Positions 1-64,000 of a stretch of DNA of 64,000 nucleotides are shown here, one piece after another. The translations under genes were made by a program, and so were the position numbers. The notes under the pieces were generated by a model, which ran no database searches, was not told the origin of the DNA, and saw nothing but the letters and a program-made list of their open reading frames with translations. The stretch covers positions 22,602 to 86,601 of the IMG/VR virus record IMGVR_UViG_3300006076_000003. One strand, given 5' to 3'. This DNA comes from a virus. Each line of letters starts with the position of its first letter. Position 1 is the first letter of the stretch.

Positions 1-511
1 CTATTGATCTTTCATTATCTAAATCTGAAATAACAAGTCCATTAGACTGTGTTTCACCATGAAATGTTTCTTTAAGTGGAAATAGATAGATATTATTAAT
101 AATATTTGCACCTCTATCGATTAATTCTACAATTGAACTTGTTATAGATACTTTAGGGTTTGTTCTACCTCCACTATAAAGTTTTCTATTTGTTATTTTA
201 AGTTTTAAATACTGTATAACTTCCATATTAGCAGCATAATATGTCATAGTCACATTATTTTTAAAATAATTCCAAAACATCAACGTTTCTAAGTTACCTA
301 CATGATCATCGTGTATATGACTTATAAACACATGTTTTATTTGTTTAATATGAAAATCCGTAGTTGTCTTTTCTAACTGAATTAATCTTTGCATTATATT
401 AAAACCACAATCAAATAGTAAATATTCATTTTTACTAACTTCAATTAAAAAACTACTATTTGTTGATAGTGGATCTAATCCACCACCATTACCTAACTGT
501 ATAAACTTCAT
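1..511 (-). CDS. Metallo-beta-lactamase-fold hydrolase, 3' end cut by the window edge
   Basis: The frame starts at the ATG at 511 behind AAAGGA and stays open to base 1, giving 170 residues without a stop. It carries the metal-binding motif HIHDDH at residues 65-70, a further candidate ligand H151 in a FHGETQSNG context, and D163. The N-terminus MKFIQLGNGGG and the DCGF strand at 34-37 fit the RNase Z / cyclic-nucleotide phosphodiesterase branch of the superfamily. Such enzymes bind two metals and cleave phosphodiesters. Phages encode members that degrade Pycsar cyclic pyrimidine signals (Apyc1), which is the most attractive specific reading; an RNase Z-type nuclease is the alternative. It is the last visible gene of the leftward small-gene cassette. 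The fold is secure, the substrate is inferred. Confidence 0.85.
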   Translation of the reverse strand, partial: MKFIQLGNGGGLDPLSTNSSFLIEVSKNEYLLFDCGFNIMQRLIQLEKTTTDFHIKQIKHVFISHIHDDHVGNLETLMFWNYFKNNVTMTYYAANMEVIQYLKLKITNRKLYSGGRTNPKVSITSSIVELIDRGANIINNIYLFPLKETFHGETQSNGLVISDLDNERSI

Positions 512-514
512 TTG

Positions 515-733
515 TTATCCTTTACATTTAATTATTTTATATCGATATGGTAGGTCTATTTGTTTTTCACCTTCTACAAATTTTATTGCTTCAAATAGAT
601 TATCAAATACACATAAGCTAAGTCCTATGTTTTTTATTTTATTCTTAACTACCCATTGATGACCAATAGTCAAATAGTAAACTCTAACTTTAGTAGTCTC
701 AATAGCTTTAGCAGCTGCTATTATATAACTCAT
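515..733 (-). CDS. Hypothetical protein, 72 aa
   Basis: Small soluble protein starting MSYIIAAAKAIETT, sitting three bases upstream of the metallo-beta-lactamase gene and overlapping the membrane gene before it by four bases (ATGA type), so the three genes are probably co-translated. An AAAGGT ribosome binding site precedes the start. It mixes beta-type segments with a short C-terminal Lys/Cys stretch and has no motif I recognise. Function unknown. Confidence 0.7.
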   Translation of the reverse strand: MSYIIAAAKAIETTKVRVYYLTIGHQWVVKNKIKNIGLSLCVFDNLFEAIKFVEGEKQIDLPYRYKIIKCKG

Positions 734-912
734 TTTTTACCTTTCATTAAAAAAACAATTGTTACTGGCCAAAGCAATAAGACAATTTGCCAAATAAGCA
801 ATATTTGTATTAACCGTCCTATAGATTTGTTGCGAATTAAAACAACAAGTTTAGGAGCAGTTAATACATAACCCACAAAATAACCAGCTAAGTACGCTTG
901 TTCGACGAACAT
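730..912 (-). CDS. Small membrane protein, 60 aa
   Basis: Predicted to have two hydrophobic segments: residues about 8-26 (LAGYFVGYVLTAPKLVVLI) and about 36-55 (IQILLIWQIVLLLWPVTIVF), joined by a short basic loop and ending in KGKK. The start at 912 lies inside the 3' end of the upstream 49-codon gene, and the stop overlaps the next gene by four bases. Nothing identifies its function; small early phage membrane proteins often act on the host envelope or exclusion, but that is only a possibility. Confidence 0.65.
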   Translation of the reverse strand: MFVEQAYLAGYFVGYVLTAPKLVVLIRNKSIGRLIQILLIWQIVLLLWPVTIVFLMKGKK

Positions 913-1037
913 GCAATAATCTGTGGATTGTAGCCTTTTGCTTTAAAGGCTTCAAACATGGAAAATGCAATGTACTCATCAGAGTACATCACAGTTTGCT
1001 GTCTACGCTTTGGGTGCTGATAAATTATCTTTACCAT
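888..1037 (-). CDS. Hypothetical small protein, 49 aa
   Basis: A 49-codon frame that overlaps both neighbours, by 25 bases with the membrane gene and 35 bases with the gene upstream. I accept it because AAGGAG sits seven bases before its ATG at 1037 and the product has a plausible globular composition (MVKIIYQHPKRR, then YSDEYIAFSMFEAFKAKGY). The upstream gene needs no start here, so the ribosome binding site has no other use. Function unknown. Confidence 0.6.
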   Translation of the reverse strand: MVKIIYQHPKRRQQTVMYSDEYIAFSMFEAFKAKGYNPQIIACSSNKRT

Positions 1038-1383
1038 TTGTCTCTCCTTCAATTAAACTAAGTTTTGCTTTTGCTTTAGCAAGTCTTTTTTGAATTCTTG
1101 CTTGTTCTTGCATTTTAAAAACTTGCTCCTCTAACAGGTCAAGTTCTGACTTTTCAGTTGCTTTAGCAAACAATTTTTTAACATTTTCAAAACTAACATT
1201 ATGTACAACAAAATAGGTAGTACCTGTTGTCTTTTTAGTTAATTCTGAACCTGATGCCATTAGATAAGCACCAGATGTTGAAAAATCATCACGAGGTGTA
1301 AGCCCAAGTTCCTCACATTTTTCTTCAATAGCATCTGCTGCTCTATACAGTTGTTTAATTAATGGGGCATTTCTTAATGACAT
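1003..1383 (-). CDS. Hypothetical protein with C-terminal coiled coil, 126 aa
   Basis: Soluble protein behind AAAGGAGATTAA-ATG. The N-terminal half (LIKQLYRAADAIEEKCEELG) is helical. Residues about 75-113 are a charged helix rich in Lys, Glu and Gln that probably forms a coiled coil, and the last 12 residues look disordered. The start overlaps the upstream gene by ten bases. The N-terminal phrase CEELGLTPRDDFSTSGAYLMAS loosely resembles the CADKGLTPLADLNDAVVYST region of the gene at 8154-8495, so the two may be distant relatives. Function unknown. Confidence 0.75.
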   Translation of the reverse strand: MSLRNAPLIKQLYRAADAIEEKCEELGLTPRDDFSTSGAYLMASGSELTKKTTGTTYFVVHNVSFENVKKLFAKATEKSELDLLEEQVFKMQEQARIQKRLAKAKAKLSLIEGETNGKDNLSAPKA

Positions 1384-1715
1384 TTAATCTCCTTTATTTT
1401 AATACCAATATCTTTTTTTATTGTATATAGATCATCACTTGGTTTAGTCAACTCATAAATAGACCCAACAAAAGTTACATAGCGTAATTGTTTGATGTTG
1501 TATTTTTTTATGAGCTTTTTATCTTTAACCCAAATGTGATCAATTTCATAATCCACACCATCTATTTTGATGTGTGTAAATAGCATGGAGTCCTTGGCAG
1601 CATTACAGCTGCTACCGTTTTTTATATATTTAGCCGTAAACAACAACTTTTTATCTAATAGATTGTTGTTTTTTAAAAACGTTAGACGGTCTGATTGCTG
1701 TATTCTCATTTCCAT
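1374..1715 (-). CDS. Hypothetical protein, 113 aa
   Basis: I place the start at the ATG at 1715, not the TTG 15 bases upstream, because GGAGG lies five bases before it. The protein is basic, with a beta-rich middle (LLFTAKYIKNGSS, then HIKIDGVDYEIDHIWVKDKK) that suggests a small OB- or SH3-like barrel. No family is recognised. It overlaps the genes on both sides, which is normal in this cassette. Confidence 0.65.
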   Translation of the reverse strand: MEMRIQQSDRLTFLKNNNLLDKKLLFTAKYIKNGSSCNAAKDSMLFTHIKIDGVDYEIDHIWVKDKKLIKKYNIKQLRYVTFVGSIYELTKPSDDLYTIKKDIGIKIKEIKCH

Positions 1716-1936
1716 GATACCCTCCCCCAACCATGCGGCGAGTCGAAATTAGGGTACCCTTGGAATGCTGTCTCTGTGGACAGCAAAAATTCCTCGGTAT
1801 TGCTGTAATAAGGCTCATCTGCCCAACCCTCAAATGGTACCTCTTGTTGCTGTGATTCAATACAACAATCTTGGCTTACATATTCTTCCGCTTCAATTGC
1901 ATTTGCTAATTCTTCAAGTTCTTTAATTAATAACAT
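1706..1936 (-). CDS. Hypothetical acidic protein, 76 aa
   Basis: Short, acidic protein starting MLLIKELEELANAIEAEEY, with a Cys-Cys pair at residues 24-25 and an aromatic- and glycine-rich tail (SPHGWGRVSW). An AGGAG ribosome binding site precedes the ATG at 1936. It overlaps the start of the next gene by ten bases. The acidic, aromatic composition would suit a protein that mimics or binds a partner surface, but no function can be assigned. Confidence 0.6.
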   Translation of the reverse strand: MLLIKELEELANAIEAEEYVSQDCCIESQQQEVPFEGWADEPYYSNTEEFLLSTETAFQGYPNFDSPHGWGRVSWK

Positions 1937-1978
1937 AATACGCTCTCCTGTAATTAAATTTTTATTCTTAACTAAAGT

Positions 1979-2131
1979 CTATAATTTGACTTTAATTATT
2001 GCTGGGCGGTTTTCATGTTTATCCGCCGCAGCTTTTGCTGACTCATAATCAGCATATATTAGTCTTTCGACTAACTTCTCAGTTGAGTCAAAGTACGACT
2101 CTTCACCCCATTCTAAAATGTAAACATACAT
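1979..2131 (-). CDS. Hypothetical small protein, 50 aa
   Basis: The frame is open further upstream, but AAAGGAG lies seven bases before the ATG at 2131, so I choose that start (MYVYILEWGEESYF). The 50-residue product looks like a compact alpha/beta domain: a first strand, an acidic helix (STEKLVERLIYADYESAKAAADKH) and a final strand (PAIIKVKL). Early phage genomes have many such one-domain proteins; this one is not recognised. Confidence 0.65.
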   Translation of the reverse strand: MYVYILEWGEESYFDSTEKLVERLIYADYESAKAAADKHENRPAIIKVKL

Positions 2132-2153
2132 TTTTTCTCCTTTAATTAAATTT

Positions 2154-2246
2154 TTATTCCTGCCAACCGCACGCTTGGCAGTAGCTGTTTGTAACCCAAT
2201 GTCCACACATAGGACAATCGCCTGTGTAAAATTTTGTAATTTGCAT
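2154..2246 (-). CDS. Zinc-ribbon micropeptide, 30 aa
   Basis: A 30-codon frame with AAGGAG six bases before its ATG at 2246. The peptide contains CPMCGHW and CQACGW, two CxxC knuckles 12 residues apart that form a minimal zinc ribbon. It lies just downstream of the 22-codon membrane peptide gene and is read before the 50-codon gene. Zinc ribbons this small usually bind nucleic acid or a polymerase partner; that role is inferred from the motif alone. Confidence 0.6.
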   Translation of the reverse strand: MQITKFYTGDCPMCGHWVTNSYCQACGWQE

Positions 2247-2257
2247 ATTTACTCCTT

Positions 2258-2326
2258 TTAGCTTGTATATGCTATTAAAATAATAGCAAGTATTACAGCA
2301 AAATCTAATAACATTGCTATGGCCAT
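2258..2326 (-). CDS. Single-span membrane micropeptide, 22 aa
   Basis: A 22-codon frame (MAIAMLLDFAVILAIILIAY, then TS) that is almost entirely hydrophobic and could span a membrane once. It has AAAGGAT six bases before the ATG at 2326, and its stop codon is followed immediately by the ribosome binding site of the zinc-ribbon peptide. Its spacing and ribosome binding site match its neighbours, but at this length chance cannot be excluded. Confidence 0.45.
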   Translation of the reverse strand: MAIAMLLDFAVILAIILIAYTS

Positions 2327-2329
2327 TTT

Positions 2330-2470
2330 TTATCCTTTCACCATAGCTTGATATATTGATACTTCAAATTGAAATGGGCTCCCTAAAGGTTTCCATCCCA
2401 TAGCAATATGCTCTCTAACAAATTCCTCTAAAAGGTCAATTGTGTGACCTTGCAAAATTCTATAGCTCAT
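2330..2470 (-). CDS. DUF1737-like protein, 46 aa
   Basis: The 46-residue product (MSYRILQGHTIDLLEEFVRE, then HIAMGWKPLGSPFQ) matches the pattern of DUF1737 domains: a first strand, a helix anchored by L..EV/F, then GW.PLG.PF. The family is common in phages and plasmids and has no known activity. The ATG at 2470 lies downstream of a pseudoknot-type leader at 2495-2521. Its stop is followed at once by the membrane micropeptide gene. Confidence 0.7.
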   Translation of the reverse strand: MSYRILQGHTIDLLEEFVREHIAMGWKPLGSPFQFEVSIYQAMVKG

Positions 2471-2494
2471 AATATTATAATCCTACAATTAATA

Positions 2495-2521
2495 TAGCAG
2501 TTTAAAGTCTTGCTTAGGACT
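2495..2521 (-). promoter_or_regulatory. Pseudoknot-type RNA leader, copy D
   Basis: On the minus strand the mRNA would fold as stem AGTC, loop CTAAGCAA, stem GACT, then TTTAAACTGCTA. The loop bases AGCA can pair with the downstream TGCT to make an H-type pseudoknot. The same loop, A-rich linker and downstream segment occur at 7445-7472, 8120-8148 and 8518-8545 with different stems. The element lies between the stop of the 2527-2880 gene and the DUF1737-like gene. Confidence 0.55.
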
Positions 2522-2526
2522 GAGTA

Positions 2527-2880
2527 TTAGTTGCAGATGAATCCAGGTACACTTACAATGTTGCCTTTAGCATCTCTTGTTGCATTGTTAGTATCTGGTG
2601 CCACTAAGTCTTGACGCTCAGGGAATGCAGCAAGGATCATAGCACTAACAATTAAAATTTTGTTAGGTTGTGGTTCAGGTAAGTTGTGGCCAGTGACCAC
2701 TTGACGGGAGACTGTGAACATATCTATGTCCCCCACGATTTGATTTTCTTTTTCAAGGCGAGCCTCATTACCTGATGGCTCATAAGTGGTTGTACCCCAG
2801 CCGTTTTTTAATGTAATTGCATGTGGAGTCCAATTCTCCACTACTAATTCTGTATAATTCATTAAAGTATCCTCAATCAT
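2527..2880 (-). CDS. Conserved hypothetical phage/plasmid protein, 117 aa
   Basis: Starts at 2880 behind TTAGGAG. The text NWTPHAITL near the N-terminus, an Asn/Glu-rich ARLE segment, ILIVSAMILAAFPERQDLVA in the middle and a closing RDAKGNIVSVPGF fit a widespread family of small phage and plasmid proteins. Members share the scheme N-T-P-H-x-[IV], VSxxVAxAxPxRxDLxxP and RDxxGxIxGxxxF. Their biochemical role is not established. It is followed by the copy D RNA leader and preceded by a 240-base leader. Confidence 0.75.
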   Translation of the reverse strand: MIEDTLMNYTELVVENWTPHAITLKNGWGTTTYEPSGNEARLEKENQIVGDIDMFTVSRQVVTGHNLPEPQPNKILIVSAMILAAFPERQDLVAPDTNNATRDAKGNIVSVPGFICN

Positions 2881-3122
2881 TTTATTCTCCTAAAATTAGA
2901 TTTTTTGACCTATAGGGTAGGCCTCCTTAGGTCTGTGCCTGAGGGGCTTTTTATATAAGTCTTAATTAAATCTTAATTTATTTATTAAAACTTAATTAAA
3001 ACTTAATAGAAATAATCAAAATAGTTGTTATGACTGTATAAGTTTTAAACTTTAAAGTTGTATAAAAAATATACAGTCTATTTTTGAGGTTTGTGGGTTT
3101 GTTGGTTTTGTTTAGAGGGCTG
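2881..3122. other. Gene-free leader with terminator-like hairpin
   Basis: No credible gene in this 240-base stretch; the frame over 2996-3262 is a shadow of the next gene. It is very AT-rich at 2960-3070 and holds a strong hairpin at 2921-2947. Since both flanking genes read leftward, it is probably the 5' leader and promoter region of the 2527-2880 gene. Confidence 0.5.
2921..2954 (+). terminator. Rho-independent-type terminator, plus orientation
   Basis: Stem GCC-T-CCTTAGG, loop TCTGTG, stem CCTGAGGGGC, followed by TTTTTAT. Ten base pairs with one bulged T and one wobble, then a T run, is the classic intrinsic terminator layout on the plus strand. No rightward gene precedes it in this cassette, so it would block antisense transcription or act as a leader hairpin on the minus strand. 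Confidence 0.5.
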
Positions 3123-3440
3123 TTAGAGGTCTGGAAGGAGCTCCAAATGCTCCTCCCTACCGCTATTTTCCACGTATAGCTCCTCATAAATTTTGTCGTA
3201 AATCCCCTCTTTCCCAAGAGACGATAACTCTCGTAAATGTGTGAGGTACCACTCTTGTCCACCTATATAATCCAAGTAACTACCGCCTTCAGCTTTAGCT
3301 TTTGCTTTAGACTGCTTAATTATCAATTTTTCTAAAGCTTTATCACTCATCTTTGGAGTGATTTTTAATTCCTTTATTTTGCCTATTACTGCCTTAGTGC
3401 GTTTAAACACTAAGCCAGCAATCTCTTGCTTGTAATGCAT
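3123..3440 (-). CDS. Hypothetical basic protein, 105 aa
   Basis: AAAGGAG six bases before the ATG at 3440 selects MHYKQEIAGLVFKRT as the start, nine codons inside the longest frame. The N-terminal half is Lys-rich (KAVIGKIKELKITPK, then LIIKQSKAKAKAEGG), followed by a more acidic C-terminal half containing WYLTHLRELSSLG. The basic N-terminus suggests nucleic-acid binding, but no family is recognised. It is the first gene of the leftward cassette and faces the iteron region. Confidence 0.7.
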   Translation of the reverse strand: MHYKQEIAGLVFKRTKAVIGKIKELKITPKMSDKALEKLIIKQSKAKAKAEGGSYLDYIGGQEWYLTHLRELSSLGKEGIYDKIYEELYVENSGREEHLELLPDL

Positions 3441-3525
3441 TTCTGCTCCTTTAATTAATAAATTCAATTAACCGAGGCCCCGTACGAGGTAATAGATAGA
3501 GTGTCGACACTATAAGTAGATATTG

Positions 3526-3552
3526 TTTATTTGTTAAAAAATAACAAATAAA
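3526..3552. repeat. AT-rich inverted repeat, 11-bp arms
   Basis: TTTATTTGTTA and TAACAAATAAA are perfect complements separated by AAAAA. The hairpin has A/T runs on both sides and could end transcription in either direction or act as an easily melted element of an origin. Confidence 0.6.
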
Positions 3553-3563
3553 AACAAAAGTAA

Positions 3564-3618
3564 TATATGCTCTTTAAAAAACAGGCTACTCAAAGGTAGT
3601 TCCTAAGGAGAGCATATA
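3564..3618. repeat. 10-bp inverted repeat enclosing a second hairpin
   Basis: TATATGCTCT at 3564-3573 is the exact complement of AGAGCATATA at 3609-3618. Inside lies CTAC-TCAAAG-GTAG at 3586-3599, so a transcript would fold as a hairpin on a stem. It might be a small regulatory RNA or a protein site next to the iterons. Confidence 0.5.
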
Positions 3619-3671
3619 AAACTCAATGCTGCTTTCCGTAGAAAACAGCAGTGAATTTTAAATTAAACTTA

Positions 3672-3710
3672 GACCAGCCCAAATGTCTATTTTTTCAAGT
3701 TTGGGCAGTC
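3672..3710. repeat. Inverted repeat GCCCAAA/TTTGGGC
   Basis: Arms GAC-CA-GCCCAAA and TTTGGGC-A-GTC pair over ten positions around a 16-base T-rich loop. It lies between the nested hairpin and the iterons. Confidence 0.5.
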
Positions 3711-3746
3711 GTCCCAAAATTAAAAAATTAGGACACATACTCTTTA

Positions 3747-3982
3747 TGACCTTTTCGTGGTCATGTGGTGTAACCTAAGGGTTACACACCACTGCCCACA
3801 ACGCAAAATTAAGGTTATGGTCATTTCGTGGTCAAATTTCGTGGTCAAAATTTAACTCAAAAAACCCATGAAATAAGGCTTTGTCACTTTCATGGTCATT
3901 TCGTGGTCAAATTTCGTGGTCAAATTTCGTGGTCAAAATGGTTGACCATGAAACCTCTTGTGGTCAAATAAAATGACCACGA
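3747..3982. repeat. Iteron array, core TTTCGTGGTCA
   Basis: GGTCA cores occur at 3759, 3819, 3830, 3843, 3894, 3905, 3918, 3931 and 3962, with inverted TGACC copies at 3747, 3943 and 3974. Two clusters share a graded spacing of 11 then 13 bases (3819/3830/3843 and 3894/3905/3918/3931). The full unit is TTTCGTGGTCAAA. Direct repeats about one helical turn apart upstream of a RepA-like gene are characteristic of plasmid iterons; they could equally be operators for the adjacent ribbon-helix-helix protein. A GTGTAACC/GGTTACAC hairpin at 3768-3788 lies among them. Confidence 0.75.
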
Positions 3983-4021
3983 AAATGTTAAATATTTAAT
4001 ATTAGTTTAAAATTAAATGTG

Positions 4022-4027
4022 TATAAT
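4022..4027 (+). promoter_or_regulatory. -10 box TATAAT for the RHH-RepA operon
   Basis: A perfect TATAAT lies 30 bases before the first ATG and just after the iterons. No good TTGACA is seen at the usual distance. A regulator bound to the 3962 and 3974 repeats would sit at or just upstream of the promoter. Confidence 0.5.
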
Positions 4028-4056
4028 ACACACATATAAATACTAAGGAGCAAGTG

Positions 4057-4227
4057 ATGAGAAAAAACATATGGTTCTCAAAATATCAACAAGAGATAAT
4101 GAGAGGGATAAAACAGTTTACAGATAACGTAAAAGAGACTGATTCAGAAATAATCAGAAAATCAATGGAATACTACCTACAGTATTTAAAAGATAACAAA
4201 ATGGAGAAAGTGAATGATGAAAAATAA
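4057..4227 (+). CDS. Ribbon-helix-helix DNA-binding protein, 56 aa
   Basis: A 56-codon gene behind AAGGAGCAAGTG-ATG whose 3' end overlaps the RepA-like gene by 14 bases. The layout is a short strand (KNIWFSKY), helix one (QQEIMRGIKQFTDNVKETD), a turn, then helix two with SEIIRKSMEYYLQYLK. The SEIIR-x-S-hydrophobic pattern is typical of CopG/Arc-type proteins, which bind tandem or inverted DNA repeats as dimers. It is therefore the best candidate to bind the iteron-like array immediately upstream and control expression or copy number of the replication helicase. Assignment rests on the pattern, not a search. Confidence 0.7.
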   Translation: MRKNIWFSKYQQEIMRGIKQFTDNVKETDSEIIRKSMEYYLQYLKDNKMEKVNDEK

Positions 4228-5197
4228 CACAGAGGTAATAGAATTTGAAAAGTACTTTAACAAGGTACCTGATGAATTAATAACACCAGATTGGCTATAT
4301 AAAAACCTTATTGAGAAAAATTCATTAAACGTTATGTTTGGTGCAACAGGATCTATGAAAAGTTTTGTTATTTTAGATATGCTATTGCATATAACAAATA
4401 ATAAAGATTGGCAAAACTTTAAATTAAAAGAGCAAGATGTTGTTGCTCTATATGTTGCTGGGGAAGGACAGACTGGTCTAAACCTTAGAATAAAAGCAGC
4501 ATGTAATAAACATGAATTAAATCATGACAATTTGTTAATAAGCAAAACACCTGTTGATTTAATGAATGAGGGACATATTAACAAATTAATAGCAGCAATT
4601 AAGAGTATAGATAAACATGTTTTTATCATATTTGATACACTAAACAGAAACTTTAGTGGTGATGAAAATAGCAGCAAAGATATGGCTGTTGTATGGCAGA
4701 ATGTAACAAGATTAACAAAAGTTAATGCTACTGTTATGATAATTCACCATACAGGACATGGTGTTTCAAATAGAGCAAGAGGTAGTTCATCTATAAGAGC
4801 AGCAATGGATGGTGAGTTTGGTGTAGAACTCAATAAGGAAACAAAAGTTATAACTGTTTCAAATACCAAAGCTAAAAACACTGAAGAAGCAGATGCTATT
4901 ACTTTAACATATGAAAAAGTTATATTAGGAAAAGATGAAGACGATGATGACATTACCTCATTAGCATTGTTACCTTATATTGATGAGGACAGCAATGATA
5001 CAGAAGAAGTATTAATAAATACTGCTGAACTCATCAAAGATAAATTACCTATGAGTCATAAAGACATTAACAAATTGATTGCTGATGTTTTTAATAAGGC
5101 AGAGGAGACAGTTAGAAAAAGCATAAAACCAAAGGTCTATGCTTATCTAAAAGATAAATATAACATCCAGTCCGCTAAATCTGGCTGGGTGTTATGA
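4214..5197 (+). CDS. RepA-like hexameric replicative helicase / AAA_25 ATPase
   Basis: A RecA-fold ATPase of 327 aa. The P-loop is GATGSMKS at residues 43-50 (the last glycine of the usual motif is Met), followed by a VAGEGQTGLNLR segment, the Walker B strand IIFDTLNRNFSGDENS, IIHHTGHG and ARGSSSIRAAMDGEF. This order matches plasmid RepA and phage RepA-like helicases that unwind DNA at an origin. The last 80 residues look like a winged helix (MSHKDINKLIADVFNKAEET). It is translationally coupled to the ribbon-helix-helix gene and lies downstream of the iterons. It faces the RNA polymerase gene tail to tail. Confidence 0.85.
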   Translation: MMKNNTEVIEFEKYFNKVPDELITPDWLYKNLIEKNSLNVMFGATGSMKSFVILDMLLHITNNKDWQNFKLKEQDVVALYVAGEGQTGLNLRIKAACNKHELNHDNLLISKTPVDLMNEGHINKLIAAIKSIDKHVFIIFDTLNRNFSGDENSSKDMAVVWQNVTRLTKVNATVMIIHHTGHGVSNRARGSSSIRAAMDGEFGVELNKETKVITVSNTKAKNTEEADAITLTYEKVILGKDEDDDDITSLALLPYIDEDSNDTEEVLINTAELIKDKLPMSHKDINKLIADVFNKAEETVRKSIKPKVYAYLKDKYNIQSAKSGWVL

Positions 5198-5212
5198 TAC
5201 CATGTTATCTCT

Positions 5213-5237
5213 GAGAAAGAGGTTAAACCTCTTCCTC
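5213..5237. terminator. Bidirectional hairpin between convergent genes
   Basis: GAG-AA-AGAGGTTAAACCTCT-TC-CTC folds as a 7-bp stem extended by GAG/CTC. It sits between the stop of the RepA-like gene and the stop of the RNA polymerase gene. There is no long T run in either direction, so efficiency is uncertain. Confidence 0.45.
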
Positions 5238-7324
5238 TATGCTTGCATAAAGTTATCTCCTATAATTAATTTAGTCTCTTGTTTATCAGGTCGTAGACTT
5301 GCGACCTCTTCTGCTGTTAATTTGTCACGGCTCATAGATTTTAATGCCATTAACATTGCTTCCTGCTCCCAAGCATCCAGTAAATCTTGTTTTCCTACTC
5401 GAAGCAATCCTTCCTGAAGCATTCCACATGCCCCATCATTATCGTGTATAAATATTGCTGACCCACCAAGTTCAGCAACATAATCTATTTTAGCTCTAAC
5501 AGCTACAGCATCATCTGCATGTGTTGCATTTGCTAAAGCTCCACTCATTTTAACTTTAGATTCAACATCTTGTTTATCGCCTCTTCCTTTGATTACTGAG
5601 ACTGCTGGCACATATTTACCATTGTTTAAGATAAATAGCAATGGCATATGTCTAACAATACTCATAGACTTTAGGTTGTCATAACCCAACTTTTCATTGA
5701 ACGATCTTCCTTCCTCATCACTTGAGATGTAGAATACCTTAGATTGGTATCCTTCTAAATAAGCAATTGATCTGGCTGGAAAACCATCCCTTGTCATGAT
5801 GTTTAACTCTGAGTACTCATTGTTATAAAATGAGTTCCCTATCTTGTTATACAGGTGGAATAATTCACCTGTATCTCCATATACTTCTTTAACAATCTTG
5901 AGATATACCTCCTCTGTTAGATTTATTTCCTCACTATGTGCTTCTAAGAAGTACTGTTCAGCCTTCTTAACAGCAGATTTAGGTGATACCCCAGCAGTAA
6001 TTGATTGTGATACTGCTTTCTTGATATCATCCCTTGTTGCTGATAGATTTGTTATTTTATTAAATGCTTTAGTAAGCTCCTTGTGTGGATCCATAACTGA
6101 TTTGTAGTCAAGTAGATTACATATTCTTAAAGCTTTACGCTCTTTACTAAGTCCAGCAGCAAACCTTATTGCTCCTGAGTTGGTGTAATCTGTGAACAGG
6201 TATGTTGCATTTGGTGTGCCACTTAAGTAATCATAATATGCTTGTACTACTCGCTTATGATAAAGCTCCTCTAAATAGCCATTAGCCGATTTTAAAAATT
6301 TGCTAATGTTTTTATCAACATCCTTTTCAAACTCTGCTATTGCATTGTTTGGGTTCAACCTTTTAAGAGTTGACATAATTACAAATACAATATATTTGTA
6401 ATCTAACTCATTTAATACTCTAGGCTTAAAACTCTCCCACATATATTTACCTATCTTTGTTTGTGGGTTTAATAAAGGATTTGGTGATGTATAATAAACC
6501 CTTCCCCTGTAATCATATGCTGTCTCTATAAACAAGGGAAAGTTTCCACTTTCTTGTTTATTTTTTAATTCTACCAATGCTTTAATATACCTTTTGTAAT
6601 TTTGTTTTAATTTGTCTAACCTATCTTTGATTAGCAATCTCCTTTCAAGATTGCTGTATTTTCTTGTTTTAGATAAAAATTTGCCTTCTTTAACAGCTAT
6701 ATATTCTTTGCTGGTCAGCAAATATTTATACAGCTTTTTAATCTCTACATCATTTACAAGACGATGTTGCATCTTGTTAGCATTTGCTAAAGTCTTTTTA
6801 GCAGCACTATTAAGTTTACGTGCTGGCATACCTGCTTTACCTGCTACTTTAGTTTTAGGCTTTTGTGGTGAAAATGTTACACCACTAGTAGCATCTTTAA
6901 GAGCTACTTCAATACTAGGGTCCCCAATAAACTTTTCAATCTTTTGGTACTGCTTGTTACGACTTCTATACACTTCAACTCTTTTATTTGGACCTACTTT
7001 CATATAAGCATTTAGCACTGCTGCTGCAATGCTTAACTTTGCATGTTCCCTCCAGTGAGGGTTGAAATCTCCTAAGCCTCTTGAGTTTAGCCTATAAGAC
7101 AGTGCAGCAACTGCGTTATGCAGTTCAGTTTCTCTTAGATTTTCTAAGAAAGATAGGATATCTTTCTTATAGCCTCCTTTGAAAAAGATATCATAGGCAG
7201 CTACCATTGCTGCCCATTTTTCGTCTTTACCTTCTAAAGTCTTTAGAACTTTTAAATCTTCAAGAGATTTTTTGCTTTCTTTTAATTCAATATACACTTT
7301 TCTATAGATTGTTTCAGTTTTCAT
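5237..7324 (-). CDS. Single-subunit T7-like DNA-dependent RNA polymerase
   Basis: A 695-aa polymerase, shorter than the 883 aa of T7. The landmarks are in order: the promoter-side YDYRGRVYYTSPNP block (D271-R275), motif A as FTDYTNSGAIRF with catalytic D379, motif B with R431-x3-K435 (TRDDIKKAVSQS, then ITAG) and motif C as IHDNDG with D628. Motif A reads D-x-T-N-S-G instead of T7's D-G-S-C-S-G, so it belongs to a divergent branch. The family transcribes phage genes from its own short promoters. The ATG at 7324 has TAGGAG ahead of it and a roughly 160-base structured leader (7359-7472). The gene follows two leftward genes with similar leaders. Confidence 0.9.
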   Translation of the reverse strand: MKTETIYRKVYIELKESKKSLEDLKVLKTLEGKDEKWAAMVAAYDIFFKGGYKKDILSFLENLRETELHNAVAALSYRLNSRGLGDFNPHWREHAKLSIAAAVLNAYMKVGPNKRVEVYRSRNKQYQKIEKFIGDPSIEVALKDATSGVTFSPQKPKTKVAGKAGMPARKLNSAAKKTLANANKMQHRLVNDVEIKKLYKYLLTSKEYIAVKEGKFLSKTRKYSNLERRLLIKDRLDKLKQNYKRYIKALVELKNKQESGNFPLFIETAYDYRGRVYYTSPNPLLNPQTKIGKYMWESFKPRVLNELDYKYIVFVIMSTLKRLNPNNAIAEFEKDVDKNISKFLKSANGYLEELYHKRVVQAYYDYLSGTPNATYLFTDYTNSGAIRFAAGLSKERKALRICNLLDYKSVMDPHKELTKAFNKITNLSATRDDIKKAVSQSITAGVSPKSAVKKAEQYFLEAHSEEINLTEEVYLKIVKEVYGDTGELFHLYNKIGNSFYNNEYSELNIMTRDGFPARSIAYLEGYQSKVFYISSDEEGRSFNEKLGYDNLKSMSIVRHMPLLFILNNGKYVPAVSVIKGRGDKQDVESKVKMSGALANATHADDAVAVRAKIDYVAELGGSAIFIHDNDGACGMLQEGLLRVGKQDLLDAWEQEAMLMALKSMSRDKLTAEEVASLRPDKQETKLIIGDNFMQA

Positions 7325-7358
7325 TTTGAACTCCTATAATTAATTTTTTTTTGTTCAA

Positions 7359-7472
7359 CGTACCTTTGTTTAAGCAGTTGGTCTGCTCTTGTTAACTAAC
7401 AACTAACCCACCATTAAGTACTCCATTGAGTACTTAAGGATGAGTGAACAGTTTATAGTCTTGTTCAGGACT
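7359..7472 (-). promoter_or_regulatory. Structured RNA leader of the RNA polymerase gene, copy A
   Basis: On the minus strand: stem AGTC / loop CTGAACAA / GACT (7457-7472); TGTTCA (7445-7450), which can pair with TGAACA of the loop; a perfect 10-bp hairpin TTAAGTACTC-AATG-GAGTACTTAA (7414-7437); the conserved TGGTGGGTTAGTT; hairpin AGCAG-ACCAA-CTGCT (7373-7387); and AAGGTACG (7359-7366). Copy B at 8029-8148 keeps this order with different but complementary stem bases. That is evidence for a functional RNA fold, possibly a translational or processing control of the polymerase. Confidence 0.75.
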
Positions 7473-7488
7473 AAGGCAGATCTTAGAG

Positions 7489-7998
7489 CTATTCAATCCT
7501 AAAATCTACCATGGGAACTTCTAATCCCTTAGCAGCTAATGCTGCTAAGGTTAATATTCCTTCTTTGGCAATCCCCTTCCTTTCATATTCCCTTATTTCA
7601 AGTGTTGTCTCTCTATCAATTATTTGTTGTACAAATTCTCTATATAATAGAGAGACTATTAAGTATTTGGATATATCCTCCTGTATCCTACTATACTTTG
7701 ATTCTACTTTAGTTTGTAGGACTATTTTATCTCTTTTAATCTCTAATAGGGAAATTGATATGTCTGCATACATGTCTTTATTATTAATTCCTGCTTTTGT
7801 GATTCTTTCCTCAGGAGCCTCTGACTCCCAACCAAATACTCTACGTTCTCCTTTTACCCATCCTTTACTTATAAGCCAATACTTAAATGTATGGTTATTC
7901 AAAACTTCAGACATTTCTGCGTACTCTTTGTATGCTTCTCTATTTGCAAGGCCACCTAATTTTTTGTGTCCGTAAAATTCAATTGTTAAAGTTTTCAT
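7489..7998 (-). CDS. Hypothetical protein, 169 aa
   Basis: Starts at 7998 behind AAGGAG and downstream of structured leader copy B. The N-terminal part (MKTLTIEFYGHKKLGGLANR) and NHTFKYWLISKGWVKGERR look like a compact alpha/beta fold. Residues about 85-145 are a long charged helix region (KRDKIVLQTKVESKYSRIQE), followed by a Leu/Ala-rich helix near the C-terminus (ILTLAALAAKGLEVP). No family is recognised. Co-location with the RNA polymerase and sharing of its leader type suggest co-regulation. Confidence 0.7.
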   Translation of the reverse strand: MKTLTIEFYGHKKLGGLANREAYKEYAEMSEVLNNHTFKYWLISKGWVKGERRVFGWESEAPEERITKAGINNKDMYADISISLLEIKRDKIVLQTKVESKYSRIQEDISKYLIVSLLYREFVQQIIDRETTLEIREYERKGIAKEGILTLAALAAKGLEVPMVDFRIE

Positions 7999-8028
7999 AA
8001 TGTTCTCCTTAAATTAATTTATTATGAG

Positions 8029-8148
8029 CGTACCTTTTTAAAAGAGTTGGTCTCTTTTCTATTGAACAATTAAACTAACTACCCACCATTAAACATTCCT
8101 AAGAATGTTTAAAGATAGGTAAGCAGTTTTACAACATGCTTAGGTTGT
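8029..8148 (-). promoter_or_regulatory. Structured RNA leader, copy B
   Basis: Minus strand: stem ACAAC / loop CTAAGCAT / GTTGT (8131-8148); TGCTTA (8120-8125), complementary to TAAGCA in the loop; 10-bp hairpin TTAAACATTC-TTAG-GAATGTTTAA (8089-8112); TGGTGGGTAGTTAGTT; hairpin AAAAGAG-ACCAA-CTCTTTT (8040-8058); then AAGGTACG (8029-8036). Every stem differs from copy A yet remains paired, whereas the single-stranded ACCAA, TGGTGGGT and AAGGTACG are unchanged. Confidence 0.75.
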
Positions 8149-8153
8149 TGTTT

Positions 8154-8495
8154 TTATTTTTGTTTTTCAATCTCCTTTTTTAATTTTGCTAGTTTAAGCT
8201 CTCTTCTGAGAGCTTCCTCTTCCTCACGAGCTGTCTTCTCTTCTTCGCTCTCCTCTAACAGAGTAGAGAACCACTCTGCTGAGTTTTTAATATGTGTTGG
8301 TGTATTACCAACAAACTCAATTGTTCTATAAGTAGCCTCTGCAGTCAATGCTGCAGTTTTAGAAATTGACGCAGTAGAGTAAACTACCGCATCGTTTAAG
8401 TCAGCTAAAGGAGTTAATCCTTTATCTGCACAATTAGACTCTACTGAGTCAACTAAATCTTCAATAAACCATTTTGCTTTTGTGAATACTTTCAT
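8154..8495 (-). CDS. Hypothetical helical protein, 113 aa
   Basis: AAAGGAG before the ATG at 8495 sets the start (MKVFTKAKWFIEDLVDSVES). The protein has an Ala/Thr/Ser-rich middle (VVYSTASISKTAALTAEATY) and a C-terminal highly charged helix from about residue 80 (EESEEEKTAREEEEALRREL), probably a coiled coil. The frame is open upstream to a GTG at 8666 through a C9 run (minus strand), which would add a hydrophobic N-terminus; I regard that as unlikely without a ribosome binding site. Function unknown. Confidence 0.7.
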   Translation of the reverse strand: MKVFTKAKWFIEDLVDSVESNCADKGLTPLADLNDAVVYSTASISKTAALTAEATYRTIEFVGNTPTHIKNSAEWFSTLLEESEEEKTAREEEEALRRELKLAKLKKEIEKQK

Positions 8496-8514
8496 TGTAT
8501 TCTCCTTTAAATAA

Positions 8515-8582
8515 ATTAGCAGTTTTACTACTTGCTTAGGTAAAATTAGGTACTTCAACCACCATAGGGGGGGGGTATCCCC
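8515..8582 (-). promoter_or_regulatory. Pseudoknot-type RNA leader, copy C, with G9 tract
   Basis: Minus strand, reading toward the gene: hairpin GGGG-ATA-CCCC (8572-8582) within a C9 run, TATGGTGGTTGAAGTACC, then stem TTTTAC / loop CTAAGCAAGTA / GTAAAA (8523-8545) and CTGCTAA (8516-8522), whose GCT can pair with AGC in the loop. The loop and TGGTGG segment recall copies A and B, but the order of parts differs and the stem sits right before the ribosome binding site. Confidence 0.5.
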
Positions 8583-8826
8583 ACTTGATTGGCGTTGGAT
8601 GCACCTAACTACACACCTCACTAAAAAGAAAGAAAAAACACCTATCACCAAACCTAAAAACTGCACACTGCAAACAATTTAACATCACATGCTAAAAAAT
8701 TTTTATTTTTATTACTACTACTATTATTATTAAGTTATAAAAAGAAATATATAAGTATTTAAAGAAAAGCCCCAGCGGCTCAGCTAAAAGGACGGGTGGG
8801 GTGTTAGGCAATTTTGTTATTGTTAT

Positions 8827-8834
8827 GCTATAAT
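8827..8834 (+). promoter_or_regulatory. Extended -10 promoter for the late operon
   Basis: GCTATAAT is preceded by AT to make TATGCTATAAT, an extended -10 (TGnTATAAT) about 30 bases before the zinc-ribbon gene and the terminase genes. No clear -35 is present, as expected for an extended -10 type. The same form recurs at 22495 and 35153. Confidence 0.55.
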
Positions 8835-8865
8835 CTACCAAAACTTAAAAATAGGCTTAAAAGTT

Positions 8866-9039
8866 ATGTTATATTATATAGACTTTTTTTGTTTGCACTG
8901 CAATTCAACAAACAAATGCATACTAAAAGACAACATTATAAAATGTCCTTTATGCAACAATGTTATATATGAAAAAGGAAAAAACAATGGCAGAAAAAAA
9001 GAAGAAAAAAGAACCCCAATATGGGACGCCAGCAAGTAG
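8866..9039 (+). CDS. Com-like zinc-ribbon protein overlapping the terminase small subunit gene
   Basis: A 57-codon frame from the ATG at 8866 to the TAG at 9037. It encodes FFCLHCN near residues 7-13 and IIKCPLCNNVIYEKG at about 29-43, a pair of CxxC knuckles in the layout of Mu Com-type zinc fingers (CxxC ... IKCPxC). The last 18 codons overlap the downstream terminase gene in another frame. The ribosome binding site is weak (AGG at -13). Com proteins act as RNA-binding translational regulators; here the position at the head of the late operon would suit that, but it is inference. Confidence 0.55.
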   Translation: MLYYIDFFCLHCNSTNKCILKDNIIKCPLCNNVIYEKGKNNGRKKEEKRTPIWDASK

Positions 9040-9865
9040 GCGTGAGAAATATGAAAACAGAATTAAAGAACAAGTTGCTTTATATAAGCCACAGATTAGT
9101 CAATTAGGTAAAGTAGCATTATCAGATAAACCTGTTGATGTTGAAGAATTACATAAAAGGTTCCCTCGTTATAAGAAGTTAATCAACCCTGAACATTCAC
9201 GTTTGCTAAATGAGTTTATGAAAGAAAAAGATTTCAATATACAAATGTTTATGGATGAACTTGTTTATTACCAAGATGTTATGGGAGAAACTAAAACAAG
9301 TATGAAGAACTATATACTTGCTGTAAGATATGTTAGCTTTCTCCCTGTTTATAAATACAATAAGACACAAACATTTAAACGTGTGTTTCCAAATAATCCT
9401 AATGTACGCAAGTGTGAAGCTTGGCTTGCTGAAGATGGTAATAAAAGAGAAGATTGTATAGATTGTAAATTTGTTTCTGCAGAGGCATCAAAATATTCTA
9501 ATTCACCACTTGTACAAAAATTAATTGCTTTAAGTATGATGCCACTTGACTATATGTTAATGGGTGATCGTATTAAAATGTTAAATGTCCTAACTAAAGA
9601 AGCAATGACTGCTAAAACAAGTAGAGATAGAATTGCTGCTGCTGATAAATTCTTAACACATACAAAAACTATTGAAACAAATAAAATTACTATGGAAGAT
9701 AAAACAGGTAAAGAAATACAAAACAGTTTGCAGTCTATATTAGAAGAGAAACTTGCTGAATCTGTTAAGATGCAAAAACAAATGTTAGCTCAAGGTATGG
9801 GTATTGATGAAGTACAGAAGTTAGGGATAGAAATAACAGATGCTGAGGTAATAGAAGATGAGTGA
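8987..9865 (+). CDS. Putative terminase small subunit
   Basis: AAAGGAAAAAACA before the ATG at 8987 selects MAEKKKKKEPQYGTPASRRE as the start, nine codons inside the longest frame. The 292-aa protein has a very basic N-terminus, a helical middle, one cluster of cysteines (KREDCIDCKF), and a C-terminal helix with Met/Gln/Glu. It ends overlapping the large terminase gene by eight bases. Position and coupling to the large subunit support the small-subunit role of recognising phage DNA for packaging; sequence motifs alone do not prove it. Confidence 0.65.
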   Translation: MAEKKKKKEPQYGTPASRREKYENRIKEQVALYKPQISQLGKVALSDKPVDVEELHKRFPRYKKLINPEHSRLLNEFMKEKDFNIQMFMDELVYYQDVMGETKTSMKNYILAVRYVSFLPVYKYNKTQTFKRVFPNNPNVRKCEAWLAEDGNKREDCIDCKFVSAEASKYSNSPLVQKLIALSMMPLDYMLMGDRIKMLNVLTKEAMTAKTSRDRIAAADKFLTHTKTIETNKITMEDKTGKEIQNSLQSILEEKLAESVKMQKQMLAQGMGIDEVQKLGIEITDAEVIEDE

Positions 9866-11576
9866 ATATGAATATGTGCCTACACCATTTGATGCACACT
9901 TAGCTTTAGAAACAATTGATTATTCATTCCCGAATTATACACCAAGTGATGATGCTTTAGAATTTTTTAATTTAATGCGATTAGTAGAAGGTAAAGACTT
10001 TGAATACAATACACCTTTATTCCACTACTTTATAATTGATGCTATTTTTGGTCATGTCAAAGCAGAGAACTTCCCATATTCTGATGAAGTTAAAAAAACA
10101 ATACACCTCAATCAACGCCGTATAGCAATTGTTGCTACACGGGGGGGAGCTAAGAGTTCTGTTGTTACAAAGTTCTTACCTCTATATCTTGCTATTAAAG
10201 GTAGAATGCCTAAGAATAAACAAAAGATAAGATTTGTTATTGGTATTGCTGCTTCTGCAGAAGGTGGTGCAAGAGTTATTAGTAAAGCATTAGGTGCTAT
10301 GATTAATGAGTCTGAGTTTTGTCAAGAGTACTTTGAATCAATTCGTATTACAGAGTCAGAAGTAGAGCTTGTTAGAAAAGGTAAAGGTAGTGCTAAAAAT
10401 AGAACATTCCTCATGAGAAACATGGGATGGGCTGGAGGAATACGTGGTATCAGGGATTCCTATGGTGAAAGACCTGATATGGCATTACTAGATGACATCA
10501 TTCCCAACTCTGCTGCTGCTCATTCTGAAACACAGATGGATCAACTAAATACTATCGTACAATCTGATATTTTAAATGCTTTAATTGGTGGTAACAAAGG
10601 TTATGTTATATCTGTTGCTACACCATTCACAGAAAATGATGTTGTCTGGAAAACATTAACAAGTGGTGTTTATACTCCTTTGATATTCCCCATTTGTGAA
10701 AAGATTGATGAACATATGACACCTGATGAAATTGTTAGTATATGGCCTGCTATGCACCCCCCTCAAGCAATTTATGAGCAATACATTGCTGCTAAAATGA
10801 GTGGTAACTTACAATCATTTATGCAAGAACGTATGTTACGTATCACAAGTGAAGAAGATAGATTAATACCAGAACATATGCTATCTTGGTATGACAATAG
10901 AAATTTAATACTAAAAAATATACACAATTTTACTGTTATCATTACAACAGACTTTACTGCAGGTAATACTAAAAAAGGTGATTATTCAGGTATTGCTGTT
11001 TGGGCTATAAATGTTAATGATGATAAATTTTTAGTAGATTTGTTTTTACAAAAATGTACTATACAAGAACAATATGATGCTTTGTTTAATTTTGTACAAA
11101 AGTGGGGTACTGCTGGTACTACATTAGAAGTTGGTGTTGAGATAGATGGGCAACAACAATTAAACATTAATAGACTTGAAGCAATGATGATAGAGCGTAA
11201 TGTATGGTTTAGATTTGCAAGACAAAAAGGTAAACCTGCTTCACAAACTGGTATTAGAACAAGTGGTATGAAAAATAAGTTAGAAAGATTAAGAGCAACT
11301 ATACCAGATTTTGAAATGCATAGGATAAAGTTCCCAAGAGAATTACAAGATACAGCAGAAATGAAAGAATTATTGAGTGAAATTCGTAAAACAAATACAT
11401 CAATTATAACAAGTGTACATGATGATGGTTTAGATCTAATATCACAATTAATGTTAATTGATTATCCTAAAGCAAGTACTTCTATAAGTAGTCCTGATAC
11501 AATAGAAGGTTGGGACATTGACTCACTATCAAATGAAAATGATGAGGAGTATAGTAGAAGTTCAGTAATATTTTGA
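9858..11576 (+). CDS. Terminase large subunit (packaging ATPase/nuclease)
   Basis: A 572-aa packaging motor. The P-loop is IVATRGGAKSS with K99, followed by a FVIGIAASAEGGARVI segment and the Walker B strand DMALLDDII (D212, D213). The C-terminal nuclease begins with ITTDFTAG, where D365 is the likely first metal ligand. The protein pumps DNA into the prohead and cuts it. The layout resembles podovirus large terminases. A run of seven G residues (10141-10147) encodes the P-loop Arg-Gly-Gly, unusual in such AT-rich DNA. The start overlaps the small subunit gene. Confidence 0.9.
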   Translation: MSEYEYVPTPFDAHLALETIDYSFPNYTPSDDALEFFNLMRLVEGKDFEYNTPLFHYFIIDAIFGHVKAENFPYSDEVKKTIHLNQRRIAIVATRGGAKSSVVTKFLPLYLAIKGRMPKNKQKIRFVIGIAASAEGGARVISKALGAMINESEFCQEYFESIRITESEVELVRKGKGSAKNRTFLMRNMGWAGGIRGIRDSYGERPDMALLDDIIPNSAAAHSETQMDQLNTIVQSDILNALIGGNKGYVISVATPFTENDVVWKTLTSGVYTPLIFPICEKIDEHMTPDEIVSIWPAMHPPQAIYEQYIAAKMSGNLQSFMQERMLRITSEEDRLIPEHMLSWYDNRNLILKNIHNFTVIITTDFTAGNTKKGDYSGIAVWAINVNDDKFLVDLFLQKCTIQEQYDALFNFVQKWGTAGTTLEVGVEIDGQQQLNINRLEAMMIERNVWFRFARQKGKPASQTGIRTSGMKNKLERLRATIPDFEMHRIKFPRELQDTAEMKELLSEIRKTNTSIITSVHDDGLDLISQLMLIDYPKASTSISSPDTIEGWDIDSLSNENDEEYSRSSVIF

Positions 11577-11632
11577 TAATCCTAAAAATTTTTGTATAAT
11601 AGCTCTAAACTAATATGTTGGAGTTATGATTA
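11577..11632 (+). promoter_or_regulatory. Promoter with TTGATA and TATAAT
   Basis: TTGATA at about 11573-11578, a 16-base spacer and TATAAT at 11595-11600 form a good sigma70-type promoter in the short gap after the terminase gene. It would drive the adaptor and fibre genes. Confidence 0.55.
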
Positions 11633-12259
11633 ATGACATTAAATGAATTAATTACAATTCTTAAGAAATCTGAGTTAAAACAGCTTTCAATTGTGGACGA
11701 TAATGAAGCAATTGTTGGTTTGATTAATTTAGGTTTAATAGAGTTGTATAAACGTTTTCCTATAAAAACAAGAGAATTTTTAATTACTCCAGACGGTACA
11801 ACAACTACATTTACATTACCTGCTGATTGTATGTGGATTCTACAAGCATTTAGAGAGGCAGATAGTAATGAAAATAAACCAATAAATTTACCCATTAATG
11901 ATGATGAAAATCCTTTAAGTATTAATACTATTAGTTGGAATGAGGTTCAAATACCTTTAGCTGTTAAAGATGTAACAATTAGTATAATATACTCAGCAGC
12001 ACCAGTGCTATTTGTGTATGATGCCAATGACAATAGTTACTTAGATATTGAAATACCTTTACCAATGCAAATGATTGAGCCTTTGGTAGAATTTGTTGGT
12101 TATAAAGCAAATGCTACTGTATCAGATCCAACAAATATGGAAGATGATGTAAGATATAGAAGATTTGAAGCAAGCTGTGAAAGAGTTACATTGTTTAGTA
12201 TGTATAACACACAAGGACTTCAATTAACAAATAAATTCTACAATAGGGGATTTGCATAA
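11633..12259 (+). CDS. Head-tail adaptor-like protein
   Basis: A 208-aa protein starting MTLNELITILKKSELKQLSI. An N-terminal helical part with LINLGLIELYKRFPIKTREF, then beta-type sequence with FTLPADCMWILQAFREAD and a C-terminal helical MIEPLVEFVGYKAN...RRFEASCERV region, match the scheme of podovirus adaptor proteins (DUF6682-like) that dock below the portal ring. It lies two genes after the terminase and before the tail fibres. The assignment comes from this pattern and the position. Confidence 0.65.
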   Translation: MTLNELITILKKSELKQLSIVDDNEAIVGLINLGLIELYKRFPIKTREFLITPDGTTTTFTLPADCMWILQAFREADSNENKPINLPINDDENPLSINTISWNEVQIPLAVKDVTISIIYSAAPVLFVYDANDNSYLDIEIPLPMQMIEPLVEFVGYKANATVSDPTNMEDDVRYRRFEASCERVTLFSMYNTQGLQLTNKFYNRGFA

Positions 12260-12657
12260 TGTATGCTTCAAGTTTAAATGCTAATGGCTTGCTTAGTAAA
12301 GAAATGCGTGATTTAGAGTCTAAGTATGATGTTATTAAAGCTGTTAAAGATAAATTACCAGATATTGATAAAATTAACTCTGAAGATATCGATGGGTTAA
12401 TAAATTCTTTAAATGATGCTAAAGACTTTACAGGTATTAATGTTGTTGCTGGTGATTCAGCTTCATTTGATCCTGATACTAAAACAATTACAGTTCCTAC
12501 TATTAAAGGTGATACTGGGCCTCAAGGACAAGCTGGTATAAATGGTAAAGATGGGATTGATGGTAGAAATGGCCTTGATGGTAAAACACCAATAATTGCC
12601 TTCAGTTATAATGCCACTACTGGTGATTTAGAATATGAGGTAACAGGATATGAATAA
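12259..12657 (+). CDS. Collagen-like tail fibre connector, 132 aa
   Basis: After a helical N-terminus the protein contains about eight Gly-X-Y triplets (GDTGPQGQAGINGKDGIDGR, then NGLDGK) at residues about 93-118, a short collagen-like triple helix often used in phage fibres. It ends in a beta-type IIAFSYNATTGDLEYEV tail. Its first and last bases overlap the neighbouring genes (TAATG type). A trimeric tail-fibre or adhesin segment is the likely role. Confidence 0.75.
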   Translation: MYASSLNANGLLSKEMRDLESKYDVIKAVKDKLPDIDKINSEDIDGLINSLNDAKDFTGINVVAGDSASFDPDTKTITVPTIKGDTGPQGQAGINGKDGIDGRNGLDGKTPIIAFSYNATTGDLEYEVTGYE

Positions 12658-13970
12658 TGGCTAAACAAGCAATTACAAATTTAGATGATGTTGTAACTAC
12701 TTCAGTCAATAATAATGCAAAATTTGGTGAGAAGATGGCAGAAATTAATGATGCCAAGACTGATGTAATTAATACTGCTGACCAAAAGAAATTAGAAATA
12801 GAGGCATCTGGTAATGATGCTGTTGCACAAGCAACTGCAAAGGCAGATGAAGCTAATGCTTCTGCTCAAGAAGCTAATGATAAGCTAATACAAACTACTG
12901 ATTTAAGAGATGCTGTTGCTACTGATAGACTTGCTGTCTTACAAGCAAAAGCTGATACATTGACTGCACAAGATCAAACTAATATTTATAAAAATGATGT
13001 TGTTGATAAATATACTAAAATAGTTGCTATCGAGAGTAATGTAGAATCTATTGAAGATAATGTTGAAGCAATTAATTTAGAAGTAATACGTAATCGTGAT
13101 AGAGCTGAGAATGCTACTACATTAGTAACAACTAAGTATTTAGGCTCATTTGACACAGCTCCTACCAAAGACTATTATAATAACCCAATAAACGAAGGTG
13201 CTTTATATTGGGATAACACAACAGATAATTTAATGTTGTTTAGAAATAATGTATGGGTTGGACTTGATTTATCATCTGTACTACAAATTAAAAACAATTT
13301 AGCAGATTTAACTGATAAACAAGCAGCAAGAGATGTATTAGAGGTAGAAACAAGTAATCAATTAAACGATAGAGATACTGCTAATAGAGATAGAGCAAAT
13401 CATACTGGTACTCAAGATTATTCTACAATTACTGAAACAGACGATGTTAAACATTATGTTACTGCTGACAAAACAAAAGTAGACCATATAACTGTTGATA
13501 ATGAGGTTGATTTAGATAATGTTGTTGATAGAATTAGCACTATTGAAGATATGAAAGATACTGATGTTGATTTAGCAGCAAATAGTGATGATAAATATGC
13601 TACTCAAAAAGCAATTAAATCTTATGTTGATACTCAAATTGCTAACACAGTAGCAAGTGAAATGTCCTATAAAGGTGGTTATGATGCTGACGCTAATTCA
13701 CCAAATTTAGATGATAATCCTGATACAGGTACTATTGCTAAAGGTGACATGTATACTGTAACTGTTGCTGGTGTATTTTACTCAATTGATGTTGCAGTCG
13801 GTGATGTATTAATTGCTAATGTAGATGATGCTGATAGTGAATCTGATTGGACTATTGTTAATAGAAATATACTTGAAGTGGCTACTGAAATAAATGTTGA
13901 TACAAGCGGTAATCTAACTGAAGCAAATGTGCAAGCTGAGTTAGAAAAAATTGAAAAAGGAGATTGGTAA
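12657..13970 (+). CDS. Tail fibre protein with coiled-coil stalk
   Basis: This 437-aa protein starts with an Ala/Asp/Glu-rich helical stalk to about residue 160 (DAVAQATAKADEANASAQEA). Beta-structured modules follow: KYLGSFDTAPTKDYYNNP, GALYWDNTTDNLMLFRN, a HTGTQDYSTIT motif typical of phage fibres, and GGYDADANSPNLDD. It forms part of an operon of four fibre genes linked by overlaps. Likely an elongated trimeric fibre binding the tail base or the receptor. Confidence 0.75.
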   Translation: MAKQAITNLDDVVTTSVNNNAKFGEKMAEINDAKTDVINTADQKKLEIEASGNDAVAQATAKADEANASAQEANDKLIQTTDLRDAVATDRLAVLQAKADTLTAQDQTNIYKNDVVDKYTKIVAIESNVESIEDNVEAINLEVIRNRDRAENATTLVTTKYLGSFDTAPTKDYYNNPINEGALYWDNTTDNLMLFRNNVWVGLDLSSVLQIKNNLADLTDKQAARDVLEVETSNQLNDRDTANRDRANHTGTQDYSTITETDDVKHYVTADKTKVDHITVDNEVDLDNVVDRISTIEDMKDTDVDLAANSDDKYATQKAIKSYVDTQIANTVASEMSYKGGYDADANSPNLDDNPDTGTIAKGDMYTVTVAGVFYSIDVAVGDVLIANVDDADSESDWTIVNRNILEVATEINVDTSGNLTEANVQAELEKIEKGDW

Positions 13971-14377
13971 TGGCTGGTATAGCTAAAGTAGTACCAAGTG
14001 GTTCAAAACCATCACAACCTCTATTAGAAAAAGAGATTGGTTATGATACAGATGGTAATGAATTATATATTGGTAGCGGAAGTGGTACAGCAGATGGTAA
14101 CACAGATGCTATTGATGCTAATGAAGTAAGAGTTACGAGAAATAAAGAATTAAATGAGTTAACTGATAGAGTTGAAGATTTAAAAACAGAGTCAGCATCT
14201 GCCACTGCTGATGGTGATGAAACAACCATTGATATTAAAAATAGAGATAACTCACCTTTATCAATTTATTTAAATGGTATTTTAAATAATGAAACTTTAA
14301 AAAGTAGAACAACAACATCAGTTACTGTTAATACAAGTGATGGTGATGAAGTTTATGTTGTTGCACATAATGGATAG
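13970..14377 (+). CDS. Short tail fibre protein, 135 aa
   Basis: AAAGGAG seven bases ahead selects the ATG at 13970, which shares bases with the stop of the previous fibre gene. The N-terminus reads MAGIAKVVPSGSKPSQPLLE, then EIGYDTDGNELYIGSGSG, the pattern of trimeric fibre head domains seen in hyaluronate-lyase-type and other phage tail proteins. A C-terminal beta domain ends VYVVAHNG. It probably joins fibre segments. Confidence 0.65.
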   Translation: MAGIAKVVPSGSKPSQPLLEKEIGYDTDGNELYIGSGSGTADGNTDAIDANEVRVTRNKELNELTDRVEDLKTESASATADGDETTIDIKNRDNSPLSIYLNGILNNETLKSRTTTSVTVNTSDGDEVYVVAHNG

Positions 14378-14385
14378 GAGATAAT

Positions 14386-17300
14386 ATGGGATTTGTTCGT
14401 AAGCCAATTTATGAGTTTAAAGATGAAACAAGCACAGGTTTAGATAAAGTACCAAATGGTAGTAAAGTTGTACTTAAAGACAGTGGTAAAGAATTTATTA
14501 AAAATGATGTTAATAAAATAATTACACCTTCACATACTGTTGCTGAAGTACTGTATGGATCATCTACAAAAGATTTATTATTTAATGAACAGTATAACAA
14601 ATTAAAAGAATTTGTAAGTGCTAATTATAACGGTATAAGTGGATTTGTTGATAAAGAGGTAGATTTAGAAATTAGTGAAACAAATGCAATAGTGGGGTTA
14701 AAAAATAGATTTGCTAAATTTGGTGATGAGATTGTTGATTTGTATGGACCAGAGTTGGTTACTAATGGTGACTTTAGTGATGGACCTACTGGATGGACTT
14801 TACCTGAAAATGTTATATTGGATAATGAAAAATTATATGTCTATAACGCTGCACATGGTGCTAATATTGACAGTACTGCTCAACTAATTGCCGGAAAAAC
14901 TTATCTCGTTAAGTTCAATCTCCTTAATATAACGGGCGGTGGTATTACTTTTTATACATATGGTGGTGCATCTGACAAACAAGGGACAAAGTATTCTTCT
15001 GAAGGTGAAATTGAGATTATTTGTAATGTTACGCAATCTGGAACTTTAAGATTGCAAGTTGATGCTGTTAATTTTGGTACTCCTAATATGTATTTGGATA
15101 AAGTTTCAGTCCGTGAAATTAAATCAATAGACCTAACACCCCAAATTCCAGAAGTTCAAACTATTGGTTCTACATCATTAACAGTAACTAATTCTACAAT
15201 TTCTCACCATCCAGTTAGACAAGTAGATACTATATCTGCTATTGATGTGCAAGATAGTACTGATTATACAGTTACAATTGCTGGAACTGATTACACATAT
15301 ACAAGTGACTCAGATGCTACATTAACTGAAATTCAAGATGGAATTATAGCTGCTTTACCAAGTTCTTGTACGGGTTCAGTAAGTGGAGATGATGTAGTTG
15401 TAAGTGCGGCAACAGTTTGTGATGGGTATGATATTTCAGTTTCTTCAAATATGACACTAACTAATACAACTGCAAATGTTGATTGTATTAATGTTGACTC
15501 AGTTGTTGGAACTAATGCTATTATACCTGCACACAACAACGGACACCAAACTAAAATTATTGCAAGAGTTAAATCTTCAACCAATGGTATGGAAGTACAG
15601 ATTTTAGATAAGTCTGATAGTAACAATGTTATTAGAACACAATCATTAGATGCTTTTGAAAATGATAAAACATTAACATTTTGGGTACCAAGTAATGCTG
15701 ATGGTTATGAAGTTAAAGCTATTAAAAGAGTTAATGACGGTGCTGGAGATGAAAGTGTTGTAGTTAGTGCTTTTGGCTTTGAAGATTTAGTTACTACTGA
15801 TTTAGTAGAGTCTGGAGATTATGCTGTAATTGATAAAGAAGAATTAGTTGTTAACGGAACTTTTGATGTTAATGTTGATGGATGGACTATAGTAGGAGAA
15901 AATTGTTCTTTTTCACAAGAGAATGGAAAAGCTAAAGTAGTTGTAGGTTCAGAGGGAGATGGGGATTATAATGGTTTTAAAGGTATATTCTCTGTAAAAG
16001 AAAATACAAAATACCTTATAAAAATTAGTTGCGAGACTAATAAAGAAATCTATACACATATAAGGTTTTTTAATGATGATGGTGCTACGGTTTCACCAGA
16101 TGCTTCTTTTATACCTACAATAACTGAAAATGCTGTTTTACAAAAGACTATTATTATACCTAGTGGTGCTACTAAGATAAGGATACAACCACAAACAAAT
16201 CATAGTTATGATTTTACTTTTTATATTGACAACATCTCCGTAACACCAGTCAACGACATTTTTAGAGCAACAGAAGATATTCCAGCTGGTACATCAGTTT
16301 ATGACAGTAGATTTGAGACAAGAGAATACATCAGTAACCAAAACTTAGTTACTCTTAAAAAAGAAAACAATGTTGTATCAATGCACAGTGAAGTATTGTT
16401 TGAAGACGCTTATCCAGAAACTACACAAAAACAAATGATGTTAGCTAATGGTTTTGTTGAGAAAGAAGTTGGTTTATACACTAAAGATGGTGCTGAACAC
16501 TTGGTTGTTGGGTTGTGGCAAGGATTGAATAAAGGTGCTTATCACGAAATCTTTAATAAATTTGGCACTGTACTTAGTGCAAGAGTTATAAATAATTTAG
16601 TAGCTTCAAGAGAAAATTGGTACAGTAGTTATATACCAACTTTTAACAGTATTAAAGATACATTTGGACCTATTAAAGTTTGGCATAATATAGCTAACCC
16701 AACTATTAATTATAGATGGAAGGATACCTATTTAACTGGTTCAATACTAAATGGATTAAGTGGTAGACCAGACGCAAAATTCTACGACGTAGTTTACAAA
16801 AACGACTTCATAAAAAAATTTAATAGCATTCAACCTGATACAGTACAAGATAAACAAAAACGTAGTAATGCGATTAAGAATGGTACTTATGAAGGTGTTA
16901 GTGGGTTAGTTAGTACAACTCAAATTATACTTAATTTAATGTCAAGTGGTATAGATTCTAATAATAATTATTGGTATTTTGATGATATGCTTAATGATAT
17001 AAATTATAAATTAGATATATCTATACCTGATACATCAAGTTCAAAATATTTATCCTCTTATTTATCAGTAAAGGAACGTGTATTTGTATTAATAAATGAT
17101 TCTGTCTATACTGATATACGATTTTATAATAAAGTTATGTATATAGATTGTGACAGTACCGCAACTGAAAATCAAAAAGTAACTATATTATATACAAACG
17201 AACTTCCAATTCTCTCAACAACCTCACACCTAACAACAGACTTAATAGGTGACCCTTCACCTTTCTCAGCTACAAGTGGAATAGATATTGTTTTAACAGG

Positions 17301-17523
17301 TGACGGACAAGATGTAGCTGATGGACAAATAGTTTGGCAACCAAGTGATGGATTTGCTTATAAAAATATTTCTGGAGATACAATTACAGGTGTAACTGAT
17401 GGAGATATTACAAGTCCTGGTAGTTGGCAAAGAATGTTTAAAGGATACCCGTCTTCATGGATTTCAAGATTAGCCTCTGGATTACCTCTTATTGGTATAA
17501 ATGTAAATCTCGTTGAAAATTAA
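14386..17523 (+). CDS. Large tail fibre/spike with two CBM-like domains
   Basis: A 1045-aa protein read from GGAGATAAT-ATG. Two modules begin with the signature of carbohydrate-binding jelly rolls: ELVTNGDFSDGPTGWTLP near residue 124 and ELVVNGTFDVNVDGWTIVGE near residue 484. Repetitive Thr/Ser/Asp-rich beta sequence lies between and after them. The C-terminal 500 residues contain mixed alpha/beta segments. It is the biggest fibre-operon product and the best candidate for binding surface polysaccharide. No clear enzymatic motif is visible. Confidence 0.75.
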   Translation: MGFVRKPIYEFKDETSTGLDKVPNGSKVVLKDSGKEFIKNDVNKIITPSHTVAEVLYGSSTKDLLFNEQYNKLKEFVSANYNGISGFVDKEVDLEISETNAIVGLKNRFAKFGDEIVDLYGPELVTNGDFSDGPTGWTLPENVILDNEKLYVYNAAHGANIDSTAQLIAGKTYLVKFNLLNITGGGITFYTYGGASDKQGTKYSSEGEIEIICNVTQSGTLRLQVDAVNFGTPNMYLDKVSVREIKSIDLTPQIPEVQTIGSTSLTVTNSTISHHPVRQVDTISAIDVQDSTDYTVTIAGTDYTYTSDSDATLTEIQDGIIAALPSSCTGSVSGDDVVVSAATVCDGYDISVSSNMTLTNTTANVDCINVDSVVGTNAIIPAHNNGHQTKIIARVKSSTNGMEVQILDKSDSNNVIRTQSLDAFENDKTLTFWVPSNADGYEVKAIKRVNDGAGDESVVVSAFGFEDLVTTDLVESGDYAVIDKEELVVNGTFDVNVDGWTIVGENCSFSQENGKAKVVVGSEGDGDYNGFKGIFSVKENTKYLIKISCETNKEIYTHIRFFNDDGATVSPDASFIPTITENAVLQKTIIIPSGATKIRIQPQTNHSYDFTFYIDNISVTPVNDIFRATEDIPAGTSVYDSRFETREYISNQNLVTLKKENNVVSMHSEVLFEDAYPETTQKQMMLANGFVEKEVGLYTKDGAEHLVVGLWQGLNKGAYHEIFNKFGTVLSARVINNLVASRENWYSSYIPTFNSIKDTFGPIKVWHNIANPTINYRWKDTYLTGSILNGLSGRPDAKFYDVVYKNDFIKKFNSIQPDTVQDKQKRSNAIKNGTYEGVSGLVSTTQIILNLMSSGIDSNNNYWYFDDMLNDINYKLDISIPDTSSSKYLSSYLSVKERVFVLINDSVYTDIRFYNKVMYIDCDSTATENQKVTILYTNELPILSTTSHLTTDLIGDPSPFSATSGIDIVLTGDGQDVADGQIVWQPSDGFAYKNISGDTITGVTDGDITSPGSWQRMFKGYPSSWISRLASGLPLIGINVNLVEN

Positions 17524-17536
17524 AGGGGTATATGCT

Positions 17537-18313
17537 ATGTCAGATATAACACAAAAACAATTAAAGGAAAAATACACTTATAACCCAGATACTGGGTTAT
17601 TCTATACTAACAAAGACTGGGGTAAATTTAAAAAAGGCACAGCAGTAGGTTATATACATAAAAATGGTTATATAATTGTAGATGTAATTGTTAAAGGTAG
17701 GACCAAAAAGTATAAAGCTCATAGATTAGCATGGTTATACATGTATGGTAAATTTCCAAACAAAGACCTTGTGATTGATCATATAAATCAAATTAGAACT
17801 GATAATAGAATTATTAATTTACGTGTTGTTAATAAATCTATGAATCGTAGAAATTGTTCCACTAATAGTTTAAATACAAGTGGTGTTACAGGAGTGACGT
17901 ATCAAAAGGATAGAAATAGATGGTATGCGTATATTAAGATTAATGGAAAAATGAAAAGTTTAGGGAGACATAAAACTTTTGAAGAAGCTGTCATAGCGAG
18001 AAAGGAGGCTGAACGCGTACTGGGCTTCTCTGCTAATCATGGTAGCCCACGCAAAGTTGTTGATGCTATATCCTGGACTGAACAGATTAAAGAAAATGCA
18101 AATTACACTTGCAGTATTTGTGGTAGTAAAGATAGTATAGTTGCACATCATTTACAATCTATTGATATAGAACGACCTGAAACATATAAGTTACGTTATG
18201 ATATAGATAACGGAGTATGTTTGTGTAGCGATTGCCATATTAAATTCCACAAGGAATATGGATATGGTAACAATACTACAGAACAATTTAATGAATATAT
18301 AAGGAGCAAATAA
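17537..18313 (+). CDS. HNH-AP2-HNH homing-type endonuclease
   Basis: AAGGGGTATATGCT-ATG selects the ATG at 17537, giving 258 aa (MSDITQKQLKEKYTYNPDTG). It carries an HNH_3-type domain (HRLAWLYMYGKF, then VIDHINQIRTDNRIINLRVV), an AP2 DNA-binding domain (SGVTGVTYQKDRNRWYAYIK, SLGRHKTFEEAV) and, unusually, a second, Cys4 HNH domain at the C-terminus (CSICGSKDSIVAHH, CLCSDCHIKFHKE). Homing nucleases cut cognate DNA lacking the gene. It is inserted between two fibre genes of the same operon and is probably a selfish insertion. Confidence 0.85.
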   Translation: MSDITQKQLKEKYTYNPDTGLFYTNKDWGKFKKGTAVGYIHKNGYIIVDVIVKGRTKKYKAHRLAWLYMYGKFPNKDLVIDHINQIRTDNRIINLRVVNKSMNRRNCSTNSLNTSGVTGVTYQKDRNRWYAYIKINGKMKSLGRHKTFEEAVIARKEAERVLGFSANHGSPRKVVDAISWTEQIKENANYTCSICGSKDSIVAHHLQSIDIERPETYKLRYDIDNGVCLCSDCHIKFHKEYGYGNNTTEQFNEYIRSK

Positions 18314-19218
18314 TGGCAAGTGGAGATTCACTAATACCAAATGGAGTAATAGATTCATTTAAATTATCAAATAAAGCGATAACAATACACAATGGAGTTA
18401 GAACAACTAATGCTGGGGAAAGCTATACCTCGTTTATACCGACAAACAGTATGGTCAGTAATAATGTGACAATGCCAGATGAACCTTCAAATAATGTAAT
18501 TCTTATTAGTTACACAGCTTCAAACACACCTCTAACACAATCTACACCAAAACCAATAGATTATGTTGAAGGGAAAGTAACATTTAGCAATAGCCACTCA
18601 ATTTATAGAGCTGGTAACATAACTAATATGTTAGGTAAAGTTGCAGTGGGTGATGGTGAGATTGATTTTGAGAGTAATCAAGTAAATAATTTATTGTTAG
18701 ATGAAAACGGTAGTATAGTTACTAATCCTTCTCACATAGCGCCTCAGCTTAGTTCAAGTAGCTCACCAGCAAGTAAATCATTTTACACAACAGCTGTTGA
18801 AGATGATAGTGTATTTGACCAAGTGTTTGTGCAAGAAATGGTTTGGGATTTTGATGTTGACTCTGGATATTATGATGCAGTAAATGTTGGAAGTAGCGAT
18901 GATAAACATGACTATACAAGTGGTACACTTTATCGATGGGACAGTGGAGCTTTGGACGGTAGATCTGGATTTGCTTTAAAAGATTTTACAGATTTTGCAA
19001 TAACTGGAGTGAACAATAGAACACTTATACACGAAAATGGTATAGATTACATTGTAGATTCTTCTAATAGTAAAGATTTTAGATTATGGAATGGTACAGG
19101 TTTTGGTGATACAGGTAAATTTGACAGTCTAACAAACGGTGTAACAACTGACTTAAACAACAAACAATGTAAAACAGTTGTAGCAAGTGCAGAAACACAA
19201 TTTAGGAGTATTCAATGA
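18313..19218 (+). CDS. Tail fibre protein, 301 aa
   Basis: Ser/Thr/Asn-rich, beta-type protein (MASGDSLIPNGVIDSFKLSN) without membrane segments, as in phage fibres or tips. Its start overlaps the HNH gene and its stop overlaps the fibre-assembly gene. Likely a distal receptor-binding fibre; it would have continued the fibre operon before the HNH gene was inserted. Confidence 0.65.
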   Translation: MASGDSLIPNGVIDSFKLSNKAITIHNGVRTTNAGESYTSFIPTNSMVSNNVTMPDEPSNNVILISYTASNTPLTQSTPKPIDYVEGKVTFSNSHSIYRAGNITNMLGKVAVGDGEIDFESNQVNNLLLDENGSIVTNPSHIAPQLSSSSSPASKSFYTTAVEDDSVFDQVFVQEMVWDFDVDSGYYDAVNVGSSDDKHDYTSGTLYRWDSGALDGRSGFALKDFTDFAITGVNNRTLIHENGIDYIVDSSNSKDFRLWNGTGFGDTGKFDSLTNGVTTDLNNKQCKTVVASAETQFRSIQ

Positions 19219-19973
19219 ATAATGTAGAACAACGATTAGAACACCAATTAAAAAATGGTAGAGTAGAGTTAGCGAAAGCTACTCTACAAGAAAAATATAG
19301 CATTGAAACCAAAGATGCTTGGTTAGCTGAAATGCAAAAAGAGTATAATGAGATTTTTCCAGAATTCAGAGAACCAACTCAAGAAGAAATTGATGAACAA
19401 TACGAAAAAGTTAAAGATCAAATTGCAAAAGAAGATTTTGAACCAGAATTAATAAAAATTGACTATTCAGATGACCCAAACTACAAAACATTTGATGAAT
19501 GGTTAAGCGAGACAAAAGTTGTAAAAGAAGCAGTATTGGATGAAGAGGGAAATATTCTTGAACCTGAAGTTACAGAATTAGTTCGACCTTATGTTGAACC
19601 AAAAGGTAAAATTGAAAAAGAAGTTGAATATTATATTGAACATTCTGAGCTATATAAAAACTTTTTAAAACAACAAAAGATTAAAAAACTAAATGAACTC
19701 AAAATAACATCCAACAGTGTAGCTTATGATGCAAATGGTAAAGCAATTGGTAATATGAGTGCAGTAGTTAGTTTGGCTAATGCTAAATTTAATGCCTCAC
19801 TAGCAAATGGTATAGCACCAGATGTGGCGTATAGAGTAATTTATAAAGATAAAAAGATAGGTTGGAAAAATGCTAATAATGATATTTCTATGGTACAAGT
19901 AGAAAGTATAGTTGAAGCACTTGAAAAATCTATGTATGAAATTGCTAAAGTTGTAGGTGTTGCTGAAAAATGA
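19215..19973 (+). CDS. Tail fibre assembly chaperone-like protein (DUF4376-like C-terminus)
   Basis: 252 aa. The first 160 residues are highly charged and helical (KDAWLAEMQKEYNEIFPEFR). The C-terminal part, LNELKITSNSVAYDANGKAI, GNMSAVVSLANAKFNA..., matches the DUF4376-type domain found at the end of phage tail assembly chaperones. It follows the last fibre gene with a four-base overlap. It probably helps fold or trimerise the fibres. Confidence 0.65.
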   Translation: MNNVEQRLEHQLKNGRVELAKATLQEKYSIETKDAWLAEMQKEYNEIFPEFREPTQEEIDEQYEKVKDQIAKEDFEPELIKIDYSDDPNYKTFDEWLSETKVVKEAVLDEEGNILEPEVTELVRPYVEPKGKIEKEVEYYIEHSELYKNFLKQQKIKKLNELKITSNSVAYDANGKAIGNMSAVVSLANAKFNASLANGIAPDVAYRVIYKDKKIGWKNANNDISMVQVESIVEALEKSMYEIAKVVGVAEK

Positions 19974-20422
19974 TTAGCATAGCATTTTATAAAGGAAAAG
20001 GTGATTGGACAGATAAACTAATTCGATGGTGGACTAAAAGTCCTTACAGTCATGTAGAATTAGTGATTGGTGACCCAAAAGATGGTGATTGGATAAGTAC
20101 AAGTCCAAGAACAATGAGACTTGAAAAAAGGCATATCAATTATAAACCTGAAAATTGGGACGTTATACAAATTAATGAAGAAATTTGTGACTTAAATGTA
20201 TATAGAGTGCAAAAACTATATATTAAATATAAACTTGTTTCTTATGACTGGTTCGGGATATTTTTTAGTCAAATAATACCACTCAATAAAGATAACAAAA
20301 ATAAGTTATTTTGCAGTGAATGGGTGATGACTTGTTTATTAGTCAAAGACCCAAATAAGTACAGTCCTGGAGATGTCTACCAATACTGTAAAGACAAAAA
20401 TTATTTTAAAGGAAAATTATGA
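19970..20422 (+). CDS. Permuted papain-like (YiiX/NlpC-P60-type) amidase
   Basis: 150 aa. The motif SPYSHVELVIGD carries H28, and LFCSEWVMTCLL carries C115. The order His then Cys is the circularly permuted form seen in YiiX/YaeF-type papain-like hydrolases. A WISTSPRTMR segment follows the first strand, as in those families. It could cleave peptide or amide bonds in peptidoglycan. It overlaps its neighbours and opens the lysis region, so a role in envelope penetration or lysis is plausible. Confidence 0.75.
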   Translation: MISIAFYKGKGDWTDKLIRWWTKSPYSHVELVIGDPKDGDWISTSPRTMRLEKRHINYKPENWDVIQINEEICDLNVYRVQKLYIKYKLVSYDWFGIFFSQIIPLNKDNKNKLFCSEWVMTCLLVKDPNKYSPGDVYQYCKDKNYFKGKL

Positions 20423-20709
20423 GAAATATTATTGATTTCTTTAAACAAACTGATAAACAAAAACATGCAGTATTTAGTTTTTTATTGACTTTAGCAACAT
20501 TTTTTATTCTTAATGTTTTTACAGTTTCAATTAATTACTCAGTAATATTTAGTTTTTTAGCTGTGTCATTAATTGGGTTTAGTAAAGAAATTTGGGATTA
20601 TTACGGATGGTTTAATCATAAAGGAACTGCTGATGTATACGATTTAATAGCAGATTTAATAGGTACTTTATTGGCTGAGTTAATTTTGATTATAACATTT
20701 GTTATCTAA
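20419..20709 (+). CDS. Membrane protein with a KEIWD motif, 96 aa
   Basis: Predicted to have two or three membrane segments, with the pattern DKQKHAVFSFLLTL ... LIGFSKEIWDYYG ... DVYDLIADLIGTLLAE. The H, KExxD and DxxAxxxG residues are arranged as in small YfiM/VanZ-like membrane proteins found in phage lysis regions. It is coupled by overlap to the amidase gene. A holin or accessory lysis role is possible but not shown. Confidence 0.65.
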   Translation: MRNIIDFFKQTDKQKHAVFSFLLTLATFFILNVFTVSINYSVIFSFLAVSLIGFSKEIWDYYGWFNHKGTADVYDLIADLIGTLLAELILIITFVI

Positions 20710-20722
20710 AAAGGAAAATATA

Positions 20723-20947
20723 ATGACAAAAGAACAACTTTTAAATAAAGAACGGTTAGAAGTTAATGAAAAACTTGAAAATCTAACCAAAAAATTGGAT
20801 TTTACAGATGCTAAAATCACTGAATTGATAAATATTTTTCGCGAAGCTAAGATTAAAAGACTTTTAACTTGCCCAGAAAAAGTTGAAGATTTAGAGCAAC
20901 GTGTTAAAGCTTTGGAAGAAAGATTATTGAATGGAACAAACACTTAG
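20723..20947 (+). CDS. Small coiled-coil protein, 74 aa
   Basis: AAAAAGGAAAATATA-ATG selects the start at 20723. The protein is almost wholly helical and charged (LLNKERLEVNEKLENLTKKL, then EKVEDLEQRVKALEERLLNG) with no membrane segment. It overlaps the next gene by 17 bases. It may pair with one of the neighbouring coiled-coil membrane proteins. Confidence 0.65.
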   Translation: MTKEQLLNKERLEVNEKLENLTKKLDFTDAKITELINIFREAKIKRLLTCPEKVEDLEQRVKALEERLLNGTNT

Positions 20948-21221
20948 TTATGATGCTTTATTCTACATAGGAAGTTCTGTTATTACTTTGGTAATGGCAG
21001 CTACCTATGTAAAATTCAAACAGCAAGATTTAGACGAAAAAGTTAAACAAAATTCTAAGAACTTAGCAGAGTTAACAACCTTTATGCAAAATAAAAGACC
21101 TATGTTAGACCATTTTAACAAGATAGAAAATGCTTTTGGTAAAAAGATTGATGAACATTCTAATGGAATAACAACTCTCAAAGAAAAAATATCCCAAACA
21201 ATATCTTACAAAGAAGTCTAA
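20931..21221 (+). CDS. Membrane-anchored coiled-coil protein, 96 aa, ended by an in-frame UAA
   Basis: One N-terminal membrane segment (ALFYIGSSVITLVMAATYV) followed by a long coiled coil, the layout of an inner-membrane spanin or a similar envelope protein. The stop at 21219-21221 is followed in the same frame by 37 more sense codons (EDFVKRNELQLHLEKIEVEY...) that continue the coiled coil up to a second stop at 21333. The tail looks ancestral, so the gene may be truncated or read through. Confidence 0.65.
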   Translation: MEQTLSYDALFYIGSSVITLVMAATYVKFKQQDLDEKVKQNSKNLAELTTFMQNKRPMLDHFNKIENAFGKKIDEHSNGITTLKEKISQTISYKEV

Positions 21222-21335
21222 GAAGATTTTGTTAAAAGGAATGAACTTCAATTACACCTTGAAAAGATTGAAGTTGAATATAAAGCTCTCGGTAGATATA
21301 TAAAACGACTTGAAAGGATGCTAAATGACAGCTAA
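21222..21335 (+). pseudogene. In-frame extension after UAA: lost or readthrough C-terminus
   Basis: The frame of the upstream gene continues for 37 codons (EDFVKRNELQLHLEKIEVEY, then KALGRYIKRLERMLNDS) with coding-like heptad pattern and no start of its own. It ends by overlapping the next gene ATG, exactly as neighbouring genes do. This suggests the UAA is a recent nonsense change (for example Tyr UAU to UAA) or a readthrough codon. Confidence 0.5.
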
Positions 21336-21528
21336 AGAAAAGTCCAAACAACGCAGTATATTCTTTTGGGTAAGTGTTAGTTATATACTTTTAATGACAA
21401 CTGTATTATTTATCTTTCAAATTTTAGATTATAAGGTAAATGATTTTCTTCCTATATTTGCTAATACAACAGCGTTCTTGGGAAGTTTAGGTATAACTAA
21501 CTATTTAACAACTCCAAAGGATACATAA
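21325..21528 (+). CDS. Holin-like small membrane protein, 67 aa
   Basis: Short charged N-terminus (TAKEKSKQR), a first hydrophobic segment at about 12-33 (IFFWVSVSYILLMTTVLFIF), a second weaker one at about 42-60 (PIFANTTAFLGSLGITNYL), and a polar tail. Size, two segments and position before the endolysin fit a class II holin. No sequence family is recognised, so this is a contextual call. Confidence 0.6.
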   Translation: MTAKEKSKQRSIFFWVSVSYILLMTTVLFIFQILDYKVNDFLPIFANTTAFLGSLGITNYLTTPKDT

Positions 21529-21806
21529 TGCACAACTTTGATATGAATGGTGATGACAGAATTACTATTTTTGATTTATTGAAGTGGTTGTGGTTTGAAA
21601 TTAGACACGGAAATTTTTTCGTAATTTCTTTTATTTTATTCTTAGTTTATTATTTTGGTATTCCATTTTATAAACAAATTACAACCAAACAAGTAAAAAT
21701 AGAACAGAACACTAAAAAACTTCAAGAAGAACTTGATCAATTAAAAGATAAAATGGTAAATATGCAGAATAGGAGGTACGGAGTTGTTGGAACTACTACT
21801 TTCTAG
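21528..21806 (+). CDS. Membrane protein with EF-hand-like loop and coiled coil, 92 aa
   Basis: Starts MHNFDMNGDDRITIFDLLKW; the sequence D-x-N-x-D-x-R-I-x-x-x-D-L matches an EF-hand/dockerin-type calcium loop. A membrane segment follows at about 31-50 (NFFVISFILFLVYYFGIPFY) and then a coiled coil (KIEQNTKKLQEELDQLKDKM). The loop-membrane-coil order is unusual. The start shares a base with the stop of the preceding holin-like gene, and its 3' end overlaps the next gene. It could be an i-spanin-type protein or a regulator of holin timing. Confidence 0.6.
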   Translation: MHNFDMNGDDRITIFDLLKWLWFEIRHGNFFVISFILFLVYYFGIPFYKQITTKQVKIEQNTKKLQEELDQLKDKMVNMQNRRYGVVGTTTF

Positions 21807-22107
21807 TATAATTTTATTTGGTGGTGGATATGCTTATAGATTTTATACAGAACCAAAAGTTGAGTGTAAATCTATAAAATTCGATTATCCAAAGTATTTA
21901 ACAAAAAGAGAACATGCTCAAACAGATTGTTTTGAAGGTTTTGATGCAGGACAGATAAATATATGTAAAATACCTTATCCAAGAGCAATTGTAAATTTAA
22001 AAGAGTATGAATCTGGTGTTCAAGAATGTAATCAATTAAGAGTCTATCTACGTTCTTGTGTAAACACAATTGATAAGTATAATAAAAATAAGGAAATATT
22101 AAAATGA
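21784..22107 (+). CDS. Signal-anchored cysteine-rich protein, spanin-like, TTG start
   Basis: AGGAGG lies seven bases before the TTG at 21784, so a TTG start is used; no ATG is nearby. The protein has an N-terminal hydrophobic anchor (LELLLSSIILFGGGYAYRFY) and a polar, cysteine-containing exported domain (ECKSIKFD, QTDCFEGFDAGQINICKIPY, QECNQLRVYLRSCVNT). Overlap with the preceding membrane/coiled-coil gene resembles nested spanin pairs, but there is no lipobox. It overlaps the endolysin start by four bases. Confidence 0.55.
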   Translation: MLELLLSSIILFGGGYAYRFYTEPKVECKSIKFDYPKYLTKREHAQTDCFEGFDAGQINICKIPYPRAIVNLKEYESGVQECNQLRVYLRSCVNTIDKYNKNKEILK

Positions 22108-22499
22108 ATATGATTAACTCTATTAAAATTGAAGAAGGTTTTAGTGGTTTACCATACGATGATACTGAAGGTATTTTAACAATTGGGTATGGGACTAAAT
22201 TACCACTAACAGAAATAGAAGGTGAGATGCTATTAAGGCATCGCCTATCAATTATAGAAGCAAGTTTATCTACAAGACAACCTATATATAATACTTTACC
22301 TGAAGAAGCAAAGGAAGTGCTACTTAGTATGGCCTATCAACTAGGTGTTAATGGTGTATTAAAGTTTAAGCGTATGTGGAAAAATTTAAAAAATTATGAT
22401 TATGAAGCTGCAGCATATGAAATGTTAGATAGCAAGTGGGCTATACAAACACCAAATAGAGCTAATAGATTAGCAGATAGAATGCGAAATGTGGTATAA
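22104..22499 (+). CDS. Endolysin, T4-lysozyme-type muramidase (GH24)
   Basis: A 131-aa lysozyme that cuts the MurNAc-GlcNAc bond of peptidoglycan. The catalytic triad sits at E11, D20 and T26 (KIEEGFSGLPYDDTEGILTI, then GYG), the same numbering as T4 lysozyme. A C-terminal QTPNRANRLADRMRNV is typical of the family. There is no signal peptide or SAR helix, so it needs a holin for export; candidate membrane genes lie just upstream. An extended -10 sits over its stop codon. Confidence 0.9.
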   Translation: MNMINSIKIEEGFSGLPYDDTEGILTIGYGTKLPLTEIEGEMLLRHRLSIIEASLSTRQPIYNTLPEEAKEVLLSMAYQLGVNGVLKFKRMWKNLKNYDYEAAAYEMLDSKWAIQTPNRANRLADRMRNVV

Positions 22500-22500
22500 T
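22492..22500 (+). promoter_or_regulatory. Extended -10 promoter before the portal gene
   Basis: TGGTATAAT overlaps the endolysin stop codon and lies 30 bases before the portal ATG. It matches the extended -10 form seen at 8827 and 35150. Confidence 0.5.
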
Positions 22501-22529
22501 GCAAAAAACTATTGTAAAGAGAATGTTAA

Positions 22530-24500
22530 ATGCAAATAAATAAAAATCAAATATTAACATCCTTAAAAGCCGATTTAGCTAATTCTAAAACATTTCATGA
22601 TGAATGGAGAATTAAGGTTGATAAGTATAAACGTGAAACTTATGCTAAACCGTATGGAAATGAGAGAAAAGGTAAATCACGTATTGTAAGTGCTGATATA
22701 AAAAGGCAACTTGAAAGTATGATACCTTCTATCATTGATCCATTTGTATCATCACCAGAAGTATTTAAATGCTATCCAGTTACTTTTGAAGACACAGAAG
22801 CAGCAAGGCAAAATGAATTATTGCTAAACACACAATTCGTTAGGAAATTTAATCGATACAACTTCATTAATAAAGCTTGTAGAGTACTTGCTACTGAAGG
22901 TACAGTAGTTATACAAACTGGTTGGGAAACTGTTGAAAAACAAGTTAAAGATATTGTTGAAATTATTGAAGTTTTGCCTGATGGTACTGAATATATTACT
23001 GAAAAAGAAGTGATGCGTACTGTCAAAGTAAAAAATCAACCAACAGCAATAATTCGCAGAAATGAAGATATATTCTTTGATCCTACTGCAATGGATGAAC
23101 AGGATAAAATGCAATTTGTTATTGTACGCTATGAAGCAGATTACAGCACATTGAAAAAAGAAGGAAAGTATAAAAATTTAGAAAAAGCATTTATGCCTGA
23201 TCCTAATTGGGATGGTAGTTATATACCTGAAGATACAACATATTTTAAATTTAAAGATAAAGCAAGAAAAAAAGCAGTTGTGTATGAATACTGGGGTAAG
23301 TACGATATTAACAATGATGGTATTGTAGAGAATATTGTTTGTACTTGGATTGGTGATACAATCATTAGATTAGAAGATAATCCATATCCAAATGGTGAAT
23401 TACCATTTATTATTGTACCATTTAGCACTATACCATTTCAATTGCCTGGTGAAGCTTTAGCAGAAAATATAGGCGATAATCAAAAAGTTAAAACAGCATT
23501 GATTAGAGGTACAATTGACAATCTTGCTGCAAGTAACAATGGACAAATTGGTATTAGACAAGGTGCTTTAAACCCAATTAATAAAAAAAGATTTTTAAGT
23601 GGTGATAATTTTGAATATGCTGGTACAGTAAACGACTTTTGGCAAGGTAACTATAATCAAATACCAAGTAGTGTATTTAATGTTATGTCATTGATGAATG
23701 CTGAGATTGAAAGTCAAACAGGGGTACGTTCTGCTGGAGCATTAGCTGGTAATGGTGCTTTAGGTGAAACAGCAACAGCAGCAAAAGGAGCAATGGATGT
23801 TTATGCTATGCGAACATTAAATATTGTTCGTAATATTGCAGAAAATTTAATGAAACCACTTGCACGTAAATGGATGGCTTACAACTCTGAATTTTTAGAA
23901 CCAGAAGAGGTTGTTAGAGTAACAAATAGTCAATTTGTACCTGTAAGGCGTGATGACTTATCTGGTAGAGTTGATATTGATATAACAATTAATACAGCAG
24001 AAGATAATGCTGCACGTAGACAAGAACTGTCATTCTTATTGCAAACACTTGGTAATACTATCCCATTTGAAATGACACAGCAAATACTTGCAGAAATTGT
24101 TAAACTTAGTAAAAATCCTAAATTAGAAAAAGAAATAAAAGAATTTCAACCACCTAAAGATCCATTACAAGACGCTCTTAAACAATTAGAAATAACAAAA
24201 ATACAATTAGAAAATGAACGATTAAAAGCTGAAATAGCAGATAAATATGCAAGAGTAGATGAAAATAAAGTAGATGTAGAATTAAAATTACGCAAAGCAG
24301 AAGTAGAAGCTGCTAAAGCAAGAAAACTTAATAAAGATGCTGATAAAACTGAATTAGATGTTATAGATAAAAATTATGGTTTTAAAGCACAATTTGAAGC
24401 AGAAGAAAAAGAAAGAGAAAGACAACACCAAGTTGAAATGGCTAAGATTCAGGCTATGCTTGGTGGACCAAATGAACAAATAGGAGTAACAGAAAAATGA
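22530..24500 (+). CDS. Portal protein
   Basis: 656 aa, the usual size for a podovirus portal. The N-terminus (WRIKVDKYKRETYAKPYGNE), SRIVSADIKRQLESMIPSII, FVSSPEVFKCYP, the central NEDIFFDPTA and GDNQKVKTALIRG segments, and a crown-like TGVRSAGALAGNGALGETAT, then AKGAM, are typical of this portal type. From about residue 550 there is a long Lys/Glu helical tail (ITKIQLENERLKAEIADKYA), the barrel or C-terminal coiled coil. The portal ring is the DNA entry and exit gate and starts capsid assembly. Its gene is followed by scaffold and capsid genes. Confidence 0.85.
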   Translation: MQINKNQILTSLKADLANSKTFHDEWRIKVDKYKRETYAKPYGNERKGKSRIVSADIKRQLESMIPSIIDPFVSSPEVFKCYPVTFEDTEAARQNELLLNTQFVRKFNRYNFINKACRVLATEGTVVIQTGWETVEKQVKDIVEIIEVLPDGTEYITEKEVMRTVKVKNQPTAIIRRNEDIFFDPTAMDEQDKMQFVIVRYEADYSTLKKEGKYKNLEKAFMPDPNWDGSYIPEDTTYFKFKDKARKKAVVYEYWGKYDINNDGIVENIVCTWIGDTIIRLEDNPYPNGELPFIIVPFSTIPFQLPGEALAENIGDNQKVKTALIRGTIDNLAASNNGQIGIRQGALNPINKKRFLSGDNFEYAGTVNDFWQGNYNQIPSSVFNVMSLMNAEIESQTGVRSAGALAGNGALGETATAAKGAMDVYAMRTLNIVRNIAENLMKPLARKWMAYNSEFLEPEEVVRVTNSQFVPVRRDDLSGRVDIDITINTAEDNAARRQELSFLLQTLGNTIPFEMTQQILAEIVKLSKNPKLEKEIKEFQPPKDPLQDALKQLEITKIQLENERLKAEIADKYARVDENKVDVELKLRKAEVEAAKARKLNKDADKTELDVIDKNYGFKAQFEAEEKERERQHQVEMAKIQAMLGGPNEQIGVTEK

Positions 24501-24889
24501 ATCCATACTTAGACCCAAATACAACAATAGTTGAAGCTGCCACTAATCAGGAGCTTGGTAAAAATTATAGAATGGCTAAAGAACGCCAATTAGGTGCTAA
24601 ACAATATAGAGATGCTTTAGCTCAAAAAGCAATTGCAGCTCAACAAGCAGAACAACAACAACTAGCTCAACAGTCAGCATTTGCACAACAACAGCAGCAG
24701 CAACCACAACAACCTGTTGGTATAGGACATGTATCACAAGAAGCCATTCAAAAGTGGATTGATGAACAGATTGCTAAAGGTGTACCAATTCAAACTATTA
24801 AACAGCAATTAGCTCAAATATTAGGGCAAGCTGATGGTACTGCACAGGTGAACCCACAATCAGCATCAGCATTTAGTCAGACTGTTTAA
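24497..24889 (+). CDS. Glutamine-rich virion-assembly protein, 130 aa
   Basis: Begins MNPYLDPNTTIVEAATNQEL and holds a Gln tract at about residues 50-73 (AEQQQLAQQSAFAQQQQQQP). A structured helical end follows (EAIQKWIDEQIAKGVPIQTI). It overlaps the portal stop by four bases and precedes the scaffold genes. Low-complexity Gln/Ala proteins are common among scaffold-like head proteins; no family is recognised. Confidence 0.6.
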   Translation: MNPYLDPNTTIVEAATNQELGKNYRMAKERQLGAKQYRDALAQKAIAAQQAEQQQLAQQSAFAQQQQQQPQQPVGIGHVSQEAIQKWIDEQIAKGVPIQTIKQQLAQILGQADGTAQVNPQSASAFSQTV

Positions 24890-24898
24890 GTATCTATT

Positions 24899-24929
24899 AA
24901 GCTTTAGGAAGATAAAATTCCTTAAGCTT
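24899..24929 (+). terminator. Intergenic hairpin before the scaffold genes
   Basis: AAGCTTTAGGAA and TTCCTTAAGCTT pair over twelve positions with one T-T mismatch around GATAAAA. No T run follows, so it may be an attenuator or processing site rather than a full terminator. Confidence 0.45.
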
Positions 24930-24961
24930 ACTTTAAAGCTAAATAATTATAAAGGAATCGA

Positions 24962-25276
24962 ATGAATTCGAATAACCAAAACATATCACTTAATGCAGAG
25001 TTAGAAACAACTTCAAATGAGTATTGGGTAGAGCAATATGAAGCTCTTCAAAGACTTAAAGAAAATCCTGATTTTCAAAAAGTAATTTTAGAAGGTTACT
25101 TTAAAGATAAAGCTATTGCAAGTACAAGTATGTTAGCAACAGAATATGTTCGTCAAACAGGTACTCGTGGAGTAGTTGTGGAAGAACTTATTGCTATTAG
25201 CCATCTTGAGAATAGATTTCATACTATTGAAAATCTTGGTGCTCCTGTTGAAGAAGAAGAATTAGAGGAAGCATAA
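24962..25276 (+). CDS. Hypothetical head-region protein, 104 aa
   Basis: AAAGGAATCGA-ATG start. Residues about 18-70 are helical (YWVEQYEALQRLKENPDFQK, VILEGYFKDKAIASTSM), and the end is acidic (EEEELEEA). Located immediately before the scaffold gene; many N4-gp56-type phages have a small helical protein here. Probably an assembly factor; the role is inferred from position. Confidence 0.6.
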   Translation: MNSNNQNISLNAELETTSNEYWVEQYEALQRLKENPDFQKVILEGYFKDKAIASTSMLATEYVRQTGTRGVVVEELIAISHLENRFHTIENLGAPVEEEELEEA

Positions 25277-25277
25277 T

Positions 25278-26477
25278 ATGCCAAATACTATTACTGAAGA
25301 TGAACTCTATGATATGAGTGATGAAGAATTAGAAGCTTTAAGAAAACAAACGGCAGAACAAGAAGTTGATGTTGAACCATCTACAGAAGTTCAGCCTGAA
25401 CCTTCTGCTGATGAGCAAGGAGAAGTTGTTCAACAAGAAAGTGTGGAAGAAAACAATGTTGATTTGGAACAACCTATTGAAAATGAGGATTCCAAAGAAA
25501 CTATTGAAACTGACAATCCTACACAGGAATTAGAAAATAAAATTGATGAACAACAAAAAGAACCTGTTGAACAGACTCAGGAACAAGAAGAACAACCTGA
25601 AAAATCTGAACAACAATTAAGTTCAAAACGAAAATTTAAAGCTGTCGGTAAAGAATTTGAATTTACTGATGATGAGATACTGCAACAATTTCCAACAGTA
25701 TTTGCTCAAGCCATGGATTATAGGCGTAAAACACAAGCTATTGCTCCTTGGCGTAAGACAATAGATGCTATTGAAACTGCAGGATTAAGTCACGATGATA
25801 TTAATTTAGCTATCGATGTTTTAAAAGGTAATAAAGACGCAATTACTGAAGTGCTTAAAAAACATGAGATTGATACAATGGCTATTGATCCAGATACACA
25901 TCAAGGGTATAAACCAAATGATTATGGTAGAGATCCATCAGTAATTGAAGTTGAAAACACTATTAAAGAATTATCTGAAGATCCTGACTTTATGAAAACT
26001 GAAAAAGTTTTAGGACAAGAGTGGGATGATAAATCAATGCAAGAAATTTATCAAAATCCAGAGTATATCAGATACATTCATGAAGATATTAAAAATGGTG
26101 TTTATGATAGACTTGCTCCTGAGGCACAAAAGTTAAAAGTTTTTGATGGTGGTAGAAAATCTGATATAGAATACTATCAAGAAGCTGTACGACTAGATGC
26201 ACTACGTGCTCAAGAACAACAATTAAAAATAACTGCTGAAGAATCTATTCGTAAGCAAGAAGAGGCTCAAAGAGCTGAACAAGAGCGTATAGCAAAAATT
26301 AAAGCAGCTGAAGAAGCACGTAGAAGAGAGCAAGAATTGGATGAAAAACGTAAGGCTGCTACTATTAATACACAAGCAAGTAATGGTAGTAAAGTTACAG
26401 ATTACTTAGATGCTTTAGATGATGATGAAGGCTTTAAAGCATTCTATGCTAAAGCAATGGGTATTAACTTAGAATAA
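25278..26477 (+). CDS. Capsid scaffolding protein
   Basis: 399 aa, extremely acidic and low-complexity in residues about 10-115 (Glu, Gln, Pro, Val). A short ordered domain follows with FKAVGKEFEFTDDEILQQFP, TVFAQAMDYRRKTQAIAPWR. A coiled coil comes after it (QKQEEAQRAEQERIAK-type, about 305-365), and a C-terminal DYLDALDDDEGFKAFYAKAM completes it. Acidic N-terminus plus coiled coil directly upstream of the major capsid gene is the classic scaffold pattern. Confidence 0.8.
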   Translation: MPNTITEDELYDMSDEELEALRKQTAEQEVDVEPSTEVQPEPSADEQGEVVQQESVEENNVDLEQPIENEDSKETIETDNPTQELENKIDEQQKEPVEQTQEQEEQPEKSEQQLSSKRKFKAVGKEFEFTDDEILQQFPTVFAQAMDYRRKTQAIAPWRKTIDAIETAGLSHDDINLAIDVLKGNKDAITEVLKKHEIDTMAIDPDTHQGYKPNDYGRDPSVIEVENTIKELSEDPDFMKTEKVLGQEWDDKSMQEIYQNPEYIRYIHEDIKNGVYDRLAPEAQKLKVFDGGRKSDIEYYQEAVRLDALRAQEQQLKITAEESIRKQEEAQRAEQERIAKIKAAEEARRREQELDEKRKAATINTQASNGSKVTDYLDALDDDEGFKAFYAKAMGINLE

Positions 26478-26497
26478 AATAATAAAGGTAAACCACA

Positions 26498-27709
26498 ATG
26501 GCAACAAATATTTATGGTAATGGTACAAACTCAAGTCCTGGAGAAAACGTCAATAAGCACTATTATGACCGTGCTGGAATTGAAGCAGCAAATGCTGTAT
26601 CTGTATACTCTCAATTTATTGATAGAAAATCTATCCCACAAAAAACTGGTAAGGTTTTTAAAATTAGTAAATGGCAAAAACTATACGATTTAGCAACAAA
26701 TGATCCTGATTTTCAAAAGAAAGGATACCTTGGTAAACGTGATTTAGCAACAGTATCTGCTAAACTTGCTCAAACTGATGGAACTGGTGCAGCACTTACA
26801 GAAGGTGTTGGAGCTATTAATCAAGTAACACCAACTAAAGTAACAGTTGAAACTGAACTTGCACGTTATGGTTATATGATTAAGTACTCTGATGAAATTG
26901 AACTTTTTTACAACGATGATATTCAAATCAAATATCGTGAGGCACTTGGTGATTTAATGAACCAAACTTATGAAGATTTGATTCAAACAGATATGCTAAA
27001 TGGTGCTGGTGTTGTAATTAATGCTGGTGGTGATATCACTAAAGATCAAATTGGTGATGGTATTGGTACTGATGATTCAGGTGCAGAAGCTTATAAAGTA
27101 AGTTTTGACTTAATCCGTAAAGGTGTTAAAGCACTTGTTAGAAATAGAGCACAACGTAATACTGAGATGGTAACAGGTTCTACAAAAATTGGTACTAAAC
27201 CAATTAATAAAGCATTCTATGCTATCGTTGGACCAGAAGTAAAATATGACCTTGAAACAATTACACGTGGTTCAAATGCTGCAGAAGAATTTGCTTATAT
27301 CCCTGCTTATACTTATGCTTTTGCTGGTAACCTTGCACAAGGTGAAATTGGTTCTATGCACGATGTAAGATTTATTGAATCTGAGGGTGCTATGGTTGAA
27401 ACTGGTGCTGGTGCTGAAGTGCCAGATGGATATGCAGGACAATTAGCATTTACGGGTGCTGCTTCTGGCGATGATGGTACTCGTGGACACTTTGATATTT
27501 TCCCAATCCTTTTTCCAACTAAAGGTGCATTTGCTTCATTAAGTTTAAAAGGTAAAGGTAAAATTACATTCCATTCTGGGGCTCCTGAAGATACAAACTT
27601 AATTAACCCACATGGAACTGAAGGTTTCTTTAGTGCTAATATGTTCTATGCTGGTCTTGTATTACAACCAGAACGTCTTCTTAGAATTAACGTAGTAGCA
27701 ACTGCTTAA
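26498..27709 (+). CDS. Major capsid protein, N4-gp56 family
   Basis: 403 aa. The segment VETELARYGYMIKYSDEIEL, then FYNDDIQIKYREALGDLMNQ and TYEDLIQTDMLNGAG, matches the hallmark of N4-gp56-type HK97-fold capsid proteins (ARYG..I..SDE...F..D....). The N-terminal part with HYYDRAGIEAANAVSVYSQF is also typical. It assembles the icosahedral shell together with the scaffold encoded upstream. AAAGGTAAACCACA-ATG start. A stem-loop at 27717 ends the segment. Confidence 0.92.
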   Translation: MATNIYGNGTNSSPGENVNKHYYDRAGIEAANAVSVYSQFIDRKSIPQKTGKVFKISKWQKLYDLATNDPDFQKKGYLGKRDLATVSAKLAQTDGTGAALTEGVGAINQVTPTKVTVETELARYGYMIKYSDEIELFYNDDIQIKYREALGDLMNQTYEDLIQTDMLNGAGVVINAGGDITKDQIGDGIGTDDSGAEAYKVSFDLIRKGVKALVRNRAQRNTEMVTGSTKIGTKPINKAFYAIVGPEVKYDLETITRGSNAAEEFAYIPAYTYAFAGNLAQGEIGSMHDVRFIESEGAMVETGAGAEVPDGYAGQLAFTGAASGDDGTRGHFDIFPILFPTKGAFASLSLKGKGKITFHSGAPEDTNLINPHGTEGFFSANMFYAGLVLQPERLLRINVVATA

Positions 27710-27716
27710 TTTATTT

Positions 27717-27742
27717 AACTATCCAACTATTGTTGGGTAGTT
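27717..27742 (+). terminator. Stem-loop after the capsid gene
   Basis: AACTATCCAAC-TATT-GTTGGGTAGTT forms an 11-bp stem with one G-U pair. There is no T run, so it may partly terminate or protect the capsid mRNA 3' end. Confidence 0.6.
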
Positions 27743-27785
27743 ATACTGCATTATATATCTATTTGTATATTTAAAAAATTTTATG

Positions 27786-27791
27786 TATAAT
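27786..27791 (+). promoter_or_regulatory. -10 box TATAAT after the capsid gene
   Basis: TATGTATAATAC lies 33 bases before the next ATG in an AT-rich gap. It restarts transcription beyond the capsid stem-loop. The -35 region is poor. Confidence 0.5.
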
Positions 27792-27823
27792 ACTCACAAT
27801 ACAAAAACAATAAAGGAAAATTA

Positions 27824-28288
27824 ATGGTCACTTTTGAAGAATTAAAAGGTATAGCCGACTCTATGGGAATTTCTTATAGCCCAAATATTAAATTTGAAAC
27901 ACTCTGTAAGAGAGTAGAAGATGCACAAGGTTTTGCTTTTGAAGATGATGAAGCACAAACTGAAAATGAAAATTTAACAGAAGATACAGTAGAAAAGCCT
28001 AAAAAAGCTAAAAAAACAGTGCAAGAAATTATCAAAGAAAATGAACGTAAAAATAAGCAAACAAAAATTGTAAGAATTACAATGGTTGATAAAAGAGAAG
28101 CAAGCACTGCAACTAACGCATTCTTCTCTAATGGTAATATTCAAATGGATATTCCATTAGATACTTTTGTCGAAATGCCTGTTGTTCTTATTAAACAAGC
28201 AGAAGATGCAAAAGCAGTTATTCATGTTAAAGTTGGTGATAAAACTCAGAAAAAATTAGTTAAAAAATACGTTGTAGAATACAAATAA
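27824..28288 (+). CDS. Hypothetical virion protein with HeH/SAP-like N-terminus, 154 aa
   Basis: Residues 1-36 (MVTFEELKGIADSMGISYSP, then NIKFETLCKRVEDAQG) look like a helix-extended-helix DNA-binding motif often found in genes next to N4-gp56-type capsids. An acidic linker, a Lys-rich helix (KPKKAKKTVQEIIKENERKN) and a beta-rich C-terminus with AVIHVKVGDKTQKKLVKKYV follow. Likely a minor head or decoration protein; the role is inferred from context. Confidence 0.65.
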   Translation: MVTFEELKGIADSMGISYSPNIKFETLCKRVEDAQGFAFEDDEAQTENENLTEDTVEKPKKAKKTVQEIIKENERKNKQTKIVRITMVDKREASTATNAFFSNGNIQMDIPLDTFVEMPVVLIKQAEDAKAVIHVKVGDKTQKKLVKKYVVEYK

Positions 28289-28304
28289 AACTAAATCTAT
28301 ATTA

Positions 28305-28328
28305 GAGCACACATTTTGCTGTGTGTTC
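28305..28328 (+). terminator. Stem-loop GAGCACACA/TGTGTGTTC
   Basis: A 9-bp stem with one G-U pair around TTTTGC, followed by ATATATAAATTT. Placed between two virion genes; it could act as a partial terminator or mRNA end protector. Confidence 0.5.
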
Positions 28329-28363
28329 ATATATAAATTTGTAATTACCAAAGGTGAATAATT

Positions 28364-29038
28364 ATGGCTGAAATTTTATTAACTGATTTAACTAATGGTT
28401 CATTAGATAGCAATAACGATTGGAATGGTGATGGTATATTTGATGTACTTATAAATGCAGTAAATAAAAATATTGAAGGCCAATTTAAAAACGGCCGTAT
28501 AACAGGTAATACGTATGCTAATGTTTATCTTGGCAGTATGCAAAGTGCTATGGCAGAAAGCTTTCAATTTTTATTAAATAAAAAAATGATGGAAGCGGAA
28601 ATCGATTTAAAAGTAAAAGAACTTGATAAACTTAACTCTGACATAGCTTTAACTGACACACAAAAGAGTGAGTTAGAAGCAAATGGAGCTAAAGATAGGG
28701 ATATTAAAGAAAGACAGATGGCTGAAGAAGAAGCTACTGGAGCTAAAAATAGAGACATTTTAGATGTGGAAAAAAATACTAAAGATTATCAACTTAATAA
28801 TATTTTACCTAAAGAACTTGATAAACTTAATTCTGATATAGCTTTAACTGATACACAAAAAAGTGAGTTAGAGAATCAAAGTACACTTACACTTGCAAAT
28901 GTAGGTAGAGTTAAATTAACAACGGATGCAGAATATGCAAAAGCACAAAAAGAAATTGATTTACTTGAAAGTAATATCACTAAATCACAACAAGAAATTA
29001 CATTAATAAAACAAAAAATAATTGGGCGGGCTCACTAA
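28364..29038 (+). CDS. Virion coiled-coil protein with internal duplication, 224 aa
   Basis: Begins with a short ordered domain (DWNGDGIFDVLINAVNKNIE, YANVYLGSMQSAMAESFQFL). A long helix follows in which the phrase KELDKLNSDIALTDTQKSEL occurs twice, near residues 84 and 147, separated by a KDRDIKERQMAEEEATGAKN spacer. The same overall layout, ordered N-terminus then Ala/Glu/Gln helix, occurs in the 407-aa protein at 35188. Probably a tail or internal structural protein. Confidence 0.65.
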   Translation: MAEILLTDLTNGSLDSNNDWNGDGIFDVLINAVNKNIEGQFKNGRITGNTYANVYLGSMQSAMAESFQFLLNKKMMEAEIDLKVKELDKLNSDIALTDTQKSELEANGAKDRDIKERQMAEEEATGAKNRDILDVEKNTKDYQLNNILPKELDKLNSDIALTDTQKSELENQSTLTLANVGRVKLTTDAEYAKAQKEIDLLESNITKSQQEITLIKQKIIGRAH

Positions 29039-29042
29039 CTAA

Positions 29043-29309
29043 ATGGCTGATGAAATTAAAGATAATATTACTGATTGGGTTAATGATATAACAGATGGTG
29101 ATATTAATACTTGGCTAGATAATGTTACAAGTGATTTAAACACAACTGTATTAGGTCAAGTTGTTGACGATAACTATGAAGAGATAAAAAATTTAGTTAA
29201 AAACCAATTAGGAATAATTGAAGATGATAACAATAATACAGTTTCAGTAGATAAGAACTATGGTGAAGTGTATACAGATTACAACAAATTAACTGATGGA
29301 GATTGGTAA
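29043..29309 (+). CDS. Hypothetical acidic virion protein, 88 aa
   Basis: Asp/Asn/Thr-rich protein (DNITDWVNDITDGDINTWLD), followed by a short helix and GEVYTDYNKLTDGDW. The spacing from neighbours is four bases on the left, and its end provides the GGAG for the next gene. No family recognised. Confidence 0.6.
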   Translation: MADEIKDNITDWVNDITDGDINTWLDNVTSDLNTTVLGQVVDDNYEEIKNLVKNQLGIIEDDNNNTVSVDKNYGEVYTDYNKLTDGDW

Positions 29310-29311
29310 AT

Positions 29312-29566
29312 ATGGCAATTAACACAACAGAAATCCAACGTGTTTATAATAGTTTTTTTAATACACAAAAGGGTAAACTTGATACACTATACACAGATAA
29401 AGTGATTGATGCTGAAACATATAATACTATGATTATTGAAGCAACTAATAGATCATTAGAATTAGCAATTAATGCAGTTACTAGGCAAGAAGAAGTGAAA
29501 GTAAATCTATACAAAGATAAACAATTGTTAAGTCTTCCTGCAGACTTTTTAGCGGAGACAATATAA
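29312..29566 (+). CDS. Hypothetical virion protein, 84 aa
   Basis: GGAG ten bases upstream favours the ATG at 29312 over the TTG at 29303, which would be only one base from GGAG. Helical throughout (TTEIQRVYNSFFNTQKGKLD), ending FLAETI. Its stop overlaps the next start. Position implies a minor structural protein. Confidence 0.6.
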   Translation: MAINTTEIQRVYNSFFNTQKGKLDTLYTDKVIDAETYNTMIIEATNRSLELAINAVTRQEEVKVNLYKDKQLLSLPADFLAETI

Positions 29567-29943
29567 TGGCAAAATTTAAATTACCTATTGGAGAAGATTT
29601 CAAGTTTAGTGTAGTTATATATCAAGACGATACATTTCTAATACAGCCACTTACTGATGATGATGGTAATTCAATAGTTGATGAAGCTACATTTGAATTA
29701 ATTAACCCGCAAGATAATAGTGTATTATTTACAGTTACAGCAGATACTATTAGTAATGGAGATGAAAAGTTATTTTTTAATATACAAGCATCAGATACTG
29801 ATAATTTAACAACTTCAACAGGTACTTTAGGTTCTTGGTACTATACAAAACCTAAATATAAAGGTAAAATCAAAGTTAAATTTACAGATGCAAGCAAAGT
29901 GACTGATAAATTAGTTTTAATTGATAAAGTGTATATGGTGTAA
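29566..29943 (+). CDS. Putative beta-sandwich virion protein, 125 aa
   Basis: Beta-rich sequence (FKLPIGEDFKFSVVIYQDDT), a middle with ATFELINPQDNSVLFTVTAD, and KGKIKVKFTDASKVTDKLVL near the end; it looks like a BppU-like or Ig-like adaptor domain used in tails to hold fibres. It lies directly before the 1733-aa tail protein. The fold is inferred from pattern. Confidence 0.6.
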   Translation: MAKFKLPIGEDFKFSVVIYQDDTFLIQPLTDDDGNSIVDEATFELINPQDNSVLFTVTADTISNGDEKLFFNIQASDTDNLTTSTGTLGSWYYTKPKYKGKIKVKFTDASKVTDKLVLIDKVYMV

Positions 29944-29947
29944 TTAA

Positions 29948-32900
29948 ATGAGTTTTGAACTAACGAAATCAAATATAAAAGTAGCAAAAAATAATGATGT
30001 AGATGTAATAACAAAAGATTACGTTCTATCAAACGCAACAATTTATTCTAATACATTAAAAGGTGGTATACCAGAATGGTTAGACACTGCAATAACTGCT
30101 GCGATATCAAATGGTACTGTTTCCCTAAGTGAAGCGATAGCAGATTTAAATTCAACTATTGATGCTTTGCAAACAGGTATATCACAATCAATACAATCAA
30201 TACAAAGTGATGTAGAATCAACAAATACTCTAATAACTACTGTAAAAAGTGAACTTAATGACAATATAGCAGCTGTTGCTGATATTGCTAATTCAAAAGT
30301 AACTGAGTCAGAAGCAAGATCTATATCTGAACAAATTGTCGGTTCAAAGTTTAGAGTAGGTAATGAAGATGAAGCAGAAGCTTGGGCTACAAGTCTTACT
30401 GAGTCTTATGCGTCACAAAATCTTGCATATGCACAAACAGTTGATAATATTATAGCAGTACAAAATGACCAACAAATAACACTTAGTGATGTTAATAAAG
30501 TTATTGCAGGGCAATTCCAATTCTGGGGTGGTGAAGATCCAATTACAGTTGGTTGTATAATTTACACAACAGATGATAATGTTCCTGATTGGGGGAATAA
30601 CACAACAACAGATTCATATCTTGATAATGGTGATGGTACTACAAGCCCTTACCAATTGTGGCAATATTTAGGTAAAGGACTTGGTTCTTCTACAAACAAT
30701 TGGCGAAAAATTGATAACATAAATGGTACCTTAGGTGTTGCAAAAAGTCTAGCAACAGATGGCGATGGTAATATCACAGGTTGGGCATATGCTTCTGGTA
30801 GTGGTGGTGAGTCTGAATTTGCTATTCACGCAGACCACTTCTATATTAGTAATTCAGATAACTCAGCAAGACCATTTAATATTGACTCAGATGGTATTCA
30901 TTTTGTAGGTAAAGTTACATTTAGTTCTATAACGGATAGACAAGAATATATTGTAGATCCTATAAATGATTTACAAGATAACAAAGCTACTGTATTTAGG
31001 ACATCTACTGAACCTACCGTTAATGATAATAATTTATCAGTTAATGATTTATGGATACCACCTTCTGATGTTGATGATTATAAAGCTAATGAGATATACC
31101 AATGTACTGATATAGATCCTGTTACATTTGTAAATCTTACAACTATAAATGAAGCTATTAGTAATGTTCAAGTTAATTTACAAAATCAAGTTGATTCGAA
31201 AATAGACATGTACTACCAAGATAATCCACCATATGACAATGCTTCTGAAGAAAATGCTTTAAATGATAGTAGAGTTGGAGATTATTGGTATTGTGGAGCT
31301 ACTTCTGATGATTACACAAAAGGTATAGTTTATAAGTACACAAAAAATAATTCTGACTATACTTGGGAAGTATCACAAGATGTGTCACATGAAGTATTTG
31401 ATATTGCTGATAGTAAAAGAACAATATATAGTAATGCTACTGATGATACACCTAACGGAGAAGTTAATGACTTATGGATACCTCTATCTGGGGATACCGT
31501 TACATTAGATGGTGTTGATATTATTAAGACAAAAGTATATATTTTTTCACCTGACTCTAAATGGATAGTCGCTACTGACTATACTAATAATGACTATGCT
31601 GAAAGTATAGTTAATGGTAATACTCAAATAGATTTAGCACAACATTTAGACTCTTTAGGCTGGGAACAGCGAATTAGTGACTCTGAAGATGCTTTGAGTA
31701 CCCATACAGCAGAAATTGCTGGTTTAGAAGAAACAAATGATGGAGTTGTAAATTCATTTTACCAAACAACTGCTCCTGATTCTGATGTATCAAGCTATGG
31801 GGATTGGTGGGTTGATACTGATGCATCGCCATTAAAAGCTTATAGATATGAAGATTCAGATGGTAAAAATGTTAATACCTTAGACTGGCGTGATAATTCA
31901 GATAGTATTTTAGGCAGAGCATACATCTCGGCTCAAAATGCTCAAGCTACTGCTGATGGTAAGATTGTCTCATTCTTTCAAAATGATGTACCTACTGCTG
32001 AAGGTGTAGGTGATTTATGGGTTGATACTGATGACAATAATAAAACTTATAGAGCTGCTTCAATAGGAGCTAATGAAATAAAAAGTGGTGAATGGGAACC
32101 TATAACTGATAGTAGTGCTTTAAATAACTTTATTTCTACAACTTATACTAATGACCAAATTAATATTGGTAATCAATTAGATAATAAAGCTGAAGCTTAT
32201 TTTCAAAATACTGAACCTTATGCTGCTTCTGATGGACAACCTTCACAAGATGCGGATACTTGGTATAACTCTGATAATGGTGAGTTAAAAGTATTTAGAT
32301 ATGATGCTGATAATCCTGAATGGGTTTTAATTACTGACCCTAAAGCTATTAGTGCTTATCAAGCGGCTCAAAATGCTCAAGCTACTGCTGATGGTAAGAT
32401 TGTCTCTTATACTGGTTCATCAGAACCTACAAATTACTCAGTTGGGGATGTATGGTTACAAGGTTCAAGTGGGGATATATATGTTTGTCAAACAGCTCAT
32501 GATACTTTTAGAAGCTCAGATTGGTTAATTGCTTCAAAGTATACTGACGATACAACTGCCTTAAATGCACAAAACTTAGCAAATGTTGCTTTACAGCAGT
32601 TACCAACTATCGCTATTAAAGCAAATGCTAATGCAAATAATTTAGATGCAGCTAATGGAGAATGTGCTATCTTTGGGTACAACTCAAATGGGGAGATATC
32701 CCATAGTAATATAAGTATATTATTTAATGGTCAAAGAGTAAATTTAGAAGTACAACCTAATAGAGATTTATTTGTAAATACTATTGACACATTTGGTTAT
32801 ATACTCTATATAAGAGATAAGGATGTACTAAAGTACAAAGATGGTGATAACTTAGCTGATGGGGATAGAAATTTTTGGGTTGTGACATATGATAAAGTAA

Positions 32901-35149
32901 GGGGTTGGTTATATGACAATAATTCATATTTAGCACCTTGTAGTGACTACGTTGATTTCTCTACTCTCACAGAGGGTTATGACTATATGTTAGTAGGTGA
33001 CATCAGAACTGGTTATTTAGCAAATCAAGCTCAAGTTGATGCCTATATTGATGGTGGTGGCGATGATTCAGTAAAAGTTGGTGATTATGTTAATGACTGG
33101 ACAACTGAAGCTAATGTATACCAAGAAGCAATAACTTTTGATAGTGTTGAAAATCATTTTGATAAGATGGAAATATTAAAAAACGGTGGTGTTGATTCAC
33201 TATTTAGTAGAGCTTGGAAAGACCCGTTTAATGAAGATAGTTGGACTGTAACGGACAATAATGAAGGAACTATTGCTATTCAAAAAGGATACAATGTATC
33301 AGTAAGCAGTGATGACCAAGACTCACATGACTCTTGGGCAATAAGCACTAAAAAATTTAAGTACGACCCAAATAGCTTATATAAAATAACATTTAAAGGT
33401 TATACAGAAACAGATGGCACACATAACTTTTATGCTGGTGTTATGGGGTTTGCTGCAGATGGAACAACTAAAGTAAATGTTGCTGGTTCTGATGCAAGTG
33501 ATAATCAACACTATATAGCAGCACATAGTGAAGATTTAGTAGATGGTCAACACTTTGAATTTACTGGATACTTTAAAGGTATTGGTACAAGTGATGATTA
33601 CCATTATGATACTGATATATTATATCCATCACCACTAAATTCTGCTGTTGTGTACTTTTCACCAATGGTTGTTGCTGGATATGATGCTGATGTTAATCAA
33701 ACAACATACCTAACAGATGTTCAGGTTGAGATAGTCTCAACAGCTACTATTCAACATGCTTATTCCAATTCACCAAAATTAGATATTAAAATAAACCATG
33801 AAAATTATACTGATAGCGGTACTGGAGAAGCGTATATATATGGTATAAGTGAAGTTGGTAGACCAATTGAAACTGGTTCTGGTGGATATGTTTTATATAG
33901 TAATGAGAAATTGTATATATCAAACCAAAAAATGTATACCAATCTAAAGAATAAAAATGGTTATATTTGTTTTAGAAGAAGTGGGTTTCCTAATGTTGCT
34001 GATAAAACAGTACAAATCGTATTTGCTTACCCTAAATCAAATACTGTATCACAGTGGTACTATGATGCTAATTCAGATACACCAGTATTATTTGATTTTA
34101 CAGATGCAGATTTCTCTGATATTTATGTAATAGGGGAAATGGTTACTTGTGAAACATCAAATGATTGTATTAAGAGTGCCTCTATATGGTTACAAGCTAA
34201 AAAAATAGAAGAAATACATAGGATTGCTAAACAATTTAGTACTGGAACAACAGAAATTAATGGTGATGTAATTACAACAGGAACTATAAAATCAGATAAA
34301 ATGGCAGTAGGACAATCAATTGTATCTGCTAATTTCAACCCACATTCTTCTGATGATGTATCAGACACACCAACAGAAGCAGACTATTATGATGCAATAG
34401 ATGATAGTGTAACACCTGCTGGTTTTAGATTAAAAGCTGGAGCAACTGGAACTTACTCAGACCCGAATATCTATGGTGGTGCTATTAGGGGTAGTAAAAT
34501 ATATTCATCATTATTTATGAATATTAATACCTATGATAAGCCATACTTAAAAAATTTTAGTGGGCATATTCATCCAGGAGCATTTGATGGAGATGCTATA
34601 ACAAGTCTTACTATAAATACGTATATTGTCGATGCTGATCAAAATGGAGATATTGAAAATGGTATTTCACCAACTTACTCATCTAATACAGGTAAGTGTG
34701 AAATTATAACTAATGCCCCATGGTACTATTCCTATAATATAGTTAAAGGACGAACAGCAATTGACAATGATCAAAATTGTGAAGTAAAAATACAATTATT
34801 TAGATATGAAAACATAGATAATACTGGTGATATAAATGTTGTAGCAACATATACATATAAACATAATATAGGTGATGACACGATTGACCAATACTTTACA
34901 ATGACAAATTTAAATATTGTTTTTAGAATTATTATATACTATGATTCTGGAGCGGATTCAGTTATGTATTACCTATATTATATAAATTCTGGAATGATGT
35001 ATGGTATGGCTGGAAACGACTCAAAATATCAAGGTGCATACCAAATATTTATATCAGCTCATTTTACTGATAGTGATGGTAATGACTTAGATGATGGTGA
35101 TACGAATAATTTTATTTCAAACAGATATACAATTGTAACAAATCCGTAA
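29948..35149 (+). CDS. Giant tail/receptor-binding protein, host-specificity J-like modules
   Basis: 1733 aa. The segment IHADHFYISNSDNSARPFNI, then DSDGIHFVGKVTFSSI at about 296-330, is the scheme found near the C-terminus of lambda J-type host specificity proteins. Before it are helical linkers. After it come at least five repeats of a module with [S/N]DLWIP or GDxWVDTD and YKY/TYRA-type strands. AQNAQATADGKIVS occurs twice because a 42-base stretch is repeated exactly. A later FNEDSWTVTDNNEGTIAIQK part looks like a carbohydrate-binding domain. Probable tail tip or long fibre for host recognition. Confidence 0.75.
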   Translation: MSFELTKSNIKVAKNNDVDVITKDYVLSNATIYSNTLKGGIPEWLDTAITAAISNGTVSLSEAIADLNSTIDALQTGISQSIQSIQSDVESTNTLITTVKSELNDNIAAVADIANSKVTESEARSISEQIVGSKFRVGNEDEAEAWATSLTESYASQNLAYAQTVDNIIAVQNDQQITLSDVNKVIAGQFQFWGGEDPITVGCIIYTTDDNVPDWGNNTTTDSYLDNGDGTTSPYQLWQYLGKGLGSSTNNWRKIDNINGTLGVAKSLATDGDGNITGWAYASGSGGESEFAIHADHFYISNSDNSARPFNIDSDGIHFVGKVTFSSITDRQEYIVDPINDLQDNKATVFRTSTEPTVNDNNLSVNDLWIPPSDVDDYKANEIYQCTDIDPVTFVNLTTINEAISNVQVNLQNQVDSKIDMYYQDNPPYDNASEENALNDSRVGDYWYCGATSDDYTKGIVYKYTKNNSDYTWEVSQDVSHEVFDIADSKRTIYSNATDDTPNGEVNDLWIPLSGDTVTLDGVDIIKTKVYIFSPDSKWIVATDYTNNDYAESIVNGNTQIDLAQHLDSLGWEQRISDSEDALSTHTAEIAGLEETNDGVVNSFYQTTAPDSDVSSYGDWWVDTDASPLKAYRYEDSDGKNVNTLDWRDNSDSILGRAYISAQNAQATADGKIVSFFQNDVPTAEGVGDLWVDTDDNNKTYRAASIGANEIKSGEWEPITDSSALNNFISTTYTNDQINIGNQLDNKAEAYFQNTEPYAASDGQPSQDADTWYNSDNGELKVFRYDADNPEWVLITDPKAISAYQAAQNAQATADGKIVSYTGSSEPTNYSVGDVWLQGSSGDIYVCQTAHDTFRSSDWLIASKYTDDTTALNAQNLANVALQQLPTIAIKANANANNLDAANGECAIFGYNSNGEISHSNISILFNGQRVNLEVQPNRDLFVNTIDTFGYILYIRDKDVLKYKDGDNLADGDRNFWVVTYDKVRGWLYDNNSYLAPCSDYVDFSTLTEGYDYMLVGDIRTGYLANQAQVDAYIDGGGDDSVKVGDYVNDWTTEANVYQEAITFDSVENHFDKMEILKNGGVDSLFSRAWKDPFNEDSWTVTDNNEGTIAIQKGYNVSVSSDDQDSHDSWAISTKKFKYDPNSLYKITFKGYTETDGTHNFYAGVMGFAADGTTKVNVAGSDASDNQHYIAAHSEDLVDGQHFEFTGYFKGIGTSDDYHYDTDILYPSPLNSAVVYFSPMVVAGYDADVNQTTYLTDVQVEIVSTATIQHAYSNSPKLDIKINHENYTDSGTGEAYIYGISEVGRPIETGSGGYVLYSNEKLYISNQKMYTNLKNKNGYICFRRSGFPNVADKTVQIVFAYPKSNTVSQWYYDANSDTPVLFDFTDADFSDIYVIGEMVTCETSNDCIKSASIWLQAKKIEEIHRIAKQFSTGTTEINGDVITTGTIKSDKMAVGQSIVSANFNPHSSDDVSDTPTEADYYDAIDDSVTPAGFRLKAGATGTYSDPNIYGGAIRGSKIYSSLFMNINTYDKPYLKNFSGHIHPGAFDGDAITSLTINTYIVDADQNGDIENGISPTYSSNTGKCEIITNAPWYYSYNIVKGRTAIDNDQNCEVKIQLFRYENIDNTGDINVVATYTYKHNIGDDTIDQYFTMTNLNIVFRIIIYYDSGADSVMYYLYYINSGMMYGMAGNDSKYQGAYQIFISAHFTDSDGNDLDDGDTNNFISNRYTIVTNP

Positions 35150-35158
35150 TGATATAAT
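35150..35158 (+). promoter_or_regulatory. Extended -10 promoter before ejection-protein genes
   Basis: TGATATAAT directly after the stop of the 1733-aa gene and 30 bases before the next ATG. Same extended -10 form as at 8827 and 22492. Confidence 0.5.
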
Positions 35159-35187
35159 ATTAATAATAAATGTAAAGGAAAATATAA

Positions 35188-36411
35188 ATGGCAACAGAAA
35201 TAGTATATGAAGAAGTCCCAAAGTTAGATTATATAGATAGATATAAAGAATTAATGGAAGTATCATTAAGTGATGAAAGTGCTTTTTTAGCGGCTAAAGA
35301 AATTATTGAAGATTTAGTTAGCTCTAATGAATTAACAGCAAGAGAAAAAGCAGAAATTGTATCCAAGACAGTTGGTGATATTGCTACGTCTATAACAACA
35401 AATGCTATGCAACTTGCATACCAAGCATCAGTAGAAGAACGCAATGCTAAATATGTTGTAACTAAACTTAGAGAAGATATGCTATTAGCAAAGGGAAATG
35501 CTGATAGAATGGATAAAGAAGTTGAATTAGTACAAGCTCAAAAAGACCAAATTGCAGCAGAAATTATAGCTGCACATGTTAGAAAACAAGAAGTGCAGTT
35601 AAAAATGTTAAGTGAGTATGGTTTAACAAGTATTCCTTCACCAACAGATAACATAGATGCTGCAAATGCTACTGTAAAAGGCAACAATAGTATATATGCT
35701 AAAAAAATAAATTTAGAAGATGCAACAATATATGATAAATGGGCTACAACATATAGACAAAATGGGCATTTATGGTTCAATAGTAATGGTGAAGTATTGA
35801 CATCAGTAGTCGATGCTGGGGACCCAAATGATGAGTTAACAAAAGGACTTATATATAATCAATCAAGAGTAGCTGTAAGACAGTATAATGGCTTTGATGA
35901 TAATATGAGACAACATGTTGTTAATGCATCATCAAGTATGGTGTCAATGATGCTAGCAAATAGTGATGCAGTAGATGCTTCTAAGATTGTTGACGCTTAT
36001 CAAAAATGGTCAACTGGTGTTGAATATCTTAATAATAGAGGCTCAACAGAAGCTCTGCCAGAACTTGCTATTACACTTGTTAATTATGATGAATTTACTG
36101 ATGATGCTATTAGTAATCCCTCAAGTGATGGAATATCAATTGGTGGTTTTTGTACTAATTTCCCAGCTGGAGCAAATATCTATATAAACTTAGTTAAAGT
36201 AGATACAGATGATACAATATTAGATACAGTTTATGACACATCAGAAGTACCTGGTATTGTTGCAATTGATGGTACTTGGACTGCTAAAACACATATACTT
36301 TATAATAAAGCATCAAGTATAAGTAATGGAGATTGGAAAATTGTTGTGTCTATTAAGGATAATTATCTAAGAACAGTAAAAGCATATACAGAGAAACGAA
36401 CTAAAAGCTAA
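35188..36411 (+). CDS. Virion protein with coiled-coil stalk and Ig-like C-terminus, 407 aa
   Basis: Residues about 20-150 are helical and Ala/Glu-rich (AYQASVEERNAKYVVTKLRE, DRMDKEVELVQAQKDQIAAE). Residues about 290-400 are beta-rich with GISIGGFCTNFPAGANIYIN, like bacterial Ig-like (Big) domains that hold onto surfaces. The N-terminal helical layout resembles the 224-aa protein at 28364. It likely forms part of the tail or an internal stalk. Confidence 0.65.
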   Translation: MATEIVYEEVPKLDYIDRYKELMEVSLSDESAFLAAKEIIEDLVSSNELTAREKAEIVSKTVGDIATSITTNAMQLAYQASVEERNAKYVVTKLREDMLLAKGNADRMDKEVELVQAQKDQIAAEIIAAHVRKQEVQLKMLSEYGLTSIPSPTDNIDAANATVKGNNSIYAKKINLEDATIYDKWATTYRQNGHLWFNSNGEVLTSVVDAGDPNDELTKGLIYNQSRVAVRQYNGFDDNMRQHVVNASSSMVSMMLANSDAVDASKIVDAYQKWSTGVEYLNNRGSTEALPELAITLVNYDEFTDDAISNPSSDGISIGGFCTNFPAGANIYINLVKVDTDDTILDTVYDTSEVPGIVAIDGTWTAKTHILYNKASSISNGDWKIVVSIKDNYLRTVKAYTEKRTKS

Positions 36412-38189
36412 TGTATAAAACTTATGACTTTGTTCAACCTCAAATAATGGGTTGGACAACAAGAAATAATTTTGTTAATTTAATACTAAATAAATGGCCT
36501 ACTGTAACAAAGCAGAGTACAAAATGTGATGGTAATGATATAGTACCAGCAGAAGAAGCATTAGTATTTGATAATGTTTTAATATCACACGAAGGTAACT
36601 TTATATCGGATAATGCTAAACTTTTAAAACCATTTGGTATTGATGAGAAATTTGTAAAAGATAAAAAGAAAGAATTTAAAAAAGGTAACATCAAAGATGT
36701 ATATGCCAAATTTTCTAAGCGTGACTTATCTAAAACAAATACATTCATAGAAGACTTAGATTTAATAGCAGAATATTTAAATAACTTTATATCTAATTGG
36801 GATCCATACAATACTTATTTACATAGAAAAATAACATTTGAACAATCTGCAAGATTAATGAATAAGTGTGATAATTGGAGTCATCATTCACCAATACAGA
36901 ATAGGATTGAATTAAGTGAATTATTTTATTACAATGATAATGATATTGTTGATTATATTAAATATATTGATGTGTTATTATATACACCAATTGACGCTAA
37001 TTACAATGTACAAGTAATATACCCAGATACAGAAGTTGATAAAGAAGTAGTTGGACTTGCAACACTACTATCTATTCTTGATACTGACAAAGAGGTATTT
37101 TTTGGTGATGTTAATTTACTTCAAACAGTAATAAATAATGCTAAAGAGTATGGTTTAATTGGTGATATACAATCAGCATACTACTGTGGTAAGGACACTT
37201 ACCAAAGAATATATACTGAATTAGAAATTGCTAAATTTATTTGGACATTTACAGAACCAAACTTAGATGCTAATTCAAAAATTGTAAGAAGATTAGCAAA
37301 TCTATTACAAAATCCAAATAAGTTAATAATAGATCCAGCAATATCTGATAATGATAATCCAGGATTAGTATTTAAAGATGTCCTTGATAAAACAAAAGCA
37401 GAAATAACAGCATTAGGAGAAAGTAAGTTAGAAAACTATATATTTAAATACGAACTTGCAACTAATATTGCTGGAGTTTGTGCTAATGATAATAACAAAA
37501 ATGGTAGAACATATTTGAGATTTGATGTAATGCAAAGTATAGCTCTAAGTGATAAAAAACTATTTACAAAAATAATAACTAATTCCTTTTCAATAGATTA
37601 TACAAGACATAAAGAAACACTATTACAAAAAATAGCTAATTTTATTGTTACAGGACTTGCTGTTGCACTTGCGGCTGTAACAAACGGTGCTTCACTTATG
37701 GTAGCTAAATTAATATTTAGTGTTGAACAAATTGCTTTTCAAAAATTAGGTATGTACAAAGAAGCATTTTATTCTGACCAATTTGTAGAAATTATTGATA
37801 TATACTCTAATATAATAGCAGGTATTAACTTAGTAAATCAAGTAAATGATGTTTCAATTGATGCTTTAGTAGATGCATTAAAAAATGAATTTAAATCTTT
37901 AAAGTTTAGCATTAAGTCATTACCAGATTATATACACTATGCTTCTATTGGGTATAACTACTATGAAACAAATAAATTAAAACATACAATACAAAAAGTT
38001 GAGAAGAAACAGCAACAACTAAATGATTTAGTTGAGCGTACTAATATACATAACAGCGTTAAAAGCTTTGATATTATAGAGAAAAGAAGATATAATAACT
38101 ATTATGCAGAGCAATTAGATCAATTAGACAGTTCATTTTATACTATGACAGGCGGTTCAATAGATAACATGACAAACAAATATTACTAA
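36411..38189 (+). CDS. Putative internal virion protein, 592 aa
   Basis: Mostly helical with many Asn and Tyr. A hydrophobic stretch at about residues 412-433 (FIVTGLAVALAAVTNGASLM) could enter a membrane, and a coiled coil near 520-550 (HTIQKVEKKQQQLNDLVERT) follows. Its start overlaps the stop of the previous gene. Genes at this position in similar phages encode proteins ejected with the DNA; this is a contextual assignment. Confidence 0.55.
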   Translation: MYKTYDFVQPQIMGWTTRNNFVNLILNKWPTVTKQSTKCDGNDIVPAEEALVFDNVLISHEGNFISDNAKLLKPFGIDEKFVKDKKKEFKKGNIKDVYAKFSKRDLSKTNTFIEDLDLIAEYLNNFISNWDPYNTYLHRKITFEQSARLMNKCDNWSHHSPIQNRIELSELFYYNDNDIVDYIKYIDVLLYTPIDANYNVQVIYPDTEVDKEVVGLATLLSILDTDKEVFFGDVNLLQTVINNAKEYGLIGDIQSAYYCGKDTYQRIYTELEIAKFIWTFTEPNLDANSKIVRRLANLLQNPNKLIIDPAISDNDNPGLVFKDVLDKTKAEITALGESKLENYIFKYELATNIAGVCANDNNKNGRTYLRFDVMQSIALSDKKLFTKIITNSFSIDYTRHKETLLQKIANFIVTGLAVALAAVTNGASLMVAKLIFSVEQIAFQKLGMYKEAFYSDQFVEIIDIYSNIIAGINLVNQVNDVSIDALVDALKNEFKSLKFSIKSLPDYIHYASIGYNYYETNKLKHTIQKVEKKQQQLNDLVERTNIHNSVKSFDIIEKRRYNNYYAEQLDQLDSSFYTMTGGSIDNMTNKYY

Positions 38190-38206
38190 ACGGAGGAATA
38201 TATTAA

Positions 38207-38755
38207 ATGGAAAAAAATAGTGCGTTTAACTTAACTTTAGATAACTCATTAAATCAAACACCATATGTTTCAAATGAAGACGTCGTACTAAAGAAATTAT
38301 TTGACGATAGGAATAAAGATTTTAATGAAAGTGCTTTTAGTAGATATCTTAGAATGGGTAAAATTCATACTATTAATGGTCTTAGAGATACACAGGATTG
38401 GGCATCACAATATTTTAAAGACTTAGGACACGATGTTGGTGAAACAGCAGGAACTATTAAAGATGGTGTAGTTGATAATGTTATTAACCCAATAGGTAGT
38501 GCATTTGGAGGTGATTTTACTAATAGTAAAAAAGGTTGGTTTGATGAAATGACACCAGAAGAAAAAAATAAATTTAGATTGGGACTTGGTGGATTTGGTT
38601 TAGGATTAATGGGTGCAATTGACAAACATAATCAAACAAAAGCATTAACGGATTATTATGGTCATATGAATGGAAATTTAGATGCTCAAACAGCTAAAGT
38701 AAATGACCATATCGCACATAACAAAGAAATAAGATCTGCATTTGCAAGGATATAA
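38207..38755 (+). CDS. Putative internal virion protein with Gly-rich segment, 182 aa
   Basis: CGGAGGAATATATTAA-ATG start. A polar N-terminal half is followed by VGETAGTIKDGVVDNVINPI and a Gly-rich hydrophobic stretch at about 126-142 (LGLGGFGLGLMGAIDKHN). Amphipathic Gly-rich segments occur in podovirus inner-core proteins that insert into the envelope. Function not proven. Confidence 0.55.
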   Translation: MEKNSAFNLTLDNSLNQTPYVSNEDVVLKKLFDDRNKDFNESAFSRYLRMGKIHTINGLRDTQDWASQYFKDLGHDVGETAGTIKDGVVDNVINPIGSAFGGDFTNSKKGWFDEMTPEEKNKFRLGLGGFGLGLMGAIDKHNQTKALTDYYGHMNGNLDAQTAKVNDHIAHNKEIRSAFARI

Positions 38756-38758
38756 TAT

Positions 38759-40456
38759 ATGAATAACTCTAACCCATTTTATAATGCACTATCACAATAT
38801 GATAGTTACCTTAAAGAAAAAGGTTTAAGAGAAGCTTTTAACTCAACACCAAAACAAACTAATCCATTTGATTATGATGGAATTGGTGCAGAAGTAAATG
38901 ATGCTTATGAAAAATTAGCTCAACAAGATGCTAAATATAATACTTATGGACCAAGTGATAAAGTACTAAAACTAAACAAAGTTATACAAAGATTTTATAA
39001 TGTAAATAAAGACAGATATTCTAATGAAGATTTTGATAATTATAGAAAACAAACAATTAGTAATTTAGTACAAAAAGGTTATGGTATTGATGATGCTAAT
39101 AAAATATGGAGCACAATAGCAGAACAGAAATTTGGTGATAAGTACACAGATAAACAAGCAGCATTAGATAAACAAAATGCAATTAATGTCTTTAAAGCAA
39201 AATATCCAGGTAATTTGTTAACAAAACTTGTTGGCTCAGGTAGTTCTACTAAAGGTACAAAAGATTATAAAGTTGTCACTAAAGATAATAACTTTGATGC
39301 AGCCTCACTTAAAGAATGGTTATTAGATCCTAAAACACAACATTTAACAGGAGCTACATCTCATGTACCATTTAGTGATGTAGGATTAGCACATTATATC
39401 AGTAATCATTATGGTGGTATACCTGTGGATAATGCTAATTTTATTACTTCTGCTATTCAAGGCCTAAACGAAAAATTGCATGAGAAAGGATTACCTCCTG
39501 TAAATACCCAAACAGCAAAAAATTTATTACTCTCTGCAACTAATACTGGTAAAAAAGGTTATGGAGAATTTAATGGAATAATGTCAAATACATTCAAAGA
39601 GGAAATTAAAACACCTGAAGACCTCTCATTAAGACTTTTAAAAATAATGAATGCTGAAGGATTAAGCAATAATACCAGTGAAAGGAGTCGTAAAAATGCT
39701 GCATCACAAGCTGCAGCAGTTAATAGTTTATTACATAACACACAATATAAAAAAGATTATTCTACCTTAGAAAAAAGATTAAAAGATATTGACAGTAAAA
39801 TAGGAAGTAGGCGTAAAGTTGGTTTTGTTGGTTTAAATGATATCAACAAAATATATGATGGTACTTTTGATAAATTAGATACACCTGAAACACAACCAAA
39901 AGAACAAACTACAAATAAATCAGAAAATACAGCAATATCTGAGATCATTGCAAAAATGGAAAAAGATAAAAAAGATAGAGCAAATGACCCTATGCCTAAA
40001 GATTTAACAGGACAAACAATTTATAATCTATTAGCTCAACTACATAAAAAGAATGGTGAAGATAATATCCCAATTAGATTACCTAAATTTAAAACACAAG
40101 AACAAAAAGTTAACTATGCTAATTTCTTAAAACAACAATTAGGTATACCATCTCAGCCAGAGATTAATTTTAAGACACCTGCAGATGGACAACCAATTCC
40201 AGTTATTAAAGATGAATCAACATCATCTATAAATAATAGTAATAAGCATTTATTTAAAAGTCAAGTTAACAATACAGTTAAAAAATTAATTAATAACTTA
40301 CCACCAGAAGAAAAAGCTAAAGTTAAAGCAATTGCTGAAAATCAAGGAACTTCTATGGTAAGAGCATATAGAATATATGTTTCTACATTAAAAAATGAAT
40401 CAAAAATACCAGCAAGTGATGTTGGAGATCTTGTTGTACTAGGAGGTAAAGGATGA
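38759..40456 (+). CDS. Putative internal virion protein, 565 aa
   Basis: Soluble, Asn/Lys/Gln-rich helical protein (FYNALSQYDSYLKEKGLREA) with an ordered region around residues 190-260 (LKEWLLDPKTQHLTGATSHV, SDVGLAHYISNHYGG), a Ser/Thr/Lys linker, and a helical end (NLPPEEKAKVKAIAENQGTS). It lies within the run of ejection-protein genes and overlaps the next one by four bases. No enzymatic motif is evident. Confidence 0.55.
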   Translation: MNNSNPFYNALSQYDSYLKEKGLREAFNSTPKQTNPFDYDGIGAEVNDAYEKLAQQDAKYNTYGPSDKVLKLNKVIQRFYNVNKDRYSNEDFDNYRKQTISNLVQKGYGIDDANKIWSTIAEQKFGDKYTDKQAALDKQNAINVFKAKYPGNLLTKLVGSGSSTKGTKDYKVVTKDNNFDAASLKEWLLDPKTQHLTGATSHVPFSDVGLAHYISNHYGGIPVDNANFITSAIQGLNEKLHEKGLPPVNTQTAKNLLLSATNTGKKGYGEFNGIMSNTFKEEIKTPEDLSLRLLKIMNAEGLSNNTSERSRKNAASQAAAVNSLLHNTQYKKDYSTLEKRLKDIDSKIGSRRKVGFVGLNDINKIYDGTFDKLDTPETQPKEQTTNKSENTAISEIIAKMEKDKKDRANDPMPKDLTGQTIYNLLAQLHKKNGEDNIPIRLPKFKTQEQKVNYANFLKQQLGIPSQPEINFKTPADGQPIPVIKDESTSSINNSNKHLFKSQVNNTVKKLINNLPPEEKAKVKAIAENQGTSMVRAYRIYVSTLKNESKIPASDVGDLVVLGGKG

Positions 40457-43400
40457 ATACACTAGATGATTTAACACACGAATATCTAAGTTCCCTTAGT
40501 CCTGAAAGTTCTTCATTACCTGAAGAACCAACAGGTTATGCTACTCCTCAATTAAACAAACCTGCAGTTGTTAATACACCATCAGGATACACTGATGCTG
40601 AAATTAACGCAATGATTGCTGATAGAAATAAAGACATAGCACCAGAATCAGATTACATGGATGAGATACAAGCATCTTTATATAGAGGTGCACAATTAAT
40701 AGGTAGGGGTGGAGCTGATGCATTAAGTTGGGGTGCAGATAAATTAGGTATACCACAAGCTTCTAAATTCTTAGACTCTATTGACTGGAAGTCAGATGAT
40801 GAGATAAATGATGCAGTTGGGTATGATCCATCAGCAGCTGAATTAGCCTACCAAAAACAAAAAGATGCTTATAAAGCTTTTACAAAAAATGTTGATTTAA
40901 GTTCTGGTTGGGATTTAGTTACAAGTACAGCAAATACTTTGCCACATATGTTAGCTGACAATGCTGATATTATAGCAACATTAGCACCTAATCCTTTAGG
41001 ACCTGAAGCATATATTGCTGGTAAATTTGCATCTGGAGCTGAAAAGGCAGCACAAGCTGCAGAAGCTGCTAAATTAGCAAATAGCTCTAAAGCACTTGAC
41101 CGTATTAAAGCAGTTGGTCAAGCTCCTAAAACACAAGTTGGAGTTACAAGTAAATTAGTGCAACCTGAAGCACAAACACTAAGTAAATTTGCTAAATCTC
41201 CATTATCACATGATGAAATTGCTATGGCAAGACAAGCAATCTTAAAAGATGCACAACAATTTAAAAAAGCTAAAAATGCTGAGATTGAATCAAATTTAAA
41301 ACTTGCTGATAGACTAAGAACAGTAAACAACTATGTACCTATAAATAAACGTTCAATATTATATGGCTCTGGAATGGCAGCAGAAAATAATAGAAAATTT
41401 GCTGAAAACAATGATGGTGAAGGTAGAGATTTATTAACAAACATAGCTGATGCAGTAGCAGAAACAGCATTATTAGGTGCAACATTACGTGCTGGAAAAG
41501 ATGCAGTAGGACTTGGTAGTGGAGCTAAAGAAGCTGTTAAGAATATATTTACAGACACTGCAAAATCCGTAGAACATGCTATGGCAAATGGTGCAAAAGA
41601 TGAGATAAAATCATCAGTAGCAAATAGTGCAGCACAAGTTGCTAAGCTATTTGGTGAAGGTGCAGCAGTAAACTATACTCAAGAGTGGTTACAAATATTA
41701 GGACAACAACTAAACTCTAAAGATAAGGGTGACTTAATGTCAGTCATATCTGATAAAAAGAATCAAGATAAAGCAAATATTGCAGCAATATCTGGTGCCG
41801 CATTAGCTGGAGCTCCTAAAGTAGCATATCATGCAGCAAAAGTACCTTTAAACATTGGTACAAGTGCTATATCTGCTGGTGTTAAAAAAGTTAAAGACAG
41901 AGTAGCAGAAAAAGCTAAAGCAGCTAGCCTTGCTGTTCTACCTGCTGAAGAGCGTGAAAGACTACATGCTCAACATGTAGCACGTAAAAAAGCACAAGAA
42001 AGTGAAATTAAGTTACATGAAAAAGCTTTAGAAGATATTGCTAAAGCTGAAACTTTTGAAGATTTACAAAATATAAAAGATGCAGCAGTACAGGAAAAAG
42101 TAAATGATATTATTGATGATCACTTTGGTTCTAAAACACTACATAAGCAAATCAATGAAGCAAAAACTGTTGATGACTTAAAGGGTATATCTGATGTTAT
42201 TGATACTAAGGTAAATCAAAAACTAAAAGAAAATTCTGAATACAGTTTGGATAAACTAAAGCAAGACTTGATTTATGAAAATAGACAAGATCACTTAACA
42301 AAAAACCAAAAAGGTAATGCTGATAGTATTAGAAATGCTACAACAGTTGATGAATTAAACAACATTGCTGGATTAAACAAACAACAAAAAGGTGCTGTAT
42401 TTGCTCAAGAGAAAAATATATTTAGACCTGATGCAGAAATAGATATTGGTGAAGGACAAACAGTACAAGGTAAAATAATTGATACAAGTCCAGATGGTAC
42501 TAAACATCAAGTTAAATATATTGATCCTCAAACTAAAGAAGCTAAAACTAAGACAGTTACAAATGATAAAGTAACACCATTATCAGCTGATAAAGTTGAT
42601 TTAACACATCATAATGAAAGACTTAATAAGTTAAAAAATTATTTGCTTAAAGTTGAGAAAGAAAGCAATCCAAGCATAACAGATAAGCTAAATAGTAATG
42701 TGGAAAGTATTAAAAATTATGCAATTGCACAACATAAAGGAGCTATTGCAACTAAAAAACTTTGGATCGAAAAGCAAAGAGCATCTGATTATCTTGGTGC
42801 AGCATTTGATAGTTCTAAACGAGGCTTTAAAGCTATGAGTGAAAAAATATCACCTGAGACAAGAGAAGCAATAGCAAATACTTTAGGAACAGCAAAACAA
42901 TTAACAAATGATACTATTAATACAATGGTTGATCTGGCTAAAGAACCTGAAAAGTCTGCAGTTAGAGGTATGTTTACTGACTTACTTAATGGTAGAATGA
43001 ATGAAAGACTTTATGACTTATCCGATAAACAACTTGATGAACTATCACCTAAATTAGCAGGTAATAAAAAAGCACAAGATATTGTTTATATGATTAAGAA
43101 AAACAGAAATAAAGCTAAAAAAGAATTTGGATTAGATACTGAAGAAGCATCTAAAGGAGGATTTTTAGGTAAATTAGATGCTATGACAAATTCACCTATT
43201 GCTTATAAACTGTATGGATTAATGTCAGCAGGTGTGGATAAAATTAAAGATACAGCAACACTTAATAAAGTAAAAGATACATTTGATAGCATTACAGAAG
43301 AAGATGTTAAAAATATGGATAAGGAAGAAAAACAAGTTTATGACACAGTAGCTAAAGATATTGAAATAGCAAAACAAAACTTACAGAATAAAAAAGATGA

Positions 43401-44016
43401 AGTTATAAATGCTAAAGAAAAAGATTTAAACACCAAAGCTGAAGACAGTAAAAAAGTAGTTACTGATTACTTTACTGAACATTTACCTGAAAACTCTGAA
43501 ATAGCAAAAGTACTTACAAATCCTGAAGAACATAAAGATTATAAACAAGCAGTTGAAAAAGATGTTAAACAATTAGTAGAAAACAATGATTTAAATAGTC
43601 TAAAAGAACTATATAGAGTTGCTCATGCTGTAAATTCACGAAACATGCTAAACGGTAGTATAGCTGACTTATCAAAAGAAATTGAAAATGCAATAGTACC
43701 AATAGATGAAGATGCTGAATTAAGTGATTATGCAATCATTAAACATAGTAAAGATGGTATAACAGATGAAACATATAACCAAGTAGCTGATTTAATAAAT
43801 ACAGCAAGTGAAGATGCAACACATGAACTAAGTAATGAGATGCTATCAAAATTTGCTAAACAAGCACAAGAACTCCACGATGAATCTGAAAAATATTCTG
43901 CTCTTAAAGCTAAATTAGATACAATTCAAATAACAGAACCAAAAGAGTTAGAAAAAGCTATGAAAGATATTGAAAAAATAGCTAAAGAATTAAACATTGA
44001 TATATGTAAAATATAA
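40453..44016 (+). CDS. Large internal virion/ejection protein, 1187 aa
   Basis: Ala/Lys/Asp-rich and mainly helical. Residues about 170-215 (HMLADNADIIATLAPNPLGP, then EAYIAGKFASGAEKAAQAAE) and about 330-350 (NIADAVAETALLGATLRAG) are amphipathic; further on are long coiled-coil stretches and a short beta module near 660-720 (GEGQTVQGKIIDTSPDGTKH). Length, composition and place next to the 2388-aa protein fit the inner-core proteins that podoviruses push into the cell to form a conduit. Confidence 0.6.
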   Translation: MNTLDDLTHEYLSSLSPESSSLPEEPTGYATPQLNKPAVVNTPSGYTDAEINAMIADRNKDIAPESDYMDEIQASLYRGAQLIGRGGADALSWGADKLGIPQASKFLDSIDWKSDDEINDAVGYDPSAAELAYQKQKDAYKAFTKNVDLSSGWDLVTSTANTLPHMLADNADIIATLAPNPLGPEAYIAGKFASGAEKAAQAAEAAKLANSSKALDRIKAVGQAPKTQVGVTSKLVQPEAQTLSKFAKSPLSHDEIAMARQAILKDAQQFKKAKNAEIESNLKLADRLRTVNNYVPINKRSILYGSGMAAENNRKFAENNDGEGRDLLTNIADAVAETALLGATLRAGKDAVGLGSGAKEAVKNIFTDTAKSVEHAMANGAKDEIKSSVANSAAQVAKLFGEGAAVNYTQEWLQILGQQLNSKDKGDLMSVISDKKNQDKANIAAISGAALAGAPKVAYHAAKVPLNIGTSAISAGVKKVKDRVAEKAKAASLAVLPAEERERLHAQHVARKKAQESEIKLHEKALEDIAKAETFEDLQNIKDAAVQEKVNDIIDDHFGSKTLHKQINEAKTVDDLKGISDVIDTKVNQKLKENSEYSLDKLKQDLIYENRQDHLTKNQKGNADSIRNATTVDELNNIAGLNKQQKGAVFAQEKNIFRPDAEIDIGEGQTVQGKIIDTSPDGTKHQVKYIDPQTKEAKTKTVTNDKVTPLSADKVDLTHHNERLNKLKNYLLKVEKESNPSITDKLNSNVESIKNYAIAQHKGAIATKKLWIEKQRASDYLGAAFDSSKRGFKAMSEKISPETREAIANTLGTAKQLTNDTINTMVDLAKEPEKSAVRGMFTDLLNGRMNERLYDLSDKQLDELSPKLAGNKKAQDIVYMIKKNRNKAKKEFGLDTEEASKGGFLGKLDAMTNSPIAYKLYGLMSAGVDKIKDTATLNKVKDTFDSITEEDVKNMDKEEKQVYDTVAKDIEIAKQNLQNKKDEVINAKEKDLNTKAEDSKKVVTDYFTEHLPENSEIAKVLTNPEEHKDYKQAVEKDVKQLVENNDLNSLKELYRVAHAVNSRNMLNGSIADLSKEIENAIVPIDEDAELSDYAIIKHSKDGITDETYNQVADLINTASEDATHELSNEMLSKFAKQAQELHDESEKYSALKAKLDTIQITEPKELEKAMKDIEKIAKELNIDICKI

Positions 44017-44030
44017 GGGAGATTATTTAA

Positions 44031-47000
44031 ATGAGTAAATGTATACCATTAGAAGACTTGGCAGGTCTACTTGAAAAAGTAGATGTGTCTAAATTCAGCA
44101 ATGATGGAAAACTTGCTAATAAAGACTTCAGATTTGAAACAAAAGATATACCATTTTCTGCAATACTTAACACATTACAAGATGGTAAAGGTGAATTTGG
44201 TGATACATCAATTATTGATAGAATGGGTAATTTAGGTTATAAACTAAATTGGGTGAGAGAAAGATTATCTAAGCCAGATGCCTTAAATACTATACCTGAA
44301 GAACTTAGAGAAACAGAAAATGAAAGAGGTTTACTAAGAACAATAGCATTAACTGAAGTGATTGATTCATCAAGAGGTGAAGCATTTAAAGTAAATAAAT
44401 ATAATGCTGATTTAAAAAAAGTAAGTGATAGCTATGGAAATGCTACTGAAATAAGAATGCCTTTTGCACGTGTAGCAGCAGTCATAGGTAGAAAAATAAT
44501 GCAAAGTAGAACAGGACTTGTATTTGGTGAAGGTGATGCAACTAAAGCATCAGCAGCTAAGATAGAACAAGCTTATCAAACAATTGGTGAAGCTGCATTA
44601 AAAGATTTAGAAAAAGCTGGTTTTATTAAATTACATGATAAAGCAAGTGTAATAAATGACTTTGCATTTACTAATGAAGATGGTATAACAAGAATTGCTG
44701 CACAAGACCCTAAAACACGCTATACAACAATGAAAGCTGTATCATTAAATGTTTCAAAAGATAGTAGATTTAGAAAACTCTATGGTGATGAATTATTTGA
44801 TAGTTATGTTAAAGATATAATGGATACCACAGGTGACGAAGATTTAAAGTCCTTCATAGATGAAGTAAATGAATTAGATGAAAATGATATTAAATCTTAC
44901 GAACTAAAAGAACAGTATAATAAATTAAGAAACTTTAATGCTTATATAGCAGGTGTTAATAGAGTAGCAATACCTACAACATTTGTAGATGTTAAAACTG
45001 AAGCACCAGATAGTATAGAAAATGACAGAGATGTTATGGAAAGAGCTACTGATGAGTATAAAGAAGGAGTTAAATCATTAAATGAGACAAAACAGCATGT
45101 AAAAAAACCAATACTTAACTTCCTTAAAGATTTAGCAGAAGTCTATAAATCTGAGAAAAAACCTTTAAAATCTTTAGTTAGATACTTAGTTGGTAACAAC
45201 ATTAGTACAAAAGATAAGCAGCAATTTGAGGAAGTGTTAAACAGCATATTTGGTTTATACAGCAAAGATATACATACATCTTACTCAAAAGCATCTATTG
45301 CTGGTAAAAACACATCAATCTTATCACCGCTTGAAGATATGTTAGGACATATTGATAGTATTACAGATGAAAAAGGTGAACCTAAATATTTCCACAATAC
45401 ATCACATATTGGAGCAAATGGACGTGAGTATTATGATTCAGCATACCTAAGTATTCAAGCTAATAAAATTGTAAGAGATATTATTAGTGTTGGAGATAAA
45501 GAAGATAAAACATTTAACATTCATAAAGATAAAGAAGCATATAATCAATTTATAACTTACCTAATGGATGCTTTACCAAGTAAATTAACAGAAGGTAAAG
45601 ATGAAACGGCAATCTTACAAATGTTAAAAGGTGAAGATAAATCAGATAAAACTTTTGAATACTTGTTAAGTAAAGTAGATACTTTAACAGCAGACAAAGC
45701 AGATATTGCTGATAGATTAATAGCATTAGGGGAAATAAATGCTAACCTAAAAGGTAAAGACCAAGTTAAAAATCCTTCATTTATGCATAATGCCTCTGTA
45801 CTATTGGCTGTAAAAGATTTAAGAAAAGCAGTAGAAGGTGATGGAACACTTACAACAGATTTTCTTGCTGACCCAGATGCAACAGCAAATGGTGCTACAC
45901 TTAAATTAGCAGAAGCTGCAAGAGATGCAAATAATGAAAAAGCAAGGGAAATATTAGGAGCCGTTGGAGTTATTGGAGATAATAAACAAGTAAGTGATGT
46001 TTACAATTATGTAAATAAATTTATTTTAGAGCCATCCATAACTAAAGCATTAGAGTCTAAGGACACTCCAGAAGAAAGCAAAAATGCACCAGATGGTGTC
46101 ATAACATTTAGTAAAAAAACAAGAGGATTTGATAAAGCTAATGCAACATTAATGCAAAAGATTATCAAATATGTATATGAAGATAATATGCGTGAATTTG
46201 CTAAACTACCAACTATGACATTAATCTATGGACAGGGGGAACATGCCTCAAAACTAACAATAGCAAAAGGCGTAGCTACTAAGATGGGTGTAATGTTTCA
46301 CGGCATTAAAAGTAAAAAAGAATTAACAGAAGCACATAAATTTGTGTTAGATTTATTAGGTGAAGATAAGGATAAATTAGATGCTATACACTTAACAGAA
46401 AAAGATGTAGCAACATTAACAAATAAATTCAAAGATAGTATAGCAGCAAATGTACAGCATTTAATGAAAGATGCTTTTTATAAAAAAGGTTCTGGAGCAT
46501 TAGCAGATTTTAAAGAGGTATCAACAGATTTATTTAATTTAGCACAAGAGCTGCATAAAAAAGGTAAGGACAATCCTAAATTTAATGAAAGAATTAAGGA
46601 ACAAAAAAACAAAGTTCTATTGTTAAAAACGCAGCTAAAAGAAGAAAAAGCTAAAGCAAAAAGAAATAGAAGACGAAAAAAATTAAAACTTGACAAAACT
46701 AATTTTGAAAAAGAAGATGTAAAAGGAATGTCAGAAAAGCTTGAGAAAGAAAGAAGCAAGTTACGAAATATGCTTTATATGAAAGAGCATTTAATGATGT
46801 TACCTCCTCACGTAAATGATGCAAAAGTATTACCGAGAAACCCATACATTGGCTTTAAGTTAGAAAAACAATTTAATGTCTATGACCCTAAAACAGGCAC
46901 TATCACAAATAAACCATTACCAACTCAAACAGTGTTTGATGTAAGTGCAACACATATGGTAGATAGTTACAATCAAGTAGCATCTGGCGGACATTATCTT

Positions 47001-50000
47001 AACTTATTTGATGCTAAATTCTTGAACCCAAAATATGCAGCACAAGCAGTTAAAGATTATTCAGAACAAATGAGCAATAACATAAATAACTTTAGTAAAA
47101 TTGAATCATTGCATAAAACATTAGAAGTATACAATGACATATTTTTTGATAAAGACAGCAAAGAACATAAACAATTTGCTAATCGTATTGCAGCAATTAA
47201 AAATAAATTTAATGGTAAATTAGAAGTAAATAAAGAAGCTGGAGTATTATTTGGTGAGAAAGTTATAGAAGATACAGTAGATCCTAATACTAAAAAAGCA
47301 ACATTGGATAATAATACTAAGAGTGAAGTGTCTATTACTACATTTAAATCTAAAAAATTAAGTGTAGAAAAGGCAAAAGAAAAAATTGATAATCTAAAAC
47401 AAGATATTAAAAATAACAATGTAGTTACGTACGATCTTGAAACTGATGGATTAATTAGCAAAGATGGAAAAACAATACCTAATGTAATACAAATAGGTTA
47501 TAAAGATGGAAACAAAGATATAAAAACAGTACATATAAAATTTCCTTCAAAAGAAGCATATAATAAATATGTTAATGGTATGGAATCTGAAAAAATTAGA
47601 AATAGTAAATTATTTAAAGAAGTTAGTAAAGGTTATAAAGAGTGGCAAGATAACGCAATATCTATCGATGAAGCATTAAAAATGTTTAATGATGTAGCTA
47701 AAAACAAAAAAACATTAACATTTAATGGTAATGGATTCGATAATGTCATTATGCAATCTTTATTTAATGAGCATAATTTAGACATAACACCATTTAAAGA
47801 TAGTAATACATATGATATAAGAGAAATAGATTTAGGACTTAATAATTATGATACTTTTAAAGGTACATTAGAAGATAAAGTAAATGAATATGACTTAAGT
47901 TCTAAAGAAAATCAAGAAAATTTACATAATGCAGATTTTGATGTAGATATGACTTATAAATTAGCAAATGCATTAATTGACGTAAAAGATTTAAATAGTG
48001 AATTAAATAAACTTGCTAAAGAAACTGATTCACCTATAATCAACACTTTTGTTACACTGCAAGGAAAAACAAAAACTAAGATGCGTAGTGGTGAGAATAG
48101 TAAATTTAGTAGTAAACAAAATACAATTTATATTGCAGGTCCTTTAGATAAAACTGTTGTAGAACATGAGATATTACATAGCTTTACAACACTATGGATT
48201 AAAGATAACAAAAATGATTCATCTTATAAATACTTGCAAAAAGCACTGCCTAAACTAAGAGAATTGAACATTGCTGAATTAAAAGATATATTAGCTAATG
48301 ATGATGAAACAGCAATAGCTGAGTTAATAAGTACAATGGGTAGTAATATGGAACTGGCTAAAAAAGTCTATAAAACTATTGATAGCAGCAAAACAATATT
48401 ACCAGCTACAAGACTAAGAAATGTTATCAACAAAGCAATAAAAGCAATTATAAAATGGGTTGGTAGTGAAAAAGCTTTAGAAAGATTAGAAAAAGAAGGC
48501 TTAAATACAGAAGATTTAGCAAATGCTATTAACACAGCAATTGGAAAGAGTATCAATGATGTACAAAATAGAGCAACAAACTTTAATAAAGAGGTTAAAG
48601 CAGTAGATAAAACATATAATTTTATGGGTGGTGTTGGAAAGATACATGAAGCAATAGAGGATAAAGTTGAAAAAATTAATGCTTTATCTGTGAGAGTTAT
48701 AACAGAGCCAGTAGAGCACAAAGCTGAAGTAATAACTAAAAATGTTGATAGAATATTATCAGAAAAGTATCCTACATATTTTAGAGCTAAAGAATATGCT
48801 ATTGGAGTATATAACAGTTCTGAAGCACTGCAACAACTTATGCAGTATATTGCTACACCAGAAAAGTTAATTAGCAGAAAAAATGAGGTATTAACATTAT
48901 CGAATAAACTTAACAAAGAAACAACTGATAGAACAAATGAAGCATTAAATAATATACACCACTTAACAAGAGATTTTAGTAAAAATGAAAAACAAGTACT
49001 TGGCAACATAACAACAAAAATACCATTACATTATATTTATGCATTTGCACCAGATTTAAAAGACTTTAGTGGAAAAATAAAAGAATTAGAAAGTAACCTT
49101 AACAAAGATGGTTTAAGAAATGTAGATAATATTGTAAGTTTATGGGTGGATGGGGTAGTAAAAGATACTAATTTATACTCACTAGAAGATACTTATGGAA
49201 CAAGTGACTTAGCTAACAATATTAAATTATTAGCAGCACTTAAAGCTTTAGAAAAAGTTGATAAAAACTTTGAGTTATCAACAAAAATAATGGATAAACA
49301 TTTAGACTTATATAGAACAATTAAAGACCATTCAATGGCTTTATATCTTACACACAAAGACATTTTAGCTAATACACCAAGTAAAATAGCAATGAAAGAT
49401 GTACAAGTTGTACCACACTACAACAAACTTATACATAAAAAAGTATTTAGCTACAAAGATAGAGATAAGATGCAATATAGTGATAAAAATGGTTGGAATA
49501 TAATACAACAACCTACAAAAGACGGCAAAATTGGTATAGCATATAAAGAGATTATTGATACACAGTCAGCTGAAGGTACTGGTGTAGAACTACAACTACC
49601 TGAAACAGATATTACTGTACCTGAGAAGTATATAAACAATGGATATGTTGATGTACATAATAACAACATTGTACATACAGCAGATGGTTATAAATTGATA
49701 TTAACAGCAGAACAAGAAAAGCAAATTGGCATATTGGAAACACCAGCAGAAAGTCTTGTTAGATCTACCAATAACATGATACATCTTAAAGAAACAGAAG
49801 TTATAAGAGATAGATTAGCAGAAAAAGCATTTACTGCTGAGTTAACTAATGACAGTACTAAAGAAATAGCAAATGAGATACAATCTAAAGTAATTGATCA
49901 TCCTTGGTTCTTAAAAGTACCAGATGACATTAACTATGCTGACTTAGCAAATAGCACAGATCCTAACATGCGATTAATACATGCACATTATAAACCAATA

Positions 50001-51197
50001 CAACGTAAAATGTCTAAAGTTGGTGGCTTTGATAAAAAAGTTACTTGGGTTAGAAAAGATGTAGCACATTGGCTTGTAGGATTTAATAAAGGACCTTTAT
50101 TTAAAAGCAAGTTAGGACAACAAATATCAAGAATAACAAAAAATATAGTGTCATTAGCAAAAATTAATATGGCTATTGCTAACCCTATGAAGCTAGTAAA
50201 AGATGCAGCATCATCTGTTAATCAGCTTATTATAATGGGAGTGCCTGCAACATATATAGCAAAAACATCTAAAGACTTTTTTAATGATTTAAAAGAATTT
50301 AAAAGAGTACAAACAAAAATAGCAGCATTGCAACTAAAACATTATGCCGACCCTAACAATGAAGCAATAACTAAAAATATAGCAAAATTAAATGAGCAAT
50401 TAAAAGATAATAGCGTAGCTAAAGCATCAGAACATGGCTTTGTTAACTCACTTAGCTCAGATGTAGTAAGTCATAATGCACAAACAAGATATGGTTTAAC
50501 AGCAGATGTAGATAATGTACTAAAAAAAGTATTTACAAAAGATGGAGAAACAGCAAATAAGTTAGGTGAACAAATATTAAAACTTAGCAAATTTGGTGGA
50601 TGGAATGGTATAACAGCATTAGATAGAGTAGCAGATTATGTTGAAGTAATACCTGGAATGGAAGGCAAATTAGAAGGTGTTCATACAGTAATGCAAGAAC
50701 TTAACAATGTTAGAACAGAAGAAGATGTTGTTAGTATGATGCGTCAATGGACCCTATCGCCTAACTCTGAATTTGTAAAAGCAGGTATTGAAGTAAATGA
50801 CTTTATAGATGCATCATCTAAATATACATACTTTAAGTACTTAACTGAAGAAAAAGGTTATACAGAAGAAGAAGCAGTTACTGAAGTAATGAAAGCTGTA
50901 CCAGATTATAAAGAAGTTATGCCATCATCAATGAAATTAGCATCTGACTATGGTATATTGATGTTCCCTTCTTACTGGACAAGAATACAACGTGCTATTT
51001 ATATGATGGGTAGATATAGACCAGCATCTTTAATTGCTGAAATAACAGCTGCAGATATATTTGATTTATCACATTTATCAGGATTAACAATCTTAGATAG
51101 CAATATTTATGATAAAACATTAGATATGGGTGGTGCAATACATACACCTCTACAAGCAGCTAAATCAGGATTTATCTACCCTACTCATTTGATCTGA
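44031..51197 (+). CDS. Giant polyvalent virion protein with DEDDh exonuclease and zinc metallopeptidase domains
   Basis: 2388 aa, the last gene of the late block. A DEDDh 3'-5' exonuclease domain spans about 1128-1320: YDLETDG with D1135 and E1137, FNGNGFDNVIM with D1237, and HNADFDVDMTY with H1299 and D1304. Directly after it comes a zincin: VEHEILHSFTTLW with H1379, E1380 and H1383, and a likely third ligand E1431 in AIAELISTMG. A strongly basic stretch lies near 876-890. The C-terminus (FKYLTEEKGYTEEEAVTEVM, ILMFPSYWTRIQRAIYMMGR) resembles the shared end of polyvalent proteins injected with phage DNA. It probably enters the cell and protects or processes DNA. Confidence 0.8.
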   Translation: MSKCIPLEDLAGLLEKVDVSKFSNDGKLANKDFRFETKDIPFSAILNTLQDGKGEFGDTSIIDRMGNLGYKLNWVRERLSKPDALNTIPEELRETENERGLLRTIALTEVIDSSRGEAFKVNKYNADLKKVSDSYGNATEIRMPFARVAAVIGRKIMQSRTGLVFGEGDATKASAAKIEQAYQTIGEAALKDLEKAGFIKLHDKASVINDFAFTNEDGITRIAAQDPKTRYTTMKAVSLNVSKDSRFRKLYGDELFDSYVKDIMDTTGDEDLKSFIDEVNELDENDIKSYELKEQYNKLRNFNAYIAGVNRVAIPTTFVDVKTEAPDSIENDRDVMERATDEYKEGVKSLNETKQHVKKPILNFLKDLAEVYKSEKKPLKSLVRYLVGNNISTKDKQQFEEVLNSIFGLYSKDIHTSYSKASIAGKNTSILSPLEDMLGHIDSITDEKGEPKYFHNTSHIGANGREYYDSAYLSIQANKIVRDIISVGDKEDKTFNIHKDKEAYNQFITYLMDALPSKLTEGKDETAILQMLKGEDKSDKTFEYLLSKVDTLTADKADIADRLIALGEINANLKGKDQVKNPSFMHNASVLLAVKDLRKAVEGDGTLTTDFLADPDATANGATLKLAEAARDANNEKAREILGAVGVIGDNKQVSDVYNYVNKFILEPSITKALESKDTPEESKNAPDGVITFSKKTRGFDKANATLMQKIIKYVYEDNMREFAKLPTMTLIYGQGEHASKLTIAKGVATKMGVMFHGIKSKKELTEAHKFVLDLLGEDKDKLDAIHLTEKDVATLTNKFKDSIAANVQHLMKDAFYKKGSGALADFKEVSTDLFNLAQELHKKGKDNPKFNERIKEQKNKVLLLKTQLKEEKAKAKRNRRRKKLKLDKTNFEKEDVKGMSEKLEKERSKLRNMLYMKEHLMMLPPHVNDAKVLPRNPYIGFKLEKQFNVYDPKTGTITNKPLPTQTVFDVSATHMVDSYNQVASGGHYLNLFDAKFLNPKYAAQAVKDYSEQMSNNINNFSKIESLHKTLEVYNDIFFDKDSKEHKQFANRIAAIKNKFNGKLEVNKEAGVLFGEKVIEDTVDPNTKKATLDNNTKSEVSITTFKSKKLSVEKAKEKIDNLKQDIKNNNVVTYDLETDGLISKDGKTIPNVIQIGYKDGNKDIKTVHIKFPSKEAYNKYVNGMESEKIRNSKLFKEVSKGYKEWQDNAISIDEALKMFNDVAKNKKTLTFNGNGFDNVIMQSLFNEHNLDITPFKDSNTYDIREIDLGLNNYDTFKGTLEDKVNEYDLSSKENQENLHNADFDVDMTYKLANALIDVKDLNSELNKLAKETDSPIINTFVTLQGKTKTKMRSGENSKFSSKQNTIYIAGPLDKTVVEHEILHSFTTLWIKDNKNDSSYKYLQKALPKLRELNIAELKDILANDDETAIAELISTMGSNMELAKKVYKTIDSSKTILPATRLRNVINKAIKAIIKWVGSEKALERLEKEGLNTEDLANAINTAIGKSINDVQNRATNFNKEVKAVDKTYNFMGGVGKIHEAIEDKVEKINALSVRVITEPVEHKAEVITKNVDRILSEKYPTYFRAKEYAIGVYNSSEALQQLMQYIATPEKLISRKNEVLTLSNKLNKETTDRTNEALNNIHHLTRDFSKNEKQVLGNITTKIPLHYIYAFAPDLKDFSGKIKELESNLNKDGLRNVDNIVSLWVDGVVKDTNLYSLEDTYGTSDLANNIKLLAALKALEKVDKNFELSTKIMDKHLDLYRTIKDHSMALYLTHKDILANTPSKIAMKDVQVVPHYNKLIHKKVFSYKDRDKMQYSDKNGWNIIQQPTKDGKIGIAYKEIIDTQSAEGTGVELQLPETDITVPEKYINNGYVDVHNNNIVHTADGYKLILTAEQEKQIGILETPAESLVRSTNNMIHLKETEVIRDRLAEKAFTAELTNDSTKEIANEIQSKVIDHPWFLKVPDDINYADLANSTDPNMRLIHAHYKPIQRKMSKVGGFDKKVTWVRKDVAHWLVGFNKGPLFKSKLGQQISRITKNIVSLAKINMAIANPMKLVKDAASSVNQLIIMGVPATYIAKTSKDFFNDLKEFKRVQTKIAALQLKHYADPNNEAITKNIAKLNEQLKDNSVAKASEHGFVNSLSSDVVSHNAQTRYGLTADVDNVLKKVFTKDGETANKLGEQILKLSKFGGWNGITALDRVADYVEVIPGMEGKLEGVHTVMQELNNVRTEEDVVSMMRQWTLSPNSEFVKAGIEVNDFIDASSKYTYFKYLTEEKGYTEEEAVTEVMKAVPDYKEVMPSSMKLASDYGILMFPSYWTRIQRAIYMMGRYRPASLIAEITAADIFDLSHLSGLTILDSNIYDKTLDMGGAIHTPLQAAKSGFIYPTHLI

Positions 51198-52745
51198 TAA
51201 TATCTTTTTAAATGTGTTTCTACTTACAGCAGGTAATTCCTGCTGTTCACAGAATAGCAAGTATTGCTTAAAACTTACATTATCATCTGCTTGTTTTATG
51301 AAGTCTAAAACACCTTGCCTTTTTTGTACTGTTTTAGCAGATACTGCTCTACCTACTGCTTTACCAATAGCTTTACCAATAGCTTTTCCTTTTGCTCTAC
51401 CCACAGCCTTTCCTTTGGCTTTACCAATTCTTTTACCTTTTGTTGTTGCTCTATATATACCAGCAATATTGTTATATTGTTTAAATGACTTAATGTTAAC
51501 AAAAGACACCTCAGTAGATGACATAAAAGTAGGGTCATAAGTTGTTAACTTATCTAATAATGCTTGTTCTGTCCAATTATTAACAACTAATATACATTCT
51601 GTTGGTGACTTTCTAAATCTACCAAATACTTGTAAAGTATTAGCAGTAATTATGTCACCAAAAGCATATATTTTGCTATTAGCATATGTTTTTGTAATTG
51701 ATATAGCACGAGCAGATGATTGATTAACAGCAATAATACTATTGTCATCAAAAGCGTCAGGATGTAAGTTGCTTTCCTTATCATTATTTATGATAGATAA
51801 TTTAGCATATCCTTGCAACTCTACTAAATAAGCACCATTGTTTGTTACTTCTACTCGCAAATTCTCTTTTCGACTATAAATCATAGCATCTACTTGTTTT
51901 AATGCTCTTATAGTATCAGTTTTCCAAGCATATGGATTATATAGCAACACCTTAGCAGAACCATCAGTTGGCAATCCTCTAATTATTGCTTCTTTTAGTT
52001 GGCTGTAATTTAATACATCATCTAACACATTAACAATTGTTAATTTTGTTATACTAAGATTGCTTTTTAAATCAACATGTTTATATATTGTTAACTCATC
52101 TAACAATTCAGTATCTGCCATAATAGCAATGTTATATTGTATTTCTTCTCTTATAGGCTCAAACTTATTAGCAGATATAGCAATAATATCAGCATTTGTT
52201 TTTGTAAGCAATGACAAAGTAGCCATAGTCATTTCAAATATGTTATATCTATATTTATCAACCTCTAATGCTATTTGTTGTTTATTGATAATACCCTGTG
52301 TTTGGAAGAAGTCTACCTCATCTATTAGTATTAAGTCAAACCTACTAAATGCTGCCTCTAATACTTGCTTATAAAATTTTAACTTATGTATTTTACTAAA
52401 TTCAGTACCAGTCTCTTTTGCTATTCTTTCACGTAGTTTACGTTCTTCTTTAACATACTCATCTACAATTTGTGCTAAATATGTTATATAAAACTTGCTA
52501 CTATTAAGATCAATCTTGCCTTTTTCTGTTAATTTTATATAACGTTTTATACGCTCATCATTGATATACTCTGCTTTTGCTATTATATAAGGCGTTAAAA
52601 CTAATACTTTTTTGCCTTGTTGCAAATATTTTAATGCTAAATCTTTACTTGCTGTTGTTTTACCAGACCCCATTGGAGCTATAAAATAATTTATTTTATG
52701 TTTGACGATATCTTGACTTAAAATCTCAGATGTGATATAATTCAT
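51165..52745 (-). CDS. SF2-type DNA helicase with Lys/Gly repeat tail
   Basis: 526 aa. Walker A APMGSGKTT with K29, Walker B LILIDEVDF with D142-E143, a later FGDIITANTLQVFGRFRKSP motif VI-like segment, and an SF2 layout suggest an ATP-driven translocase similar to origin-binding-type helicases. Residues about 436-471 are a tandem repeat of G-K-A-[IVK]-G-[RK]-A, giving a histone-tail-like basic arm. A C-terminal helix-turn-helix-like element follows (SFKQYLLFCEQQELPAVSRN). Its 3' end overlaps the giant virion gene tail to tail by 33 bases. Two dyad elements lie directly upstream. Confidence 0.75.
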   Translation of the reverse strand: MNYITSEILSQDIVKHKINYFIAPMGSGKTTASKDLALKYLQQGKKVLVLTPYIIAKAEYINDERIKRYIKLTEKGKIDLNSSKFYITYLAQIVDEYVKEERKLRERIAKETGTEFSKIHKLKFYKQVLEAAFSRFDLILIDEVDFFQTQGIINKQQIALEVDKYRYNIFEMTMATLSLLTKTNADIIAISANKFEPIREEIQYNIAIMADTELLDELTIYKHVDLKSNLSITKLTIVNVLDDVLNYSQLKEAIIRGLPTDGSAKVLLYNPYAWKTDTIRALKQVDAMIYSRKENLRVEVTNNGAYLVELQGYAKLSIINNDKESNLHPDAFDDNSIIAVNQSSARAISITKTYANSKIYAFGDIITANTLQVFGRFRKSPTECILVVNNWTEQALLDKLTTYDPTFMSSTEVSFVNIKSFKQYNNIAGIYRATTKGKRIGKAKGKAVGRAKGKAIGKAIGKAVGRAVSAKTVQKRQGVLDFIKQADDNVSFKQYLLFCEQQELPAVSRNTFKKILSDQMSRVDKS

Positions 52746-52777
52746 GTCAATTCCTTCTTGAATTTTTATGTTAACTT

Positions 52778-52931
52778 AAAAAGTGTCAAAAACTTTTTGT
52801 TATATTTTTTATACATATTAATATAACAAAAAAATTGACATTTTTATAAAATTTACAAGGTGTCAAAAGTTTTTTTTTGTTATATTTCCTATATATAATA
52901 ATATAACAAAAAAAAATAATTGACACTTTTT
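52778..52931. repeat. Two tandem compound inverted repeats, TGTCAA-TGTTATATT / AATATAACA-TTGACA
   Basis: Each unit has TGTCAA, TGTTATATT, a 13-base centre, AATATAACA and TTGACA. Unit one uses 52784-52789, 52798-52806, 52820-52828 and 52835-52840; unit two uses 52861-52866, 52878-52886, 52900-52908 and 52920-52925, exactly 80 bases on at the core. The outermost 12 bases (AAAAAGTGTCAA and TTGACACTTTTT) are perfect complements. Likely protein-binding sites, terminators, or an origin element. Confidence 0.7.
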
Positions 52932-52964
52932 AAATATGCTCAAATTATAGCTAATTTAATAAGC

Positions 52965-53009
52965 TAAGTCAAGCGGTTCTTAATGCCATCAAGGATCGTT
53001 TGATTTAAC
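52965..53009. repeat. Long imperfect hairpin
   Basis: TAAGTCAAGCGGTTCTTAATG pairs with the following CCATCAAGGATCGTTTGATTTA over nearly its full length if G-U pairs are allowed. A T-rich stretch follows on the plus strand. It may be a terminator for rightward transcription leaving the late block or a structured RNA. Confidence 0.5.
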
Positions 53010-53040
53010 TTATTCTTTACTCGAAAGCTTTTCCTTCTAA

Positions 53041-53070
53041 AGAACTCAAAGGTTATTTAGCCTTGAGTTC
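53041..53070 (-). terminator. Terminator-like hairpin after the leftward metabolism operon
   Basis: On the minus strand GAACTCAAGG-CTAAATAA-CCTTTGAGTTC forms a stem of about ten pairs followed by TTT. It begins at the stop codon of the membrane gene at 53069, as expected for an operon end. The T run is short. Confidence 0.55.
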
Positions 53071-53230
53071 AGCTTTTGAATGATGTATAAGCAATAATGC
53101 CTACTAAAGATAGCAATAACACTGGTATAATTATATAAGACATATAAAATGTAACAAATAATACAACACCAAATAAAATAACAAATAATGCTGACTGTCC
53201 AATAGCAATTAAATTATCAAAAATACTCAT
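53069..53230 (-). CDS. Small membrane protein, 53 aa
   Basis: The ATG at 53230 overlaps the stop of the upstream membrane gene (TAATG), so I choose it over the longer frame. Two closely spaced hydrophobic segments (IGQSALFVILFGVVLFVTFY and YIIIPVLLLSLVGIIAY). Pairing with the 74-aa membrane gene suggests a two-component membrane unit. Function unknown. Confidence 0.6.
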   Translation of the reverse strand: MSIFDNLIAIGQSALFVILFGVVLFVTFYMSYIIIPVLLLSLVGIIAYTSFKS

Positions 53231-53454
53231 TAGTAATACCTTCTGCCAAGTGGCTGTTCTACTAAATACCAAGCAATAACTGCTGCTATTGTTAGTGCTA
53301 TTGTTAAACCTTCTACAGTTTTGCCTAAAATTAAAATCAATAAAACAGCACTTAATATACTTGCTAAACCTGACAGTCTGTTCATTGTGCTAAACTGTAT
53401 ACTAATTGCTGTTACGGCTGCTATTGCCATTATAAATGCTACTATTAACATCAT
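53230..53454 (-). CDS. Small membrane protein, 74 aa
   Basis: Predicted to have three hydrophobic segments: about 2-20 (MLIVAFIMAIAAVTAISIQF), 28-46 (GLASILSAVLLILILGKTVE) and 49-66 (LTIALTIAAVIAWYLV). The end is basic (GRRYY). It overlaps both neighbours. No family recognised. Confidence 0.6.
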   Translation of the reverse strand: MMLIVAFIMAIAAVTAISIQFSTMNRLSGLASILSAVLLILILGKTVEGLTIALTIAAVIAWYLVEQPLGRRYY

Positions 53455-53651
53455 TCCAATCCTTTATTTATGTTTTCCCAAAATTTGATATCTTTAACAA
53501 GTCTATCAACTTCTTTTGTAGATCTATCTTTATAATCTTTAGCAAGTTCTTCTTTTAACAACTTGCTTAAAATTACAACTCGTTCTGTAATAATATAGTG
53601 AGGTATTGGCGTTACTGCCAATCCCCTATAAACTTCTTCATTAGTTCTCAC
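53451..53651 (-). CDS. Hypothetical protein, 66 aa
   Basis: Soluble helical protein (MRTNEEVYRGLAVTPIPHYI, LSKLLKEELAKDYKDRSTKE, VDRLVKDIKFWENINKG). Four-base and eleven-base overlaps with its neighbours indicate co-translation within the operon. No recognised domain. Confidence 0.6.
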   Translation of the reverse strand: MRTNEEVYRGLAVTPIPHYIITERVVILSKLLKEELAKDYKDRSTKEVDRLVKDIKFWENINKGLE

Positions 53652-54072
53652 AGGCTTCCAATTTTTGTTTTAGTTTTGTAATTAGTTCATTTAGTGTTTC
53701 ACTAATATTTTTACACTTGCTAAAATCTGCTGTATAAGGCTTTACAGACTTATCTTTTTGCCATTTTTCTTTATTTGCTAAATCAGGTTCTAAGCTCCAT
53801 CTTGCTTTCTGCTGTGGGTCTTGCTTTCTACTGCTAATTTCTTTAACTACTTCAGACATAACTTTATTTACGTCATATCCTTCTAACATTAATTCATTAA
53901 CAGAGAACACAATAATATCTGCTATTGCATCTATTCTACCACTCTCATCCATATTTGTTTTTGCTATAAAATATTCTTCTAATTCTTCCTCAATATTTTC
54001 TACATATTTTCCAGAAGGTTTAGTAATTTTTCTATCTCTTAACCATTTCTTTAACTCTAAAACCCAACTCAT
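53641..54072 (-). CDS. MazG-like nucleotide pyrophosphohydrolase
   Basis: 143 aa. NIEEELEEYFIAKTN followed by GRIDAIADIIVFSVNELMLE, GYDVNKVMSEVVKEISSRKQ matches the all-alpha NTP pyrophosphohydrolase scheme, with an E-rich helix and an exposed D-A-I-A-D metal-binding helix. Such enzymes hydrolyse dNTPs or house-clean odd nucleotides. It sits among nucleotide-metabolism genes (ThyX, NrdA, NrdB), which supports a role in adjusting nucleotide pools. Confidence 0.7.
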   Translation of the reverse strand: MSWVLELKKWLRDRKITKPSGKYVENIEEELEEYFIAKTNMDESGRIDAIADIIVFSVNELMLEGYDVNKVMSEVVKEISSRKQDPQQKARWSLEPDLANKEKWQKDKSVKPYTADFSKCKNISETLNELITKLKQKLEACEN

Positions 54073-54089
54073 ACTAATCCTTTTAAAAT

Positions 54090-54875
54090 TTATTTACACA
54101 TACAACCAATAGGGTATTCTTCTTCTAAATAATTTGTTGGTTTACCTTTTTGCTCGTATGCTTTAAATTTCTCTTCTAACTGCTTATAGGTATAATCTTT
54201 AAACAAATATACTCCAGCACCTTCTCGTTCATATCTTTTTTGTGTTTCTACAATATATTCCCACTGTTCAGGATATATTTTATAGATCTTATATAAACTT
54301 GTTAGTGATTGTTTTGGACAATTAAAACAACCTGTCCTATGAAATGTATTGTATAGTGGATTATGTAATCCTCTTTTTACCATTTCTTTTGCAATATAAT
54401 CTTCTGTTATTTTCCAGTCAAATAAAGGATAGATCTCATTATTTGCTTTAATTCTTTTTGGTTCATTATATGCAATTCCTACATACACATATACATTTGA
54501 GTTATGATATTTATCTTTAATATGTCTATTAAATGGATATACTTTCAACTCTCTAGTACACCAACTCATTCCCATATGGAATGGAAATCCTCTTTTTTTA
54601 CCTTTGAATTGTCCTTTTGTAAATGGTGTTTCAGCAAATTTATCCCATATCTCTTTACCTTTTCCATAGTTAAGTAATGTAATTTTTACATCATGATATT
54701 TAGCTTCCCAATATTTTTTTACTTTTTCTATGTACTCATACATTATTGGAAATTCGTGTCCAGTATCACAAAAAACTATTTCATCAAGTTTTTCATTTCT
54801 TTTTAATAGTTCATCTATCATATATGTACTATCTTTTCCACCAGACCAAGAAGCCACATATATATCTTTTTTCAT
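54090..54875 (-). CDS. PP-loop ATPase, PAPS-reductase-like
   Basis: 261 aa. The PP-loop SGGKDS at residues 11-16, CDTGHEFPIMYEYIE shortly after, and GMSWCTRELKVYPF near the middle are the signatures of the phosphoadenosine-phosphosulfate reductase / adenine nucleotide alpha-hydrolase family. Paired cysteines later (TGCFNCPKQ, GCMCK) may bind metal or act in sulfur transfer. Phage members are often tied to nucleotide or DNA/RNA modification. It lies three bases after ThyX. The precise reaction is not known. Confidence 0.8.
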   Translation of the reverse strand: MKKDIYVASWSGGKDSTYMIDELLKRNEKLDEIVFCDTGHEFPIMYEYIEKVKKYWEAKYHDVKITLLNYGKGKEIWDKFAETPFTKGQFKGKKRGFPFHMGMSWCTRELKVYPFNRHIKDKYHNSNVYVYVGIAYNEPKRIKANNEIYPLFDWKITEDYIAKEMVKRGLHNPLYNTFHRTGCFNCPKQSLTSLYKIYKIYPEQWEYIVETQKRYEREGAGVYLFKDYTYKQLEEKFKAYEQKGKPTNYLEEEYPIGCMCK

Positions 54876-54878
54876 TTT

Positions 54879-55493
54879 CTACCTTTTGTTATTTTCAACA
54901 TAATCACTAAAAACGTGAGGGAATTTATCTGCTAATAATACCGCTATCTCGTTAGCTACTGCTCTAATCTCCCATTGAGCGTGTTTATCTGTTCTAAGCT
55001 TAATGAACTGTGTCCACATTTGCAAATTACCAGAAACGTATAGGTCTGTTGTTATTGCTCTTGTTAAAGCATATCTTGCGTCTTCTTTTTTAACACCTAA
55101 ATCAATAAGATTGTTATATGCAGATTTGCTATATTCATTAATAAGTCTAAAAGCTTCTAAAGCATTAGCTTTTTTACCTTCATCAAGATAATCACATGGT
55201 GGTATAACAAAATCTCTATCACTTTGATTTACATATCTTTGACTTTCCCATAAATGGCTATCACTGTCAAGGATATCAGCAAAGCTTGTTCTTAATGTTT
55301 GAACAGCTGTGATTGTTGATATATCTTCTATTTTAATAACTGCAAAGCCAAATCTAAAAGTTGCTAAATGTTTATGCTCTTTTAGTTTAGTTATTAGCTC
55401 TAAGTTTTTAGGTTTTGAGTTATAGCAGATAGCAGATGATGTTGCTATCATTTCCTCTGTTCTATTGTTCCAATCTTCTAATGTTACTTTCAT
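54879..55493 (-). CDS. thyX: Flavin-dependent thymidylate synthase
   Basis: 204 aa. The C-terminal half, YVSGNLQMWTQFIKLRTDKH, AQWEIRAVANEIAVLLADKF, is the conserved ThyX segment (L-R-x-x-x-HAQWEIR). The signature normally read as RHRxxSxNxxSxRY appears as LRTSFADILDSDSHLWESQR, then YV, so the second half is kept and the RHR part is altered. The enzyme makes dTMP from dUMP using FADH2 and methylene-tetrahydrofolate. The gene is coupled to a 29-codon membrane peptide upstream and to the PP-loop gene downstream. Confidence 0.85.
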   Translation of the reverse strand: MKVTLEDWNNRTEEMIATSSAICYNSKPKNLELITKLKEHKHLATFRFGFAVIKIEDISTITAVQTLRTSFADILDSDSHLWESQRYVNQSDRDFVIPPCDYLDEGKKANALEAFRLINEYSKSAYNNLIDLGVKKEDARYALTRAITTDLYVSGNLQMWTQFIKLRTDKHAQWEIRAVANEIAVLLADKFPHVFSDYVENNKR

Positions 55494-55579
55494 TCTATGC
55501 TTTCCTTCTGATTTAATCTTTTATGCAAATATACTAAAATTGCAATATATGCTGTTATTGAATATAAAATTAGTTCCAT
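55490..55579 (-). CDS. Membrane micropeptide upstream of thyX, 29 aa
   Basis: A 29-codon frame (MELILYSITAYIAILVYLHK, then RLNQKESIE) behind AAAGGTTAACAAAT-ATG. Its stop overlaps the thyX start in the ATGA style used throughout this operon. One membrane segment followed by a basic tail. Real gene status is likely from coupling, function unknown. Confidence 0.5.
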   Translation of the reverse strand: MELILYSITAYIAILVYLHKRLNQKESIE

Positions 55580-55584
55580 ATTTG

Positions 55585-55788
55585 TTAACCTTTAAATATT
55601 AAAGCATCAATTTTATAAAATATAAAAGCACCTATAATTTGTATTGCCAATAGATGATAATGTGCTTGATATTTGCTCTTACAACAATCTAATTTAATTA
55701 GTAGCATTAATGGGAACATTAATACTACTGTAGATATTAACCATCTGCCTAAGTATATTACAAAATTAAATGTAAAATAATCAGTCAT
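55585..55788 (-). CDS. Small membrane protein, 67 aa
   Basis: Predicted to have two membrane segments: about 10-32 (VIYLGRWLISTVVLMFPLML) and about 44-62 (HLLAIQIIGAFIFYKIDALI), with CC-KSK between them. It overlaps the stop of the 165-aa gene by eight bases. Unknown function. Confidence 0.6.
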   Translation of the reverse strand: MTDYFTFNFVIYLGRWLISTVVLMFPLMLLIKLDCCKSKYQAHYHLLAIQIIGAFIFYKIDALIFKG

Positions 55789-56278
55789 TTACTTTAATAT
55801 ACTCTACTTTTGTGTCAATTGCTTCTTTTTGTTTAGCAATCTCTTCTTCTAATAACTTAGCATAACCTGCTATATCTCTTGCATTATCTACTAATAGTGG
55901 ATTACCTGTTGCTATTCTTGATAACTTATGTAAGATCATTTCAATAGCTTCATTCATAGTGTCAGTAAATAACTCAAATTGACCGTGTGTTATTACTGCT
56001 TCATTAAATGTTGCTTTTAACAATTGTGACAATTCTGCTATATTGCTAAATTCACCATAAACTTTACCACGCTCTTCAGTAACATCTTGTTTTTTATCTT
56101 TTGCATCTTCCATAGCTTTAGCTTTTGCTGCTTCAATAAACTCTTCGTGATTGTCTAATCTATAGTACATTTCTCTAATAAACTCTTTTGTTAGTTCACC
56201 ACCTTTTTCCACTAATCCATTTTCTTCTAAAAACTTATCTATTTTTCTGATTTCTTTTTTAAATGTTTTAAATTGCAT
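55781..56278 (-). CDS. DUF6378-like protein, 165 aa
   Basis: The first 70 residues are charged helices (KTFKKEIRKIDKFLEENGLV). The C-terminal part, ERGKVYGEFSNIAELSQLLK and ITHGQFELFTDTMNEAIEMI, LHKLSRIATGNPLLVDNARD, IAGYAKLLEEE, follows the DUF6378 pattern (R...YG...F..IA...., K.SRI..GN....D...DIAGYA.L). These domains are small helical phage proteins distantly similar to MazG-type folds; activity is not established. Its start overlaps the HU gene. Confidence 0.7.
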   Translation of the reverse strand: MQFKTFKKEIRKIDKFLEENGLVEKGGELTKEFIREMYYRLDNHEEFIEAAKAKAMEDAKDKKQDVTEERGKVYGEFSNIAELSQLLKATFNEAVITHGQFELFTDTMNEAIEMILHKLSRIATGNPLLVDNARDIAGYAKLLEEEIAKQKEAIDTKVEYIKVND

Positions 56279-56559
56279 ACTTTACTTCTCCCTTTTAAGT
56301 ATTTTAATCTGTCTGATATGTCAAATTTAACATATTGTTTATCTTGAGTCTCAAATTGACCACCAAAATATGCTTTACCTTTTCTGCCTTTACGTAGTTT
56401 TAGTCTAAAAGTACCAAAGTTTTTTATTTGCACAACTTTTTCCTTTGGTAAATCTTCCATTAAAACGTCAATAAAAGCAGTTAGCATATTATATGCTACA
56501 CGCTGAGGCACACCTGCCTTAGCTGCTATTCTATTAGCAAAAGTAAGTTTATTCAACAT
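56239..56559 (-). CDS. HU/IHF-family DNA-binding protein, first copy
   Basis: 106 aa. TFANRIAAKAGVPQRVAYNM, LTAFIDVLMEDLPKEKVVQI, KNFGTFRLKLRKGRKG follows the HU scheme (helices, then a beta-saddle with I..FG.F). The DNA-binding arm lacks the usual G.NP.T but is Lys/Arg-rich (KLRKGRKGKAYFGG), and the C-terminus is extended and basic. It bends or packages DNA. A second copy is encoded at 59550-59822. Confidence 0.8.
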   Translation of the reverse strand: MLNKLTFANRIAAKAGVPQRVAYNMLTAFIDVLMEDLPKEKVVQIKNFGTFRLKLRKGRKGKAYFGGQFETQDKQYVKFDISDRLKYLKGRSKVCNLKHLKKKSEK

Positions 56560-56737
56560 CTAACAATCCTATCATATCTGGCTGTGCTTCCATATATTGC
56601 TGTTTTGCTACTGCATTACCGTCTTTAGATGCAAGCTTAGCTATTAATTTCTTAATAGCTTGTTCTTTTACTTCAATACTTGCATCTGATGTTTTATACT
56701 CTTCAATTTTCTTTTTAATTTCTTGTTCATCTAACAT
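56549..56737 (-). CDS. Hypothetical helical protein, 62 aa
   Basis: AAGGAAACCTTA-ATG selects the ATG at 56737. The product is a small helical, charged protein (MLDEQEIKKKIEEYKTSDAS) ending PDMIGLLDVE. It overlaps the HU gene by eleven bases and lies directly downstream of nrdA. Unknown function. Confidence 0.6.
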   Translation of the reverse strand: MLDEQEIKKKIEEYKTSDASIEVKEQAIKKLIAKLASKDGNAVAKQQYMEAQPDMIGLLDVE

Positions 56738-56747
56738 TAAGGTTTCC

Positions 56748-58481
56748 TTAACCGTCACAAGATTCACAAGTTGGTGCTTCTACCTTAACCTTAGTAGCAC
56801 CATTCAATGTTCTAACATAGTATAATCCTTTAATATAAGGATCAACTAGAGCTTTCATATGAAGTTCTGAAACATATTCTTCTTTTACATCATGTGGGAA
56901 GTATAGATTTAAAGATTGTCCTTGATCAATGTACTTCTGACGTTGTGATGCCATTCTTAAAATGTTTTCTTGATTGATCTCAAAAGCTGTTCTGAATACA
57001 TCTTTTTCTTCCTGTGTTAACCAATCTTCTGCTTGCACAGAACCTTGATCTTCAGAAATACGTTTCATTGTTTCTTCATTGTACACTCCACGTTCTTTCA
57101 TCAACTTAAGTAATGTTGGATTTATGCGATATACAGTACCACCTGCTGTATCTTGTTCAAAAGCATTTGCTAATGTAGGTGATATACCATCAGATACCCC
57201 ACCCATAATCACAGCTGTACTCATTGTTGGTGCTATTGCAATTCTATGTGAGAATCGTTCACCGTAACCTTTTAGATACTCAGGCTCACCAAGTTCTGAT
57301 GCTAACCATCTTGATACTGCATGTGTTTTTTCATCTAATTGCTTAAATAACATTTGATTAAACATAGTTGATTGTAGATCACCAAATACCCATTGCTTTT
57401 GTTGATAATATGTTGATAGTCCCATAACACCAAGACCAATAGCTCTCCAAGCTTCTGTAAATTTTACTACTTTTTCAAAGCCAACTTCTTGTCTTGCTTT
57501 TATTAACATATCTTCAATTACAGCATCTAAAAATACAGTTGCTATCTCTATAGCTTTTGTGTCTTTCCACTCATCATATTTAGACACATTCATAGATGCC
57601 AACACACAAGTAAATGAATGTTCTTCATCTGCTGCTAGTTGAACCTCATTGCATAAATTCGAACCTTTTACAGTAACACCTTTATCTTTGTACCATTTAG
57701 GATTAGCTCTATTTACTTTATCTAAAAATTCAAGATAACCTTTACCTTTTATCAGTTTAGCTCTTAAAAGACGTTTCCATCTTCTATCTGCTTCTTCAGG
57801 GTCTTTCTTAATTAATTCAAGAAAATCATCAGTTATATTCCATCCAATATTCCATCCAGCATCATCTGCTATAATTTGATCTACTACTTCATCAAAATCA
57901 GGATGTAAAATATCTAAGTACATACCAGCAGAACCTCTACGATTATTTCCCTGACTAACTTTATGCATAGTTCTAACAACATCATCTGCAAAATGCATTA
58001 CTCCATCTGCTATTCCACCAGTAGATATTGGTGCACCACGATGTCTTATAGCATCTAAAGTTACAGAAGTCCCATAACCTCTTTGAGTCAATTGAGCCAT
58101 TTCTGTGAGAGTTACATAAAATGATCTTATGCTATCTTCAACAATTCCACCACTACAAGATATTGGATGTCCTCTATTATTACCCATATTTGCTAAAATC
58201 GGTGATGATGGTGATAACCAACCTTTCCACATTACATCAAAGAATGCTTCTTTCCAGTTTGGGTATCCATAAGATAGAGGAATAGATACTTTTGTTAATT
58301 CTGCTGCTCTATTTGCTATTCTTTTATACATGTCATAAGGTGTTTCACTTACATCAGTATAGTTTTTTTGTTTAATTAATTGATATCCTGCAGTAGTATA
58401 CCAATCAGGTGCTTTACCAATACGTTGCAGATGTTTACGCTCTATTGAAAATTGCTCATATTGTGTTAATTTTTTACTCAT
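56748..58481 (-). CDS. nrdA: Class I ribonucleotide reductase large subunit
   Basis: 577 aa; reduces ribonucleotides to deoxyribonucleotides with the radical made by NrdB. Visible active-site parts are HPISCSGGIVEDS (first redox Cys), GSNLCNEVQLAADEEHSFTC, VLASMNVSK (NxCxE core with the second redox Cys), APTMSTAVIMGG (P-T-x-S-T loop) and a C-terminal TCESCDG tail, C572/C575, for re-reduction. It lacks an N-terminal ATP cone, so activity control by dATP is probably lost. It overlaps nrdB by eight bases. Confidence 0.93.
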   Translation of the reverse strand: MSKKLTQYEQFSIERKHLQRIGKAPDWYTTAGYQLIKQKNYTDVSETPYDMYKRIANRAAELTKVSIPLSYGYPNWKEAFFDVMWKGWLSPSSPILANMGNNRGHPISCSGGIVEDSIRSFYVTLTEMAQLTQRGYGTSVTLDAIRHRGAPISTGGIADGVMHFADDVVRTMHKVSQGNNRRGSAGMYLDILHPDFDEVVDQIIADDAGWNIGWNITDDFLELIKKDPEEADRRWKRLLRAKLIKGKGYLEFLDKVNRANPKWYKDKGVTVKGSNLCNEVQLAADEEHSFTCVLASMNVSKYDEWKDTKAIEIATVFLDAVIEDMLIKARQEVGFEKVVKFTEAWRAIGLGVMGLSTYYQQKQWVFGDLQSTMFNQMLFKQLDEKTHAVSRWLASELGEPEYLKGYGERFSHRIAIAPTMSTAVIMGGVSDGISPTLANAFEQDTAGGTVYRINPTLLKLMKERGVYNEETMKRISEDQGSVQAEDWLTQEEKDVFRTAFEINQENILRMASQRQKYIDQGQSLNLYFPHDVKEEYVSELHMKALVDPYIKGLYYVRTLNGATKVKVEAPTCESCDG

Positions 58482-59535
58482 TTATACCCTCCTCTATCAA
58501 ATGTAGGTAAGGCTTAAGACTTAAGTTTTCAACCTTCCAATTGCGTCTATACTGATTAGTTCCTGCAACAAAGAAATCATGCATTTTAATAGATGTAGCA
58601 CCTTTATAAAACCATTCAGGAATAACATTATCTTTATCAACTAATTTAAATAAAGGAATTGATGGTTCCAAAGATAGTATCACTTCATTAGCCCTATGAA
58701 TAACAAATGCTATTAGATTGTCTTTAGAGATATCATTAATATACTCAACATCATTAAATAAGTATCTGATTATGGCTATTTCATGATTTAATACTTCTTC
58801 TAGTACTTCTCTTTGCTTATCTAATAGTTGTTCTTTATATGCCTCAAATTTACCTTTAGGCATAGTTTCCTTTAGCTCAGTCATATAAACTTTATATAAT
58901 GCACCAGCATATAATCCATGTATAGTCTCATCTGAAATTACAAAGTCAACACCTGTTAAAGTATTTTGTATTAAATTATATCCATTAGCTTTAAATGACT
59001 TTAGCATAGCAAAATTACTAAATAATAATACCTGCTCTATTACTGATACAGTAAATAATGATAATGCATAATCCTTATTTAAATTTGTAGTAATATCATT
59101 TAGTAATCTTAATTTATTTTTGAGTACTGCTACTGTTTGTTGATTTTTAGCAATCAACTCAGGTTCTATTGCTAAAACATCATTCATCTTTTGGTAAAAA
59201 AACGCATGTACTGATTTTTCCATTGCTGATATTTGAGCACAAGCACCTTCAATTTCAGAATGTGGAAACCATTTTGCAATTTGTTCCCATACTTCACCTA
59301 CTTTTTGTTCTATTTCAACAAACAGTTGTAAAGTTAGTGACACCAATTGAAATTGATACTTATCCATCTTAGTCTTAAAATCAGTTAGATCATTTTCCAC
59401 AGGAATTTCCTGTGCAGTCCAATATATATCTTGTTGTTTTTCTCTGAATTGATTGGCAATTGGGTAATAGTACAAACCAAACATTGTGTTTGGTGTTGTA
59501 AGCCTCATTTGTTTATGGTATTTTGTTAAGTCCAT
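58474..59535 (-). CDS. nrdB: Class I ribonucleotide reductase small subunit with a substituted metal ligand
   Basis: 353 aa. Aligned by eye to class I R2 proteins, the metal ligands are E76 (Asp or Glu in others), H110, E167 (SVIEQVLLFSNF), E203 and H206 (SDETIHGLYAG). The radical-site tyrosine is Y114, four residues after H110. In the first E-x-x-H motif the sequence is MEKSVHAFFY, so lysine K107 occupies the place of the ligand glutamate, and a Glu sits one residue earlier. Spacing to flanking motifs matches class I proteins with no gap. It supplies the radical to NrdA, possibly with an altered metal site. Confidence 0.9.
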   Translation of the reverse strand: MDLTKYHKQMRLTTPNTMFGLYYYPIANQFREKQQDIYWTAQEIPVENDLTDFKTKMDKYQFQLVSLTLQLFVEIEQKVGEVWEQIAKWFPHSEIEGACAQISAMEKSVHAFFYQKMNDVLAIEPELIAKNQQTVAVLKNKLRLLNDITTNLNKDYALSLFTVSVIEQVLLFSNFAMLKSFKANGYNLIQNTLTGVDFVISDETIHGLYAGALYKVYMTELKETMPKGKFEAYKEQLLDKQREVLEEVLNHEIAIIRYLFNDVEYINDISKDNLIAFVIHRANEVILSLEPSIPLFKLVDKDNVIPEWFYKGATSIKMHDFFVAGTNQYRRNWKVENLSLKPYLHLIEEGINE

Positions 59536-59549
59536 AATAACAAATCTTT

Positions 59550-59822
59550 CTATTTAACCAAAGCTTTTCTAAAGTTTTTTGATAGTTTTACTTTAATAAA
59601 TCTACCACCTTTAACTTTAACATCTTTTTTACCTAATAGGTCTTTAACAGTATCTGGTTTTTCTTCTACAACAAATGTTGCTAAACCAAGTAGTGTAATT
59701 TTATCATCTGTATTTAAGCTATCTGCAACTACGTCTTTAAATACATTAAGCACTGCTTTTACATCTTTTATATTTACATTTGCTGTTTTTGCTAGTTTTT
59801 TAGTAAATTCTGTTTGTGTCAT
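59550..59822 (-). CDS. HU-family DNA-binding protein, second copy
   Basis: 90 aa. MTQTEFTKKLAKTANVNIKD, VKAVLNVFKDVVADSLNTDD, KITLLGLATFVVEEKP is the HU fold order. The arm is short and ends in Lys-rich FIKVKLSKNFRKALVK. The DNA-intercalating Pro motif is not seen. It lies between nrdB and the SF1 helicase, separated from the first HU gene by the two nrd genes. Confidence 0.75.
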   Translation of the reverse strand: MTQTEFTKKLAKTANVNIKDVKAVLNVFKDVVADSLNTDDKITLLGLATFVVEEKPDTVKDLLGKKDVKVKGGRFIKVKLSKNFRKALVK

Positions 59823-59824
59823 TT

Positions 59825-61297
59825 TTATTCCTTTTTAATTAAGCTATCTAATAAGATGCTACCTTCAATAGCATATCTAGCTCTTGTTAGAGCAACCATA
59901 TATAAATTAAATTCTTGTAAAACTTCATCATCTGCTTGTATATCAGTGTAAGACCAATCAGTATATTTCATTATTGCTATATCCATTGATGGGTCCAATA
60001 TTACTTTATCCATTGTTAGACCTTTGCTAACATGAGCAGTCATTACTGTGATATTAGCTTCTGAATGCTTCATATCATCAGCATGTTTTACAAGGTCGAT
60101 AATTTTATCTCTACCATACTTAATAACTGTTAAAATTGCTGCACTAATGTTCTCATCATCAACAAATTCTTTGCGTAAGTAACCAATTAATGTTGTATTT
60201 GCTTGTAAATTGCTATTACTACCCCATTCATCAATAACATCTTGTAAATGTTGTAAATCAGGATCCATCTGTCTAAAACCAGGTTTAGCATATGCTATTG
60301 CAAGTGGTAGTTTAAACATTTGTTTTACTTTAGCTTTATGAATTAACTTAAATGGAACTCCATCTTCTTTAAATTCAAGCATTTTGTTAATTACTGCATT
60401 ATTAGTTCTACAAATATACCCAGTAGTTTTAATTTTTTCTTCTTTATATTCCATACCTCTAAATACTGTTTTTACATCACAGTATCTTCTATATAGCATT
60501 TCTATATATGGTGCTAATTTATTAGATACTCTAAAAGATTGTGTTAAATTTAGATTACATCCCATGCCTTCATATTCTTTGAAAGCATTTATACAACCCA
60601 TCCAACCATGTATTGCTTGTCTATGATCTCCAAGTAGTATCTTTTGTTTAGCAGGATATAATTTTGTTACATCAAACATTATTTGTGTTAAGTCATTAAC
60701 TTCATCAACAATTAATGTATCAATAGGTTCTAATTTAACTTTACCTCTTAGTAATTGAATATGAAAAAGTTTTAAGTAAAAACCATGTGTAATCCTCATC
60801 TCACCCTTGTACATAGCTGATAATACCTGCTTTGCTAACTCAACATACGGTATAGGTACTCTTTTAGGAAAGCTCTCTGCCCATTCTTCAACAGTTGTAT
60901 ATGGTGAGCTACAAAATGATTCTACTGCATAAAGAACATCAGATGTTTTACCAAAAGGTATTTTACGAGCTATATTTTGTGGGATATCTTTCCAAGTTAA
61001 CCAACCAGCAATATCTTTCCTTAAATTGCTACCTTTAACCATATATTGGTAAGCAAGTGAGTGTATTGTAGAAACTTGAGCAGTATGCTTAAATCCTTCT
61101 TTTGCTTCTGCAGCATTAGCATTACCAAATACTAAATATCTAATTTTGTGATTTTTGTTATTTTTAACAAGTCTTTTAGCTGTTTCAATCGCTGAAGTGC
61201 TCTTAGCCGCACCTGCGATAGCATTAACAAGTATCAATGGTTCACCTGCTAATGCTGTTTCAAACAGCTTTTCTTGTTCAGATGACCATTGATACAT
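59825..61297 (-). CDS. UvrD/Rep-like SF1 DNA helicase
   Basis: 490 aa. Motifs in order: Q-motif-like W-S-S-E-Q-E-K, Walker A AIAGAAKSTSA with K32 (an Ala replaces the last Gly), VSTIHSLAYQYM, Walker B TLIVDEVNDLT, LLGDHRQAIHGW, LTQSFRVS, MTAHVSKGLTMDKVIL and VALTRARYAI. This is a complete SF1A set for an ATP-driven 3'-5' translocase. It would act in phage replication or recombination next to an SSB-like protein and Sak4-like ATPase. Confidence 0.88.
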   Translation of the reverse strand: MYQWSSEQEKLFETALAGEPLILVNAIAGAAKSTSAIETAKRLVKNNKNHKIRYLVFGNANAAEAKEGFKHTAQVSTIHSLAYQYMVKGSNLRKDIAGWLTWKDIPQNIARKIPFGKTSDVLYAVESFCSSPYTTVEEWAESFPKRVPIPYVELAKQVLSAMYKGEMRITHGFYLKLFHIQLLRGKVKLEPIDTLIVDEVNDLTQIMFDVTKLYPAKQKILLGDHRQAIHGWMGCINAFKEYEGMGCNLNLTQSFRVSNKLAPYIEMLYRRYCDVKTVFRGMEYKEEKIKTTGYICRTNNAVINKMLEFKEDGVPFKLIHKAKVKQMFKLPLAIAYAKPGFRQMDPDLQHLQDVIDEWGSNSNLQANTTLIGYLRKEFVDDENISAAILTVIKYGRDKIIDLVKHADDMKHSEANITVMTAHVSKGLTMDKVILDPSMDIAIMKYTDWSYTDIQADDEVLQEFNLYMVALTRARYAIEGSILLDSLIKKE

Positions 61298-61313
61298 GCA
61301 ACTCCTTTAATGC

Positions 61314-62096
61314 TTATTCAAATGGATCATCTTCATCTGCTTCTGTTGTACCAAAATCATCTTGTTCAGTTGGAGTTGGCACTTTGTTATCACCTTTTAC
61401 AAGTTTTAACTCTTGTAAACATACTTTATTGTTTTTATTTTTATACTCAATTTCTGGGTTATCAATAGCATATTTAACTGCTTCATTTAATGCTACTGTT
61501 TCTGTTGCATTATTTTTAACTTCTGCAATACTAAATCCTTCTTTAGTAAAGAATGCATTAGTGTTTAGTTTTTGATTTCTCCAAGCTCTGTCACCTTTAG
61601 CATCTAACGTGATGTAATAACTTGTTACACCAGTAAATTGTTTACCAATAAGTTCAGTCCATTTTTCAATAGGTTTTGGTCCTGCTTTAGGGAATTGTTT
61701 TGTATCAGATACGACACCTTTACCAAACTCATCTGGATTAAGTCCACAAGCAACCCATAAGTTTTTAATTTGACCAATAGCTTTGATGTTATCATACGTA
61801 GCACCTTCTTGGTCTAAATATGTTTTAACACCATTAACAAAGTATTCACCAGCTTGTACAACACCATCTTTTTTGCTTACTTTATTTTGTAAGAACAATG
61901 TTGCATCTACTGTTTTACCTTCAGCATCTTCTGCTACTAACACAAATCTTGGCATATTGTCTTGTTCACCAATCTCATATGCTTCTACAATTGTTAATAA
62001 ATGTGCACCAGGCTTGTTAATTTTGATACCTGTTTGACCTAATCTACTTCTTTCTTTTTCACCCATATTTGCAACAGACGTGTTAATAAAACTCAT
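61314..62096 (-). CDS. Putative single-stranded DNA-binding protein
   Basis: 260 aa. The first 200 residues look like an OB-type beta domain (PGAHLLTIVEAYEIGEQDNM, FVLVAEDAEGKTVDATLFLQ). The tail is acidic and ends TEADEDDPFE, recalling the acidic D-D-x-x-P-F tips through which SSBs recruit partners. It lies between the SF1 helicase and the Sak4-like gene, a usual place for a phage SSB. The family is not certain from sequence alone. Confidence 0.65.
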   Translation of the reverse strand: MSFINTSVANMGEKERSRLGQTGIKINKPGAHLLTIVEAYEIGEQDNMPRFVLVAEDAEGKTVDATLFLQNKVSKKDGVVQAGEYFVNGVKTYLDQEGATYDNIKAIGQIKNLWVACGLNPDEFGKGVVSDTKQFPKAGPKPIEKWTELIGKQFTGVTSYYITLDAKGDRAWRNQKLNTNAFFTKEGFSIAEVKNNATETVALNEAVKYAIDNPEIEYKNKNNKVCLQELKLVKGDNKVPTPTEQDDFGTTEADEDDPFE

Positions 62097-62175
62097 TATT
62101 TATTCCTTTTTATTTTTAATTTTTTGGTTGCACTTACATTAGCAAATATTGCTATTTACTAAATGGCAAATGTTT

Positions 62176-62901
62176 TTAATCCTCAATAACAGGTACTTCT
62201 TTTTTACCTGCTAAAACTAGTTCTAAATCATCAAGACTTGTTCTTTTAAATTTAAAACAACCTTCTTTTAGTTTTGTTTTTGTTGTATTCATTTCATTAA
62301 ATACATCAGCTTCAAACCAAAATGCTCTATCTGCCATATATGCTTCTACCACGGTAGAGAATGATTCTTCAATTATGTTAGTATGCTCTTTACCTTTGGT
62401 AGTAACATAACGTTTAGTACCATTAACACCAATTCGAGGCGGGTAGTGTGCCATAACATAAATAAATTTACCATAAGTTATTGTTGCAACTTTTGTGGAC
62501 TCTAAAATTCTTGTAATAGCATTGTTATATGATGACCAAACATCGAAGCCCGAATAATGTTCCATTGCCCATCTATTAATTAATTTAGTCATTAATGTAA
62601 ATGTATCAACTATTACTCTATCAACTTTATCAGATGCTGCTGCTTTTAACAGATTTGACTCAATTTTATCAATCATATCAATATCAGATACTTTAAAAGC
62701 TTGGTACACTTTTAAAAACTTGCTATCATCTTCTGATATTGCTTTATTATCAAAGTTAAAGATAACAGTTCTTGCTTTTTCCTCATCTGACAAATTGGCA
62801 ATTGCTGTACTTTTACCAGATGATGTTTCACCAACCATCAAAACAGGGTAATGACTTGTTAACTTTTTACGTTCTGTTAAGTCCACATCTTTTAATACCA
62901 T
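62176..62901 (-). CDS. Sak4-like RecA-fold ATPase
   Basis: 241 aa. Walker A GETSSGKST with K30, then a FNFDNKAISEDDSKF strand and Walker B DRVIVDTFTLMTKLI; a later VMAHYPPRIG is in the place of the sensor. The layout corresponds to phage AAA_24/Sak4 recombination ATPases, which anneal single strands together with an SSB. Its partner is likely the SSB-like protein encoded just downstream. Confidence 0.8.
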   Translation of the reverse strand: MVLKDVDLTERKKLTSHYPVLMVGETSSGKSTAIANLSDEEKARTVIFNFDNKAISEDDSKFLKVYQAFKVSDIDMIDKIESNLLKAAASDKVDRVIVDTFTLMTKLINRWAMEHYSGFDVWSSYNNAITRILESTKVATITYGKFIYVMAHYPPRIGVNGTKRYVTTKGKEHTNIIEESFSTVVEAYMADRAFWFEADVFNEMNTTKTKLKEGCFKFKRTSLDDLELVLAGKKEVPVIED

Positions 62902-62902
62902 A

Positions 62903-63289
62903 TTACTCTCCTTCTAAAATTAAATTTTTAAACCACTTTTGCCAATTAAAAAAATAATAGGCAAATGGTTTTTGTTTTTTGGGTATATATTTGTATTCAC
63001 TTAGTATTGCTAAGATGTTGCTACTTTGCTCACTGCTGTACTCTTTACTCATATATACCAACTCTATATTTAATTGCCATATATGTCTTGCTGCTTTAAC
63101 AACTTCATCACTATCTAAACCAATATTAACAGGTAGTATAAATGCTACTTTGCTATTTTTAATTTTATAAACATAAAATTTTTTGTTTGATTTATCAACA
63201 GTTAATTGACCTTGCAGTATTTGTATATACCAATTAGTTAACTCTTCTTCTAAATAAAAATCATCAGGTAATCTTGCTACTTCATACAT
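62903..63289 (-). CDS. Hypothetical protein, 128 aa
   Basis: Begins MYEVARLPDDFYLEEELTNW, with beta-type YIQILQGQLTVDKSNKKFYV, then a helical, aromatic C-terminus (PFAYYFFNWQKWFKNLILEG). No clear ribosome binding site is seen before the ATG at 63289, so the true start is uncertain. It ends two bases before the Sak4-like gene. Unknown function. Confidence 0.6.
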   Translation of the reverse strand: MYEVARLPDDFYLEEELTNWYIQILQGQLTVDKSNKKFYVYKIKNSKVAFILPVNIGLDSDEVVKAARHIWQLNIELVYMSKEYSSEQSSNILAILSEYKYIPKKQKPFAYYFFNWQKWFKNLILEGE

Positions 63290-63315
63290 AATGCAATAGT
63301 AACAAGATTTAGCTT

Positions 63316-64000
63316 TTAGTCTTCTAATTTATCTAAAAGTCTTATAGGTTTGTAGGTATTTGTTAAATGTAACGGTGGCACATCATCAAATTCAGCCCAT
63401 CCTTCTTTTAACCCTTTACGTACATAACGAGCAAAATGTGATGCTACTTCTACTGGCAACCTACCTTCTTTTTTAACTTTATCAACATAACCTTGTTTAA
63501 CAACAAACTTTAGTAATATTTGTCTATACTTATCTCGTGTCTCAGGATCTGCTAATGTTTGCATATCTTCTTCTAAATGCTTTTTCTTTAAAGTTTTTAA
63601 ATCACGATACTGCTTATCAGACTCTTTTACTACATCAAGTAATGCTGTTACATCTTTGATAGTTTCTTTACTATCACCTTCTTTGTCACTATCTTTCCAA
63701 GTTATAGGTTCTTTTAGCTTTTCACCATTTTTAAGTCTATCCCAATAAAATTGCAATTCTGCTATTCTTTCTGTGGATAAATGATTATCAACTAAGAAAT
63801 ATGGATTTATCATATATTGGTACTTGTTTAACTTATGAATAAGGTCTAAATCTACCATATCTTTAAGAACTTGTTGTACATTACGTTCTGAGGCATTTGT
63901 TCGTTTTGAGTACCACTTAGAAAATACAGTAATTTTTACAATAACGCAATAATTTCTGCATTTTTTATAAAACCACCACTTTAAAAAGCGATATAGATAT
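63316..64000 (-). CDS. RepL-like winged-helix replication protein, 5' end cut by the window edge
   Basis: The frame does not start at the ATG at 63858: it stays open for 47 more codons to base 64000. The readable part runs RNYCVIVKITVFSKWYSKRT, NASERNVQQVLKDMVDLDLI, HKLNKYQYMINPYFLVDNHL. A helix-turn-helix with S/T-x-R-x-V-Q..L..LV, followed by a wing and YMINPYFLV, is the pattern of RepL-type plasmid replication proteins. The C-terminal 170 residues are charged and helical. It probably binds an origin. Not a proven RepL; other phage winged-helix proteins could look the same. Confidence 0.65.
   Translation of the reverse strand, partial: YLYRFLKWWFYKKCRNYCVIVKITVFSKWYSKRTNASERNVQQVLKDMVDLDLIHKLNKYQYMINPYFLVDNHLSTERIAELQFYWDRLKNGEKLKEPITWKDSDKEGDSKETIKDVTALLDVVKESDKQYRDLKTLKKKHLEEDMQTLADPETRDKYRQILLKFVVKQGYVDKVKKEGRLPVEVASHFARYVRKGLKEGWAEFDDVPPLHLTNTYKPIRLLDKLED

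What the first reader, a model, noticed from the sequence alone, without database searches (positions are those of the whole stretch)
7359..8148. Two covarying structured RNA leaders in front of the RNA polymerase and its neighbour
Copies A (7359-7472) and B (8029-8148) share one order of parts on the minus strand: a pseudoknot-type hairpin, a 10-bp hairpin, TGGTGGGT, a hairpin with loop ACCAA, and AAGGTACG. Stem bases differ but stay paired: AGTC/GACT versus ACAAC/GTTGT, GTACTC/GAGTAC versus ACATTC/GAATGT, AGCAG/CTGCT versus AAAAGAG/CTCTTTT. Even the predicted loop pairing covaries: TGAACA-TGTTCA versus TAAGCA-TGCTTA. Compensatory change in four helices is strong evidence of a selected RNA fold. 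I do not recognise it as a known riboswitch; it may control early gene expression, mRNA decay or RNase processing.
Basis: seen in the sequence. Interest (0 to 1): 0.85.

Follow-up and report, generated by a model that had tools for sequence, protein, structure and literature searches.

The report
Phage-wide RNA pseudoknot after stop codons
The 'leader' next to this phage's RNA polymerase gene contains a tiny folded RNA (a 28-base pseudoknot) that recurs in many unrelated bacterial viruses, almost always about five bases after a gene's stop codon; no family in Rfam and no paper I could search describes it, and it may protect or insulate the messages of neighbouring genes.

Summary
Copies A and B share the described parts; of 26 aligned stem pairs, 11 differ on both sides and none is broken. 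One correction: TGGTGGGT is not single-stranded but closes a 17-bp hairpin.

The first 29 bases are the important part. Two more copies lie at 2522-2494 and 8544-8516, and the same pseudoknot (NNNC-C-TRRRYA-N-GNNN-NWAAAC-TRYYYA) occurs in hundreds of phage contigs and in isolates infecting cyanobacteria, Staphylococcus, Streptococcus, Lactobacillus, Geobacillus, Moorella, Mycobacterium, Arthrobacter, Roseobacter-group bacteria and Moraxella. Both stems covary. Rfam has no match.

It is tied to the upstream gene: the stop codon lies most often exactly 5 nt before stem 1, and in gaps of 110 nt or more the element stays at the stop rather than the next start, about 5 to 1. So it is a 3'-UTR/intercistronic element rather than a downstream-gene leader. 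Most likely it is a compact roadblock protecting the upstream message from 3'-to-5' decay; that mechanism is inferred, and a ribosome-insulator role is the main rival. It appears to be a new RNA family.

The parts
7445..7473 (-). Copy A pseudoknot: stem 1 (T)AGTC/GACT(A), L1 C, stem 2 TGAACA/TGTTCA, L3 (A)TAAAC; 15 nt after the stop of the 169-aa gene
7406..7445 (-). Copy A 17-bp hairpin (ACTCATC-C-TTAAGTACTC / GAGTACTTAA-T-GGTGGGT); contains the TGGTGGGT of the finding; RNase III-like in shape (inference)
7372..7388 (-). Copy A hairpin with ACCAA loop
7359..7367 (-). AAAGGTACG shared by A and B; only these two exact copies in the window
8120..8148 (-). Copy B pseudoknot: (A)CAAC/GTTG(T), L1 C, TAAGCA/TGCTTA, L3 (T)AAAAC; 5 nt after the TAA of the 113-aa gene
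8081..8120 (-). Copy B 17-bp hairpin
8040..8058 (-). Copy B hairpin with ACCAA loop
8029..8037 (-). AAAGGTACG, copy B
8516..8544 (-). Copy C: same loops, weaker stem 2 (A-A mismatch), no ORF upstream; 20 nt before the ATG at 8495
2494..2522 (-). Copy D: AGTC/GACT, C, TAAGCA/TGCTAT (four pairs in stem 2), 4 nt after TAA 2529-2527
5237..7324 (-). Single-subunit RNA polymerase, 695 aa (PHROG 2051/414; 27% identical to the Alteromonas phage PT11-V19 enzyme)
7489..7998 (-). 169-aa gene of unknown function between B and A
8154..8495 (-). 113-aa gene of unknown function, first of the operon
2527..2880 (-). 117-aa gene whose stop codon anchors copy D

Best explanation
The core is a previously undescribed phage RNA family: a 28-nt H-type pseudoknot (stem 1 of 4 bp, one-base loop C, stem 2 of 6 bp, A-rich loop 3 ending AAAC) placed at the 3' end of genes, about 5 nt behind the stop codon. 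That spot is just outside the terminating ribosome, so the fold can persist while the gene is translated. Most likely it is a compact, protein-independent roadblock: when the polycistronic message is cut or terminates downstream, 3'-to-5' exonucleases stall at the pseudoknot and the upstream coding sequence is spared, so neighbouring cistrons (or mRNA and tRNA) can have separate lifetimes. In this phage, A and B add a long hairpin that could be the cut site (RNase III type) and an ACCAA hairpin that would become the new 5' end of the next mRNA. Shown here: the fold, its covariation, its breadth and its tie to stop codons. Inferred: exonuclease blocking, processing, and any effect on expression.
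For: Covariation in both stems: 243 of 295 copies chosen without reference to stem 1 have 4-5 of its 5 tested pairs; 26 of 41 unseeded copies chosen without reference to stem 2 have 5-6 of 6 pairs against 0 of 6 in reversed sequence. In 32 diverse copies the covariation score is 0.635 against 0.228 shuffled and at most 0.11 slid. 145 hits against 1 in reversed sequence. Tie to the stop codon: mode exactly 5 nt, minimum 4, 52% at 3-9 nt against 2% for random positions; the mode holds in 94 independent clusters. In gaps of at least 110 nt it hugs the stop in 60-64 cases and the next start only in 11-12. It occurs before convergent genes, a few times before intrinsic terminators, and 3-13 nt before tRNAs in 25 cases, where RNase P (own knowledge) would leave it at the very 3' end of the mRNA. 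Hosts differ so widely that a host-specific binding factor is unlikely.
Against: No RNA-level data. Loops C and WAAAC are more conserved than a mere roadblock seems to need, which could mean a protein partner. Copy C and a minority of copies lack an upstream gene (9 with a divergent upstream neighbour). Most copies lie between co-directional genes, so an effect on the downstream gene is not excluded.
Confidence: 0.45

Rival explanations
1. Ribosome-facing insulator: the pseudoknot stands at the front edge of the ribosome that terminates at the stop codon and keeps it from sliding on, re-initiating or invading the next cistron or tRNA.
For: The 5-nt mode and 4-nt minimum match the place where the ribosome's leading edge meets downstream structure (own knowledge); occurs in front of tRNAs and between head-portal genes and highly expressed scaffold/capsid genes.
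Against: Distances up to 20 nt or more are tolerated; copies before convergent genes have no downstream cistron to insulate.
Confidence: 0.2
2. Binding or cleavage site for a protein (phage or host RNase, RNA-binding protein), with the conserved loops C and WAAAC as contact points; cuts the polycistronic RNA between genes.
For: Nearly invariant loops; link between the first base of loop 3 and a stem 1 pair shows a defined three-dimensional surface; A and B carry an RNase III-like hairpin next to it.
Against: No shared partner gene identified; hosts from several phyla. The loop conservation can also be explained by minor-groove contacts inside the pseudoknot.
Confidence: 0.17
3. 5' leader element of the downstream gene: controls translation or protects the 5' end of the downstream mRNA.
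For: Downstream ATG often 20-25 nt behind the pseudoknot; copy C has no upstream gene; A and B carry extra hairpins up to the ribosome-binding site and resemble each other into the first codons.
Against: In long gaps it stays with the stop codon, not the start, about 5 to 1; occurs before tRNAs and convergent genes; few copies have a divergent upstream neighbour (9 against a 10% base rate of divergent pairs).
Confidence: 0.13
4. Recoding signal (stop readthrough or frameshift).
For: H-type pseudoknot at a spacing typical of recoding signals.
Against: Extensions beyond the stop are short (median 8, 8 and 3 codons in the three frames) and no slippery heptamer was found at the stop; also found between tRNA genes.
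Confidence: 0.02
5. Type III antitoxin-like decoy RNA (ToxI mimic) against ToxN/AbiQ-type host toxins.
For: Also a short H-type pseudoknot with A-rich single strands; phages are known to escape ToxIN (own knowledge; PMC3997798, for ToxIN as a phage defence).
Against: Usually single copies, not tandem repeats (4 close pairs); tied to stop codons; no Rfam match.
Confidence: 0.03

Closest known systems
T4/T2 gene 32 mRNA pseudoknot (gp32 autoregulation)
   Same: Phage mRNA, short H-type pseudoknot with a one-base loop 1 and coaxial stems.
   Different: Read from the T4 sequence: L1 = A, stem 2 of 7 bp, no L2, no WAAAC; in T4 the SegG stop codon lies inside the fold; it is a 5' operator 67 nt upstream of the start for one protein (PMC3014915). 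The new element is a multi-copy 3'-UTR element in many phages.
mRNA 3'-end protectors: REP/BIME elements, T7 RNase III hairpins, terminator stems (own knowledge)
   Same: Intercistronic or 3' location; proposed block to 3'-to-5' decay.
   Different: Those are hairpins; this is a sequence-constrained pseudoknot with a 5-nt stop-codon spacing, in phages of several phyla.
Viral exoribonuclease-resistant RNAs (xrRNA)
   Same: Compact pseudoknotted RNA that may block an exonuclease.
   Different: xrRNAs block 5'-to-3' enzymes with a ring fold in RNA viruses (PMC12191101); here a plain H-type pseudoknot, DNA phages, direction probably 3'-to-5'.
STAXI RNA (Weinberg 2010)
   Same: Pseudoknot motif of unknown function near DNA-handling genes.
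   Different: STAXI is repeated 2-3 times with frequent UUCG loops (PMC2864571); no Rfam match here.
freshwater-2 RNA (RF02980)
   Same: Weak match to copy C across the hairpin and ribosome-binding site.
   Different: 22 bits against a threshold of 49.9, E = 1.2; not matched by the other copies.

Membership tests
Any Rfam 15 family | Score at or above the family's gathering threshold | tested here: not met
   No match in the window or at the element in 22 other loci (only tRNAs); permissive search of 8 more loci found nothing at the element.
T4 gene 32-type autoregulatory pseudoknot | Operator upstream of a single-stranded-DNA-binding protein gene, conserved T4-type loops | tested here: not met
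   Loops and stem lengths differ; neighbouring genes are of many families.
Programmed frameshift or readthrough pseudoknot | Slippery site or readthrough context with a long alternative frame | tested here: not met
Intrinsic terminator | GC-rich stem followed by a U run | tested here: not met
   No U run follows the element; real terminators follow it in only 4 of 194 cases.
ToxI/type III antitoxin RNA | Tandem repeats next to a ToxN-family gene; Rfam model | tested here: not met
   No Rfam match; few close pairs. Neighbouring toxin genes were not searched for systematically.
mRNA 3'-end stabiliser | Location just behind the stop codon, fold independent of the downstream gene | tested here: met
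mRNA 3'-end stabiliser | Impedes 3'-to-5' exonucleases and prolongs upstream mRNA life | not testable with these tools
   Needs biochemistry or RNA sequencing.
H-type pseudoknot | Two interleaved helices, each supported by compensatory change | tested here: met

The most novel reading that the evidence does not exclude
A universal phage RNA part, not described before: a stop-codon pseudoknot used by phages of bacteria from at least four phyla, working through machinery that all bacteria share (the terminating ribosome and/or 3'-to-5' exonucleases), so that one 28-nt cassette insulates neighbouring cistrons and tRNAs in any host.
Probability: 0.4. Interest if true: 0.92.

Novelty: new variant of a known kind. 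Interest (0 to 1): 0.84.

Why it matters
A short sequence- and structure-conserved RNA found in hundreds of phage contigs and in cultured phages of widely different hosts would be one of the most widespread phage RNA elements, yet it is absent from Rfam and apparently from the open literature searched. Its fixed spacing to the stop codon gives a directly testable link between translation termination and mRNA processing or decay in phages. It can be added to annotation pipelines at once and might serve as a portable insulator in synthetic operons. It would also help explain how phages express adjacent genes of one transcript at different levels.

Tried and rejected
Exact pattern for the A/B hairpin block in viral contigs: no hits. 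RNA polymerase and terminase relatives: the polymerase found none in viral contigs, and the terminase relatives did not carry the leaders. PT11-V19 (the 11 kb around its polymerase), N4 (first 50 kb) and T7 lack the element. N4-type hairpin promoter: set aside because both stems of a pseudoknot covary and the element occurs in phages unrelated to N4 and next to tRNAs. A second conserved domain behind the pseudoknot: none found in general (74 long gaps, mean z -1.1 against -0.7 in control). The architecture-only scan with a reversed-sequence control was invalid, because the complement keeps the pairing; the loop-constrained controls are not affected. Literature searches by sequence and by topic found nothing. 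The first architecture scan timed out.

Full report
WHERE IT IS. The window is part (22602-86601) of an 86.6-kb IMG/VR virus record. The terminase is 55-71% identical to a few metagenomic contigs and about 33% identical to Schitoviridae (N4-like) terminases. The RNA polymerase is a 695-aa single-subunit enzyme, distantly like that of Alteromonas phage PT11-V19. The operon on the minus strand is 113-aa gene - B - 169-aa gene - A - RNA polymerase.

THE OBSERVATION. A and B contain the parts described. Of 26 aligned stem pairs, 11 differ on both sides and remain paired, none differs on one side only and none is broken. The hairpin block is more stable than shuffles (z -4.7 and -4.1). One correction: GGTGGGT pairs with ACTCATC or ACCTATC, extending the '10-bp hairpin' to 17 bp. 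The pseudoknot comes first: A TAGTC-C-TGAACA-A-GACTA-TAAAC-TGTTCA, B ACAAC-C-TAAGCA-T-GTTGT-AAAAC-TGCTTA. Two more copies are at 8544-8516 (C, weaker stem 2) and 2522-2494 (D). By architecture alone such pseudoknots are expected by chance (20 against about 16), so the case rests on shared loops and on relatives.

THE RELATIVES. Stem 1 was left free in that pattern apart from one base, yet 99 of 125 sites pair at 4-5 of 5 positions. With stem 2 also left free and only loops C and WAAAC fixed, 1.16 Mb of fetched contigs held 145 pseudoknots against 1 in reversed sequence; about 50 of these were not seeded by the search pattern and have other stem 2 pairs such as TGAGCA/TGCTCA, TGGGTA/TACCCA, TGGTCA/TGACCT and TGAATA/TATTCA. 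A second scan with the TGAGCA variant again reached the limit. A stricter pattern in 257 Gb of bacterial and archaeal genomes gave only 25 contigs; of ten flanking proteins tested there, two are phage head proteins (minor head and scaffold), so some of these are prophages.

COVARIATION. Anchoring on stem 2 and the loops, 243 of 295 copies have 4-5 of 5 pairs in stem 1; anchoring on stem 1 and the loops, 26 of 41 unseeded copies have 5-6 of 6 pairs in stem 2, against 0 of 6 in reversed sequence. The outermost stem 1 pair is not conserved, so stem 1 is 4 bp. On 274 distinct cores the six highest corrected mutual-information values of all 406 position pairs are stem pairs (the hits had been filtered on pairing, so this is supportive only). 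On 32 diverse copies, 96.3% of cells pair, 69 cells change on both sides, and the covariation score is 0.635 against 0.228 shuffled and at most 0.11 slid. In addition, the first base of loop 3 depends on one stem 1 pair: U with G-C or C-G (142 of 177), A with A-U or U-A (82 of 95). This looks like a tertiary contact; base composition of lineages is a possible confounder.

CULTURED CARRIERS. Short BLAST searches with idealised elements found it in gaps of Microcystis phage LMM01, Planktothrix PaV-LD, Acaryochloris A-HIS1, cyanophages S-RIM4 and S-EIV1, Nostoc NMeng1, Moraxella Mcat phages, Roseobacter CRP-6, Lentibacter ICBM2, Paracoccus ParMal1, Lactobacillus Lj965 and phiEF-1.1, Streptococcus Javan271, Staphylococcus phietaviruses, deep-sea thermophilic phage D6E, Moorella MTATph1, Mycobacterium Labelle and Arthrobacter Molivia; for most of these the sequence was read and the fold checked. 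Annotated examples: ribonucleotide reductase stop 14530, element about 14536, glutaredoxin 14576 in CRP-6; minor head stop, element, scaffold in Lj965; head-morphogenesis stop 21032, element about 21042, next gene 21128 followed by the capsid gene in B166; SSB stop, element, tRNA-Gly in Molivia. In one Staphylococcus record the spot is annotated as a software-predicted promoter.

CONTEXT. Of 274 usable viral copies, 218 have an upstream same-strand stop codon within 60 nt (random positions 17%). The distance from stop to stem 1 is most often exactly 5 nt (58 copies), never under 4, and 3-9 nt in 52% against 2% for random positions. With one copy per sequence cluster (94 clusters) the mode is still 5 (31 of 94). 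Only 5 copies lie inside a same-strand ORF of 150 codons or more. Downstream, an ATG follows at a mode of 20-25 nt, or a tRNA at 3-13 nt in 25 cases, mostly tRNA-Asp, with the stop codon mostly 5-18 nt upstream in those same cases. Orientation: 222 co-directional on both sides, 15 before a convergent gene, 7 with a divergent upstream gene, 2 with both. The discriminating test: in gaps of at least 110 nt, 60-64 elements lie within 20 nt of the stop and far from the start, 11-12 lie only near the start. The element therefore belongs to the end of the upstream gene.

HOW IT MOST LIKELY WORKS. A stop codon in the A site leaves about 5 nt before the ribosome's mRNA entry (own knowledge), so the favoured spacing is the closest at which the fold survives termination. 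Something must therefore depend on the RNA staying folded directly behind a translated gene. Recoding is unlikely, and the element is not an intrinsic terminator because no U run follows it. Blocking 3'-to-5' exonucleases is the most economical reading because those enzymes exist in all hosts concerned (own knowledge) and because the tRNA cases would leave the pseudoknot at the exact 3' end after RNase P cleavage. An insulator facing the ribosome is the main rival; a protein-binding or processing site is next. In this phage the 17-bp hairpin and the ACCAA hairpin of A and B could add a cut site and a new 5' end, but that block was not found elsewhere and its role is conjecture.

NOVELTY. No Rfam family matches. 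Literature searches in the open PMC set gave no description; most subscription papers were not searchable. A T4 review calls the gene 32 pseudoknot possibly the only viral pseudoknot known in translational autoregulation (PMC3014915); that element differs in loops, stem lengths and position. As a fold it is a classical H-type pseudoknot and as a probable function it resembles known intercistronic stabilisers; as a family, in breadth and in its stop-codon anchoring it appears new. I therefore rate it a new variant of a known kind, with categorical novelty possible if the mechanism proves new.

LIMITS. Gene starts were called by simple rules. The two viral scans stop at 120 rows, so prevalence is a lower bound. 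Many contigs are related, although 94 clusters remain. Nothing here measures RNA in cells.

Noticed in passing
window 8580-8563 (-); L003 3460-3449 (-); L006 2034-2042 (+): A short G/A-TACCCCCC motif lies upstream of the first early genes in three related phages (this one, a metagenomic relative and Alteromonas PT11-V19); possibly an early promoter element.
   Followed up: no
window about 3960-3745: About six near-identical TTTGACCACGAAA repeats in an intergenic stretch; iteron- or operator-like.
   Followed up: no
window 5237-7324: One 695-aa polymerase appears to combine what N4 encodes as two separate subunits (269 and 404 aa, from the N4 annotation); PT11-V19 has the same fused form.
   Followed up: partly
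274 distinct pseudoknot cores: The first base of loop 3 (A or U) follows the type of one stem 1 pair, suggesting a base triple.
   Followed up: partly
L113, L096, L083, L058, L042, L233: In one phage group the pseudoknot is followed by a GC-rich stretch with TTATCCACA-like (DnaA-box-like) sequences.
   Followed up: no
25 pseudoknots with a tRNA 3-13 nt downstream, e.g. L182, L056: The tRNA placed directly after the pseudoknot is nearly always tRNA-Asp; may reflect one phage lineage or a real link.
   Followed up: no
window 7308-7349 and 7982-8023: The resemblance of A and B continues through the ribosome-binding site into the first codons of two unrelated genes (79% over 42 nt), as if leader plus start region had been duplicated.
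   Followed up: no
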